Source: Clostridia bacterium (GTDB taxonomy: Bacteria; Bacillota; Clostridia; Oscillospirales; CAG-272). From it: a stretch of 40,053 nt of DNA. The stretch is taken from the NCBI GenBank assembly GCA_017522795.1, contig JAFWXZ010000042.1, positions 1 through 40,053 on the forward strand. Direction: 5' to 3'. How positions within the stretch are numbered: position 1 is the first letter of the stretch; the number at the start of each line of letters is the position of its first letter. Positions 1-40,053 of the stretch are shown piece after piece. Under the pieces are notes generated by a model that did not search any database, was not told the DNA's origin, and worked only from the letters and a program-made list of their open reading frames with translations. The position numbers and the translations under genes are program-made.

Positions 1-830
1 CCGCGTCAACGACCTCGGTGTGTCCGAGAGCCGCAACGGTTTCCTGTGCAACCTTGTAGTCGCATCTGGAGCAATGAGAGCCTTCGGTAAGTCCTGTTTC
101 GGTGCATGTAGGAGCCTTTGCGGAATCCTTAACCATATCGTGACCGAGCGCGTCGGTTTCCTTCTGAGGAACGAGAACGGTATTACATACGGAGCAGTGC
201 TTACCTGTGGTAAGTCCCTTCTCTGTACAGGTAGCTGCCTTGCCCTCGTCTACAACCTCGGTGTGTCCGAGTGCTGCAACGGTCTTCTGAGGTACGAGAA
301 CGGTATCACATACGGAGCAATGCTTACCCTCGGTCTTACCAGGCTCGGTACAGGTTGCTGCTACTGCTGCGTCAACGACCTCGGTGTGAGGAAGAACGGG
401 AACGATCTCCTGGTCAACGAGAATCTCGCCACAGCCAGAGCACTTCTTACCTTCGGTAAGGCCTGTAGCGGTACAGGTAGCTGCCTTTGCGGGAAGAGTG
501 ATCTCATCCCATCTGGAGTGGTCGTGAGAAAGCTCTGCGATAGAACCTGTCTCTGTCTCGGGACAGTTCTTACATGTACGAGCCTTAACGCCCTTGTTGG
601 ATTCGGTGGGCTCCTTGATTACTTCCCAATCGCCAAAGGAGTGACCGGAAGCGGTAATAACGGTCTGAGCTACGAGAACCTCATTACATACGGAGCAGTG
701 AGAGCCTGCGGTCTTACCGTTTTCGGTACAGGTTGCTGCTACTGCAGCATCCTCAACCTCGGTGTGCTCATATACGTGAGCGATCTCGAAGGTGACGTAA
801 ATAGCGCCATCAATCTTTTGTTCAAGATCG
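1..830 (-). repeat. Tandem coding repeats of about 120 nt
   Basis: Near-identical segments recur in register. For example CTCGGTGTGTCCGAG ends appear at about 15 and 258, two periods (243 nt) apart, and GGAGCA-containing segments recur near 188, 309 and 690. They encode repeats of about 40 residues in the surface protein, each with two CxxC-type cysteine pairs and a closing LGH. High nucleotide identity between neighbours suggests recent duplication or recombination, so copy number probably varies between strains. Confidence 0.8.
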
Positions 831-3358
831 GTAAGGAGAATGGAATAAACATCCTTATTTGTCTCACAGGTGCCGTACTGTACCTGATAAATGCCTCTAC
901 CTACGTAGATAGGATTAAGTGCGGGAATAGCAAGAGTAAGCTCTGCGCCACAAGCAACGCAATCGGTGGTAAGAGAGCCGTTAGCCTCTGCGGTAGGCAG
1001 AGTGATGATAGTGTACTCGGAATCCTCTTTAATAGTATGAGGAAGCTTTTCGGTTTCGCTGTCGGTATAGCTATCGCCGCAAGCGGAACAGGTGTGAGTA
1101 GTATAGCCTGCGGTTGTGCAGGTAGGAGCGGTTACCTTGGAATCATAGGAGTGACCAAGCTTTGTGGTTGTGCTATCTGTGTAGGTATCGCCACAAACAC
1201 AAGTATGTGTGGTATATCCGTCTGCGGTACAGGTAGGAGCAGTTACCTTAGACTCATAGGAGTGCTCGGTGTGCCAAGTGCCTGCGTTCCAGTTTTCCTC
1301 GGTAGCCTGAATATGATAGATGTTTGCACCGTCTGCAGAAACTGCAATGTCCTCAGACTGTCCCCAAGTATCGTTATCCCAACCGTTAGGAAGTGCAGGG
1401 TTCATTCTTACGTAAATGAAGTGAGTATAACCGGCAGGAACGGTTGCAGAATAATAATTATAACCGTCAGCCTTTACCATATCTACCCATTCATTCTTTC
1501 CGGAAGTGATGTTGTAGCAGTAAAGAACAAAACGGGCATTGTCAGCATCCCAATTTCCAAGAATAAGGTGATAATCTCTTGCCTCTTCAAGAACGTAGGA
1601 AGAAATTACAACGCTAAGCTTTCCTTCGGCAACAGAAATAGTCAAATCGCAACCGTCGGTAGGAATATTTACTCCATAATTAAGCTCTGCACCAATTACG
1701 CCGTCCTTACCAAAGGCACCAGTCCAAGAATTGTTCTTAACAACCTTAAATTCATAATAACCCTTGTTTACATTTTCGTATACGATGGTGTAAACCTTGG
1801 TTTCAGAATTGTAAAGAAGATTATTGTTGACATCATCGGTAGACCAATCGGTTCCGCAAAGGGACTTGTTGCCTGCAACGGTATAAATGTCACCGGTCTT
1901 ACATACTTTACATTTGCCGTAATCATCGTAAGAGTGAGGAATAGGATCTGTATCAACTATTTCTTCTTCGGGAGTAATGCACTTCTTGCAATCATTACAA
2001 TAAGTATACTGCTGACCGCCCTCTGTACAGGTAGCGGTATTAACAACCTCAGTATTCTTGTGTGCACAATAAGTGGAATCGATAGCTCCGCAATCTGTTC
2101 TATCACAAACGCCATCTACATAGTTGTGACCAAGGGGCTCGGCATCAGGATTCGCCTGACCGCATACACAAGATTCTGCCTTGATACAAGTTGCAGGAAC
2201 GGTATAGGAATGCTCGTGATACCATTTGTTAGTAGAATTGTTGAAAATGTTGTTATAGTCAGCGGGAATATCAAGTTCTGTTGTTTGAGACGCGTTAGAT
2301 CCAATGCTGAATATGATTTTATCATACTCAACAGGAACCTGAGCATACAGATTACCGTCCTCGTCAACACTCATCTTATGTCCAGGCCATGCACCTGCAT
2401 TGGCATTGGTATTAGAATTATATGCGTACCAATATGTGTTTTCCCACTTAGCAGCATTATTGAGATACACTGTTGTATATTCTGTGGTAGCATCACATCT
2501 GATACAATCTCCATCTTCATAATAATGGCCAAGCGCGGCTGTATCTTCGGTGTAAACATCTCCACATACAGAACAGGTATACGTTGTTTTACCTGCTGCT
2601 GTACAAGTTGCTGTTGTTACAGAAGAATACTGATGATCACATTCAGGAGCTACTATTTCTACACTTACCGTAGTTCCCTTAAGTGTGATAGTTACAGTAC
2701 TTCCGTCTTTATCTACTGTGATATTCTTATCAGAACTAGGATAAGCTATATCCCATGAACTATCTCTAGCGCATTTGAAGGAATAGGGGCCCTTAGAAAC
2801 ATTTTGATAAACCTTAGTATACGTGCCTGTTGCAGGATCATAAGTCATAAAATCGGCTTTGTTTGAAACGTTCCATCCGTTACCTCCAAGAGTACCGGCA
2901 ACGGTATACGTATGACCTGCATTACAGCCATCGTTGGTGCACTTTCCATATTCGTCATAATTATGGTTTGTGCAGGACGGAGCCGTGTAAGTGATGGTCA
3001 AAACCTTACCGGTGGTATAAGTGAATGTATACGTACCATCCTTCGATGCGACGAGCTTCATATTATCGCCGTTGCTGTTAACAGTTACATTGCTACAGGT
3101 ATCGGTATATGTCTTACCATTACCATACCAACCGCCGCCGTAAACCATTTTGAACTCGTAAGTTCCTGCACTGAGGCCTATTGAAATGGAATAAGCGCCA
3201 TTCGTTTCAGTGCTGGTTGAGTTGGCAGTTGTGCTCCAACCATTAAAAGCACCAGCAACAGCCACAGTTGTCGCCGCGGATGCGGGGATTATTGCAAGAG
3301 TCATCATAAGAAGCATTACGACAACTAATGCAATTGAAATTTTGCGTGTTGTTTTCAT
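1..3358 (-). CDS. Secreted starch-binding-type surface protein with Cys-rich repeats, partial (3' end off the left edge)
   Basis: The frame is open for 1119 codons from the ATG at 3358 to the window edge. Residues 1-29 form a signal peptide (KTTRK, hydrophobic core, ASA cleavage region). About 31-125 is a small beta domain (VAGAFNGW), then two X25-like, pullulanase-type modules (about 150-235 and 485-570: YTVAG, then VYxNVxKGxYxFK, then SW). A CBM26-like module lies near 295-385 (YLNNAAKW, AWPGHKM), and another carbohydrate-binding-like module (WDADNARF, FIYVRMNP) follows near 590-690. The rest is tandem repeats of about 40 residues with the pattern ATCTExGxTxGxHCSxC...ALGH, which look like zinc-ribbon or spacer repeats. 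The known relatives of these modules bind starch or glycogen, so attachment to starch at the cell surface is the inferred role. No catalytic domain is visible; one, or a wall anchor, could lie beyond base 1. The ribosome site GAAAGGAAA precedes the start. Confidence 0.88.
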   Translation of the reverse strand, partial: MKTTRKISIALVVVMLLMMTLAIIPASAATTVAVAGAFNGWSTTANSTSTETNGAYSISIGLSAGTYEFKMVYGGGWYGNGKTYTDTCSNVTVNSNGDNMKLVASKDGTYTFTYTTGKVLTITYTAPSCTNHNYDEYGKCTNDGCNAGHTYTVAGTLGGNGWNVSNKADFMTYDPATGTYTKVYQNVSKGPYSFKCARDSSWDIAYPSSDKNITVDKDGSTVTITLKGTTVSVEIVAPECDHQYSSVTTATCTAAGKTTYTCSVCGDVYTEDTAALGHYYEDGDCIRCDATTEYTTVYLNNAAKWENTYWYAYNSNTNANAGAWPGHKMSVDEDGNLYAQVPVEYDKIIFSIGSNASQTTELDIPADYNNIFNNSTNKWYHEHSYTVPATCIKAESCVCGQANPDAEPLGHNYVDGVCDRTDCGAIDSTYCAHKNTEVVNTATCTEGGQQYTYCNDCKKCITPEEEIVDTDPIPHSYDDYGKCKVCKTGDIYTVAGNKSLCGTDWSTDDVNNNLLYNSETKVYTIVYENVNKGYYEFKVVKNNSWTGAFGKDGVIGAELNYGVNIPTDGCDLTISVAEGKLSVVISSYVLEEARDYHLILGNWDADNARFVLYCYNITSGKNEWVDMVKADGYNYYSATVPAGYTHFIYVRMNPALPNGWDNDTWGQSEDIAVSADGANIYHIQATEENWNAGTWHTEHSYESKVTAPTCTADGYTTHTCVCGDTYTDSTTTKLGHSYDSKVTAPTCTTAGYTTHTCSACGDSYTDSETEKLPHTIKEDSEYTIITLPTAEANGSLTTDCVACGAELTLAIPALNPIYVGRGIYQVQYGTCETNKDVYSILLTDLEQKIDGAIYVTFEIAHVYEHTEVEDAAVAATCTENGKTAGSHCSVCNEVLVAQTVITASGHSFGDWEVIKEPTESNKGVKARTCKNCPETETGSIAELSHDHSRWDEITLPAKAATCTATGLTEGKKCSGCGEILVDQEIVPVLPHTEVVDAAVAATCTEPGKTEGKHCSVCDTVLVPQKTVAALGHTEVVDEGKAATCTEKGLTTGKHCSVCNTVLVPQKETDALGHDMVKDSAKAPTCTETGLTEGSHCSRCDYKVAQETVAALGHTEVVDA

Positions 3359-3400
3359 AAAAATTTCCTTTCTATGTATTTATTATTTTACGCCATAAAG

Positions 3401-3429
3401 ATTATAGCACATTTGTTTATTTTTTTCAA
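3401..3429 (-). promoter_or_regulatory. Promoter of the surface-protein gene
   Basis: On the minus strand TTGAAA (3424-3429) is followed by a 17-base spacer and TATAAT (3401-3406). The start codon is at 3358, giving a leader of about 40 bases. Confidence 0.8.
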
Positions 3430-3578
3430 TATATCGCGCGAGAGTTTTATTTTTTTGTGGAGTTTGTACAATTTTCGAATTTTCGGAAAAGCAAAATGAA
3501 AGCAAAAGATAATTTACAAAAAACGAAAAAAGTTTAATTATCCGAACAAGGAACGGAAAAAGGTGTAAAAAGCAAAAG
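3430..3578. other. AT-rich intergenic stretch without a gene
   Basis: This lies between the surface-protein promoter and the terminator of the HAD gene. It is A/T rich with short homopolymer runs. The only frame, a 13-codon ATG frame near 3496, has no ribosome site. I see no other structure. Confidence 0.6.
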
Positions 3579-3604
3579 AGCAGGACGCCCTTTGACTTCC
3601 TGCT
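3579..3604 (-). terminator. Terminator after the HAD phosphatase gene
   Basis: A perfect 7-bp stem (AGCAGGA / TCCTGCT) with a 12-base loop is followed on the minus strand by CTTTTGCTTTTT. Confidence 0.7.
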
Positions 3605-3646
3605 ATTTTATTTAAATTTGTGCAACATTAATAAAATTTAGTAAAA

Positions 3647-4297
3647 TTAACGCGTTAGGTAATCGACCACCTCGGCGGGAGTATCGGCAATATGGGTGAA
3701 GCCGGAGGTTTCCAGTTCTTCCCTGCTACCGTGTCCCCAGCTGACGCCAAGGCTGTCTATGCCGCATTTTGCCGCGCCATCGGCATCGTACATTCTGTCG
3801 CCGACGAGAATAGCTTTGCTTCTGTCTGCGCCCACTGCGTTCAGGCTGTATTCAAGGACCTGCCACTTATGGTCGCGGTTGTCGCCTGCCGCGCCACCCA
3901 TAAAATCAAAATACTTATCGAGGCCGAAAAGCTTCATTATCTTAATAGCGGTGCCCTCGGGCTTTGAGGTAGCGAGTACGAGGGTTTTTCCAGCTGCCTT
4001 CAGCGAAGCGAGCATATCGTGAATACCGTCGTACACCTTGTTATCCCACCAGCCGTATATATTGTAATACTCGCGGAATTTTTCGATAGCGTCGATCACC
4101 GTATGCTCGTTGAAACCAAACTCATCCTGCCATACCACGTAGAGCGATGGACCGATAAAGCGGCGCAGAGAATCGCGGTCACCGTAGTCGGTGACACCCA
4201 TCTTTTTAAATGCGTAGATAAAGCCGTCCACAAGTCCCTGCTCGGGATCGGAGAGTGTGCCGTCAAGGTCAAAAGCGATAACATCGTATTTTTTCAT
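3647..4297 (-). CDS. HAD-superfamily phosphatase (phosphoglycolate phosphatase-like)
   Basis: The 216-residue product is cytosolic. Motif I is DLDGT with nucleophile D10 and D12, motif II is ATSKP (T110/S111), a candidate motif III lysine is K144, and motif IV is GDRMYD (D167, D171). An alpha-helical cap fills residues 15-90, as in the PGP/GmhB/5'-nucleotidase branch. The family hydrolyses small phosphate esters such as phosphoglycolate or nucleoside monophosphates; the substrate cannot be read from sequence. GAGG stands upstream of the ATG. The gene has its own promoter just after the gdhA terminator and its own terminator, so it is probably monocistronic. Confidence 0.9.
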   Translation of the reverse strand: MKKYDVIAFDLDGTLSDPEQGLVDGFIYAFKKMGVTDYGDRDSLRRFIGPSLYVVWQDEFGFNEHTVIDAIEKFREYYNIYGWWDNKVYDGIHDMLASLKAAGKTLVLATSKPEGTAIKIMKLFGLDKYFDFMGGAAGDNRDHKWQVLEYSLNAVGADRSKAILVGDRMYDADGAAKCGIDSLGVSWGHGSREELETSGFTHIADTPAEVVDYLTR

Positions 4298-4329
4298 ATA
4301 GTCCTCGTTTTTTTCGTGTTTTTACATTT

Positions 4330-4358
4330 ATTATAGTATAACTTACGGCGAAAGTCAA
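4330..4358 (-). promoter_or_regulatory. Promoter of the HAD phosphatase gene
   Basis: TTGACT (4353-4358), 17-base spacer, TATAAT (4330-4335) on the minus strand, ending about 32 bases before the start codon. Confidence 0.82.
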
Positions 4359-4370
4359 CAAAATATAAGA

Positions 4371-4399
4371 AAAAGCCCCGTTTTAAAAACGGAGCTTTT
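4371..4399 (-). terminator. Terminator after gdhA
   Basis: The hairpin pairs AAAAGC-CCCGTTTT with AAAACGG-AGCTTTT with one mismatch. On the minus strand it is followed by a T-rich run. It separates gdhA from the promoter of the next gene. Confidence 0.75.
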
Positions 4400-4468
4400 A
4401 TCACTTCATCCGTCGCAGTCGCGACACCTTCCCCTCAAGTGAAAGGCGAATCATTCATTCTGAATTCA

Positions 4469-5818
4469 TTAAACAACGCCCTGCGCCAGCATCGCATCCG
4501 CCACCTTGAGGAAGCCTGCGATATTCGCGCCTGCAACGAGGTTGCCTGCCATACCGTACTTTTCAGCGGCGGCTACGGAATTTGCAAAGATATTCTTCAT
4601 AATCTGATGAAGTTTCTCGTCAACCTCCTCGGCAGTCCAGCTGTATCTCATAGAATTCTGGCTCATTTCAAGGCCCGAAACAGACACGCCGCCTGCGTTC
4701 ACAGCCTTGGAGGGAGCGATTGCAATTCCCTGCTCGGTAAGGTATGCCGCCGCCTCCGCGGTGGTGGGCATATTGGAGACCTCGACGTAATACTTCACGC
4801 CGTTTGCCACCAGCTTCTTTGCATCATCAATATCCACCTCGTTCTGAGTTGCGCAAGGCATAGCTACATCCACCTTTACGCCCCATGGCTTCTCACCCTT
4901 GAAGAAGGGTACGCCGAATTTGTCTGCATAATCCTCTACTCTGTTGCGGCAGGATGCGCGCATTTCAAGGAGATAATTGATCTTTTCCTCGGTGTTGATT
5001 CCGTCGGCATCGTAAACGTAGCCGTCGGGGCCCGAGATGGTGACAACCTTGCCGCCAAGCTCGGTGATCTTCTTCACACTTCCCCAAGCCACATTACCGA
5101 AGCCGGAAATAGCAAAGGTCTTGCCCTCTATGGTATCACCAAAATATTTAAGCATTTCAACGGTATAGTAGACCGCACCGAATCCAGTCGCCTCGGGACG
5201 AACGAGAGAGCCGCCGTAAGGAAGTCCCTTGCCGGTAAGAACTCCTGTGAACTCGTTTCTGAGGCGCTTGTACTGACCGAAGAGGTAGCCTATCTCTCTT
5301 GCGCCAACTCCGATATCACCTGCGGGAACGTCGGTGTCCGCGCCTATGTACTTGGAAAGCTCGGTCATAAAGCTCTGGCAGAAGCGCATGACCTCGGCAT
5401 CACTCTTGCCCTTAGGATCAAAGTCGGAGCCGCCTTTACCGCCGCCCATAGGAAGACCTGTAAGAGAGTTCTTAAAGGTCTGCTCAAATCCTAAGAATTT
5501 TATAATACTCTCGTTTACGGAAGGGTGGAAGCGAAGTCCGCCCTTATAAGGACCGATAGCGCTGTTGAACTGAATACGGAATCCGCGGTTTACCATAACC
5601 TTGCCATCGTCGGCGGTCCAGGGCACACGGAATTTAATAATTCTCTCGGGCTCGACGAGGCGTTCGAGAACGCCGCTCTTGATATACTCGGGGCTCTGCT
5701 CGAGGACGGGCTCGAGAGATTCAAGAACCTCAAGAACAGCTTGGTGAAACTCGGGTTCGCCGGGGTTGCGTCTTTTAACCGTTTCCATAAGCTCGTTAAG
5801 ATACTGTAATTTGAACAT
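4469..5818 (-). CDS. gdhA: Glutamate dehydrogenase, NAD(P)-specific, hexameric type
   Basis: This enzyme interconverts glutamate with 2-oxoglutarate and ammonium in the cytosol. The length, 449 residues, matches the small hexameric class (Clostridium symbiosum type). The substrate lysines are in YKGG (K92), FKNS (K116) and GGGKGG (K128, catalytic), and the catalytic aspartate is D168 in AGDIGVGAREIG. These fall three residues beyond the C. symbiosum positions K89, K113, K125 and D165. The Rossmann fold starts near 235 with AISGFGNVAWG. The serine in GGSDFDPKGKSD fits the NADP-assimilating versus NAD-catabolic subfamily only loosely, so I leave cofactor preference open. AGGAGA lies 6 bases before the ATG. 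The gene appears monocistronic, with its own promoter and terminator. Confidence 0.97.
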   Translation of the reverse strand: MFKLQYLNELMETVKRRNPGEPEFHQAVLEVLESLEPVLEQSPEYIKSGVLERLVEPERIIKFRVPWTADDGKVMVNRGFRIQFNSAIGPYKGGLRFHPSVNESIIKFLGFEQTFKNSLTGLPMGGGKGGSDFDPKGKSDAEVMRFCQSFMTELSKYIGADTDVPAGDIGVGAREIGYLFGQYKRLRNEFTGVLTGKGLPYGGSLVRPEATGFGAVYYTVEMLKYFGDTIEGKTFAISGFGNVAWGSVKKITELGGKVVTISGPDGYVYDADGINTEEKINYLLEMRASCRNRVEDYADKFGVPFFKGEKPWGVKVDVAMPCATQNEVDIDDAKKLVANGVKYYVEVSNMPTTAEAAAYLTEQGIAIAPSKAVNAGGVSVSGLEMSQNSMRYSWTAEEVDEKLHQIMKNIFANSVAAAEKYGMAGNLVAGANIAGFLKVADAMLAQGVV

Positions 5819-5848
5819 AATACATCTCCTAAAAAATTACTTACTAAA

Positions 5849-5877
5849 AATATAACACAAAGGCGGCACAAAATCAA
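5849..5877 (-). promoter_or_regulatory. gdhA promoter
   Basis: TTGATT (5872-5877), 17-base spacer, TATATT (5849-5854) on the minus strand, about 30 bases before the start. Confidence 0.72.
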
Positions 5878-5946
5878 TAGATTTTCGCAATATTTTGTCA
5901 AAATGTACGATAAAGACTTAAGCATAGCGAGGCAGGGGAGATAAAA

Positions 5947-7374
5947 ATGAAGGAAAACATTGAAAAAAGAATGATAAAACTGCCTGCACGCGCATCGGTA
6001 TGGTATCTTGCGGTCAGCCTGATAGCTAAGGGAATGGGTGTATTGACAATGCCTCTTTTCACAAGGCTGCTTGACGGAGAGGAATACGGACAGTTTGCGC
6101 TTTATATGACTTTGCTTGGAGGAGGAACAGTCATATGCTCGGCAGTTAATTCGGGCAGTGCCCTTTACAACGGGCTAAGGAAAAACTGTGACAAAATAGA
6201 AACCTATTTAAAATCTGCGTTAGCCGTTTCCACGGCCATTTCTCTGCTATTTTGTCTACTTTTATTTGTATTTTTACCAATTTTAGAGCTAAGTCGCGTT
6301 TTTCTTCTACCTCTCACCATCCAACTTTTTTGTGACGGAGCAGTCGCCGTTTTGCTCGGCGCGGAGAAATATTATTACAGGTATAAGACGGTTGCGGTAG
6401 TAAGTCTGACCACCGCCGTGCTTCCGCCCATTATCTCAGTTATTATACTTATGAGAGGTGATTTTGGCTATTCGGTAAGAATATACTCGCTGCTTTTTGT
6501 TTCCGTGATTGCAGCACTCTACGCGCTGATAAGGCTGCTTCGGGCAAGGGGGAGTAAGGAGAATAAAGCAGGCGGAGAATTGATAAAAGAGGTGATTAAA
6601 TTTTCATCGCCAATGCTTCCCCACTCGGTATTAACGGCTGTGACAGGTCAGGCGGACAAGCTGATAATCACCGCCATTTTGGGAGCGACGGCACTAGGAA
6701 AATACTCGGTAATCTTCTCGCTTGGAATAGCCCTGCAGTTTATCGTAAACGCAATAGGCTCCGCCTTGTCGCCCTGGATAATACGAAGGCTTGAGGTAGG
6801 CGAGGGGAGAAGGATCGCAGAGCTGATCTCACCTATGGTGCTGGGCTACTCTGCCCTCGGTGTATGTTTAATTGCGGCTTCGCCCGAGGCTCTCGCCATA
6901 CTTGCACCGCTTGAGTATTTTGATGCTTTCCCTGCCCTGCTTCCTATTGCGCTGTCCACACCCTTTTTCTTCCTCTCCACAGTTGCAACGGTGGGCATCG
7001 TACACTCGGGAAGAACGGGCTATTCGCTTATCGTATCGTCGGCAAGCGGAATTTCTTGCATTATTCTTAATTATACGTTAATCGGCAAATTCGGTTATTT
7101 CGGTGCGGGACTTGCATTCCTTATCTGTCAAGCGGTGGAGGCGGTATTAAGCATAGTGCTTTTGCTACGAACGGAAGAAAGGGATATGATAGATCCAAGG
7201 GGCGTTGCCCTTTCTTTGCTTATTCCTGCGCCCTTTAGCCTGCTGATGTATATGCTTCGCGAGATGCTGATATGGCGTTCGGTCATGCTGATCCTTCCTG
7301 CAATAATGCTGCTGTACTGTCTAAAGAAGGCGAAGGGATTAGTTATCGAAAAAACTGCAAAAAGCGCATCATAA
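5947..7374 (+). CDS. Polysaccharide/lipid-linked oligosaccharide flippase (MOP superfamily, Wzx-like)
   Basis: This 475-residue polytopic membrane protein has about 12-14 hydrophobic segments. The N-terminal pattern (SLIAKGMGVLTMPLFTRLL, then EEYGQFALYMTL) is typical of the polysaccharide_synt family, which flips undecaprenyl-linked sugar units across the membrane for capsule, exopolysaccharide or teichoic-acid-type polymers. A second repeat begins near 215 (SPMLPHSVLTAVTGQADKLII). The length is normal. No glycosyltransferases flank it, so it stands apart from a classical capsule locus and its substrate is unknown. A GGGGAG ribosome site lies 6 bases before the ATG. The gene ends at a strong hairpin shared with the convergent neighbour. 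Confidence 0.87.
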   Translation: MKENIEKRMIKLPARASVWYLAVSLIAKGMGVLTMPLFTRLLDGEEYGQFALYMTLLGGGTVICSAVNSGSALYNGLRKNCDKIETYLKSALAVSTAISLLFCLLLFVFLPILELSRVFLLPLTIQLFCDGAVAVLLGAEKYYYRYKTVAVVSLTTAVLPPIISVIILMRGDFGYSVRIYSLLFVSVIAALYALIRLLRARGSKENKAGGELIKEVIKFSSPMLPHSVLTAVTGQADKLIITAILGATALGKYSVIFSLGIALQFIVNAIGSALSPWIIRRLEVGEGRRIAELISPMVLGYSALGVCLIAASPEALAILAPLEYFDAFPALLPIALSTPFFFLSTVATVGIVHSGRTGYSLIVSSASGISCIILNYTLIGKFGYFGAGLAFLICQAVEAVLSIVLLLRTEERDMIDPRGVALSLLIPAPFSLLMYMLREMLIWRSVMLILPAIMLLYCLKKAKGLVIEKTAKSAS

Positions 7375-7391
7375 TGTTTATTTTGTTATAG

Positions 7392-7417
7392 AAAAAAGGG
7401 CTTTTCGCCCTTTTTTT
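7392..7417. terminator. Bidirectional terminator between convergent genes
   Basis: AAAAAAGGGC pairs with GCCCTTTTTT around a 5-base loop (7402-7406). T runs occur on both strands, serving the flippase gene (plus) and the small membrane-protein gene (minus). Confidence 0.88.
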
Positions 7418-7418
7418 C

Positions 7419-7958
7419 TCAATATTCGTCGATATCGACGTATTTCTCTCTTGCCTCGACGGAATAGCCTTGAAGCAATCCTGCAAACTCCTCGCTGCAC
7501 TCGATAAGCAGCTCTGCCCTCTCGTGCCTTGCCGAGGTGGTGATGCGATAGCTGTCCTTTGGATCAAGGGTGGGAAGATAGGAGTATCTGATCACTCCTG
7601 CGGGTGTTTTGTGCTCACGGCGCGCGTGGGAATTCTCGCGATCAATTTTAACTATTTCACAAAGCGCAATGCGGCAGAGGGTGGTCTGCCTTTTTCCAAT
7701 CTGCTGTCTGACAACAAAAACAGGGGTACCGTCCGAGTCAAAGGTAATATCGTAAAACCAGATAGGAGAGATATATTTAGTGTAAAAAACCATAGCAATG
7801 GTGAGGAACGCAACGCCTCCAAGACCGATTATTCCTTTATAGGATTCTATAAGCGTGGACAGAAGTATAAGCGCAAATGACAGCAGCATAGAAATGATAA
7901 ACGCCGCCCGCGCCTTGTTATTGGATGGCTTTGGCTTTACCGAAAACTCTCTTATCAT
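7419..7958 (-). CDS. Membrane protein of unknown function, two transmembrane segments
   Basis: The 179-residue product has a short basic N-terminus (IREFSVKPKPSNNKARAA), two adjacent hydrophobic helices (about 20-65) and a soluble C-terminal domain of about 110 residues with beta-type alternation that faces the cytosol by the positive-inside rule. I do not recognise the family; the layout resembles PH-domain-like membrane proteins such as bPH_2, but I cannot confirm that. The start at 7958 is chosen because AAGGAG lies 7 bases upstream and a promoter stands just before it. The longer upstream frame overlaps that promoter and has no ribosome site. Confidence 0.75.
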   Translation of the reverse strand: MIREFSVKPKPSNNKARAAFIISMLLSFALILLSTLIESYKGIIGLGGVAFLTIAMVFYTKYISPIWFYDITFDSDGTPVFVVRQQIGKRQTTLCRIALCEIVKIDRENSHARREHKTPAGVIRYSYLPTLDPKDSYRITTSARHERAELLIECSEEFAGLLQGYSVEAREKYVDIDEY

Positions 7959-7985
7959 ACCGATTCTCCTTATGATTTTACATTT

Positions 7986-8014
7986 ATTATAGCACAATTT
8001 GAGAGCTTTTTCAA
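7986..8014 (-). promoter_or_regulatory. Promoter of the two-TM membrane-protein gene
   Basis: TTGAAA (8009-8014), 17-base spacer, TATAAT (7986-7991) on the minus strand. It lies inside the longer alternative reading frame, which supports the shorter start at 7958. Confidence 0.85.
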
Positions 8015-8024
8015 CAGAAATATG

Positions 8025-8050
8025 AAAAAGGCCCGATGCCGAGCCTTTTT
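8025..8050. terminator. Terminator after the 79-residue gene
   Basis: AAAAAGGC (8025-8032) pairs with GCCTTTTT (8043-8050). On the minus strand it lies 12 bases after the stop of the 79-residue gene and immediately before the next promoter. Confidence 0.7.
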
Positions 8051-8062
8051 CTACCAATAATA

Positions 8063-8302
8063 TTAAAGAAGGCTATCTCTGCCGTAGTACATATCCCGCT
8101 TCTCTTCCTCGGTCAGATTATCAATGTCGAGGCCCTGACGCATAGCGGTCCAGGCGCGGTTTGGAACGGGGGGATTAAAGGCAGGCAGCTCGATTCCGGG
8201 GGTGTTTATACCCGACACTGCACCCGGCGCATCCTTACGGTAGTTTCTCACGTTATGCTTTTCGGTGTTGTCCATTGTTTTCTTGTCATTATGCTTATCC
8301 AT
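8063..8302 (-). CDS. Small hydrophilic protein of unknown function, 79 residues
   Basis: The product is polar, with a Lys/Asp/Asn-rich first third, a Pro-rich middle (PGIELPAFNPPVPNRAW) and an acidic helix-like end (DNLTEEEKRDMYYGRDSLL). It has no signal peptide and no membrane segment. AAAGGAG lies 6 bases before the ATG and a hairpin terminator follows the stop, so I take this minus-strand frame as real rather than the overlapping plus-strand frame. It looks intrinsically disordered except for the C-terminal helix. I cannot name a family or function. Confidence 0.65.
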   Translation of the reverse strand: MDKHNDKKTMDNTEKHNVRNYRKDAPGAVSGINTPGIELPAFNPPVPNRAWTAMRQGLDIDNLTEEEKRDMYYGRDSLL

Positions 8303-8365
8303 TTTATGCTCCTTTCTAATGGTTAAGCTTATTTTGCGCTTTTTTCGTCCGTTTATGAGTGACTA

Positions 8366-8394
8366 TTGATTTTTCTTCTATAATGTGATAAAAT
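8366..8394 (+). promoter_or_regulatory. Promoter of the radical SAM gene
   Basis: TTGATT (8366-8371), 17-base spacer, TAAAAT (8389-8394), about 30 bases before the start at 8425. Confidence 0.68.
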
Positions 8395-8424
8395 GGGCGT
8401 AGAAAACAAAGAAGGAGCATTTTG

Positions 8425-9318
8425 ATGCTTTACAACAATTTAAGCGGGTATTTCAGAGAAAAGTACGGCAAACGGCTTAGCAAGATCTGCATCGACGGCG
8501 GTTTTTCCTGCCCTAACCGCGACGGAAGATGCGGCGAGGGCGGCTGTATTTACTGCGGTGAGCGAGGCGCGGGAGAGCATATCGATCCTACGCTCTCTAT
8601 TGGTGAGCAGGTAAGAGGTGCTCTTGCAGACGCCGAGGCTGAGGATATGTTCGTGGCGTATTTCCAGAACTTCACCAACACCTACGCGCCCTTATCCGTA
8701 TTAAAGGAAAGATATGACGCGGCGCTGATCGACGAGAGGATAAAAGTGCTGGCTATCGGAACCCGTCCCGACTGTATTGACGAGGAGATAGCGAAGCTTA
8801 TCGCATCATACAAGGAAAGATGCGACGTGTGGGTGGAATTCGGTCTTCAGACCGCAAGCGATAAAACGGCGGATAAAATTAATCGCGGATATCACAGAGA
8901 TGCATTTGAAGCTGCTATGGAGCTGATGAAAAAATACGCTATCCCCGTGGTGGTGCATCTTATAGTAGGTTTGCCCGATGAAAGCATAGACGACGTGAAA
9001 AATACGGTCGAGTACATAAACCGATTTGATCTGTTCGGTATCAAGATACACTCGATCTACGTTATGCGTAATACCAAACTTGCAGAGATGTATGAAATGG
9101 GGGAGTACACGCCGCCCACGATGGAGGAATACGTAGAGTCTGCTGTGTATATTCTGACACATATAAAACCCGATATAACGGTGCATAGACTGACGGGAGA
9201 TTGCCCAAGAGATCGGTTGGTTGCACCACAGTGGAACAGGGCAAAAAGTGAGATAATTAATACTATTGTTTACAAAATGCAGCTTTATGGGTTAAGTCAA
9301 GGCTGCAAATACCAATAA
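8425..9318 (+). CDS. TIGR01212-family radical SAM protein (YtqA/YhcC-like)
   Basis: This 297-residue cytosolic protein opens with the family signature: KICIDGGFSCPNRDG, then GGCIYCGERG. The three cysteines around SCPNRDG and GCIYC ligate the [4Fe-4S] cluster that cleaves S-adenosylmethionine. The barrel continues with LAIGTRPDCID, VWVEFGLQ and HLIVGLPDE, and the length is typical. The biochemical reaction of the family is not established to my knowledge; roles in tRNA or metabolite modification have been proposed. ATG 8425 lies 7 bases after AAGGAG; the TTG one codon upstream is too close to it. The gene has its own promoter and converges on a TetR gene across a shared terminator. Confidence 0.92.
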   Translation: MLYNNLSGYFREKYGKRLSKICIDGGFSCPNRDGRCGEGGCIYCGERGAGEHIDPTLSIGEQVRGALADAEAEDMFVAYFQNFTNTYAPLSVLKERYDAALIDERIKVLAIGTRPDCIDEEIAKLIASYKERCDVWVEFGLQTASDKTADKINRGYHRDAFEAAMELMKKYAIPVVVHLIVGLPDESIDDVKNTVEYINRFDLFGIKIHSIYVMRNTKLAEMYEMGEYTPPTMEEYVESAVYILTHIKPDITVHRLTGDCPRDRLVAPQWNRAKSEIINTIVYKMQLYGLSQGCKYQ

Positions 9319-9323
9319 AAAAA

Positions 9324-9355
9324 CACCGTTCGAGCTACAAAAAACTCGGGCGGTG
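9324..9355. terminator. Bidirectional terminator
   Basis: An 11-bp stem (CACCGTTCGAG / CTCGGGCGGTG, two G-T pairs) with a 10-base A-rich loop. CTTTTTATT follows on the plus strand and a T run on the minus strand. It separates the radical SAM gene from the convergent TetR gene. Confidence 0.87.
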
Positions 9356-9362
9356 CTTTTTA

Positions 9363-9920
9363 TTATATCATCTTTTCAAGAATGGAAATTACATTATCCT
9401 CAAGCTCGTCAAAGGACATATTAAGGTTGCCCTTAAAGTAGTCTACCATGGTGTCAACGCAGGCGTTTGCAACGAAGCTGATCTGCAGGTGACGGACGGT
9501 CTTGTTATTTGAAAGCAGGGGGGACTTGATCTTCTCAAGCACGCGTTTTATGAGAATATGCTTGATCTTATCAATAAAGAATACCGCATCGGGAGAGTCG
9601 GCAACCTTGCTGTATATCTCCTCGTTTTCCTTGAGAAACGCGAAGATGCTCTTGATATAAACGCGATAATCGGCTGTTTTATCCGCCTCCATAGCGTCTA
9701 TAATACTGTCAAGCTCGGAAAGAAGCTCGCGCATCATCTCGTCAGCCACTGCGTAAACGTCCTCATAGTGATTATAGAAGGTGCTTTTCGCTATATCCGC
9801 CCTCTCGGCAAGCTCGGCTACGGTGATATTGGCGATAAGCTTCTTTTCATCTATAAGATCAACGAAGGCGGTGCGAATCATTTTTTTTGTTCGGGTGGAA
9901 TTTCTATATTCTTTCTTCAT
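9363..9920 (-). CDS. TetR/AcrR-family transcriptional regulator
   Basis: The 185-residue protein has the N-terminal TetR helix-turn-helix at about 10-55 (IRTAFVDLIDEKK, then ITVAELAERADIAKSTFYNHYEDV) and an all-helical ligand and dimerisation domain after it. It is transcribed away from the MMPL exporter gene, the usual arrangement for a local repressor of an efflux operon, and the shared 158-base region holds several inverted repeats. I chose ATG 9920, 12 bases after AAAGGA. The longer frame starting at 9983 adds 21 atypical residues, lacks a ribosome site and begins inside a candidate operator. The inducing ligand is unknown. Confidence 0.9.
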   Translation of the reverse strand: MKKEYRNSTRTKKMIRTAFVDLIDEKKLIANITVAELAERADIAKSTFYNHYEDVYAVADEMMRELLSELDSIIDAMEADKTADYRVYIKSIFAFLKENEEIYSKVADSPDAVFFIDKIKHILIKRVLEKIKSPLLSNNKTVRHLQISFVANACVDTMVDYFKGNLNMSFDELEDNVISILEKMI

Positions 9921-9946
9921 ATTTTTTTTACATCCTTTATCAAACT

Positions 9947-9987
9947 TTTTGGACGATTTAAGACGCTGAGTCCAAAATTGCATTTTG
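9947..9987. promoter_or_regulatory. Candidate TetR operator cluster (two inverted repeats)
   Basis: TTTTGGAC (9947-9954) and GTCCAAAA (9970-9977) form an 8-bp inverted repeat. Overlapping it, CAAAAT-TGC-ATTTTG (9973-9987) is a perfect 15-base palindrome. Both sit between the divergent TetR and MMPL genes. The location fits repressor binding; no binding has been shown. Confidence 0.5.
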
Positions 9988-10002
9988 AAATAAATTTAGT
10001 CG

Positions 10003-10050
10003 TTGACTTCATTTTGCTGTTATTATAATATAAAATCACCAAAATGTCAA
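10003..10050 (+). promoter_or_regulatory. MMPL operon promoter flanked by inverted repeats
   Basis: TTGACT (10003-10008), 17-base spacer, TAATAT (10026-10031); an alternative TATAAT at 10024 gives a 15-base spacer. The promoter core is bracketed by TTGAC-TT-CATTTTG (10003-10016) and its near-complement CAAAATGTCAA (10040-10050). A dimeric repressor bound at these arms would cover both the -35 box and the start site. Confidence 0.65.
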
Positions 10051-10078
10051 GTAAGTACGTAATTCAAGGAGGCAAGCG

Positions 10079-12589
10079 GTGAAAAAAACAAAAAAGCATT
10101 CGGGCGCATTTATGCACAGAGTGTCCGAAATCATTGTTGACAAGCGCGGTATTATCTTCATTGTAGTAATATTGAGTATGATCTTCTCAGCCTTTTCCGT
10201 CGGATGGGTGGAGGTTGAAAACGACCTTACCAAATTCCTTCCCGACGGCTCCAGCTCACAGATAGGAGCGGACGTCATGTTCGAGGAATTTACCCTTATG
10301 GGCATGGCGCAGATAATGGTTGCAAACGTTTCTCTCGATGAGGCGTGGGAGATCAGAGAAAGGATGCAAGCGATAGACGGCGTGCAGATGGTTGTATTCG
10401 GGGAGGATAAGTCCTTCTACAACAACGCCTCTGCCTGCTATACCCTGACCTTTGACTATCCCCAGAGTGATGCGAGATGCGAGGTTGCCCTTGACGAGAT
10501 CAAGGCAATGCTTTCGGGCCATGACGCATACGTCAGCTCGGATATCGGAAATCCGATCGGTGATATTCTCGACAAGGAGATCGTTCTGATGATCTCGGTG
10601 GCGGCGGTTATGATCCTTCTTATGCTGCTGCTTACCTCAAAATCGGTGGTCGAGGTGCCAGTAATACTTCTCACCTTCGTGGTTGCGATGGTGCTGAATA
10701 TGGGTACGAACTTCATATACGGCAAGATATCCTTCGTTTCCAATTCGGTGACCAGCCTGCTTCAGCTTGCGCTGTCACTGGACTATGCGGTTATACTTAT
10801 AAACAGATACAGAGATGCCAGCAAGCGACTTCCCCTCAGGGAGTCGGTAGTAGAGGCTCTCGAAAAATCGGTGCCCGAGGTATTCGGCAGCTCGCTTACC
10901 ACCATGGGCGGTCTGGCGGCGATGATGTGCATGCAGTTCAAGCTCGGCCCCGATATGGCAATGTGCCTTATCAAAGCAATACTGTTCGCTATGCTTTCGG
11001 TATTCGTATTTATGCCCGGCATGCTTATGGTATTCGGCAAGGCTCTGCTGAAAACCCAGCACAAGAGCCTGCTGCCTAACGTTTCGTTTATCGGCAAGTT
11101 TGCATATAAGGCGAGGAAGGTTGTTGCTCCTATCTTCGTTGTTATTGTAATCGCGGCTATGTTTATTTCCAACGCCTGCCCCTTCTCCTACGGCTACACG
11201 AACCAGGAGGCAGCGAAGCTTAACGATCAGACTCTGGCAAAGAAGATGATAACCCAGAACTTCGGCGCGACAAATATGATCGCCCTGCTCGTTCCCTCGG
11301 GTGATTTTGAAAAGGAGGCTGCTCTGCTTGCAGAGCTTGAAGCTCGCGAGGAGGTAGGCAGTACGATGGGTATTGCCGGTATGGAGATAATCAACGGATA
11401 TACCCTGACCGATAAGCTCAGCCCCAGAGAATTCTCCGAGCTTGTGGGACTTGACTACGAGCTTGCCGGTGTAATTTACGCGGCGTATGCGGCATCGAAC
11501 GAAAATTACGGCAGCATCATAAATGATATATCAAAATATGAGGTTCCCCTTATCGACATCGTGGTATTTGCCGTCGATCAGATAGACTCGGGTCTTATTG
11601 ATCTTGAGGGTATGGATATGAGCGGTATGGGTGATATGGGCAGCATTGATATGGGTAGTATGGGCGGAATGATCGACACAAGCGATCCCGCTGCTCTGCT
11701 CGGCGAGGCAAAGGAGCTGCTTGACACTGCACTGTCTATGACGGTTGGTGAAAATTACAGCAGAATGGTAATTTACCTCAATCTTCCCGACGACAGCGAC
11801 GAAACGTTTGCGTTTATTGAGGAGATGAAGGATATTGCAAGAAGCTATTACGGCGACGTTGATATCTACGCGGTAGGTATGTCCACCACCTCTATGGACT
11901 TCAAGGGCTCCTTCCAGCTTGATAACTTCATAGTGACGGCGGTTTCTATAATCATCGTGCTTATAGTACTTCTGTTCTCCTTCAAATCCGTTGCTATGCC
12001 CATTATTCTGATACTTGTTATTCAGGGCTCGATATGGATAAACTTCTCTATCCCCTCGCTTATGCAGACGCCCATATTCTTCCTCGGATACACGATCATC
12101 TCCGCGATGCAGATGGGCGCGAATATCGACTATGCGATAGTAATTGCAACGAGATATAACGAGCTTAAGGGCAAGATGGATAAGCGTTCGGCAATCATTG
12201 AAACTATGAACTTCGCCTTCCCGACGGTTATTACCTCGGGCGCGATAATGTCTATTACTTCCCTGCTTATCGGATATATGTCCTCCGAGGCGACTATCTC
12301 AAGCCTTGGTATCAACCTTGGACGCGGAACGATAATCTCAATAATCCTCGTTCTCTTCGTGCTTCCCTCCCTGCTTCTCGTCAGCGACAAGCTTGTTGAA
12401 AAGACCAGCTTCAAGCTTTTCAAGAAGAAGGAAAAGACGCAGGAGAGCGATGGCAGAGTTCGAGTTTCGGGACGTGTCAGCGGTGAGATCTGCGGCTGGA
12501 TCGAGGGCGATATTGATGCCGTAATCGACGGAAACGTAAGCCTGAATTTACATTCGGGGGAATTAAACGAGGAAAAGGAGGTTGATTAA
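10079..12589 (+). CDS. MMPL/RND-family membrane exporter
   Basis: The 836-residue protein has two RND-like halves: a TM helix near 25-45, an extracytoplasmic domain, then five or six clustered helices, repeated. Each helix cluster carries the proton-relay aspartate, LDYAVILINRYRD (D235) and IDYAIVIATRYNE (D684). MMPL proteins export lipids, glycolipids or peptides using the proton gradient. The second external domain contains an odd Met/Gly-rich stretch (about residues 510-535, repeats of GMGDM/GSM). The C-terminal cytosolic tail (about 790-828, RVSGRVSGEICGWIEGDIDAVIDGNV) alternates like a bactofilin-type beta-helix turn. The start is GTG after AAGGAGG. It is co-transcribed with the GLUG/coiled-coil gene, 1 base apart, and the divergent TetR is the likely repressor. 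Confidence 0.92.
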   Translation: MKKTKKHSGAFMHRVSEIIVDKRGIIFIVVILSMIFSAFSVGWVEVENDLTKFLPDGSSSQIGADVMFEEFTLMGMAQIMVANVSLDEAWEIRERMQAIDGVQMVVFGEDKSFYNNASACYTLTFDYPQSDARCEVALDEIKAMLSGHDAYVSSDIGNPIGDILDKEIVLMISVAAVMILLMLLLTSKSVVEVPVILLTFVVAMVLNMGTNFIYGKISFVSNSVTSLLQLALSLDYAVILINRYRDASKRLPLRESVVEALEKSVPEVFGSSLTTMGGLAAMMCMQFKLGPDMAMCLIKAILFAMLSVFVFMPGMLMVFGKALLKTQHKSLLPNVSFIGKFAYKARKVVAPIFVVIVIAAMFISNACPFSYGYTNQEAAKLNDQTLAKKMITQNFGATNMIALLVPSGDFEKEAALLAELEAREEVGSTMGIAGMEIINGYTLTDKLSPREFSELVGLDYELAGVIYAAYAASNENYGSIINDISKYEVPLIDIVVFAVDQIDSGLIDLEGMDMSGMGDMGSIDMGSMGGMIDTSDPAALLGEAKELLDTALSMTVGENYSRMVIYLNLPDDSDETFAFIEEMKDIARSYYGDVDIYAVGMSTTSMDFKGSFQLDNFIVTAVSIIIVLIVLLFSFKSVAMPIILILVIQGSIWINFSIPSLMQTPIFFLGYTIISAMQMGANIDYAIVIATRYNELKGKMDKRSAIIETMNFAFPTVITSGAIMSITSLLIGYMSSEATISSLGINLGRGTIISIILVLFVLPSLLLVSDKLVEKTSFKLFKKKEKTQESDGRVRVSGRVSGEICGWIEGDIDAVIDGNVSLNLHSGELNEEKEVD

Positions 12590-12590
12590 A

Positions 12591-15500
12591 ATGAAAAACA
12601 TGAATAGAAAAATCAGCCTTGCGCTTGTCCTCTCTATGATTTTTGCTCTGATAATGGGAGTATCTGCTCCCATAGTGAGCTATGCAAGCGACGAAACGGT
12701 TTATATAAATAACGCAGAGGATCTGATTGCTTTTGCGAAAAAATGCTCCTATGACGCCTGGTCCAAGGGAAAGACGGTTGTTCTGACCGAGGATATTTCT
12801 CTCGAGGATGTGGCGTTCGAGCCAATTCCCTCCTTCAGCGGTATTTTTGACGGTGGAGAGCATACCATAAGCGGTCTTGAGGTCACGGGATATTTTGCTC
12901 CGGCGGGACTTTTCGCAACTCTCACCGAGGGTGGCGAGATAAAGAACCTCAAGCTGTCTGCGGTAATTGCTCCCGAGGGCGACAAGGGCTGTGTTGGCGG
13001 TATTGTCGGTGACAATTACGGCAAAATTGAGAACTGCAGCTTTAGTGGTACCGTGATCGGCGCATGTGACGTGGGCGGTATTGCAGGCATTAACAGAGTA
13101 AGCGGAAGCATTTCAGGCTGTGTCAGCGATGCCGAGATAATCGGCGAGAGCCGCACGGGCGGTATTGCAGGCACAAGCGACGGACTTATCTCCTCCTCGC
13201 AAAGCAAGTCGAGAGTAAACACGGTTGCCGTTGATCCCTCCCTCTCGCTTGAGGATATAAATCTCGATCTTACTCTTGATATAAGCAAGCTTCCCTCTCT
13301 CTTTAAAAACAAATTGACTATGACCGACACCGGCGGAATTGCAGGCTACTGCACGGGTATGATAATGGGCTGTGTCAACGAGGGCAGAGTCGGTTATCCT
13401 CATATTGGATACAACGTGGGCGGTATTGCAGGTCGCAGCAACGGTCATCTTATCGGAAATACAAACAAGAGCGATATATTCGGACGCAAGGACGTAGGTG
13501 GTATCGTCGGTCAGATAGAGCCCCATATCAGCTACGATCTCTCCGAGGATCTGCTGCTCTCTCTGAAGGCAGAGCTTGACGAGATGAGCGCAGTCATCGG
13601 CGGCGCGGTTGACGAGGGCAGCGGAGGTATTCCCGAGATCTCGGGCAGACTTGACGTTATTCTTGAGAACCTTGACGGCGCGACGGATTCGCTGAATATT
13701 CTCATTAATAACGGCACCGACTACGTGGACGGTGTGACGGGCGAGATCAACAGAGTCAGCGAGGTGCTGAGCGAGGTTATCTCCCAACTGTCAGGCATTA
13801 CCGAGGATATACCGAAGCTTTCGGGAATGCTTGAAAATGGACTTTCCAAGCTTGAAAGCGCACTTATAGGGCTTGAAAATATTGCGACCATAGGCAAGGA
13901 ATCCATTGAGGATCTGAAGCTGGCGGCTGACGATGCATCGGCTGCGTTTGATCATATAAGCAAGAGCCTTACATCTATTGAGGGCGGTCTTGCAAGGCTT
14001 GAGGAGGCTATCACTGTAGAGGACAAGGCGGCTGTAGAGGCGGCGCTTGGCACAGTGGCAGACGGACTTTCCGCCCTCGTAGATTCCTTTGAAAAGCTGA
14101 CAAATGCAATTGTAGTGGTGAACGACGTTCTCTCCGACGCGGCGTGGATTGACAAGGGAATCGAGGAGTTCTCTGCCCTTACAAAAATATTCTCCGACAT
14201 TACCGACTCGGTAGCCAAGCTTTACGAGGCTACGAGCGAGATAAAGGAAAATATAGATATTCACTGGTCCAAGATCACCGAGGCGGGCGAGGAGCTGAGC
14301 AATGCTATCGGTCATATGGCCGAGGCAACGAGAGCTCTAACCGAGGCACTCGACTATATGGATCAGGGTGTAAAGAAAATCAGCGACGGACTTGAAATGC
14401 TGTCGGAGTCGGTAAGCATAAACGATTCCCTTGCAGTAGAGGACGCGATCGGGAAGATAAGAATAGGCTTTGACGAGCTTATCAGCGCGGCGGCAAAGGC
14501 CGGCGAGGCTTTAAACAAGCTTTCCGATGTAATGGCAGAGCTTGAGGCGGGCGGAAATCTCGGTGACGTTCTCGGTGATGCGGCAGGCGCGATTGGCGAT
14601 CTTGCAGAGGCGGGAACGCAGGCGAGCAATTCGCTCACCACTCTGCTCGGCGGCATATCTACCCTGCTTGATAATATTGAAATTGACAGCGACAAGCTCA
14701 TCGCGGGGGGCGCTCTCGTTATCGAGGGACTTGACGATCTGTCTGTTTCCATCGGCAAGATGAGAGATGCGGCTGATGCGCTCAGTGAGGGTATGACCGC
14801 CCTTGACAAAGCAATAAAGGCGGCAAACGATGCCGTTGTAATAAAGGACGAGGATAAGCTGAATGCCGCGCTTGATCAGGCTTACGACGCGCTTGGACAG
14901 ATCATCGGCTCTATGCAGGAGCTGGCGCAGCTTATGACAGAGGTCAGCGAGACCTTAAAGGAAGCAAAGCTCTGGAGCGACAGACTCTTTGAGGCTACAG
15001 GCAAGGTGACCGACGCGATGTCCCAGATGGCGGCGGCGCTTACCACAGTACAGAGCGGAATTGACTCGCTCAGAGAAAACCTATCCTTTGATATAGATGC
15101 CTCGGAGGAGGGACTTGGCTTAATACGCGAGGGACTTGGCGAAATGGCAGATGCAGCAGTGGCAATAAAGGACTGCTTTGCCCATCTTTCAGACGCGATG
15201 GCAGACCTTGACCTTGCGGCAGAGTATGCACCTGCGACTATTGCAGACCTTAAGGAAGCTATCGGTCACTTCGCTGATGCATTCGGACTTATCACTTCTA
15301 TGTCAGAAAAGATAGACCGCCTTGTCGGTTATCTTGACGGAGTCGATCCCATACAGATCCCCTCTCTTAACGAAAGTGTCACCGAAGAGGCAAACAGACT
15401 GTTTATCTACATCTCGGTGATCGAAAACGAGCTTAAGGCGCTCAACGCCGATATAACCAAGCTCAGCAGCGATATGGTGGAGCGTGTCGGCAAGCTTAAC

Positions 15501-16898
15501 AACATTTTCAATGAGATGAGCGACAATATCGTGGATATGATCTACGGTCTTGACGATCAGCTTATTGATAGTGAGATCAGCGAGAGTGAGATCGACAGCG
15601 TGACGAGCGGAAAGATCTACGGTTGTCAGAATGAAGGCAACGTTCAGGGTGACAGAAACGTAGGCGGTATCGGCGGCGCTATGGGCATTGAATATTCGCT
15701 TGATCCCGAGGATGACGGCTCGGATGAGCTTTCACTTACTCAGAAAAAGCAGTATAAGCTTCGCGCGGTGATCCACGCAAGTATAAGCTACGGTGACGTC
15801 GTATCCAAGTATGACGGCGCGGGCGGTATCGTGGGTAAGATGGATATGGGCCTTATTTACGGTGCGGAAAACTACGGCGCGGTAAAGAGCGAGGCGGGCA
15901 GCTACGTCGGCGGTATTGCAGGCGTTAGCTCGGGACTGATCTCCCAGAGCTTTGCAAAATGCTCGCTTTCTGGTAAAAAGTATGTTGGCGGTATCATTGG
16001 CTCGGGCGTTGGCGAAAGCCTTTCGGGCAGCTGCAGTACGGTGAGAAACTGCTACTCTATGGTTGAGATAGTTAAGTTCACACAGTATGCAGGCGCGATC
16101 TCGAGCGCGAATGTCGGTGATTTTTCCGAAAACCTTTTCGTTTCCGACACTCTTGCAGGTATTGATCGCGTAAGCTACGCGGGCAAGGCAGAGCCTATCA
16201 CCTACGAGGATCTGGTGAAAAGGAGAAGCATCCCCGACGGCTTCTACAGTCTGACGCTTGACTTTGTGGCAGACGGTGAGGTTATTCACTCGATTGAGTT
16301 TGAGTACGGCGCATCCTTTGACAGCTCGGTATTCCCCGAGATCCCCGCAAAAGAGGGACACTACGGCAGATGGGACAGAACAGAGCTGACAAAGCTGTAC
16401 TTTGACACCACCGTAAGCGTGGTTTACAAGCCCTACACTACTACCATTGACAGCGACGAAAACCGCGAGAGCGGCAAAGAGGTATTCTTCCTTATCGGCG
16501 AATTTACCGACACCGATAAGATCATTGCCGAGCGCGGTTGCGACACCACCACTCTTATGCTTGAGGGAAATGCCTTTACCGAGGACAGACTCAAGGAGAG
16601 TTGGACGCTGACAATCCCTAAGGATAATCTCGAGCTTAACAATCTTCACTTCCTGCCGAGCGGCGAGAACTGCAAGATCTATATCAAGACCGACGGCGTA
16701 TGGCAGCAGGTCGAAGCTAAGGAATTCGGCAGCTATCTGACCTTCAACGTCTCGGGTGAGACGGTTGAGCTGGCGGTGGTTGAAAGCAGCCTCAAAATCA
16801 GCATTGAGATCATTATTCTCCTTGCGCTGGTAGTAATTCAGGCGGTGGTTATCACCGTGATTCTCGTAAAGAGAAAGAAAAATAAAAAGCAGGCATAA
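12591..16898 (+). CDS. Large surface-anchored protein: GLUG repeats, long coiled coil, GLUG repeats, C-terminal TM
   Basis: The product has 1435 residues. A signal peptide (1-32, ending SYAS) is followed by GLUG-type repeats at about 125-310 (VGGIVGDNYGKIENC, VGGIAGRSNGHLIG). About 320-1000 is an Ala/Leu-rich helical rod with no cysteines except near its end. About 1003-1190 is a second GLUG block (VGGIGGA, VGGIAGVSSG). About 1230-1290 resembles an InlB B-type repeat (EYGASFDSS...EGHYGRWD). A single TM helix and basic tail end the protein (about 1402-1435, VKRKKNKKQA). Within the rod, three repeats of about 135-140 residues recur. This resembles the periplasmic rod of YhgE/Pip proteins in style, not clearly in sequence. 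ATG 12591 lies 9 bases after AAGGAGG. Coupling to the MMPL gene suggests one envelope machine. Confidence 0.88.
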   Translation: MKNMNRKISLALVLSMIFALIMGVSAPIVSYASDETVYINNAEDLIAFAKKCSYDAWSKGKTVVLTEDISLEDVAFEPIPSFSGIFDGGEHTISGLEVTGYFAPAGLFATLTEGGEIKNLKLSAVIAPEGDKGCVGGIVGDNYGKIENCSFSGTVIGACDVGGIAGINRVSGSISGCVSDAEIIGESRTGGIAGTSDGLISSSQSKSRVNTVAVDPSLSLEDINLDLTLDISKLPSLFKNKLTMTDTGGIAGYCTGMIMGCVNEGRVGYPHIGYNVGGIAGRSNGHLIGNTNKSDIFGRKDVGGIVGQIEPHISYDLSEDLLLSLKAELDEMSAVIGGAVDEGSGGIPEISGRLDVILENLDGATDSLNILINNGTDYVDGVTGEINRVSEVLSEVISQLSGITEDIPKLSGMLENGLSKLESALIGLENIATIGKESIEDLKLAADDASAAFDHISKSLTSIEGGLARLEEAITVEDKAAVEAALGTVADGLSALVDSFEKLTNAIVVVNDVLSDAAWIDKGIEEFSALTKIFSDITDSVAKLYEATSEIKENIDIHWSKITEAGEELSNAIGHMAEATRALTEALDYMDQGVKKISDGLEMLSESVSINDSLAVEDAIGKIRIGFDELISAAAKAGEALNKLSDVMAELEAGGNLGDVLGDAAGAIGDLAEAGTQASNSLTTLLGGISTLLDNIEIDSDKLIAGGALVIEGLDDLSVSIGKMRDAADALSEGMTALDKAIKAANDAVVIKDEDKLNAALDQAYDALGQIIGSMQELAQLMTEVSETLKEAKLWSDRLFEATGKVTDAMSQMAAALTTVQSGIDSLRENLSFDIDASEEGLGLIREGLGEMADAAVAIKDCFAHLSDAMADLDLAAEYAPATIADLKEAIGHFADAFGLITSMSEKIDRLVGYLDGVDPIQIPSLNESVTEEANRLFIYISVIENELKALNADITKLSSDMVERVGKLNNIFNEMSDNIVDMIYGLDDQLIDSEISESEIDSVTSGKIYGCQNEGNVQGDRNVGGIGGAMGIEYSLDPEDDGSDELSLTQKKQYKLRAVIHASISYGDVVSKYDGAGGIVGKMDMGLIYGAENYGAVKSEAGSYVGGIAGVSSGLISQSFAKCSLSGKKYVGGIIGSGVGESLSGSCSTVRNCYSMVEIVKFTQYAGAISSANVGDFSENLFVSDTLAGIDRVSYAGKAEPITYEDLVKRRSIPDGFYSLTLDFVADGEVIHSIEFEYGASFDSSVFPEIPAKEGHYGRWDRTELTKLYFDTTVSVVYKPYTTTIDSDENRESGKEVFFLIGEFTDTDKIIAERGCDTTTLMLEGNAFTEDRLKESWTLTIPKDNLELNNLHFLPSGENCKIYIKTDGVWQQVEAKEFGSYLTFNVSGETVELAVVESSLKISIEIIILLALVVIQAVVITVILVKRKKNKKQA
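14011..15240 (+). repeat. Three diverged coding repeats of about 135-140 residues in the rod
   Basis: Equivalent segments begin near 14011 (TVEDKAAVEAALG), 14412 (VSINDSLAVEDAIG) and 14834 (VVIKDEDKLNAALD). Each is followed by a matching helix pattern (DGLSALVDSFEKL, IGFDELISAAAKA, YDALGQIIGSMQEL) and then another 90 residues of helix. They are visible at protein level only; the DNA has diverged, which implies old duplications. Confidence 0.65.
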
Positions 16899-16904
16899 AA
16901 GATT

Positions 16905-16935
16905 GCCGCCGCGGATAAAACCGCGGCGGCTTTTG
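16905..16935 (+). terminator. Terminator of the MMPL-GLUG operon
   Basis: A perfect 10-bp GC stem (GCCGCCGCGG / CCGCGGCGGC) with loop ATAAAA is followed by TTTTGTTTTT. Confidence 0.92.
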
Positions 16936-16945
16936 TTTTTGGAAA

Positions 16946-18307
16946 TTATTTACTGAAGAATGAGAGCAGATAGACCTCGCCTTTTTTCACCGACAGGATA
17001 AGTCTGCCCGAGGAGATATCCACGTCGCGGGAGCGGTAGGTAGTTCCCTTTCCGCGAGTGCCACCGGGAACAGTCTTTGAAACCGTGCAGGTGTTGTAGG
17101 GAGAGGACGCGAGAATTATCTCAAGCTTTCCCTCGTAGCCTCTGGTGACGGTCATCATAGCCGCCTCTGAGCCACCCATTGCGGCGAGGGAGTAAAGCTC
17201 CTTTCGGCTATCGTCGCCCGTGTCAACTGCGGTGCCGAGCCTATAGAGCCTTGCAAAATTGCACATTACGTTATAGGATGCGTAATGATGGGGTGTGATG
17301 TGGTCGTCCATCGAGAAGAGAGAATTTGCCCTCGAATACACGTCTGAGGTGGAGTACATCAGCATATCCGCAGAGCTTTTCTGCGCCATAATCAGCGAGG
17401 CGCCAAGCTCAGAGGGCAGGCTGTCCCGCAGGGCGGGAGGTGTGTCGCCGCGATCTATGGTATTATACTCACAGATGATGCTTTTGGTGCGGCGAAGTCC
17501 TGCTCCGTCAAGATAAGTTCTGGCATATTTCGCGTGGAGAGCAAGCTCCTCGGGACTGACGGTATAGCACGCCCAGGTGAAGAAATCGAGGGGGGCAGCG
17601 GTGGCGGGGTTGGTAATATAGGCAAAGAACTGCTGCATAAAGGGCACGTAGGTCTTCATCTCCTCGCTGGCGTCAAGGCGGTTGAGAGAGTAGAAGCCAC
17701 GGGCACCGTATGCGCCGATCTTTATTCTTGGAAAGCGCTCGCGCAGGTGGTTTGCCGTCACGCGATAAAGCTCGAAATACTCCTGTCTATTTCCAGACCA
17801 GCACTCCGCCGTATCCGGAGCAGACCATATCTCCCAATACTTTATGCCCATTTTAAAGCCATTTGCCCAGCCCTCGTTATAGTGCATAACGATATGCTCG
17901 CAAATACGCGCCCATTTCTCTGCGTCGCGGGGAGGGTTTGTGTAAAGCTTTCTTGAATAGGGCTCTCTACCTTCGCCAAGACGGAAGAAAACGCCTGCGC
18001 CCGTGTTGCGAATAGAAGCAAGATAGAGGTCTGTGGGAAGGAAGTTGTAGGACTCCTCTAAATTTTCATCGGCGTCAAAGTCAGGGAAAATGCAGTGGAT
18101 ATTTACATACTGATTAAGGCCGTATTCGCCTGCCGCGCCTGCGGTGCGGACAAGGGGAACGCCCATCTCGGTAAATTCATCGCTGAAATCGAAGGGCAGA
18201 TCGTATCCACCCGATCGGGGACCGCCGTTGATACATCCGAGGGGCTTTATCCTGCCGCATTTCTTGTCAAAATCTACTCGGATCTCCTTTTTCTCTATTT
18301 TCTCCAT
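16946..18307 (-). CDS. GH39-like protein lacking the acid/base glutamate
   Basis: The 453-residue product has no signal peptide. It shows the GH39 (beta-xylosidase/iduronidase) landmarks: GCINGGPRSGG near 24-34, RTAGAAGEYG, then KYWEIWSAPDTAECWSG at 157-172, and IICEYN with candidate nucleophile E280, followed by a C-terminal beta domain. In active family members the middle motif reads WNEP, where Glu is the acid/base catalyst. Here it reads WSAP (A163), so the retaining mechanism should be impaired. It may be a pseudoenzyme, a sugar-binding protein, or use another residue. No obvious transporter or sugar operon flanks it. The ribosome site upstream is weak (AAGGGC). It has its own promoter. 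Confidence 0.8.
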   Translation of the reverse strand: MEKIEKKEIRVDFDKKCGRIKPLGCINGGPRSGGYDLPFDFSDEFTEMGVPLVRTAGAAGEYGLNQYVNIHCIFPDFDADENLEESYNFLPTDLYLASIRNTGAGVFFRLGEGREPYSRKLYTNPPRDAEKWARICEHIVMHYNEGWANGFKMGIKYWEIWSAPDTAECWSGNRQEYFELYRVTANHLRERFPRIKIGAYGARGFYSLNRLDASEEMKTYVPFMQQFFAYITNPATAAPLDFFTWACYTVSPEELALHAKYARTYLDGAGLRRTKSIICEYNTIDRGDTPPALRDSLPSELGASLIMAQKSSADMLMYSTSDVYSRANSLFSMDDHITPHHYASYNVMCNFARLYRLGTAVDTGDDSRKELYSLAAMGGSEAAMMTVTRGYEGKLEIILASSPYNTCTVSKTVPGGTRGKGTTYRSRDVDISSGRLILSVKKGEVYLLSFFSK

Positions 18308-18339
18308 TATGCCCTTGCCTTTCTTATTTTTCTAATATT

Positions 18340-18369
18340 ATTTTAACAAAACAACTCTCGGGTTGTCAA
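18340..18369 (-). promoter_or_regulatory. Promoter of the GH39-like gene
   Basis: TTGACA (18364-18369), 18-base spacer, TAAAAT (18340-18345) on the minus strand. Confidence 0.72.
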
Positions 18370-18432
18370 GTGCTTTATGCCGTCTTGATTTCTCTTTTTT
18401 GGTATTTTTTTGTCAAAAGGCTATCTTTCTTA

Positions 18433-18461
18433 TTGCAAAAGCGAACAGCTTTTGGTATAAT
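18433..18461 (+). promoter_or_regulatory. Promoter of the nuclease lipoprotein gene
   Basis: TTGCAA (18433-18438), 17-base spacer, TATAAT (18456-18461), about 35 bases before the start at 18496. Confidence 0.78.
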
Positions 18462-18495
18462 GGTAATATAAAAACAAGTCAGGCGAGGAAAAATC

Positions 18496-19449
18496 ATGAC
18501 GCGCAAGATGAATATGAAAATAACTGCCCTGCTGCTCAGCATTCTGATGCTGCTGTCTCTGCTTTGCGGCTGTACTAAGCAGGTCATAAATCTAAATGAA
18601 ATACCCGACTATTACGGCGTAGCGTACGTGGAGATAAACGGCGGTGAGCCATTCTTTACCGACAGTGAGATAACAAGCGAAGCATTCGAGAGCTACTCCG
18701 AGCTTGACGCTCTCGGGCGGTGCGGCGTGGCTTTTGCCTGCATTGGTATAGAAATAATGCCCACCGAGGACAGAGGCGATATTGCCTCGGTGACGCCCTC
18801 TGGCTGGGAGTACGGCGGAGTTTCAAATAACAATCAATACGACTTCGTAGAAAACAAATACGTGTACAACCGCTGTCACCTGATCGGCTTTCAGCTGGCT
18901 GGTGAGAACGACAACGAGAGAAATCTGATCACGGGAACGAGATATCTGAACATCGAGGGTATGCTGCCCTTTGAAAATATGGTTGACGATTACGTGGAGG
19001 ATACCGAAAATCACGTTATGTACCGCGTGACACCTATTTACAATGGGCTTGATTACGTGGCGCAAGGTGTGCTTATGGAGGCGTACTCGGTCGAGGATAA
19101 CGGACGTGGAATTTGCTTCTGTATTTTCGCATACAACGTGCAGCCCGGTGTCACTATCGACTACTTTACAGGCGTGAACGTAGCAAATGGCGAGAAGCTG
19201 CCCGACATTGACACGTCCGACGATGACAGAAATGAAAATACAGGTAATGAAGACGGCGAGGATGACAACGGCGGTGAAAGCAGCGGCGAGGCAGCCGACT
19301 ACGTGCTGAATACGAACAGCAAGAAGTATCATCTTCCAGACTCCAGCTGCGTTGATAAGATCAAGGCAGAAAACAGAGAAAATTATCACGGCACGAAGGA
19401 GGATCTTGAGGATGATGGCTACGTCGCCTGCAAGATTTGTAAACCTTAA
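18496..19449 (+). CDS. DNA/RNA non-specific endonuclease lipoprotein (DNA-entry nuclease family) with C-terminal Ada-type Zn motif
   Basis: The 317-residue product has a lipoprotein signal with acylated C26 (LLCGC), so it is held on the outer face of the membrane. The ββα-metal nuclease core runs about 35-225: YNRCHLIGFQLAGE with general base H128, then ENDNERNLITGTRYLN with a metal-ligand asparagine. In this subfamily NRCH replaces the DRGH of EndA/NucA. An Asp/Glu/Gly-rich linker (about 232-265) leads to a small C-terminal module (YHLPDSSCVDKI then GYVACKICKP) that resembles the zinc-binding Ada-like tail common in these proteins. The probable role is degrading or processing extracellular DNA, for nutrition or uptake. 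ATG 18496 lies 7 bases after GAGG. The methyltransferase-like gene follows after 39 bases. Confidence 0.88.
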   Translation: MTRKMNMKITALLLSILMLLSLLCGCTKQVINLNEIPDYYGVAYVEINGGEPFFTDSEITSEAFESYSELDALGRCGVAFACIGIEIMPTEDRGDIASVTPSGWEYGGVSNNNQYDFVENKYVYNRCHLIGFQLAGENDNERNLITGTRYLNIEGMLPFENMVDDYVEDTENHVMYRVTPIYNGLDYVAQGVLMEAYSVEDNGRGICFCIFAYNVQPGVTIDYFTGVNVANGEKLPDIDTSDDDRNENTGNEDGEDDNGGESSGEAADYVLNTNSKKYHLPDSSCVDKIKAENRENYHGTKEDLEDDGYVACKICKP

Positions 19450-19488
19450 TTTACATATTTGACAAAATCAGCAGAAAGGAGGCTTAAA

Positions 19489-20481
19489 ATGACTGAGCGC
19501 GAAAAAATAAAATTTGAACGCATGGTAGATACGTTCAGGCGCAATTTCAGGGTGACAAGGCTTTATGCCGGCTACCTTGATACCTGTCCAAAGGCTATCA
19601 CAAGGGAAATGATCGACACGCTTACCGAGGACGGCGATATCAGCCGCGAGGTAGCGATCGGTGCGCTGCTGTCCGAGATATTCGGTCTCAGCTTTGACGA
19701 CGCTGAGGACAGACGAATAATAATGGATTACATCACTCCGTCTATAAGACTCCTTAATGCGAAAAAATATACCGACAATCCCTACTACAAAAATATTTCT
19801 CTTGATAATCGCGCTCTCGGAAACTGGGAGATACGAAAAGAAAAATATGAGCCATATCAGGCGGTTATCTGCGACGATATGATAATTGAAGAGGACTTTA
19901 CCGAGATACCGCCGCTTGGATTTTTTACAGAAGAGTTTCACTTCCCTGCCATACTGGAGAACGGAAACGAGTGGATGACACTTACCCCCGTGGACCTTGA
20001 CACCTGCGAGGAGGCCATCGATGCGGCACGAGGAAAGGTAGTCACCTTTGGTCTCGGTCTAGGATACTTCGCCTATATGGCGGCACAGAAGGATGAGGTT
20101 GAATCGGTGACGGTAGTGGAGCTGTCGGAGGACGTGATACGTCTGTTTGAGAGCTATATTCTGCCACAGATGAAAAACCGACATAAGATCCGCATTGTGA
20201 AAAGCGACGCCTTCGAGTACGCCGAAGGGGTTATGCCGAGGGAGAGCTTTGACGTAGCGTTCGTTGACACATGGAGAGATGCTTCCGACGGCGCGCCAAT
20301 GTACAGCAGAATGAAGGCTCTTGAGCATCTCAGTCCCAATACAGAGTTTCTTTATTGGGTGGAGGGATTTCTCCGTTCAAGGCTGCGGGCGAAGAGATTT
20401 TCAGAGATCTTTGACAAATACGAGCGTGGCGAGCTTGATCTTAGCTACGGAGAGATCGAAGAAATTATTAAAAAAATATAA
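19489..20481 (+). CDS. Class I SAM-dependent methyltransferase-like protein (spermidine-synthase-like fold)
   Basis: The 330-residue cytosolic protein has an N-terminal helical and beta region of about 180 residues and a C-terminal Rossmann domain. Motif I is VVTFGLGLGYF (184-194) and the acidic ribose-binding loop is VVELSED (209-215); IVKSDAFEY and VAFVDTW follow. This spacing resembles spermidine synthase or an O-methyltransferase, but the substrate is unknown and no polyamine genes lie nearby. ATG 19489 lies 8 bases after AAAGGAGG; the longer frame from a TTG at 19459 lacks this. It sits 39 bases after the nuclease gene with no terminator between, so the two are probably co-transcribed. 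Confidence 0.8.
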   Translation: MTEREKIKFERMVDTFRRNFRVTRLYAGYLDTCPKAITREMIDTLTEDGDISREVAIGALLSEIFGLSFDDAEDRRIIMDYITPSIRLLNAKKYTDNPYYKNISLDNRALGNWEIRKEKYEPYQAVICDDMIIEEDFTEIPPLGFFTEEFHFPAILENGNEWMTLTPVDLDTCEEAIDAARGKVVTFGLGLGYFAYMAAQKDEVESVTVVELSEDVIRLFESYILPQMKNRHKIRIVKSDAFEYAEGVMPRESFDVAFVDTWRDASDGAPMYSRMKALEHLSPNTEFLYWVEGFLRSRLRAKRFSEIFDKYERGELDLSYGEIEEIIKKI

Positions 20482-20495
20482 TTATTCAAAGAAAA

Positions 20496-20520
20496 AAGAG
20501 AGGATTTCTCTTGATTTTCT
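20496..20520 (+). terminator. Weak candidate terminator
   Basis: AAGAGA (20496-20501) pairs with TCTCTT (20507-20512), followed by GATTTTCT. The stem is short and the T run interrupted. Confidence 0.4.
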
Positions 20521-20536
20521 GTCATTTTACGTCTAT

Positions 20537-20567
20537 TTAACCACAGTTAAGGTGTACAAAATATAAT
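20537..20567 (+). promoter_or_regulatory. Response-regulator promoter with palindrome over the -35 region
   Basis: TATAAT lies at 20562-20567, but no consensus -35 box stands 17 bases upstream. In its place TTAAC-CACA-GTTAA (20537-20550) forms a perfect inverted repeat. A poor -35 box plus a palindrome is what an activator-dependent promoter looks like. The adjacent OmpR-type regulator is the natural candidate. Confidence 0.55.
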
Positions 20568-20596
20568 AAACACAAAAAACCTTTCTTGGAGGATTT

Positions 20597-21268
20597 ATGA
20601 GAATATTACTTGCCGAGGACGAAAGATCGCTATCCCGCGCTATTGTCGCGCTGCTTGAAAAGAATAATTATTCGGTTGATGCCGTTTACGACGGTGATGA
20701 GGCGCTCAGCTACATTGAGGCAGGAAACTACGACGCGGTTATCCTCGACGTGATGATGCCCAAGCGGGACGGAATCAGCGTCCTTCGTGAAATGAGGGCG
20801 AGAGGTCATAGGATTCCCGTTCTTATCCTTTCGGCAAAGGCAGAGGTGGACGATAAGGTCCTTGGCCTTGATTCGGGGGCGAACGATTATCTGACAAAGC
20901 CCTTCTCGGTCAAGGAGCTGCTGGCAAGGCTTCGCGCTATGACCAGAGGCGGTGAGAGTCAGGTGGATTCTACGCTGAAGTTTGGAAATCTTACCCTTAA
21001 TCTTGCAACCTACGAGCTTTGCTCCGATGCCGGCTCGCTCAAGCTTGCCAACAAGGAGTTTCAGATGATGGAAATGCTGATGAGAAATCCCGGTCATCTT
21101 ATCTCTACCGAGAGGTTTATGGAGAAGATATGGGGATACGACAGCGATGCGGAGATAAACGTTGTCTGGGTTTATATCTCATACCTTAGAAAAAAGCTTA
21201 TCTTGACCGGAGCCGGCGTAGAAATACGCGCACACAGAAACTCCGGATATTCATTGGAGATGGTTTAG
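20597..21268 (+). CDS. OmpR/PhoB-family response regulator
   Basis: This 223-residue DNA-binding response regulator has a receiver domain at 1-115 with acidic pocket E7/D8, phospho-acceptor D51 (ILDVMMP) and K101 (TKPF). A winged-helix trans-activation domain occupies about 127-223 (LKLANKEFQMMEML, WVYISYLRKKL, RNSGYSLEMV). It pairs with the histidine kinase that begins 1 base after its stop. The start is ATG with GGAGG upstream. The target genes and stimulus are not evident. It may regulate its own promoter, which carries a palindrome. Confidence 0.95.
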   Translation: MRILLAEDERSLSRAIVALLEKNNYSVDAVYDGDEALSYIEAGNYDAVILDVMMPKRDGISVLREMRARGHRIPVLILSAKAEVDDKVLGLDSGANDYLTKPFSVKELLARLRAMTRGGESQVDSTLKFGNLTLNLATYELCSDAGSLKLANKEFQMMEMLMRNPGHLISTERFMEKIWGYDSDAEINVVWVYISYLRKKLILTGAGVEIRAHRNSGYSLEMV

Positions 21269-21269
21269 T

Positions 21270-22478
21270 ATGCTAAAAAGCCTAAAAACCAGGTTTGTAA
21301 TCGGTACAATTATCGCTCTTGCCATAGTACTGATGCTTATAGTCGGGGCAATCAACGCATTCAATTACCAAAGCGTCGTTGCGGATGCAGACGGTACGTT
21401 GGAGCTGATTATGGAGAACGCAGGTCGATTCCCTTCCCACAACCCCGATAAAATTCCACCAAACGTTGATATCACCTTAACACCGGAATCCCCCTTTGAG
21501 TCAAGATATTTCTCTGTCGTTTTTGTTGGAAACACGCCTATCGCAGTTAATACAAGCAGCATTGCCGCCATAAACGATACGCAGGCAATTGAGATCGGAA
21601 GGCTTGTTCTTTCAAAAGAGGCAACTCAAGGCTTTTACAAGAATTACAGATATCTTATAGGCAGCAAGGACGGCAGAACCAGAGTTATTTTTTTAGACTG
21701 TACAAGACTGCTTGATAGTGCCAATACCTTTCTTTGGCTCAGCGTTTTAGTTTCTCTTGTCAGCGTGGTTGCGGTGTTTATTCTGCTGTGGTTGATTTCA
21801 GACAAAATCGTTAACCCTATGGTGGACGGATACGAGAAGCAAAAGACCTTTATTACTAACGCAGGTCACGATATCAAAACCCCTATTACAATTATCGATG
21901 CGGATGCAGAGCTACTGGAAATGGAGATCGGTGAGAACGAGTGGCTGAAGGATATTAAAAAACAGGCTGCAAGGCTCGCTACCCTTACCGGTGAGCTCAT
22001 TTATCTCTCAAGGATGGAAGAGCAGGAGCACACGACCTTCGTTGACTTCCCTATTTCCGAGGTTATTGAAGAGGTGGTAAGCTCCTTCGGCGCACCCGCA
22101 AAAACCAAAAATATTACCCTCAACTCCTACGTACCCCCAGCTATATATTACAAGGGCGACGAGGGCGCTATCAAAAAACTCATTACCCTGCTGCTTGACA
22201 ATGCAATAAAGTATTCACCCGATGGAGAAACGGTTAGTATTGCCCTGAAAAAGACAAGCTTTGGTCTCACTATCAGAATTTCTAACGTTGCGACTAATAC
22301 TGCGAGCCTGTCGGTAAAGCATATGTTCGATCGCTTCTACCGTTCTGATGAAGCGAGAGGATCGGGCGGCGGATTTGGCATCGGTCTATCGGTGGCAAGC
22401 GCAATCGTCAGCGCGCACAGGGGTAGAATCAGCGCGGAAAAGCAAGGAGAATTTCTTATTATTGATATAAATTTATAA
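21270..22478 (+). CDS. Sensor histidine kinase
   Basis: The 402-residue membrane kinase has TM1 at about 10-30, an extracytoplasmic sensor of about 120 residues, and TM2 at about 155-176. The cytosolic dimerisation helix carries phospho-acceptor H200 (NAGHDIKTPI). The HATPase_c domain has the N box LLDNAIKYS and the glycine box GSGGGFGIGLS. No clear HAMP domain separates TM2 from the H box (only about 20 residues), so signal transfer is short-coupled. GGAGA inside the end of the regulator gene serves as its ribosome site, indicating coupled translation. The sensed signal is unknown. Confidence 0.94.
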   Translation: MLKSLKTRFVIGTIIALAIVLMLIVGAINAFNYQSVVADADGTLELIMENAGRFPSHNPDKIPPNVDITLTPESPFESRYFSVVFVGNTPIAVNTSSIAAINDTQAIEIGRLVLSKEATQGFYKNYRYLIGSKDGRTRVIFLDCTRLLDSANTFLWLSVLVSLVSVVAVFILLWLISDKIVNPMVDGYEKQKTFITNAGHDIKTPITIIDADAELLEMEIGENEWLKDIKKQAARLATLTGELIYLSRMEEQEHTTFVDFPISEVIEEVVSSFGAPAKTKNITLNSYVPPAIYYKGDEGAIKKLITLLLDNAIKYSPDGETVSIALKKTSFGLTIRISNVATNTASLSVKHMFDRFYRSDEARGSGGGFGIGLSVASAIVSAHRGRISAEKQGEFLIIDINL

Positions 22479-22486
22479 TAAAAAAG

Positions 22487-22527
22487 ACCGCAAAGTGTAA
22501 GCTTTTATTTACCTTTTGCGGTTTTTT
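22487..22527 (+). terminator. Terminator of the two-component operon
   Basis: ACCGCAAA (22487-22494) pairs with TTTGCGGT (22515-22522), followed by a run of T. The interior can pair further (GTAA with TTAC). Confidence 0.82.
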
Positions 22528-22559
22528 CTATTTTTTCAGACTTTTTTGAAAAAAGGATA

Positions 22560-22588
22560 TTGACCAAAGCTTAAAATTAATATATAAT
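22560..22588 (+). promoter_or_regulatory. Promoter of the cysteine desulfidase-family gene
   Basis: TTGACC (22560-22565), 17-base spacer, TATAAT (22583-22588), about 32 bases before the start. Confidence 0.85.
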
Positions 22589-22619
22589 TAACGTAAGAAA
22601 ACAATGAAAGGGGAGCTTT

Positions 22620-23900
22620 ATGTTAAGCAGTCTTACAAAAAGCACCTATGAAGCAATACTTAAAGCAGAGCTTCGCCCTGCTATGGGCTGTACCGAGCCT
22701 ATTGCCATCGCATATGCGGCATCTATTCTAACCGAGCTGCTCGGTGGCGCGCCCGACAAAATTGACGCGAGATTCAGCGGTAATATTATCAAAAACGTAA
22801 AGAGCGTTATCGTTCCCGCCACAGGTGGCAGACACGGAATCGAGGCGGCGCTGGCGGCGGGAGTTGTTTCTGCCCGTCCGGACAAGCGTCTTGAGGTACT
22901 GACCGTGCTGACAAGCGAGGACGGTGAGAGGATAGATCTGCTGCTTAAAAACTGTGAGATAAAGATTGACAAGCTTAACACGGGATGCAGCTTCGAGCTT
23001 GAGCTATACGGCGGGCGCGCAGAGCATTCCGCCGTCGTTAAGATCAGCGGAGCGCACACTAACGTGATCGAGGCGAGCGTTGACGGCGAGAATCTTACCG
23101 AAAAATACAACCAGATAACCATAGTTGAGGAGAGTGGCGAGGAGCCCGACTTCACCCTGCTGAACGTGCAGGATATAGTCACCTATGCGGACGAGGCGGA
23201 CCTTGAGGCTATACGTCCCTACCTTATGAGGCAGGTCGAGCTGAATATGGCTATTGCCGAGGAGGGCCTTACGGGAGAGTGGGGCGCGCAGATCGGCAAG
23301 GTTATGCTCTCTATGGGCGGTGACCTGTCCAGAAAGGCGCGCGCATACGCGGCGGCAGGCTCGGATGCGAGAATGAGCGGCTGTGAGAAGGCTGTGTGCA
23401 TTATTTCGGGCAGCGGAAACCAAGGCATTACCGCATCGGTACCTGTAAAGGTATACGCGGACGAGCTTGGTAAAAGCGAGGATGAGATGCTCCGCGCGCT
23501 TATCGTTTCCGACCTTATCACAATACATCAGAAAACGGGCATCGGTACCCTTTCTGCATACTGCGGAGCTATCAGCGCAGGCGTTGGCGCAGGCGCGGGC
23601 ATATGCTATTTGCATGGTGGAAAATTCCGCGAGATCGCCCATACTCTTGTAAATTCGGTTGCTATTCTCTCGGGCACCATCTGCGACGGTGCAAAGCCCT
23701 CCTGCGCGGCGAAGATCGCTATGGCGGTAGAAGCAGGCATTATGGGCTATGAGATGTGGCGCTGCGGCAGTCAGTTCCACGGCGGTGACGGCATAGTCAC
23801 CAAGGGTGTTGAAAACACCATAAAGAACGTCGGCAGGCTTGCCAAGGAAGGCATGAGCGACACCGACAGAGAGATTATTGAGATTATGTTAGGGATTTGA
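22620..23900 (+). CDS. L-cysteine desulfidase family protein (UPF0597/CyuA-YhaM-like)
   Basis: This 426-residue cytosolic protein belongs to the serine dehydratase alpha-like family. Members use a [4Fe-4S] cluster to split L-cysteine into pyruvate, ammonia and hydrogen sulfide; some relatives may act on other substrates. The family start RPAMGCTEPIAIAYA includes C24, and further cysteines that could ligate the cluster are C315 (AYCGAISAG), C355 (GTICDGAKPSC) and C362. GSGNQGITASVPV and the late GGDGIVTKGVENT are also typical. AAAGGGGAG lies a few bases before the ATG. It is monocistronic with a strong promoter and a shared bidirectional terminator. No transporter or regulator of cysteine lies next to it. 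Confidence 0.9.
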   Translation: MLSSLTKSTYEAILKAELRPAMGCTEPIAIAYAASILTELLGGAPDKIDARFSGNIIKNVKSVIVPATGGRHGIEAALAAGVVSARPDKRLEVLTVLTSEDGERIDLLLKNCEIKIDKLNTGCSFELELYGGRAEHSAVVKISGAHTNVIEASVDGENLTEKYNQITIVEESGEEPDFTLLNVQDIVTYADEADLEAIRPYLMRQVELNMAIAEEGLTGEWGAQIGKVMLSMGGDLSRKARAYAAAGSDARMSGCEKAVCIISGSGNQGITASVPVKVYADELGKSEDEMLRALIVSDLITIHQKTGIGTLSAYCGAISAGVGAGAGICYLHGGKFREIAHTLVNSVAILSGTICDGAKPSCAAKIAMAVEAGIMGYEMWRCGSQFHGGDGIVTKGVENTIKNVGRLAKEGMSDTDREIIEIMLGI

Positions 23901-23907
23901 TTACATA

Positions 23908-23938
23908 AAAAATCGGTTGCAAATTGCAACCGATTTTT
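23908..23938. terminator. Bidirectional terminator between convergent genes
   Basis: A near-perfect 15-bp palindrome around A23923 (AAAATCGGTTGCAA / TTGCAACCGATTTT) has T runs on both strands. It serves the desulfidase gene (plus) and mgtE (minus). Confidence 0.9.
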
Positions 23939-23941
23939 ACT

Positions 23942-25345
23942 TTATAAATTCAGCACGTTTTGTGCTACGAGGAGGTAGACGATAAGCGAGATGGCGTCTA
24001 CCAGGGTGGTGATCAGGGGGGATGCCATTACGGCGGGGTCGAGTCCAACCTTCTTTGCAAGGAGGGGGAGGCTGGCGCCAATTACCTTGGCAAGAATGAT
24101 GGTCAAGGTGAGCGACAGGGCAACGGTCAATGCTACGGGGAGAGTGACTGCCGCATTGCCGAGGAGAAGTCCGTCGATAAGCATAACCTTGGCAAAGGTG
24201 GCGACGCCGACGGTAAGGGCGCAGAGAACGCCCACGCGCAGCTCCTTCCATATAACACGGAAGAGGTCGGAGAACTCCAGCTCGGCAAGCGAGATGCTAC
24301 GGGTGACCGTGACGGAGGACTGGCCGCCCGAGTTTCCGCCCGTACCCATTATCATAGGGATAAAGAGGACGAGGACGGCGGGGAGGGCTGCCTCAAAGCT
24401 GCCGAGAATCGCGCTGGAGAGCGTAGATGAAAGCATCAGTATAAGGAGCCAAGGAATTCTCGACTTCCAGATATCGAATACGTTGGTTTTAAGATAGGGT
24501 GTATCGGACGCGGAGGTGATCGCAGCCATCTTGGCGAAGTCCTCCTCCGACTCCTCGATAATAACGCCCAAGGCGTCGTCTACGGTGACGATACCGACCA
24601 GGCGGGACTCGCTGTCCACGACGGGAATTGCAAGGAAGCCGTACTTATCCAGCTTCATAGCAACCTCCTCCTTATCATCGTGGGTATGGACGGCGATAAC
24701 GTTATCGTCCATAATATCCGAAAGAGCGGTCTCGGGATCGGAAATAAGCAGATCCTTTGCTGTCACGATACCGAGCAGGCGCTTATCCTTACCCGTCACG
24801 TAGCAGGTGTAGATAGTTTCCTTATCTATGGCAACGCGGCGAATGTGGAGCAGGGCGTCGGCAACCGTCATATCGCCCGTAAAGCGAACGTACTCGGTGG
24901 TCATAACCGTGCCCGCAGAGTCCTTAGGATAGCGGAGGATCTTATTGATCACGGCGCGGTCATCGCTTGCTGAGTTCTTGAGAATACGCTTTACCACGTT
25001 GGCGGGCATCTCCTCAATGATGTCAACCGTATCGTCGATGTAAAGCTCGTCAAGTATCTCCGAAAGCTCGCGGTCGGTGAACTTTATAATCAGGTTTTCC
25101 TGAAGATCCGAGTCCATCTCAACGAAGGTCTCGGCGGCAAGCTCCTTTGATAAAAGCCTGAACAGAAGGCTGTGGTACTTCTCGTCAAGCTCGTAGAACA
25201 GCTCGGCTAAGTCGGGCGCGGGCAGATCCTCTACGTGCTGCTTTACCTCCTGGTATTTTTTCTGCGACAAAAGGTCGGCAAGTCTCTCTGAGGCAATGAT
25301 CTCTTCCTCATCAAAGAGAACTGTGTTTATGTTCTTTTCTTCCAT
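23942..25345 (-). CDS. mgtE: Magnesium transporter MgtE
   Basis: The 467-residue magnesium channel/transporter has the full family layout: the acidic superhelical N domain (about 15-130), two CBS domains (about 135-260, each with the IVT motifs LLGIVTAKDLL and LVGIVTVDDALG), a plug helix, and five TM helices (about 290-465). The pore motif PMIMGTGGNSGGQSS and the magnesium-site region PLITTLVDAISL are present. Cytosolic Mg2+ closes the channel through the N and CBS domains. AAAGGAGG lies 5 bases before the ATG. Its 150-base leader has a strong promoter, a 26-codon reading frame and alternative hairpins, but no recognisable M-box. DUF523 and murC lie upstream on the same strand with no terminator between. 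Confidence 0.96.
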   Translation of the reverse strand: MEEKNINTVLFDEEEIIASERLADLLSQKKYQEVKQHVEDLPAPDLAELFYELDEKYHSLLFRLLSKELAAETFVEMDSDLQENLIIKFTDRELSEILDELYIDDTVDIIEEMPANVVKRILKNSASDDRAVINKILRYPKDSAGTVMTTEYVRFTGDMTVADALLHIRRVAIDKETIYTCYVTGKDKRLLGIVTAKDLLISDPETALSDIMDDNVIAVHTHDDKEEVAMKLDKYGFLAIPVVDSESRLVGIVTVDDALGVIIEESEEDFAKMAAITSASDTPYLKTNVFDIWKSRIPWLLILMLSSTLSSAILGSFEAALPAVLVLFIPMIMGTGGNSGGQSSVTVTRSISLAELEFSDLFRVIWKELRVGVLCALTVGVATFAKVMLIDGLLLGNAAVTLPVALTVALSLTLTIILAKVIGASLPLLAKKVGLDPAVMASPLITTLVDAISLIVYLLVAQNVLNL

Positions 25346-25350
25346 TTTGG

Positions 25351-25409
25351 CCTCCTTTCTGCTCGTGGCAGAGTGGAGATCAAATGCAGAGTCTCGCTAT
25401 GCCGAGCAG
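25351..25409 (-). promoter_or_regulatory. Mutually exclusive RNA stems controlling the mgtE ribosome site (candidate translational attenuator)
   Basis: Stem A: TCTCC (25379-25375) pairs with the mgtE Shine-Dalgarno GGAGG (25355-25351), stacked across a small internal loop on TCTGC/GCAGA (25372-25368 with 25362-25358) and loop CACGA. Stem B: CTGCTCG (25409-25403), inside the leader reading frame, pairs with CGAGCAG (25365-25359), which destroys stem A and frees the ribosome site. The anti-Shine-Dalgarno starts directly after the leader stop codon, so a ribosome terminating there would cover it. Pairings are read from the sequence; the switching is inference. Confidence 0.6.
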
Positions 25410-25460
25410 GTGTTTTGTTGTTAAATTACACGGGTGGTGTGTACTTCGTCCGTCCGACAT
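25380..25460 (-). CDS. Leader peptide upstream of mgtE, 26 codons
   Basis: On the minus strand ATG 25460 follows AAAGGAG with a 6-base gap, as good a ribosome site as that of any gene here. The frame runs 26 codons (starting MSDGRSTHHPC, ending GIARLCI) to TGA at 25382-25380, 34 bases before mgtE. It lies entirely within the mgtE leader transcript, and its codons 18-20 form one arm of a stem competing with Shine-Dalgarno sequestration. The peptide is basic and has a His-His-Pro-Cys motif but no hydrophobic signal. The likely role is regulation by its translation. It resembles the logic, not the sequence, of MgtL of Salmonella mgtA. Confidence 0.6.
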   Translation of the reverse strand: MSDGRSTHHPCNLTTKHLLGIARLCI

Positions 25461-25492
25461 ATCGGGCTCCTTTCTTTTTATTTTATATATTA

Positions 25493-25521
25493 ATTTTACT
25501 CCCGACGGAGTGATTTGTCAA
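25493..25521 (-). promoter_or_regulatory. mgtE promoter
   Basis: TTGACA (25516-25521), 17-base spacer, TAAAAT (25493-25498) on the minus strand, 16 bases after the DUF523 stop. Predicted transcripts begin near 25486, giving an mgtE leader of about 140 bases. Confidence 0.83.
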
Positions 25522-25537
25522 GGCATTTTTTTCGCTA

Positions 25538-25987
25538 TCAGCCCATTTTTTCAAGCAAAAGTCCTATCTCATCCTCGGTGTATACTGCGATGCCTGCTTT
25601 CTTTAGCATTTCAGCCGCAACGCCGTCGCCTGAGATCAATTTTCCGCTGAAGCTGCCGTCGTAGATCTCGCCATTACCGCAGGATGGACTGCGCGCCTTG
25701 AGAATAGCGGCAGAGGCGGAAAAGCTCTCGGCACGCTCGAGCGCTGCGCGCGCACCTGCAAGATAATTTTCGGTCACGTCCTTGCCATCCCGCATAAGAA
25801 CCCTGTCCCCTACCCTTTCACTGGGAGTGCGGGGAGTGGGAAGTCCTCCGTCCACCTCAGGACAGATTGGAATAAGAACGAATTTTTCTCTGAGCTTAAT
25901 TACGTCTGCATTAGGCTTGCAGGCGCCGTCATAGCGACAGCAAACGCCGAGCAGGCAGGCGCTGACAAGTAGGATGGGCTTTTTCAT
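25538..25987 (-). CDS. DUF523 family protein
   Basis: The 149-residue cytosolic protein shows the family pattern: ILLVSACLLGVCCRYDG, PICPEVDGGLPTPR, ILKARSPSCGNGEIYDG, and a C-terminal VYTEDEI. Cysteines 11, 16, 17, 42 and 104 could bind metal or thiol. The biochemical role of DUF523 is not known to me; related domains occur fused to DUF1722. AAGGAGA lies 5 bases before the ATG. It sits 9 bases after murC and is almost certainly co-transcribed with it. Confidence 0.9.
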   Translation of the reverse strand: MKKPILLVSACLLGVCCRYDGACKPNADVIKLREKFVLIPICPEVDGGLPTPRTPSERVGDRVLMRDGKDVTENYLAGARAALERAESFSASAAILKARSPSCGNGEIYDGSFSGKLISGDGVAAEMLKKAGIAVYTEDEIGLLLEKMG

Positions 25988-25996
25988 AATATCTCC

Positions 25997-27379
25997 TTAT
26001 TCTGAACGTTTTATGTCCTTTTTAATATTTTCAAGGTCCCCAGCACCCATAAGTACGATAGTGCCATTGGTGCAGAGATCGATATATTCAATGATTTTGC
26101 TATCGGGAAGGTATTTTGCCTTATTGCCGATAAACTCAGCAAGTCTTGCCGAGCTGACACCAGGGATCTCACTCTCACGAGCGGGAAAAATGTCCGAGAG
26201 GACGATATGATCGGCAAGTGAAAGCGATGAGGCAAACTCGCGCCAGAGCGATTTGGTTCGGCTATAGGTATGGGGCTTAAAGATGACTGTGATCTGAGTG
26301 CCTGTAAGCGATTTAAGCGCGCCTATCGTGGCGGATATTTCGGTTGGATGGTGGGCGTAGTCGTAATATATTTTTCTGCCGAAGCGACTGCCGATATATT
26401 CAAGACGCCGTGGTATGCCTCTGAACGAGGCTATTGCCTCGGCAACCGTTGATAAGTCTATACCGTCTTCAAGAGCGGCGATGATGGCGGCGGTGGCATT
26501 ATGAACGTTAAACTCACCCGGGATATTCAGCTCGAAGCTTCCAAGTCTGCTGCCGAAGCGGCAGAGGTCGAACTCATAGCCCTGTGGCTTAAAGGAGGTG
26601 ATGGAATAGCTATATTCGTTTTGATCTGTGCCTCCGAAGCTGACGGGTGGCTTGCGAAGGCTTTTTGCCACATCGCGAAGATTTCCGTCATCAGCGTTTA
26701 TAATAACCCTTCGGCTTGCTCTGCCGAGAGCCGAGGCAAATGAGCTTTTCAGGGCGTCAATATCGCTAAAATAGTCGGTGTGATCGAGCTCTAAATTAAG
26801 TGCGATAGCCACGGTTGGTGAAAAATCGAGGAAGGAATCCTTATACTCGCACGCCTCGTAAATCAGAAGGCCGCTGCCACCAAGGCGGACGGGTTCGCCA
26901 ATGGGCAGATCTGCGCCCGAAAGAGTGGTGGGATTACGTCCCGCGTGACTAAATATGCAGTCGAGCATTGCCACAGTAGTACTTTTTCCGTGAGAGCCAC
27001 TGACGCCGATGCGGCTTTTATAGCCCATCATCAGCACACCGAGAAAGGCGGATCGGGTGACGGTTGGAATACCAAGATCGTACGCCGTGCGGATCTCGGG
27101 GTTATCCCTATCTATAGCATGGGTATAAACTACAAGCGAGACATCTCTTACATTTTTCGACGAGTGTCCGATAAAAACGGATGCGCCGAGAAGCTGAAGC
27201 TCTTTCGTGCGATCACTCTCTTCCCTATCGCTTCCCGTGACGGTGATGCCGCGAGCCAGGCAAAGCCGCGCCAGAGAATACATTGATACCCCTCCAATGC
27301 CGACAAAGTGTATGTTGCCACCACGCTCCTCAATATTCCGAACAAGCGAGTCAAGCCATTCCATTGAGTAATTTTTCAT
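25997..27379 (-). CDS. murC: UDP-N-acetylmuramate--L-alanine ligase
   Basis: This ATP-dependent cytosolic ligase adds L-alanine to UDP-MurNAc in peptidoglycan precursor synthesis. The 460 residues show the three Mur domains: a Rossmann domain with HFVGIGGVSMYSLA near 24-37, a central ATPase with the P-loop GSHGKST, and a C-terminal domain with DYAHHPTEI and FKPHTYSRTK. IALNLELDHTDYFSD carries the Mg2+-binding and substrate residues. GGGAGAG stands 7 bases before the ATG. The adjacent downstream DUF523 gene is in the same transcript. Other mur genes are not in the window, so murC stands alone, as is common. Confidence 0.96.
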   Translation of the reverse strand: MKNYSMEWLDSLVRNIEERGGNIHFVGIGGVSMYSLARLCLARGITVTGSDREESDRTKELQLLGASVFIGHSSKNVRDVSLVVYTHAIDRDNPEIRTAYDLGIPTVTRSAFLGVLMMGYKSRIGVSGSHGKSTTVAMLDCIFSHAGRNPTTLSGADLPIGEPVRLGGSGLLIYEACEYKDSFLDFSPTVAIALNLELDHTDYFSDIDALKSSFASALGRASRRVIINADDGNLRDVAKSLRKPPVSFGGTDQNEYSYSITSFKPQGYEFDLCRFGSRLGSFELNIPGEFNVHNATAAIIAALEDGIDLSTVAEAIASFRGIPRRLEYIGSRFGRKIYYDYAHHPTEISATIGALKSLTGTQITVIFKPHTYSRTKSLWREFASSLSLADHIVLSDIFPARESEIPGVSSARLAEFIGNKAKYLPDSKIIEYIDLCTNGTIVLMGAGDLENIKKDIKRSE

Positions 27380-27531
27380 ATCAAGCTCTCCCTGTTTTGC
27401 ATAAAAAGCCGCAAAAATGAAAAAATATTACAATTTGTTAAAAAAAATATAATTTTTTAATTGAATATTTTTCACATTCTTACTGTATAATATTACCATA
27501 GTATTCAGGAAGCTGGGTTTTCGCCCCAATT
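27380..27531. other. AT-rich divergent intergenic region between murC and spoVG
   Basis: It contains long A/T runs and a possible extra plus-strand promoter (TTGAAT 27461-27466, 19-base spacer, TATAAT 27486-27491) about 70 bases upstream of the main spoVG promoter, plus a small TGGG/CCCA hairpin near 27514-27528. I see no clear murC promoter. Confidence 0.45.
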
Positions 27532-27560
27532 TTGACAGGTCGGAGCAGTTTGCTTATAAT
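27532..27560 (+). promoter_or_regulatory. spoVG promoter
   Basis: Consensus TTGACA (27532-27537), 17-base spacer, TATAAT (27555-27560): one of the strongest promoters in the window. Confidence 0.9.
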
Positions 27561-27604
27561 ACCGTAATCAAAATATTATTCAACACAGGAAGGATTTTTT
27601 CGTT

Positions 27605-27907
27605 ATGCAGATAACAGACATCAAAATCAGAAAATTTTTTGACGAGGGACCTATGAAGGCCATCGTTTCGGTTACCTTTGACGACTGCCTCGCAGTTCAC
27701 GATATAAAGGTGATCTATGCCCGCGACAGATATTTTATCGTTATGCCCTCGAGAAAGAATCCCGACGGAAGCTATCGCGATATCGTACACCCCATTAACG
27801 CAGATTTCAGAGCCTCCCTTGAGGAAGCAGTAATCGACGCCTATCACGTTCAGCTCGTTGCCGCAGAGCACGATGCTCAGGCAGACGAGGACGCTGTGGT
27901 AATTTAA
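27605..27907 (+). CDS. spoVG: SpoVG family regulator
   Basis: The 100-residue product is a small DNA/RNA-binding regulator. In Bacillus it affects septation and sporulation, and in other Gram-positives virulence and capsule genes. It matches the family along its first 85 residues: MQITDIKIRKF, MKAIVSVTFDDCLAVHDIKVI, FIVMPSRKNPDGSYRDIVHPINADFR. The C-terminal tail is acidic and variable, as usual. Presence of spoVG alone does not prove sporulation. The purine-rich ribosome site GGAAGG is about 11 bases before the ATG. It is monocistronic, with a consensus promoter and a strong terminator, so it is probably highly expressed. Confidence 0.95.
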   Translation: MQITDIKIRKFFDEGPMKAIVSVTFDDCLAVHDIKVIYARDRYFIVMPSRKNPDGSYRDIVHPINADFRASLEEAVIDAYHVQLVAAEHDAQADEDAVVI

Positions 27908-27935
27908 AATTGATATTCAAATAATCAAAGCTTTT

Positions 27936-27966
27936 AAGAGATCGCCTCGGCGGTCTCTTTTTTTAT
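27936..27966 (+). terminator. spoVG terminator
   Basis: A 10-bp stem (AAGAGATCGC / GCGGTCTCTT, one G-T pair) with loop CTCG is followed by a T7 run. Confidence 0.9.
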
Positions 27967-27970
27967 AAAT

Positions 27971-28000
27971 ATGGGGACGGCTGAATCCTGCCGTCCCCAT
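27971..28000. terminator. Second hairpin between spoVG and the convergent coiled-coil gene
   Basis: ATGGGGACGGC (27971-27981) pairs perfectly with GCCGTCCCCAT (27990-28000). On the minus strand it lies 21 bases after the coiled-coil gene stop; T-rich sequence follows on the plus strand. Confidence 0.7.
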
Positions 28001-28021
28001 CGTTCTTTTTTATTATGTAAT

Positions 28022-29515
28022 TTATGCGTTTTCTTCTGCGGGAGCTTCTGTCTCCTCTGCCTTAGCCTTCTTCTTAGGAGCGTCTGCGCCGAGAGTCTTC
28101 TGCTTTTCAACCATATTCTTCTGATCGCGGAGCATCTGTCTCTGAGCCGAAAGAGCTTCCTTCTGAAGTGCGAGAGTAGCGCTCTGCTTCTCTGCTACGT
28201 CGTTCTGAGCATCAAGAGTCTTTGCATTGCCAGCGTTAATAGCCTGCTGAGCGGAGAGAACTTCCTTCTGTGCTGCGAGAGAAGCCTTAATGCCCTCGTC
28301 AATAGCAGCCTGATTCTCTGCGACGAGCTTCTGTGCCTCTGCCATAGCCTGCTGTCCCTCAACAAGTGCCTGCTGGCTCTCGAGAAGTCCCTTCTGCTGA
28401 TCCTGGAGAGAAGCCTGCTCTGCAATAACGACTGCCTGATCCTGATTGATGATTCTCTGACCAACCTGAATACCCTTCTGATCACGAAGAGTCTGACGCT
28501 GCGCATCGTTGGTCTGCTTCATCATATCGTTAGCGGTAGCCTGCTTTGCCGCGATTTCTGCAACACGCGCGCTGAGAGCGTCAACGGTCTCGGTAAGAGC
28601 CTTAAGAGCCTCCATAGCGGTGGTAAGCTTTTCAATAAGAGCCTGCTCATCCTCAAGAACTGCGCCCTCAAGGGTTGCGATCTCGCCGGATGCATAGGAT
28701 GCGCCTGTGGGAGCGGAGGTTGCGGGAATGTTTACGGGATGCTCAGCAACGAACTTCTCAATTCTCTTGTCGAAGGCGGCAACGAACTTCTGCATAGTTG
28801 CCTCAAGAGCCTTCTCAAGCATAGGAGAAACATCGATGGAAACGGGAGCGATATTGGGAGTCTGTTCCTTTGCCTCGGGCGCGGGCTGCTGGGGGGGATA
28901 GGAATAAGGCATCGGCATGGGTACGGGGATATACTGGGGGTACTGATAAGCGGGCGCCGCATATGCGGGCGCAGGTGCAGGAGCTGCCTGCTGAGGTGCT
29001 GCTGCGGGGTTGGGTGTGCCGTTTGCTACGGGGATCTCGGGAATTGCCATGGGTGTTACTTCCTCCTCTTCATTGGACTCAAAATAGCTGTCCGTTTCTG
29101 TTTCTGCTTGAATATCAATCATACGGTTAATAACCGCACTGTTGTACTTCTCAAAGGCGTCCATAAATCTGTCAGCCTTTCTGCCACGGTATAAAGCCGC
29201 GATATCCGAATAATCGGATTTAACCGTTTCAAGAAGCGTCTTGATCTGCGTCTCGCTCTCACCGAAGGAATTAAGTGCAGCGGTAAGCTCGTCGTTTGCA
29301 TCGTCAAGCTTGCTTGCGTTCTTGGCAGACTCTCGCTTTTCGTAGGCGGTCTGAGCCGTCTCGACACGATGCTTCGCGCGCTTTACGTCCTTGGACACCG
29401 ACTTATAGTAGTTCAACTCGTCGGAAACGCGCTTTTTATCCTCGTTAAGAGTTTCGCGCAATGCGGCGACCTGCTCACGCTTTTCGCTGTCAAATATATC
29501 GAGGAAATCACTCAT
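28022..29515 (-). CDS. Glutamine-heptad coiled-coil protein of unknown function
   Basis: The 497-residue cytosolic protein has no signal or TM segment. Residues 1-145 are a charged helical domain (DSEKREQVAALRETLNEDKK). About 150-215 is a Pro/Ala/Tyr-rich linker, then a helical segment (SIDVSPMLEKALEATMQKF). Residues about 330-475 form some 20 uninterrupted heptads of the type Qxx(L/I/V)xxx (QQALVEG, QQAMAEA, QKLVAEN, QKEVLSA), with Gln at the same register in nearly all. The last 20 residues are Lys then Glu rich. I do not recognise a family; it looks like a filament or scaffold protein. AAGAGG lies 9 bases before the ATG. It has its own promoter and lies between spoVG and tpiA. Confidence 0.85.
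   Translation of the reverse strand: MSDFLDIFDSEKREQVAALRETLNEDKKRVSDELNYYKSVSKDVKRAKHRVETAQTAYEKRESAKNASKLDDANDELTAALNSFGESETQIKTLLETVKSDYSDIAALYRGRKADRFMDAFEKYNSAVINRMIDIQAETETDSYFESNEEEEVTPMAIPEIPVANGTPNPAAAPQQAAPAPAPAYAAPAYQYPQYIPVPMPMPYSYPPQQPAPEAKEQTPNIAPVSIDVSPMLEKALEATMQKFVAAFDKRIEKFVAEHPVNIPATSAPTGASYASGEIATLEGAVLEDEQALIEKLTTAMEALKALTETVDALSARVAEIAAKQATANDMMKQTNDAQRQTLRDQKGIQVGQRIINQDQAVVIAEQASLQDQQKGLLESQQALVEGQQAMAEAQKLVAENQAAIDEGIKASLAAQKEVLSAQQAINAGNAKTLDAQNDVAEKQSATLALQKEALSAQRQMLRDQKNMVEKQKTLGADAPKKKAKAEETEAPAEENA
28080..28512 (-). repeat. Tandem 21-nt (7-residue) coding repeat
   Basis: About 20 consecutive 21-nt units encode the Gln-first heptads. CTGCTG/CTGCGC-type units repeat in phase on the plus strand. 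The DNA units are diverged, so it is a structural repeat rather than a recent microsatellite. Confidence 0.7.
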
Positions 29516-29566
29516 AGATCTATACCTCTTTTCTCCACGTGGGGATACTTATGTTTTTACAGATTA

Positions 29567-29595
29567 ATTATATCAAATAATTATTTAAAAGTCAA
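29567..29595 (-). promoter_or_regulatory. Promoter of the coiled-coil gene
   Basis: TTGACT (29590-29595), 17-base spacer, TATAAT (29567-29572) on the minus strand. The leader contains the 8-base palindrome CCACGTGG (29535-29542) just before the ribosome site. Confidence 0.83.
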
Positions 29596-29656
29596 TAGGT
29601 ATGTGCATTTTTTTAAAAAACGCGCGAAAATATAAAGCATTGTGGTCAAAAGAAGC

Positions 29657-29693
29657 AAAAAATCCGCGTTTTTTGACAAAACGCGGATTTTTT
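29657..29693 (-). terminator. Terminator of the pgk-tpiA operon
   Basis: A perfect 16-bp palindrome (AAAAAATCCGCGTTTT and its complement) with a 5-base loop ends in T runs on both strands. It lies 25 bases after the tpiA stop. Confidence 0.9.
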
Positions 29694-29717
29694 ATACCCA
29701 AATATATTCTTAAATTA

Positions 29718-30473
29718 TCAGTTTGCCGCCTTAACGATAGCGGTAAACTTGTCGGTTTTAAGCGATGCGCCACCGATAAGACCGCCGTCAACGTTTACCT
29801 TTGCAAGCAGCTCTGCCGCATTGGCATCGTTCATAGAGCCACCGTACTGAATAGTAGTGCTCTCAGCAACCTCGCTGCCGTAGATCTCGGCAAGAGTTGC
29901 GCGGATCGCACCGCAGGTCTCATCTGCCTGCTCAGGAGTAGCGGTAAGACCTGTTCCAATCGCCCAAACGGGCTCGTAAGCGATGATAACATTCTTCATT
30001 TCCTCGGCAGAAACGCCCAAAAGGTCAAGTTTTGTTTGCATTCCAACCACTTCGTTGGTAATTCCGTTAAGTCTTTCGTCCTTAACCTCGCCAAGACAAA
30101 GAATAACCTTGAGGCCTGCTGCGAGGGCAGCCTTTACTCTTAAATTAACGGTCGCATCGGTCTCGCCGAAGTACTGTCTTCTCTCGGAGTGGCCGATAAC
30201 AACGTACTTGGTACCTATCTCAAGGAGCATATCTGCGCTGATCTCGCCTGTGTATGCACCGCTCTTTGCAAAGTGTACATTCTCTGCACCGATCTTAATG
30301 TTAGTTCCCTTTGCCGCCTCAACAGCGGTAGCAATATCAACGTAAGGAACGCAGAGGACGATATCACACTTATCAAGTCCCTTAACCATAGGAGCAAGCT
30401 CGGCGATAAACGCCTTTGTCTGTGCAGGCGTCATATTCATCTTCCAGTTGCCTGCGATTACTGTTCTTCTCAT
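29718..30473 (-). CDS. tpiA: Triosephosphate isomerase
   Basis: This glycolytic enzyme interconverts dihydroxyacetone phosphate and glyceraldehyde 3-phosphate. The 251 residues are the normal length. Catalytic residues are K11 (AGNWKMN), H95 (IGHSERR) and E167 (AYEPVWAIGTG); the phosphate-binding YGGSMN and GGLIGGASL loops are present. AAGAGGA lies about 7 bases before the ATG. It follows pgk on the same strand with 133 bases between, containing a large inverted repeat but no typical terminator. Co-transcription with pgk is likely, possibly with altered mRNA stability at the repeat. Confidence 0.98.
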   Translation of the reverse strand: MRRTVIAGNWKMNMTPAQTKAFIAELAPMVKGLDKCDIVLCVPYVDIATAVEAAKGTNIKIGAENVHFAKSGAYTGEISADMLLEIGTKYVVIGHSERRQYFGETDATVNLRVKAALAAGLKVILCLGEVKDERLNGITNEVVGMQTKLDLLGVSAEEMKNVIIAYEPVWAIGTGLTATPEQADETCGAIRATLAEIYGSEVAESTTIQYGGSMNDANAAELLAKVNVDGGLIGGASLKTDKFTAIVKAAN

Positions 30474-30519
30474 TATTTTTTCCTCTTCTTAAAGTGTTTT
30501 TTTGTTTTATTGACAATGG

Positions 30520-30608
30520 AATTTTTGAATAGAAAGCGTTCTTCGCGCGCCGAAGGCGTAGTTACCTACGTCGAGTTAGCGCGCGAAGGGCGGTTTATAT
30601 CAAAAATT
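30520..30608. repeat. Large imperfect palindrome between pgk and tpiA
   Basis: Nested arms: outer AATTTTTGA (30520-30528) with TCAAAAATT (30600-30608); middle CTTCGCGCGC (30541-30550) with GCGCGCGAAG (30579-30588); inner GGCGTAG (30555-30561) with CTACGTC (30566-30572) around a TTAC loop. The element is about 89 bases and its outer arm overlaps the pgk stop codon. It lacks a terminator-like T run. It could be a REP/MITE-like element or an mRNA processing structure. Confidence 0.8.
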
Positions 30609-31923
30609 ACTTGTCAAGAAGACAAGAAATGCCGGGAAGATCCTTACCCTCCAGGAATTCCAAGGATGCACCGCCACCTGTGGAGATGTGAGTGATCTTG
30701 GATGCATAGCCGAGCTGTTCGCATGCTGCCGCACTGTCGCCACCACCTACGATGGTGATCGCAGAGCTATCTGCAAGAGCCTGCGCTACTGCGATAGTAC
30801 CCTTTGCAAGAGTGGGATTCTCGAATACGCCCATAGGACCGTTCCAAACAACAGTCTTTGCAGAGATAACCGCGTCTGCATAGAGAGCAGCGGTCTTGGG
30901 ACCGATATCCATACCCTCCTTGTCAGCGGGGATCTGGTCAGAGTCAACGTACTCTACCTCAATGGGAGCGTCGATGGGGTTGGGGAAGTTATCTGCAACC
31001 GCATTGTCAACAGGAAGAAGAAGCTTTACACCAAGCTCCTCTGCCTTTGCCATCATCTCACGGCAATAGTCGATCTTTGTTTCGTCAAGAAGGGACTTAC
31101 CTACGGTATAGCCCTTTGCAGCGTTGAAGGTATAAGCCATACCGCCACCGATGATAAGGGTGTCAACCTTGGTAAGAAGGTTGTCGATAACGTTAAGCTT
31201 ATCAGCAACCTTTGCACCGCCGAGGATAGCCACAAAGGGACGCTCGGGGTTCTGAAGCGCCTTACCCATTACCGAGATCTCCTTCTCGATAAGGTAACCG
31301 CATACAGCGGGGATATAGTCTGCAACGCCTGCGGTAGATGCGTGAGCTCTGTGAGCCGCGCCGAAGGCATCGTTTACGAATACATCTGCGTAGGAAGCAA
31401 GCTCCTTTGCAAGCTCAGCGCCGTTCTTGGTCTCGCGAGCATCAAAGCGGGTGTTCTCAAGAAGAACGGCCTTACCTGCCTCAAGGGCAGCAACCTTTGC
31501 CTTTGCATCGGGGCCGATAAGATCCTCTGCAAAGGTGACAGTGCCCTCGCCGAGAAGCTCGTTAAGTCTTACGCATACAGGCTTAAGAGTAAGCTTCTTC
31601 TTGTCGGAAACGAGAGCCTTTGCAAGATAGTCAGCGGTAGCAGCTGCCTGCTGATCTGCGGGAAGAGCCTCAACAGCCTTCTTCTCCTTTTTGGTAAGAC
31701 CGAAGCCCTCGGTAAGAATAGCGTGGGGCTTACCCATATGAGAGCAAAGAATAACCTTTGCGCCCTTGCCGAGAAGATACTGGATGGTAGGAAGTGCGCT
31801 AACGATTCTCTTGTCAGAGGTGATAACGCCGTCCTTCATAGGAACGTTGAAGTCACAGCGAACCAGCACGGTTTTGCCGGCTACTTCAATGTCCTCAATG
31901 TTTTTCTTGTTATAAGTTGCCAT
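30607..31923 (-). CDS. pgk: Phosphoglycerate kinase
   Basis: This enzyme transfers phosphate from 1,3-bisphosphoglycerate to ADP. Landmarks: [11 protein letters not shown] near 19-29, SHMGKP near 61, [36 protein letters not shown], and the C-terminal VGGGDSAAA and [17 protein letters not shown]. The length, 438, exceeds the usual 390-400 because about 35-40 residues (from ILTEGFGL to VSDKKK, about 68-107) are inserted between the SHMGKP loop and [14 protein letters not shown] lies 8 bases before the ATG. It is first in a pgk-tpiA operon; the gap gene is not in the window. The strong promoter suggests high expression. Confidence 0.98.
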
Positions 31924-31959
31924 TTTATTTTCTCCTTAAAATATTTTCACACGAAATAT

Positions 31960-31988
31960 ATAATATCACAAGTGAAAGTGATTGTCAA
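31960..31988 (-). promoter_or_regulatory. pgk-tpiA promoter
   Basis: TTGACA (31983-31988), 17-base spacer, TATTAT (31960-31965) on the minus strand, 37 bases before the pgk start. Confidence 0.83.
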
Positions 31989-32017
31989 TACGGTTTGTTA
32001 AAATTTAAACGATATTT

Positions 32018-33361
32018 TTATTTTCCCGCAACCGAAACGTTGTGAACAAGAACGGCGGGAGCGCCGAAGGTGGTAAAGCCGCCTGTGATAGCCACCTCAA
32101 CTGTGTCGGAGAGAGCGGCGATGGATTTGATAAGCTCGAAGAAGTTGCCCGCGATGGTAAAGGATCTTACCGCCTCGCCCTTCTTTCCATCCACGATCCT
32201 GAAGCCCGCCGACTCGATGGAGAAGTCGCCCGTCACTGCGTTTGCGCCCGCATGGAGACCTTTAAGCTCGGTGATGTAAATGCCGTTGCCTGCGAGGGCG
32301 AAAAGCTCATCCTCGGTTTTGTCACCTGCCTCAAGGCAGAAGGCGTAGGGGCTGACACCCACGGGAGAGGCATAGCCACCCTTGCTTGCATTACCGGTGC
32401 TTTCAACGCCTGCGACCTTTGCGGTCTCTCTGTTGTGAAGGAGGGTTTTAAGCACACCGCCCTCAACGACAGACTTGCGATAAGCGGCAACGCCCTCGGC
32501 ATCAAAGTTTGTCTGAATTGAAACTCCCTCTCTCATAGGATCGTCGGTGATGTTGACGATATCCGAGGCGATCTTCTCGCCCTCCTTATCTGCCAGGAGT
32601 GACATACCCATCTGGGCGCTTCTCGCGGAGAAGGCGGAGACGAATGCGGAGAGAATAGTGCGCATCTGCTTTGCAGAGAGGACGACGCTGTATTTGCCAG
32701 ACTCTACCGAGCCTGCGTCGATCTTGTCAAGCGCGTTGCTTACCACACCCTCGGCAAGAGCCTTCAGATCAACCTCGCCGTGAAGCTCGGTCATATCGTA
32801 GGCGCTCTCAAACTTACCGTCGTTGCAGACTACCGCAGCCGCCTGAAGCGCGTTGATGCCGCACTTAGTTTCAAGATTGAGTCCGTGGGAGTTGGAGAGA
32901 CGAACGACGAAGCCTGCGGTAATGCCGTAGGTGGCTGTTCCGCGAGTCACCTTATCGCTTGTGTTATAGATCTCGTCCGCGAGAGAGGCGCAAAGCTTTT
33001 TAAGCTCGCCTGCGCCGCGGGCGGTAAAACCGCTGTTTTTAAGCTCGGCATAGGACTCCGAGCCCTTGAAGATACCTACGGTGTCGGGCTTTTCTGTAGC
33101 GGATGCATTGGACTTTGCGCGAGTGACGAGTGACTTCATCTCCTCCTCATCCATAAGCTCTGTAGCTGCATATCCGATCCTGCCGTCATAGAGAACTCTG
33201 AGGCAGATGCCTCCGGAGCCCACCGAAGAGAATGAGTTTGGCTCTCTGTTAAGGGTATCCACCGAAAGCTCTTCGGAGGACATATAGTATATTTCGTACT
33301 CGGCAAGGCCCTGTGCTCTTGCCTCGTTCTCTATTGCTGATTTAAGTAATTCGTAGTTCAT
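32018..33361 (-). CDS. pmbA: TldD/PmbA family protein, PmbA (TldE) subunit
   Basis: This 447-residue protein is the non-catalytic-motif partner of TldD. In Escherichia coli TldD/TldE is a heterodimeric metalloprotease that trims modified peptides (microcin B17, CcdA). Family features are SVDTLNREPNSFSSVGSGGICLRVLYDGRIGYA near the N-terminus, TDDPMREGVSIQTNFDAEGV in the middle and LKGLHAGANAVTGDFSIESAGF near the end. It has no HExxxH motif, as expected for this subunit. It begins 1 base after tldD. I see no terminator before the pgk promoter. Confidence 0.93.
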   Translation of the reverse strand: MNYELLKSAIENEARAQGLAEYEIYYMSSEELSVDTLNREPNSFSSVGSGGICLRVLYDGRIGYAATELMDEEEMKSLVTRAKSNASATEKPDTVGIFKGSESYAELKNSGFTARGAGELKKLCASLADEIYNTSDKVTRGTATYGITAGFVVRLSNSHGLNLETKCGINALQAAAVVCNDGKFESAYDMTELHGEVDLKALAEGVVSNALDKIDAGSVESGKYSVVLSAKQMRTILSAFVSAFSARSAQMGMSLLADKEGEKIASDIVNITDDPMREGVSIQTNFDAEGVAAYRKSVVEGGVLKTLLHNRETAKVAGVESTGNASKGGYASPVGVSPYAFCLEAGDKTEDELFALAGNGIYITELKGLHAGANAVTGDFSIESAGFRIVDGKKGEAVRSFTIAGNFFELIKSIAALSDTVEVAITGGFTTFGAPAVLVHNVSVAGK

Positions 33362-33362
33362 A

Positions 33363-34748
33363 TTATCTACCTCCTACGGTGATTTTAGACACGCGGATAA
33401 GGGGCTGACCTACGTCGGTGGGAACGCTGCCCGAGGAGCTTCCGCACATACCCTGTCCCGTGGCAAGATTCTGACCTACCATATCGATATCCTGAAGGAT
33501 ATCCGAGCCTGTGCCGATAAGAGATGCGCCGCGAACCGCCTCGCAGATCTTTCCGTTTCTCACGATATATCCCTCGTTTACGGCAAAGTTAAAGGCTCCT
33601 GTCAGGGGATTTACCGAGCCGCCGCCCATAGATTTTGCATAAAGGCCGTACTCGATGGATGCAATGATATCCTCGTTTTTATCGGGGCCGTTGTCGATAA
33701 AGGTATTTGTCATTCTGGAGGTAGGCTCGTAGGTGTAGCTCTGACGGCGGCTATTGCCCGTCATAGGCATGCCCATACGGCGAGAGCCGAGACGGTCTAC
33801 CATATAGGATTTGAGCACACCGTTCTCGATAAGCACGTTGCGCTGAGTAGGATTACCCTCGTCGTCGATGTTGACAGAGCCCCATGCGTTAGGAATCGTT
33901 CCATCATCAATGGCAGTCACCTTTTCGTTCGCTATCTTCTGTCCCAGCTTGCCGCACATCTGTGAGCGGCCCGTGCCAACCGAGGTTGCCTCGAGCGAAT
34001 GTCCGCACGCCTCGTGGAAGATAACGCCGCCAAATCCGCTCTCAATAGCTACGGGCATCTGTCCTGCGGGACAGTAATCTGCCTCAAGGTTCGTGATAGC
34101 CTGTGCGGCGGCGGTTCTGCCGATCTTCTCGGGCCCAAACATCTCGAATACCTCAAGTCCCATACCGCGTCCGGGGGAGCAGGAGCCGTTCTGATTCTCG
34201 CCGCCCGAGGATGCGACTGCGCTGACTGCCATTCTTGTACGGATATGGCGGTCGGTCTTGAGAAGTCCCTCGGTATTTGCTACAAGTATAGTATGATCAA
34301 CGGTGATAAGATTTCCTACCGACTGAACTATGCGCTTGTCGTATGCTCTTGCAGAATCGGTAGCAAGGCGAAGAAGATCGCACTTTACCTTATTTTCAGC
34401 TTCTGCGGGATTTATTTTTACAGGGTGAATATCCTTAACGGCGGTAGGCTTCAGAACTATATTCATCTCTGCCCTGCCCTCGCCCATAGCCTCGGCTACG
34501 CTTTTGGCGCATTTAATAAGTCCCTCTCTTGAAATATCGGATGTGGAGCCGTATACGGTTTTCGTACCGAGAAAGGCGCGAATACCTACGCCCGAGACGG
34601 TGTTATCCGCAATGGCGTCGATTCGTCCACTGAGGAGAGTGATAGTTCCGTTTCTGGTAAGCTCCCAATAAATCTCGGCAAAATCTGCGCCCGTTGAGGT
34701 GGCGATACCGAGAATTTCTTCAATGAGTCTTGTGTTATTGATATCCAT
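33363..34748 (-). CDS. tldD: TldD family metalloprotease, catalytic subunit
   Basis: The 461-residue protein carries the zinc-binding HEACGH motif (H245, E246, H250) in GFGGVIFHEACGHSLEA. The N-terminal half has the family pattern DFAEIYWELTRNGTITLLSGRID and VGIRAFLGTKTVYGSTSD; the C-terminal half has SYTYEPTSRMTNTFID and GMCGSSSGSVPT. It forms the active site that cleaves inside an enclosed dimer with PmbA. Its natural substrate here is unknown, and no bacteriocin-like gene is visible near it. AAGGAG precedes the ATG. tldD and pmbA form a two-gene operon. Confidence 0.96.
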   Translation of the reverse strand: MDINNTRLIEEILGIATSTGADFAEIYWELTRNGTITLLSGRIDAIADNTVSGVGIRAFLGTKTVYGSTSDISREGLIKCAKSVAEAMGEGRAEMNIVLKPTAVKDIHPVKINPAEAENKVKCDLLRLATDSARAYDKRIVQSVGNLITVDHTILVANTEGLLKTDRHIRTRMAVSAVASSGGENQNGSCSPGRGMGLEVFEMFGPEKIGRTAAAQAITNLEADYCPAGQMPVAIESGFGGVIFHEACGHSLEATSVGTGRSQMCGKLGQKIANEKVTAIDDGTIPNAWGSVNIDDEGNPTQRNVLIENGVLKSYMVDRLGSRRMGMPMTGNSRRQSYTYEPTSRMTNTFIDNGPDKNEDIIASIEYGLYAKSMGGGSVNPLTGAFNFAVNEGYIVRNGKICEAVRGASLIGTGSDILQDIDMVGQNLATGQGMCGSSSGSVPTDVGQPLIRVSKITVGGR

Positions 34749-34798
34749 TTATTTTCTCCTTATAGGGTTTACAAAAATAAATATTTTGCTACGATTAT

Positions 34799-34827
34799 AT
34801 CATATCATAAAAGCCCGCCATATTCAA
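34799..34827 (-). promoter_or_regulatory. tldD-pmbA promoter
   Basis: TTGAAT (34822-34827), 17-base spacer, TATGAT (34799-34804) on the minus strand; a TATAAT follows 5 bases downstream. Confidence 0.6.
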
Positions 34828-34897
34828 TAGAAAAGCCGCATTTTTATGCAATAATAAACATTTGTAGGTATTTTGACTTTTATTTTTGCTAAAATAC

Positions 34898-34926
34898 TTG
34901 ACATTTGGTCAATAAAAGTGTATACT
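34898..34926 (+). promoter_or_regulatory. TetR gene promoter with operator-like palindrome
   Basis: TTGACA (34898-34903), 17-base spacer, TATACT (34921-34926). The -35 box is part of a perfect inverted repeat, TTGAC-ATTTG-GTCAA (34898-34912), so a bound repressor would block the promoter. Autoregulation by the TetR protein is the natural reading. Confidence 0.8.
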
Positions 34927-34957
34927 GAAGAAAAATCTTTTAAGCGAGGAATAAGCT

Positions 34958-35530
34958 ATGGCAAATAAAGAGGATCTCAGAGTAAGAAGAACGAAAAAGG
35001 TGCTGTTCGACGCCTTTACAGAGTTAATGAGCAGCAAGACCTTTGACGAAATTACGATAAACGAGCTATGCGAGGCGGCAGGTGTCAGAAGAGCCACTTT
35101 TTATAAGCATTATGCAGATAAATTTGACTTTCTTACAGCATATACCCACATTTTGCGCGACAATTTTGACAAAAGCGTAGCAAAGGATGGCAGCATTGAG
35201 CTCAGCGCGGAATATTATGTTTCTTATGCTAAGAGGATCATTCATTTCATAAGCGAGAACGCTGCGGCTATTGACAATATTTGCAAGAGCAACCTCTTTC
35301 CTTCCGTGCTGGCAGTGATCTTCGAGCAGAATTACAAGGACACCAGCGAGAGACTTCGCATAAGCGTGGCCTCGGGTATGGTCCTTCCTGCATCGGTTGA
35401 CACCATTGCCGCTATGTGTTCCGGCGGTGTGGCAGCCTGCATTTACGGCTGGCTCAGAGAAGGAAGAAAAACCGATCCCGACCTCGTTGCCGAGCAGGTT
35501 GGCGCGGCTGTGGCAAAGATAATTGGCTAA
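34958..35530 (+). CDS. TetR/AcrR-family transcriptional regulator
   Basis: The 190-residue protein has a helix-turn-helix at about 8-58 (KKVLFDAFTELMSSKTF, ITINELCEAAGVRRATFYKHYADK) and a helical C-terminal domain with a TetR_C-like tail (MCSGGVAACIYGWLREGRKTD). It resembles DhaS/YbiH-type TetR proteins in outline. No transporter or enzyme gene is divergent in the usual way; the flanking genes are tldD and pgsA. It may act elsewhere on the chromosome and on itself. GAGGAATAAGCT precedes the ATG. It is monocistronic and ends at a bidirectional terminator. Confidence 0.92.
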   Translation: MANKEDLRVRRTKKVLFDAFTELMSSKTFDEITINELCEAAGVRRATFYKHYADKFDFLTAYTHILRDNFDKSVAKDGSIELSAEYYVSYAKRIIHFISENAAAIDNICKSNLFPSVLAVIFEQNYKDTSERLRISVASGMVLPASVDTIAAMCSGGVAACIYGWLREGRKTDPDLVAEQVGAAVAKIIG

Positions 35531-35531
35531 T

Positions 35532-35559
35532 AAAAAAGCGGTCAAACGACCGCTTTTTT
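35532..35559. terminator. Bidirectional terminator
   Basis: AAAAAAGCGGTC pairs perfectly with GACCGCTTTTTT around AAAC, with T runs on both strands. It ends the TetR gene and the DUF5685-to-pgsA operon. Confidence 0.92.
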
Positions 35560-35562
35560 ATT

Positions 35563-36189
35563 TTATTTATTTGAATCGATATAAGGGAGATATGCCTTGA
35601 GATAATCAAGTCCCGAGAAGAGGGTTGTGAACGCCATAACTGCCATAAATACGTAGGAAAGTATGTGATTATCGCAGACGAAGGACACGATCTCGTGCTT
35701 GATCAGCATAGGAAATACGGGCTCGACTATGATGGCAACCGTGCCAACCATCTGGGAAACGGTCTTGATCTTGCCGAGGATGCTTGCCGCAACGACAATA
35801 CCGCTCTTGCCCGCAACAACAAGGCGAAGGCTTGTGACACCAAGCTCGCGAAGGAGAATGATAAGCACTACCCATACGAAAACAATGGCGAGAGTCGTCT
35901 GATTTCGCAGGAGCATCCATACGAGAATGGCGATCATAGAGGAAAGCACCATAAATTTGTCCGCAAGGGGATCGATAAACTTGCCGAAATCGGTGACGAG
36001 ATTATACTTTCTTGCGATCTTGCCGTCAAGCATATCGGTAAGTCCCGTGATTATATAGACGAGCGCGGGAACGATAAATCCCCATATGCCCATATCCCTC
36101 ATAAATAAGAGTGTCGCCACGAAGGCGGGTACTAACAGGCATCTGATAATTGACAGAGTGTTAGGAATATTCATCGAAGTTTTTTTCAT
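35563..36189 (-). CDS. pgsA: CDP-diacylglycerol--glycerol-3-phosphate 3-phosphatidyltransferase
   Basis: This membrane enzyme makes phosphatidylglycerophosphate, the first committed step to phosphatidylglycerol and cardiolipin. The 208 residues contain the CDP-alcohol phosphotransferase signature, here D52-D55-G56, A59-R60, G69, D73 and D77 (LDGKIARKYNLVTDFGKFID). About five or six TM helices follow. I chose ATG 36189: GGAGG lies 9 bases upstream, within the end of rimO, and the start is 4 bases after the rimO stop. The longer frame would overlap rimO. It is the last gene of the five-gene operon. Confidence 0.95.
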   Translation of the reverse strand: MKKTSMNIPNTLSIIRCLLVPAFVATLLFMRDMGIWGFIVPALVYIITGLTDMLDGKIARKYNLVTDFGKFIDPLADKFMVLSSMIAILVWMLLRNQTTLAIVFVWVVLIILLRELGVTSLRLVVAGKSGIVVAASILGKIKTVSQMVGTVAIIVEPVFPMLIKHEIVSFVCDNHILSYVFMAVMAFTTLFSGLDYLKAYLPYIDSNK

Positions 36190-36193
36190 AGTC

Positions 36194-37522
36194 TTATACC
36201 TCCATAGCCTCGCCAACCAGGTCATAGTCCATAGCCTCGAGTATTTTAACCTCTACGAACTGACCTGGAACAAGCTTACTTGCTGATTTGAAATAAACTC
36301 TGCCGTCAACGTCTGGCGCGTCGGCAAAGGAACGTCCGTGATAGACCTCGGCAATGCGATCGTAGCCCTCACAGAGAACGGTGAGAACCGAGCCGATGCG
36401 CTCGGCAGTCTTTTCCTCCGCAACGGTGAGCTGAGTCTGCATAAGGATATCGTATCTGTCCTGCTTTATCTGCTCGTCGATCTGATCCTCCATCTCAGCA
36501 GCCTCCGTTCCCTCCTCGGGAGAGAAGGTGAACGCGCCGAAGCGGTCGAAGCGAGTTTCCTTTACGAACTCGCAAAGCTCTGTGAAATCCTCGTCGGTCT
36601 CACCGGGGAAGCCGACCATAGCAGTGGTTCGTAGAATAATATCGGGCACGCGCTCTCGCAGGCGATCGATAGCCTCGATAATTAGCTGCTTTCCGCCGTG
36701 ACGGTTCATCCTTTTCAGTACGCTGTCGGAGATGTGCTGAACGGGAATGTCCATATATTTAAGAAGTCTGTCGTTGGTGCGAAGCTCCTCAACAAGCTCG
36801 TCGGTTATCTTATCGGGATAGCAATACAGAAGTCTGATCCAAGGAATATTCGTTTCCTCGGTGATCGCGCGCACAAGGCGGGCAAGGCTGTATTCTCCGT
36901 ATATGTCAAGTCCGTATCTGGTGGTATCCTGGGCTATGAGATTGATCTCCTTTACGCCCATAGCCTCAAGGTCTCTCGCCTCAGCAACGATGTCCTCTAT
37001 CTTACGGCTTCTGTGTCTGCCGCGGATAAGGGGGATAGCGCAATAGGTGCAGAGGTTGTCGCAACCCTCGGAAACCTTTATGTATGCCGTATGAGGTCCT
37101 GTGGTGATGATTCTGTCACCGCCAAGCGAGGAGGTCTCCTTGTCGTTGAACGAGGTGTATTTCTCTCCTCGCATTACCGCCTCGCACGCCTCGGCGATCT
37201 TGTCAAGACTGCCAATACCGACGAGGGCGTCTATCTCGGGCATCTCGTTCATAACCTCCTCGCGATAGCGCTCTACGAGGCAGCCCGTGGCGATTATGTG
37301 GCGGCATTTGCCCCACTCCTTGAGAGAGGCGGCATCGAGGATATTTTCTATTGCCTCCTGCTTTGCGCTTTCGATAAATCCGCAGGTGTTGATAACGATG
37401 ATCTCCGCCTCCTCCTCGTTGGGAGTGATCTCAAATCCGGCAGTATGAAGATTGTGAAGCATTACCTCGGTGTCCACAAGATTCTTGCAACAACCGAGGG
37501 AAATAAATCCAACTTTTGTCAT
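36194..37522 (-). CDS. rimO: Ribosomal protein uS12 methylthiotransferase RimO
   Basis: This radical SAM enzyme methylthiolates an aspartate of ribosomal protein S12. The 442 residues show three parts: the N-terminal UPF0004 domain with cluster cysteines C11 (SLGCCKNLVD), C47 (NTCGFI) and C81 (ATGCL); the radical SAM core with C154, C158 and C161 (GCDNLCTYC); and a C-terminal TRAM domain (about 375-442). SLGCxKNLVDTE and IPVQHISD favour RimO over MiaB. I chose ATG 37522, where the conserved family start (MTKVGFISLG) lies; the longer frame runs into the upstream gene. The ribosome site is weak (ATGGTAG), so translation may depend on coupling. Confidence 0.95.
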   Translation of the reverse strand: MTKVGFISLGCCKNLVDTEVMLHNLHTAGFEITPNEEEAEIIVINTCGFIESAKQEAIENILDAASLKEWGKCRHIIATGCLVERYREEVMNEMPEIDALVGIGSLDKIAEACEAVMRGEKYTSFNDKETSSLGGDRIITTGPHTAYIKVSEGCDNLCTYCAIPLIRGRHRSRKIEDIVAEARDLEAMGVKEINLIAQDTTRYGLDIYGEYSLARLVRAITEETNIPWIRLLYCYPDKITDELVEELRTNDRLLKYMDIPVQHISDSVLKRMNRHGGKQLIIEAIDRLRERVPDIILRTTAMVGFPGETDEDFTELCEFVKETRFDRFGAFTFSPEEGTEAAEMEDQIDEQIKQDRYDILMQTQLTVAEEKTAERIGSVLTVLCEGYDRIAEVYHGRSFADAPDVDGRVYFKSASKLVPGQFVEVKILEAMDYDLVGEAMEV

Positions 37523-37553
37523 AATTTGACTACCATTCTTTACATTTAGTGAA

Positions 37554-38078
37554 TTATTTAAGTAATTTGCTGATTCGCGGTCTGAGCTTAGCAAAATAAA
37601 ATCTGACCATGACGGTGATAAACAAATCGAACATCACAAACGCTACGTTCATCAGCACGTAGGTGATTATTATGAGAATTTGTCCCTCATCCTCAAAGAA
37701 AGGAATACCGAGAAGCTTCTCACATATGAGGAAAAGTCCCCATACAACCGCGTTGATATAGACCAGCTTTACGATAAGCCAGGACCACCTCGGCAGGCGT
37801 TCAATATACGCCTTAATAAGCGGATAGATACCGAAAACGAGCAGGTATTCCGCCCAAATAATGCTACCGGGATAAAGGAGCGCTGTGGCAAGGCTGGTGC
37901 ATATCCAAACAAGCCAGGGGTAATAGCCGCCGATCTCAAGATAGATAAACACCACAAGCATAGAGGCTATGGAACAGACGCTAAGGTCAAGGACGTCGAT
38001 TACCGCGCCAATGATCATAAACACGGTGCCGAGGGCAACCGTCATAGCCGACAGAGTGATCTTTTTAGTCTGACTCAT
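37554..38078 (-). CDS. Integral membrane protein of unknown function (ECF S-component-like outline)
   Basis: The 174-residue product is strongly hydrophobic with about five or six TM helices. The start MSQTKKITLSAMTVALGTVFMIIG and overall size resemble substrate-binding S components of ECF vitamin transporters, but I see no diagnostic substrate motif, so I treat it as unknown. ATG 38078 overlaps the stop codon of the J-domain gene (ATGA) and has no separate ribosome site, so translation is coupled to that gene. A 31-base gap separates it from rimO. The coupling argues that it works with the J-domain protein or is needed in equal amounts. Confidence 0.82.
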   Translation of the reverse strand: MSQTKKITLSAMTVALGTVFMIIGAVIDVLDLSVCSIASMLVVFIYLEIGGYYPWLVWICTSLATALLYPGSIIWAEYLLVFGIYPLIKAYIERLPRWSWLIVKLVYINAVVWGLFLICEKLLGIPFFEDEGQILIIITYVLMNVAFVMFDLFITVMVRFYFAKLRPRISKLLK

Positions 38079-38716
38079 ATGCAACGGATAAGGTCGCCGC
38101 CAAGGCACTCGCAAAGGCAGTCAAGGCAAATAAGGTTCATACAGCAATCACAGGCATCGTCCGACGAGGAGCGCCTTCTGTAGCCCGTGCCACCGTAATA
38201 GGTACTGCCGTAGCCGCGGGCGCCTGTGTTGAACATCTCCTTTGCCTTCTGGTATTCAATATTGCCGGGCTCCATACTGCAAGCCATCTCAAGCTCACGC
38301 ATAGCATCGTTTACGTTTCCGCGGTGCATAAGCAGAACGCTGTTAAGGTAATGCCACTCTGCGGTGCGGTCACTGATGGGAATTTCTGCAATGCGACGCT
38401 CTGCCTCGTGAAATCTTTTTGCATTTATAAGTCTTCTGATCTCGGCATACACACCGGTGGAGCTGCCCGTTCCGCTGTAGCTCTGGTAGTATGTACCATT
38501 GCCCTTATAAGCCGAGCCGCCTGCCGAGCGCATGCGCTGGATCTCGTCGTACGCCGCGTTTATCTCCTGCATCTTTTCGTTAGCGAGATCCTTTAAGGGA
38601 TTATCGTCGCCGTAGTTATCGGGATGATATTTCCTCGCCAATGCTCTGTATGCGTTTTTTATTTCCTCATCTGTGGCGTCACTTGAAACGCCGAGAACTG
38701 AATAGGGATCTTTCAA
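38075..38716 (-). CDS. J-domain protein with Cys-rich C-terminus
   Basis: The 213-residue protein starts with a J domain (1-62; DPYSVLGVSSDATDEEIKNAYRALARKYHPDNYG) whose HPD motif is at 31-33, so it should stimulate a DnaK-type ATPase. A Gly/Ser/Tyr linker follows, then a TPR-like helical part (about 90-160: RRLINAKRFHEAERRIAEI, MRELEMACSMEPGN). The last 30 residues are a cysteine cluster (DDACDCCMNLICLDCLCEC) of the kind that binds metal or is lipid-modified or membrane-associated. It lacks the DnaJ zinc-finger and C-terminal domains. The start is TTG (38716), 8 bases after AAAGGAG, overlapping the upstream stop as TTGA. This type often follows DUF5685 in Clostridia. Confidence 0.88.
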   Translation of the reverse strand: MKDPYSVLGVSSDATDEEIKNAYRALARKYHPDNYGDDNPLKDLANEKMQEINAAYDEIQRMRSAGGSAYKGNGTYYQSYSGTGSSTGVYAEIRRLINAKRFHEAERRIAEIPISDRTAEWHYLNSVLLMHRGNVNDAMRELEMACSMEPGNIEYQKAKEMFNTGARGYGSTYYGGTGYRRRSSSDDACDCCMNLICLDCLCECLGGDLIRCI

Positions 38717-39597
38717 TGAAGCTTCTCCTTTCGGATTTTTTCGTCCGTCTCTTTCCCGTCAAGAAATTCTATGCGCTTGACAAGTCCGAGATATATGATA
38801 TTGTTAATAATATTTTCAATAGTGGCTCTTGTGCCGAAGGGTAGCAGATTTACTGCCGCCTCGATTTTCTTACATTCGAGGAGCAGGCCTGTTTTTATGC
38901 TCTGCTTATTTTCACTTGTCAGTGGCACGCCGCCGTAAAGAAGAACGTAGGGGTTATAGCTGCCGCTTTCAACGTCCCCGTCATAATCCTCGGCGGCATC
39001 GGCAGCGTAAATGAACCTGCCGAGATGACAGCCGACCTCGTAGGGTACAAGTCTGTCGGTGTCAGGCAGACCGTAGGCGAATATCTCACCGAGCAGCTCG
39101 CCAAAAAGACCTGCGGGCGCATCAACGCTCTCGCATTTTTCTTTCTCAAGGGCGGTTATTCTGTCAAGGCGGTCTGCAACGATCCTCTCAAGATCATTAA
39201 GGGTTGCCTTGCTGTTCGCCGCGCTGACTATGGGGCGGACTGCGGTGACACCCAACTTTTTCAGTCCGCGCTCGTCGCTGATATCATCCTTTATTTTATA
39301 ATAGGTAAGAACCGCAAAGGCGCGGGCGGTGTATTCAAGGGCAGAATTTTCCTTCAGCATAGGGCGTTTTTTCGTCGGGTGGGCAATACATCTTCTCTGC
39401 TCGGCGGCAAAATCACCGTCGGGTATGTAAAGCATTCTGACGAGAGCCAAAAATACGCTGTCATAGGAGAGAGTGACGTTCGACAGGGCGCCCGTATGCC
39501 TTTTCATAGCGCGGCAAATGCCACAGTAGGTCGCCTTATAAAACTCGTGCTCGCGCACCAGCATTTCGCTGACAACCGGCTTGACGTAACCGAACAT
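38713..39597 (-). CDS. DUF5685 family protein
   Basis: The 294-residue product is predominantly helical and cytosolic. The start is characteristic of the family: MFGYVKPVVSEMLVREHEFYKATYCGICRAM, then LSYDSVFLALVRM. CxxC (C25, C28) and later cysteines and histidines (RCIAHP, YEVGCHLGRFIYAADAAEDYDGD) could bind metal, and the DxxxDxDGD-like acid cluster is notable. The function is unknown to me. GGAGGG lies 4 bases before the ATG. It is first in the operon with the J-domain gene (4-base overlap), the membrane protein, rimO and pgsA, which suggests a chaperone-assisted membrane-linked process. Confidence 0.88.
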   Translation of the reverse strand: MFGYVKPVVSEMLVREHEFYKATYCGICRAMKRHTGALSNVTLSYDSVFLALVRMLYIPDGDFAAEQRRCIAHPTKKRPMLKENSALEYTARAFAVLTYYKIKDDISDERGLKKLGVTAVRPIVSAANSKATLNDLERIVADRLDRITALEKEKCESVDAPAGLFGELLGEIFAYGLPDTDRLVPYEVGCHLGRFIYAADAAEDYDGDVESGSYNPYVLLYGGVPLTSENKQSIKTGLLLECKKIEAAVNLLPFGTRATIENIINNIIYLGLVKRIEFLDGKETDEKIRKEKLH

Positions 39598-39651
39598 AGC
39601 TCCCTCCGTAAACTTAGCGCAAAACTCGCGCGTACATATTTCTTCAATTTT

Positions 39652-39660
39652 ATTATAGCA
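39652..39660 (-). promoter_or_regulatory. Promoter of the DUF5685-to-pgsA operon (extended -10)
   Basis: TATAAT (39652-39657) is preceded by TG plus one base on the minus strand, an extended -10. The nearest -35-like element, TTAACA, is 19 bases upstream. Confidence 0.65.
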
Positions 39661-39772
39661 TATTTTTCCCGTCTTTTGTTAAGTTTTGAAAAATTTTTAT
39701 GGAATTTTTTTAAAATAATTATTATATATCGAAAATCCGGCCGAAAAATCCCAACTCTTTTTCAAAAAAGTC

Positions 39773-39801
39773 TTGACAAACGAGGATAAAGTTGTTATAA
39801 T
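39773..39801 (+). promoter_or_regulatory. tRNA-Ser promoter
   Basis: Consensus TTGACA (39773-39778), 17-base spacer, TATAAT (39796-39801), 30 bases before the tRNA 5' end. Confidence 0.9.
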
Positions 39802-39831
39802 GTTATGGCAAGTTAATAAAAGACTTCACAC

Positions 39832-39921
39832 GGAGATGTACTCAAGTGGTGAAGAGGCGCCCCTGCTAAGGGTGTAGGTCGAGCAATCGGCGCAAGAGTT
39901 CAAATCTCTTCATCTCCGCCA
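39832..39921 (+). tRNA. tRNA-Ser (anticodon GCU)
   Basis: This 90-base class II tRNA decodes AGC and AGU. Acceptor stem GGAGATG (39832-39838) pairs with CATCTCC (39911-39917); the discriminator is G39918 and CCA (39919-39921) is encoded. The anticodon loop CTGCTAA holds GCT between stems CGCCC and GGGTG. A long variable arm (TAGGTCGAGCAATCGGCG region), diagnostic of serine tRNA, precedes the T arm with GTTCAAATC. It has its own promoter and terminator, so it is transcribed alone. Confidence 0.96.
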
Positions 39922-39930
39922 AAAGGAAAT

Positions 39931-39969
39931 AAAACGAACTTTGAGAAATCGGAGTTCGTTTTGTTTTTT
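39931..39969 (+). terminator. Terminator after tRNA-Ser
   Basis: AAAACGAACT (39931-39940) pairs with AGTTCGTTTT (39953-39962), followed by GTTTTTT. Confidence 0.87.
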
Positions 39970-40014
39970 AATACGGAGTATTTCGGCATCACAATTCACC
40001 TAAAATAATCAAAT

Positions 40015-40052
40015 AGCCCGTAGCTTCTTTACAAGGAGCTATGGGCTTTTTT
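40015..40052 (+). terminator. Second terminator-like hairpin at the right edge
   Basis: AGCCCGTAGCT (40015-40025) pairs with AGCTATGGGCT (40037-40047, one G-T pair), followed by TTTTT. It lies about 50 bases after the tRNA terminator with no gene between. It could end a transcript entering from the right on the other strand or be a back-up terminator. Confidence 0.75.
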
Positions 40053-40053
40053 C

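Follow-up and report, generated by a model that had tools for sequence, protein, structure and literature searches.

Translation-based control ahead of Mg2+ transporter genes has been studied in Enterobacteria. According to PMC8092293, Salmonella MgtQ is an 8-codon ORF before mgtB, situated between mgtC and mgtB, that carries Asp2 and Glu5 and controls translation through stems 1:2 and 3:4 versus stem 2:3; its acidic residues lower translation of the leader and raise expression of the transporter. MgtL, the peptide encoded ahead of mgtA in E. coli and Salmonella, is described in PMC11282234 as losing ribosomes at an EPDP motif when Mg2+ is low and as acting on a Rho-dependent terminator. The M-box of pe20 in M. 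tuberculosis has a uORF, rv1805A, whose role is said in PMC12810186 to be unclear. In a literature search covering few subscription papers, mgtL never appeared alongside mgtE and the strings MDAGSS, MDAGST and MSDGRS were not found; in PMC12288461, 'mgtE' and 'leader peptide' concern different genes.

The window, which is the whole 40,053-nucleotide stretch of clostridial DNA analysed here, encodes on its minus strand the magnesium transporter MgtE of 467 aa (23942..25345; TIGR00400, 445.8 bits against a cut-off of 232.75, E = 1.6e-133), with the start ATG at 25345 and the Shine-Dalgarno sequence AAAGGAGG at 25351..25358. In front of it, on the same strand, the initial annotation had placed a 26-codon frame with the ribosome site AAAGGAG and an ATG at 25460, and this frame was confirmed: a leader ORF at 25380..25460 consists of 26 sense codons and a TGA (25382-25380), MSDGRSTHHPCNLTTKHLLGIARLCI, and its frame and N-terminus are kept in relatives. 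The AAAGGAG (25467..25473) lies 6 nt from the leader ATG, and 34 nt separate the leader stop from the mgtE ATG. A sigma-70-like promoter with 11 of 12 consensus matches, TTGACA (25521-25516) and TAAAAT (25498-25493) with a 17-nt spacer (25493..25521, minus strand), sits just 5' of the leader ORF, and the transcript would start near 25486. Such promoter-like sites occur within 150 nt upstream in 93 of 113 leaders (18.0 expected from shuffles). Further upstream of mgtE are murC (TIGR01082) and an ORF at 25538-25987, which gave no match in an NCBIfam search and which we take to be DUF523-like.

The window leader resembles MgtQ, as described in PMC8092293, in being a short Shine-Dalgarno-led ORF ahead of a Mg2+ transporter gene, in having an acid near the N-terminus (Asp3 in MSDGRS) and in a plan of stems 1:2 and 3:4 closed versus 2:3 open, with a translational platform in the window. 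It differs from the MgtQ of that source in location, just behind a promoter-like site and before mgtE instead of between mgtC and mgtB, in length, 26 codons against 8 residues, and in the transporter family; a sequence relation is not claimed. With MgtL, as described in PMC11282234, it shares a leader peptide before a Mg2+ importer gene and an acid near the N-terminus, whereas it has no EPDP, precedes mgtE and adjoins a Shine-Dalgarno hairpin. Because location, gene and motif differ, the window leader was filed neither as MgtQ nor as MgtL. The M-box (ykoK, RF00380) occupies the same place before mgtE in some relatives, but no aptamer was found in the window, where about 26 nt would lie between the transcript start and the leader ATG. 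An M-box followed by a uORF, as in the pe20 report (PMC12810186), is also the arrangement in six clostridial relatives, while the window has no M-box. In an Rfam scan, no family reached its gathering score at the leader region, and with permissive settings 25200-25600 returned no more than two matches, both at chance level (E 5.6 and 7.4); on these scans an M-box, or any other Rfam element, was rejected for the window.

Our main reading, to which we assign a probability of roughly 0.6 on the basis of sequence comparison and folding, is that the window leader is a real, conserved, translation-dependent attenuator of mgtE with an MgtQ-like plan and an additional codon lock, in which ribosome position would switch the stems, slow or lost ribosomes would mean ON and low Mg2+ would be the signal. 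In this scheme, segment 1 is the leader start with CGA-AGT, segment 2 comprises codons ~16-21, segment 3 lies just 5' of the mgtE Shine-Dalgarno sequence and segment 4 is that sequence itself; mgtE would be closed by 1:2 together with 3:4 and open with 2:3. Translation is proposed to slow or abort at CGA-AGT (25443..25448); where a ribosome lags, stalls or drops off near these codons and the acidic N-terminus, segment 1 would stay unpaired. Segment 2 would then be freed and take segment 3, so that mgtE opens, and a ribosome completing the leader would restore the closed form. Slow or unstable early translation would probably report low Mg2+; the link to the ion comes from the gene and the position of the leader.

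For the comparison with relatives, mgtE upstream regions were taken from 50 of 58 genus, 40 of 74 order and 40 of 85 class match rows, plus 80 loci kept, among the matches listed, from named GTDB contigs, nearly all titled clostridial MAGs. A blind search applied criteria of Shine-Dalgarno sequence and ORF length only and ignored the peptide. The genus, order and contig sets together supplied 160 distinct clostridial mgtE regions, where distinct means differing in sequence and the relatives are not independent events; an ORF turned up in 95 of them, against a shuffled mean of 18.5, and in about 40% the rule found none. Asp stood at residue 2 in 63 of the 95 ORFs (shuffled mean 0.7) and CGA-AGT within the first 16 codons in 45 (0.0). 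The genus alone gave an ORF in 30 of 50 regions (6.3 shuffled), 15 of them with CGA-AGT (0.0). The class-level set gave 21 ORFs in 40 regions (4.8 shuffled), with Asp2 in 14 (0.1) and a CGA or Pro motif in 18 (0.8). The random substitutions, frame breaks and lack of covariation that the initial annotation had named as refuting its reading are not the pattern of the relatives. At the level of sequence, the leader with its conserved N-terminus and its codon lock is established, as are the stems within the window clade.

A second, pattern-chosen set comprised 118 leaders (113 distinct), and its motif counts lean towards the motif because the selection pattern prefers D/E close to the start as well as R[SRE]. 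This set underlies the codon counts by motif and by leader, the promoter and downstream-pairing counts, and the swap and terminator results. Leaders of the commonest type share the consensus MDAGSSxGxxxGRS, taken from 26 chosen rows. One contig, L150 of Anaeromassilibacillus sp. An172, carries MDAGSSAGAVPGRSS. The window's own leader motif had five matches, in 5 of 61 genus genomes, all five just upstream of mgtE. With a profile of the leader N-terminus, all seven hits with E <= 0.003 in 117 order genomes also lay just upstream of mgtE; the profile is of low sensitivity and was built from leaders including most of these seven, which therefore point only to the absence of any equally high score elsewhere, the next hit (E = 0.0037) falling in a 131-aa frame. 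Of two DNA patterns for the motif at other genes, one was so permissive that chance hits abounded with both the pattern and its control, and the other returned ten rows spread over 8 of 117 genomes, of which four were mgtE leaders already known. Five leaders had no match in NCBIfam. Leader-like frames that the ORF finder missed or scored low were seen in L077, L094 and L101: MEADNGSTRLF.. running towards mgtE, the 12-codon MSHSNTKYYIRS, and a GTG-start frame with CCC-CGA-GGG. In L054 and L055, a distant-type mgtE (27-28% identity to that of the window) is also led by MDAGTDRQS..VPLC, with CGA and a Pro motif.

Codons 5-6 of the window leader, CGA-AGT (25443..25448, minus strand; Arg-Ser), form a motif that codon counts in relatives identify as locked. 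Distinct leaders contain 55 Gly-Arg motifs, and 52 of these encode Arg by CGA, while the Gly codon varies (GGG 19, GGA 16, GGC 14, GGT 6); the synonymous choice at the leader Arg is conserved beyond the amino acid and the Gly codon is free. The first Arg of the leader is CGA in 89 of 106 leaders, although L007, a close relative, has CAA in its stead. CGA accounts for 41% of Arg codons in leaders versus 5% in mgtE ORFs, and AGT for 44% of Ser codons versus 6%. Among the Arg codons of long ORFs, the share of CGA is 5% for the window and 8% for the loci fetched, with no rise in the first 20 codons (3% of 31 Arg and 8% of 237 Arg, respectively). The lock remains an unexplained feature of the leader. 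The draft genome, 78% complete, holds 27 tRNA genes with the Arg anticodons ACG, CCG and CCT and with no tRNA-Arg(UCG), anticodon TCG, among them; because no TCG anticodon is present in this incomplete genome, inosine wobble may be the sole means of decoding CGA in the source organism. A tRNA-Ser(GCT), which reads the enriched AGT, is encoded in the same window (39832-39918, plus strand), probably by coincidence. Reading by eye in the +1 frame from CGA, an early TAA, often within a shared TTAA, was seen in L006-L013, L015, L017, L021, L026 and L031 and was absent in L014, L019, L022 and L024; in the genus leaders it may have arisen by chance in A-rich sequence.

Across the window and its four closest loci, the leader region is nearly invariant over its first 33 nt, which would also suit a conserved RNA aptamer or protein site overlapping an ORF by chance. 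This alternative we regard as highly improbable, since the third positions of the leader Ala and Gly codons vary freely, and since in the blind set (116 ORFs, 200 regions) CGAAGT occurs 49 times in the codon frame against 3 times out of it, though its position shifts among leaders from codon 4 to 15, which points to translation and not to an RNA motif. A general tendency of CGAAGT to pair with the RNA downstream was rejected too (mean z -0.37 over 96 leaders, 21% of them below -1.5), and CTTCG as its downstream partner is found in 10 of 112 regions against 16 expected.

The RNA around the mgtE start can form the hairpin 3:4 (25352..25378, minus strand), the proposed OFF state, in which CTCC (25378-25375) pairs with GGAG (25355-25352) and TCTGC (25372-25368) with GCAGA (25362-25358). 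TCTCC (25379-25375) directly follows the leader TGA, and its pairing with the GGAGG of the Shine-Dalgarno sequence, reinforced by TCTGC/GCAGA, had been proposed in the initial annotation and is seen in the MFE fold. That fold also contains a stem between the leader start (~25470-25450) and codons 18-25 (25409-25388). Segment 1 (25434..25474, minus strand) extends from the leader Shine-Dalgarno sequence to codon 9 and has segment 2 as its partner, whereas segment 2 (25395..25421, codons 14-22), with the core CTGCTCG (25409-25403, codons 18-20), can pair with segment 1 or with segment 3 (25355..25380, core CGAGCAG 25365-25359), the latter being the proposed ON pairing. The sequestering and alternative stems are mutually exclusive because both use GCAG. 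The CTGCTCG/CGAGCAG stem was thus rightly described as destroying the hairpin, but at equilibrium the hairpin wins unless a ribosome stands at the leader end. Stem 1:2, which completes the four-segment attenuator, and the conserved N-terminus with its locked CGA had been missed earlier. The fold energy (z = -1.97; 9 of 200 shuffles fold as well) is by itself weak evidence; conservation is strong.

Conservation of the stems was assessed by a swap test, in which cognate pairs of fixed segments were compared with pairs exchanged between loci; the segment limits were fixed after viewing the first 11 loci, from which L013, near-identical to L011, was then dropped. In the resulting 10 window-clade loci, both 1:2 (p = 0.0045) and 2:3 (p = 0.0001) were favoured, with the control 1x3 at p = 0.99, and in 17 genus loci the values were p = 0.0001, p = 0.00005 and p = 0.94. 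For segment 3 with segment 4, p was 0.044 in the clade set of 10 and 0.001 in a further 14 loci of the genus. Seven of the latter gave p = 0.052 for 1:2 and 0.064 for 2:3, and all 14, including the seven, p = 0.0037 and a marginal 0.093, with null controls throughout; these loci back 1:2 and 3:4 better than 2:3. Segment 2 also favoured the 26 nt after its own leader stop (p = 0.015 and 0.0016, controls null), and its pairing with mgtE coding sequence was null. With generic segments in 87 leaders, 1:2 had a mean z of -1.84, and 2:3 reached p = 0.00006 in the genus and p = 0.84 outside it. The 1x3 control was null inside the genus (p = 0.28), significant outside it (mean z -1.0, p < 0.00001) and at p = 8.5e-6 over all 87 leaders. 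Because 2:3 is unsupported and the control significant outside the genus, the stem plan is shown for the genus only.

The effect of a ribosome was modelled by equilibrium folding with ribosome footprints blocked. In the window, the mgtE Shine-Dalgarno sequence opens only with a ribosome on the last leader codons (from 0.31 to 0.71-0.76), and opening with the ribosome there was found in 12 of 22 modelled genus loci, among them L024, which opens with an early ribosome too (0.95). The expected number of 2:3 pairs in the full window RNA was 0.00 with no ribosome, 1.46 with a ribosome at the Arg codon and 8.55 at the stop, and when the RNA was cut before the Shine-Dalgarno sequence, 2:3 formed with or without an early ribosome. 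In L024, L019 and L011, the complete RNA forms 2:3 at equilibrium once the Arg codon is blocked. Since the window opens at equilibrium only for the last codons, an ON state from early stalling would need co-transcriptional kinetics. These results suit plain translational coupling, in which ribosomes finishing the leader open the hairpin or reinitiate, early loss is OFF and the leader sets the level only; a stop-to-start distance of 34-39 nt, seen in 9 of 11 listed loci from the window clade, agrees with it as well. Coupling leaves the locked CGA-AGT, the conserved N-terminus and stems 1:2 and 2:3 unexplained, however, as it does the relatives with long gaps or terminators, and we consider it unlikely, yet a live rival. 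ON through early stalling, as in the attenuator reading, is our best guess, by analogy with MgtQ and MgtL.

A strict intrinsic terminator lies between leader start and mgtE in 14 of 105 loci (0.6 expected); an earlier terminator finder was too permissive (79 of 111) and was replaced by the strict one. In L026, L029 and L038, leader codons can, by eye, pair with the first arm of the terminator. Regulatory platforms change while the leader stays, such intrinsic terminators in some relatives being an example. In L017, the terminator hairpin lies inside the last leader codons; translation to the leader end would disrupt it, so the sign of control is possibly the opposite there.

Consistent with the initial annotation, which had seen no M-box, none was found in the 61 genus genomes (RF00380, stricter filters; controls B. 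subtilis and L. lactis positive), whereas 6 of 117 order genomes have one. An M-box precedes mgtE in 14 of 100 scanned loci (3, 4, 1, 2 and 4 per batch of 20), a sample that contains at least one locus twice (L073 and L156). Of 40 loci selected for lacking a clear leader, 7 had the M-box, and of 20 selected for having one, a single locus did; four of those 40 (L082, L093, L095, L098) had a candidate leader, and L095 is among the seven. In six of the 14 M-box loci (L095, L159, L290, L294, L307, L314), a leader candidate, defined as a Shine-Dalgarno-led ORF with an acid or Pro motif in the first 16 residues, lies between M-box and mgtE. These counts give no support to mutual exclusion of M-box and leader, and six loci carry both.

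The absence of an MgtL sequence, also claimed in the initial annotation, is true of the window leader but does not extend to all distant relatives, some of which read MDYDPLP or MDSDPLP, with MDSSPLP and MDPGPLP in others, the DPLP recalling the EPDP of MgtL. Pro motifs (PLP, PLC, PP) are present in 12 of 28 leaders without CGA versus 8 of 108 others (p = 2.7e-5), in a table that mixes pattern-chosen leaders with 28 class-level leaders picked by eye. This distribution bears on a further alternative, an attenuator that answers another signal, such as charging of the CGA-reading Arg tRNA, general elongation rate or polyamines, and has mgtE as its output. The enrichment of CGA and AGT over mgtE and the lack of tRNA-Arg(UCG) among the 27 tRNA genes of the 78%-complete draft would fit such a signal, but the greater frequency of Pro motifs in leaders without CGA, albeit in a partly pattern-selected set, the leader profile scoring as high at no place other than mgtE and the M-box holding the same position in relatives all speak against it, and we think it quite improbable. 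A broader proposal, that a class-wide family of clostridial mgtE leaders senses Mg2+ via decoding, with an acidic N-terminus followed by a hard step (PLP or an inosine-read CGA), CGA and proline being interchangeable and the ion being read through the ribosome's weakest codon-anticodon pairing, is tentative and to our mind rather doubtful.

If the attenuator reading is true, translation-based control before Mg2+ transporters would also be widespread in gut Clostridia, and would there precede an unrelated transporter, at or just behind the place where others have the M-box. The leaders would form a natural series, with a locked synonymous codon taking the place of prolines, and how a ribosome reports Mg2+ would become directly testable. 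In L159, an M-box (780-940) and a leader near 1002 stand before the same mgtE as tandem control elements. In several class-level genomes (G192, G226, G280, G206, G207 and G300), two mgtE genes lie close together on one contig.
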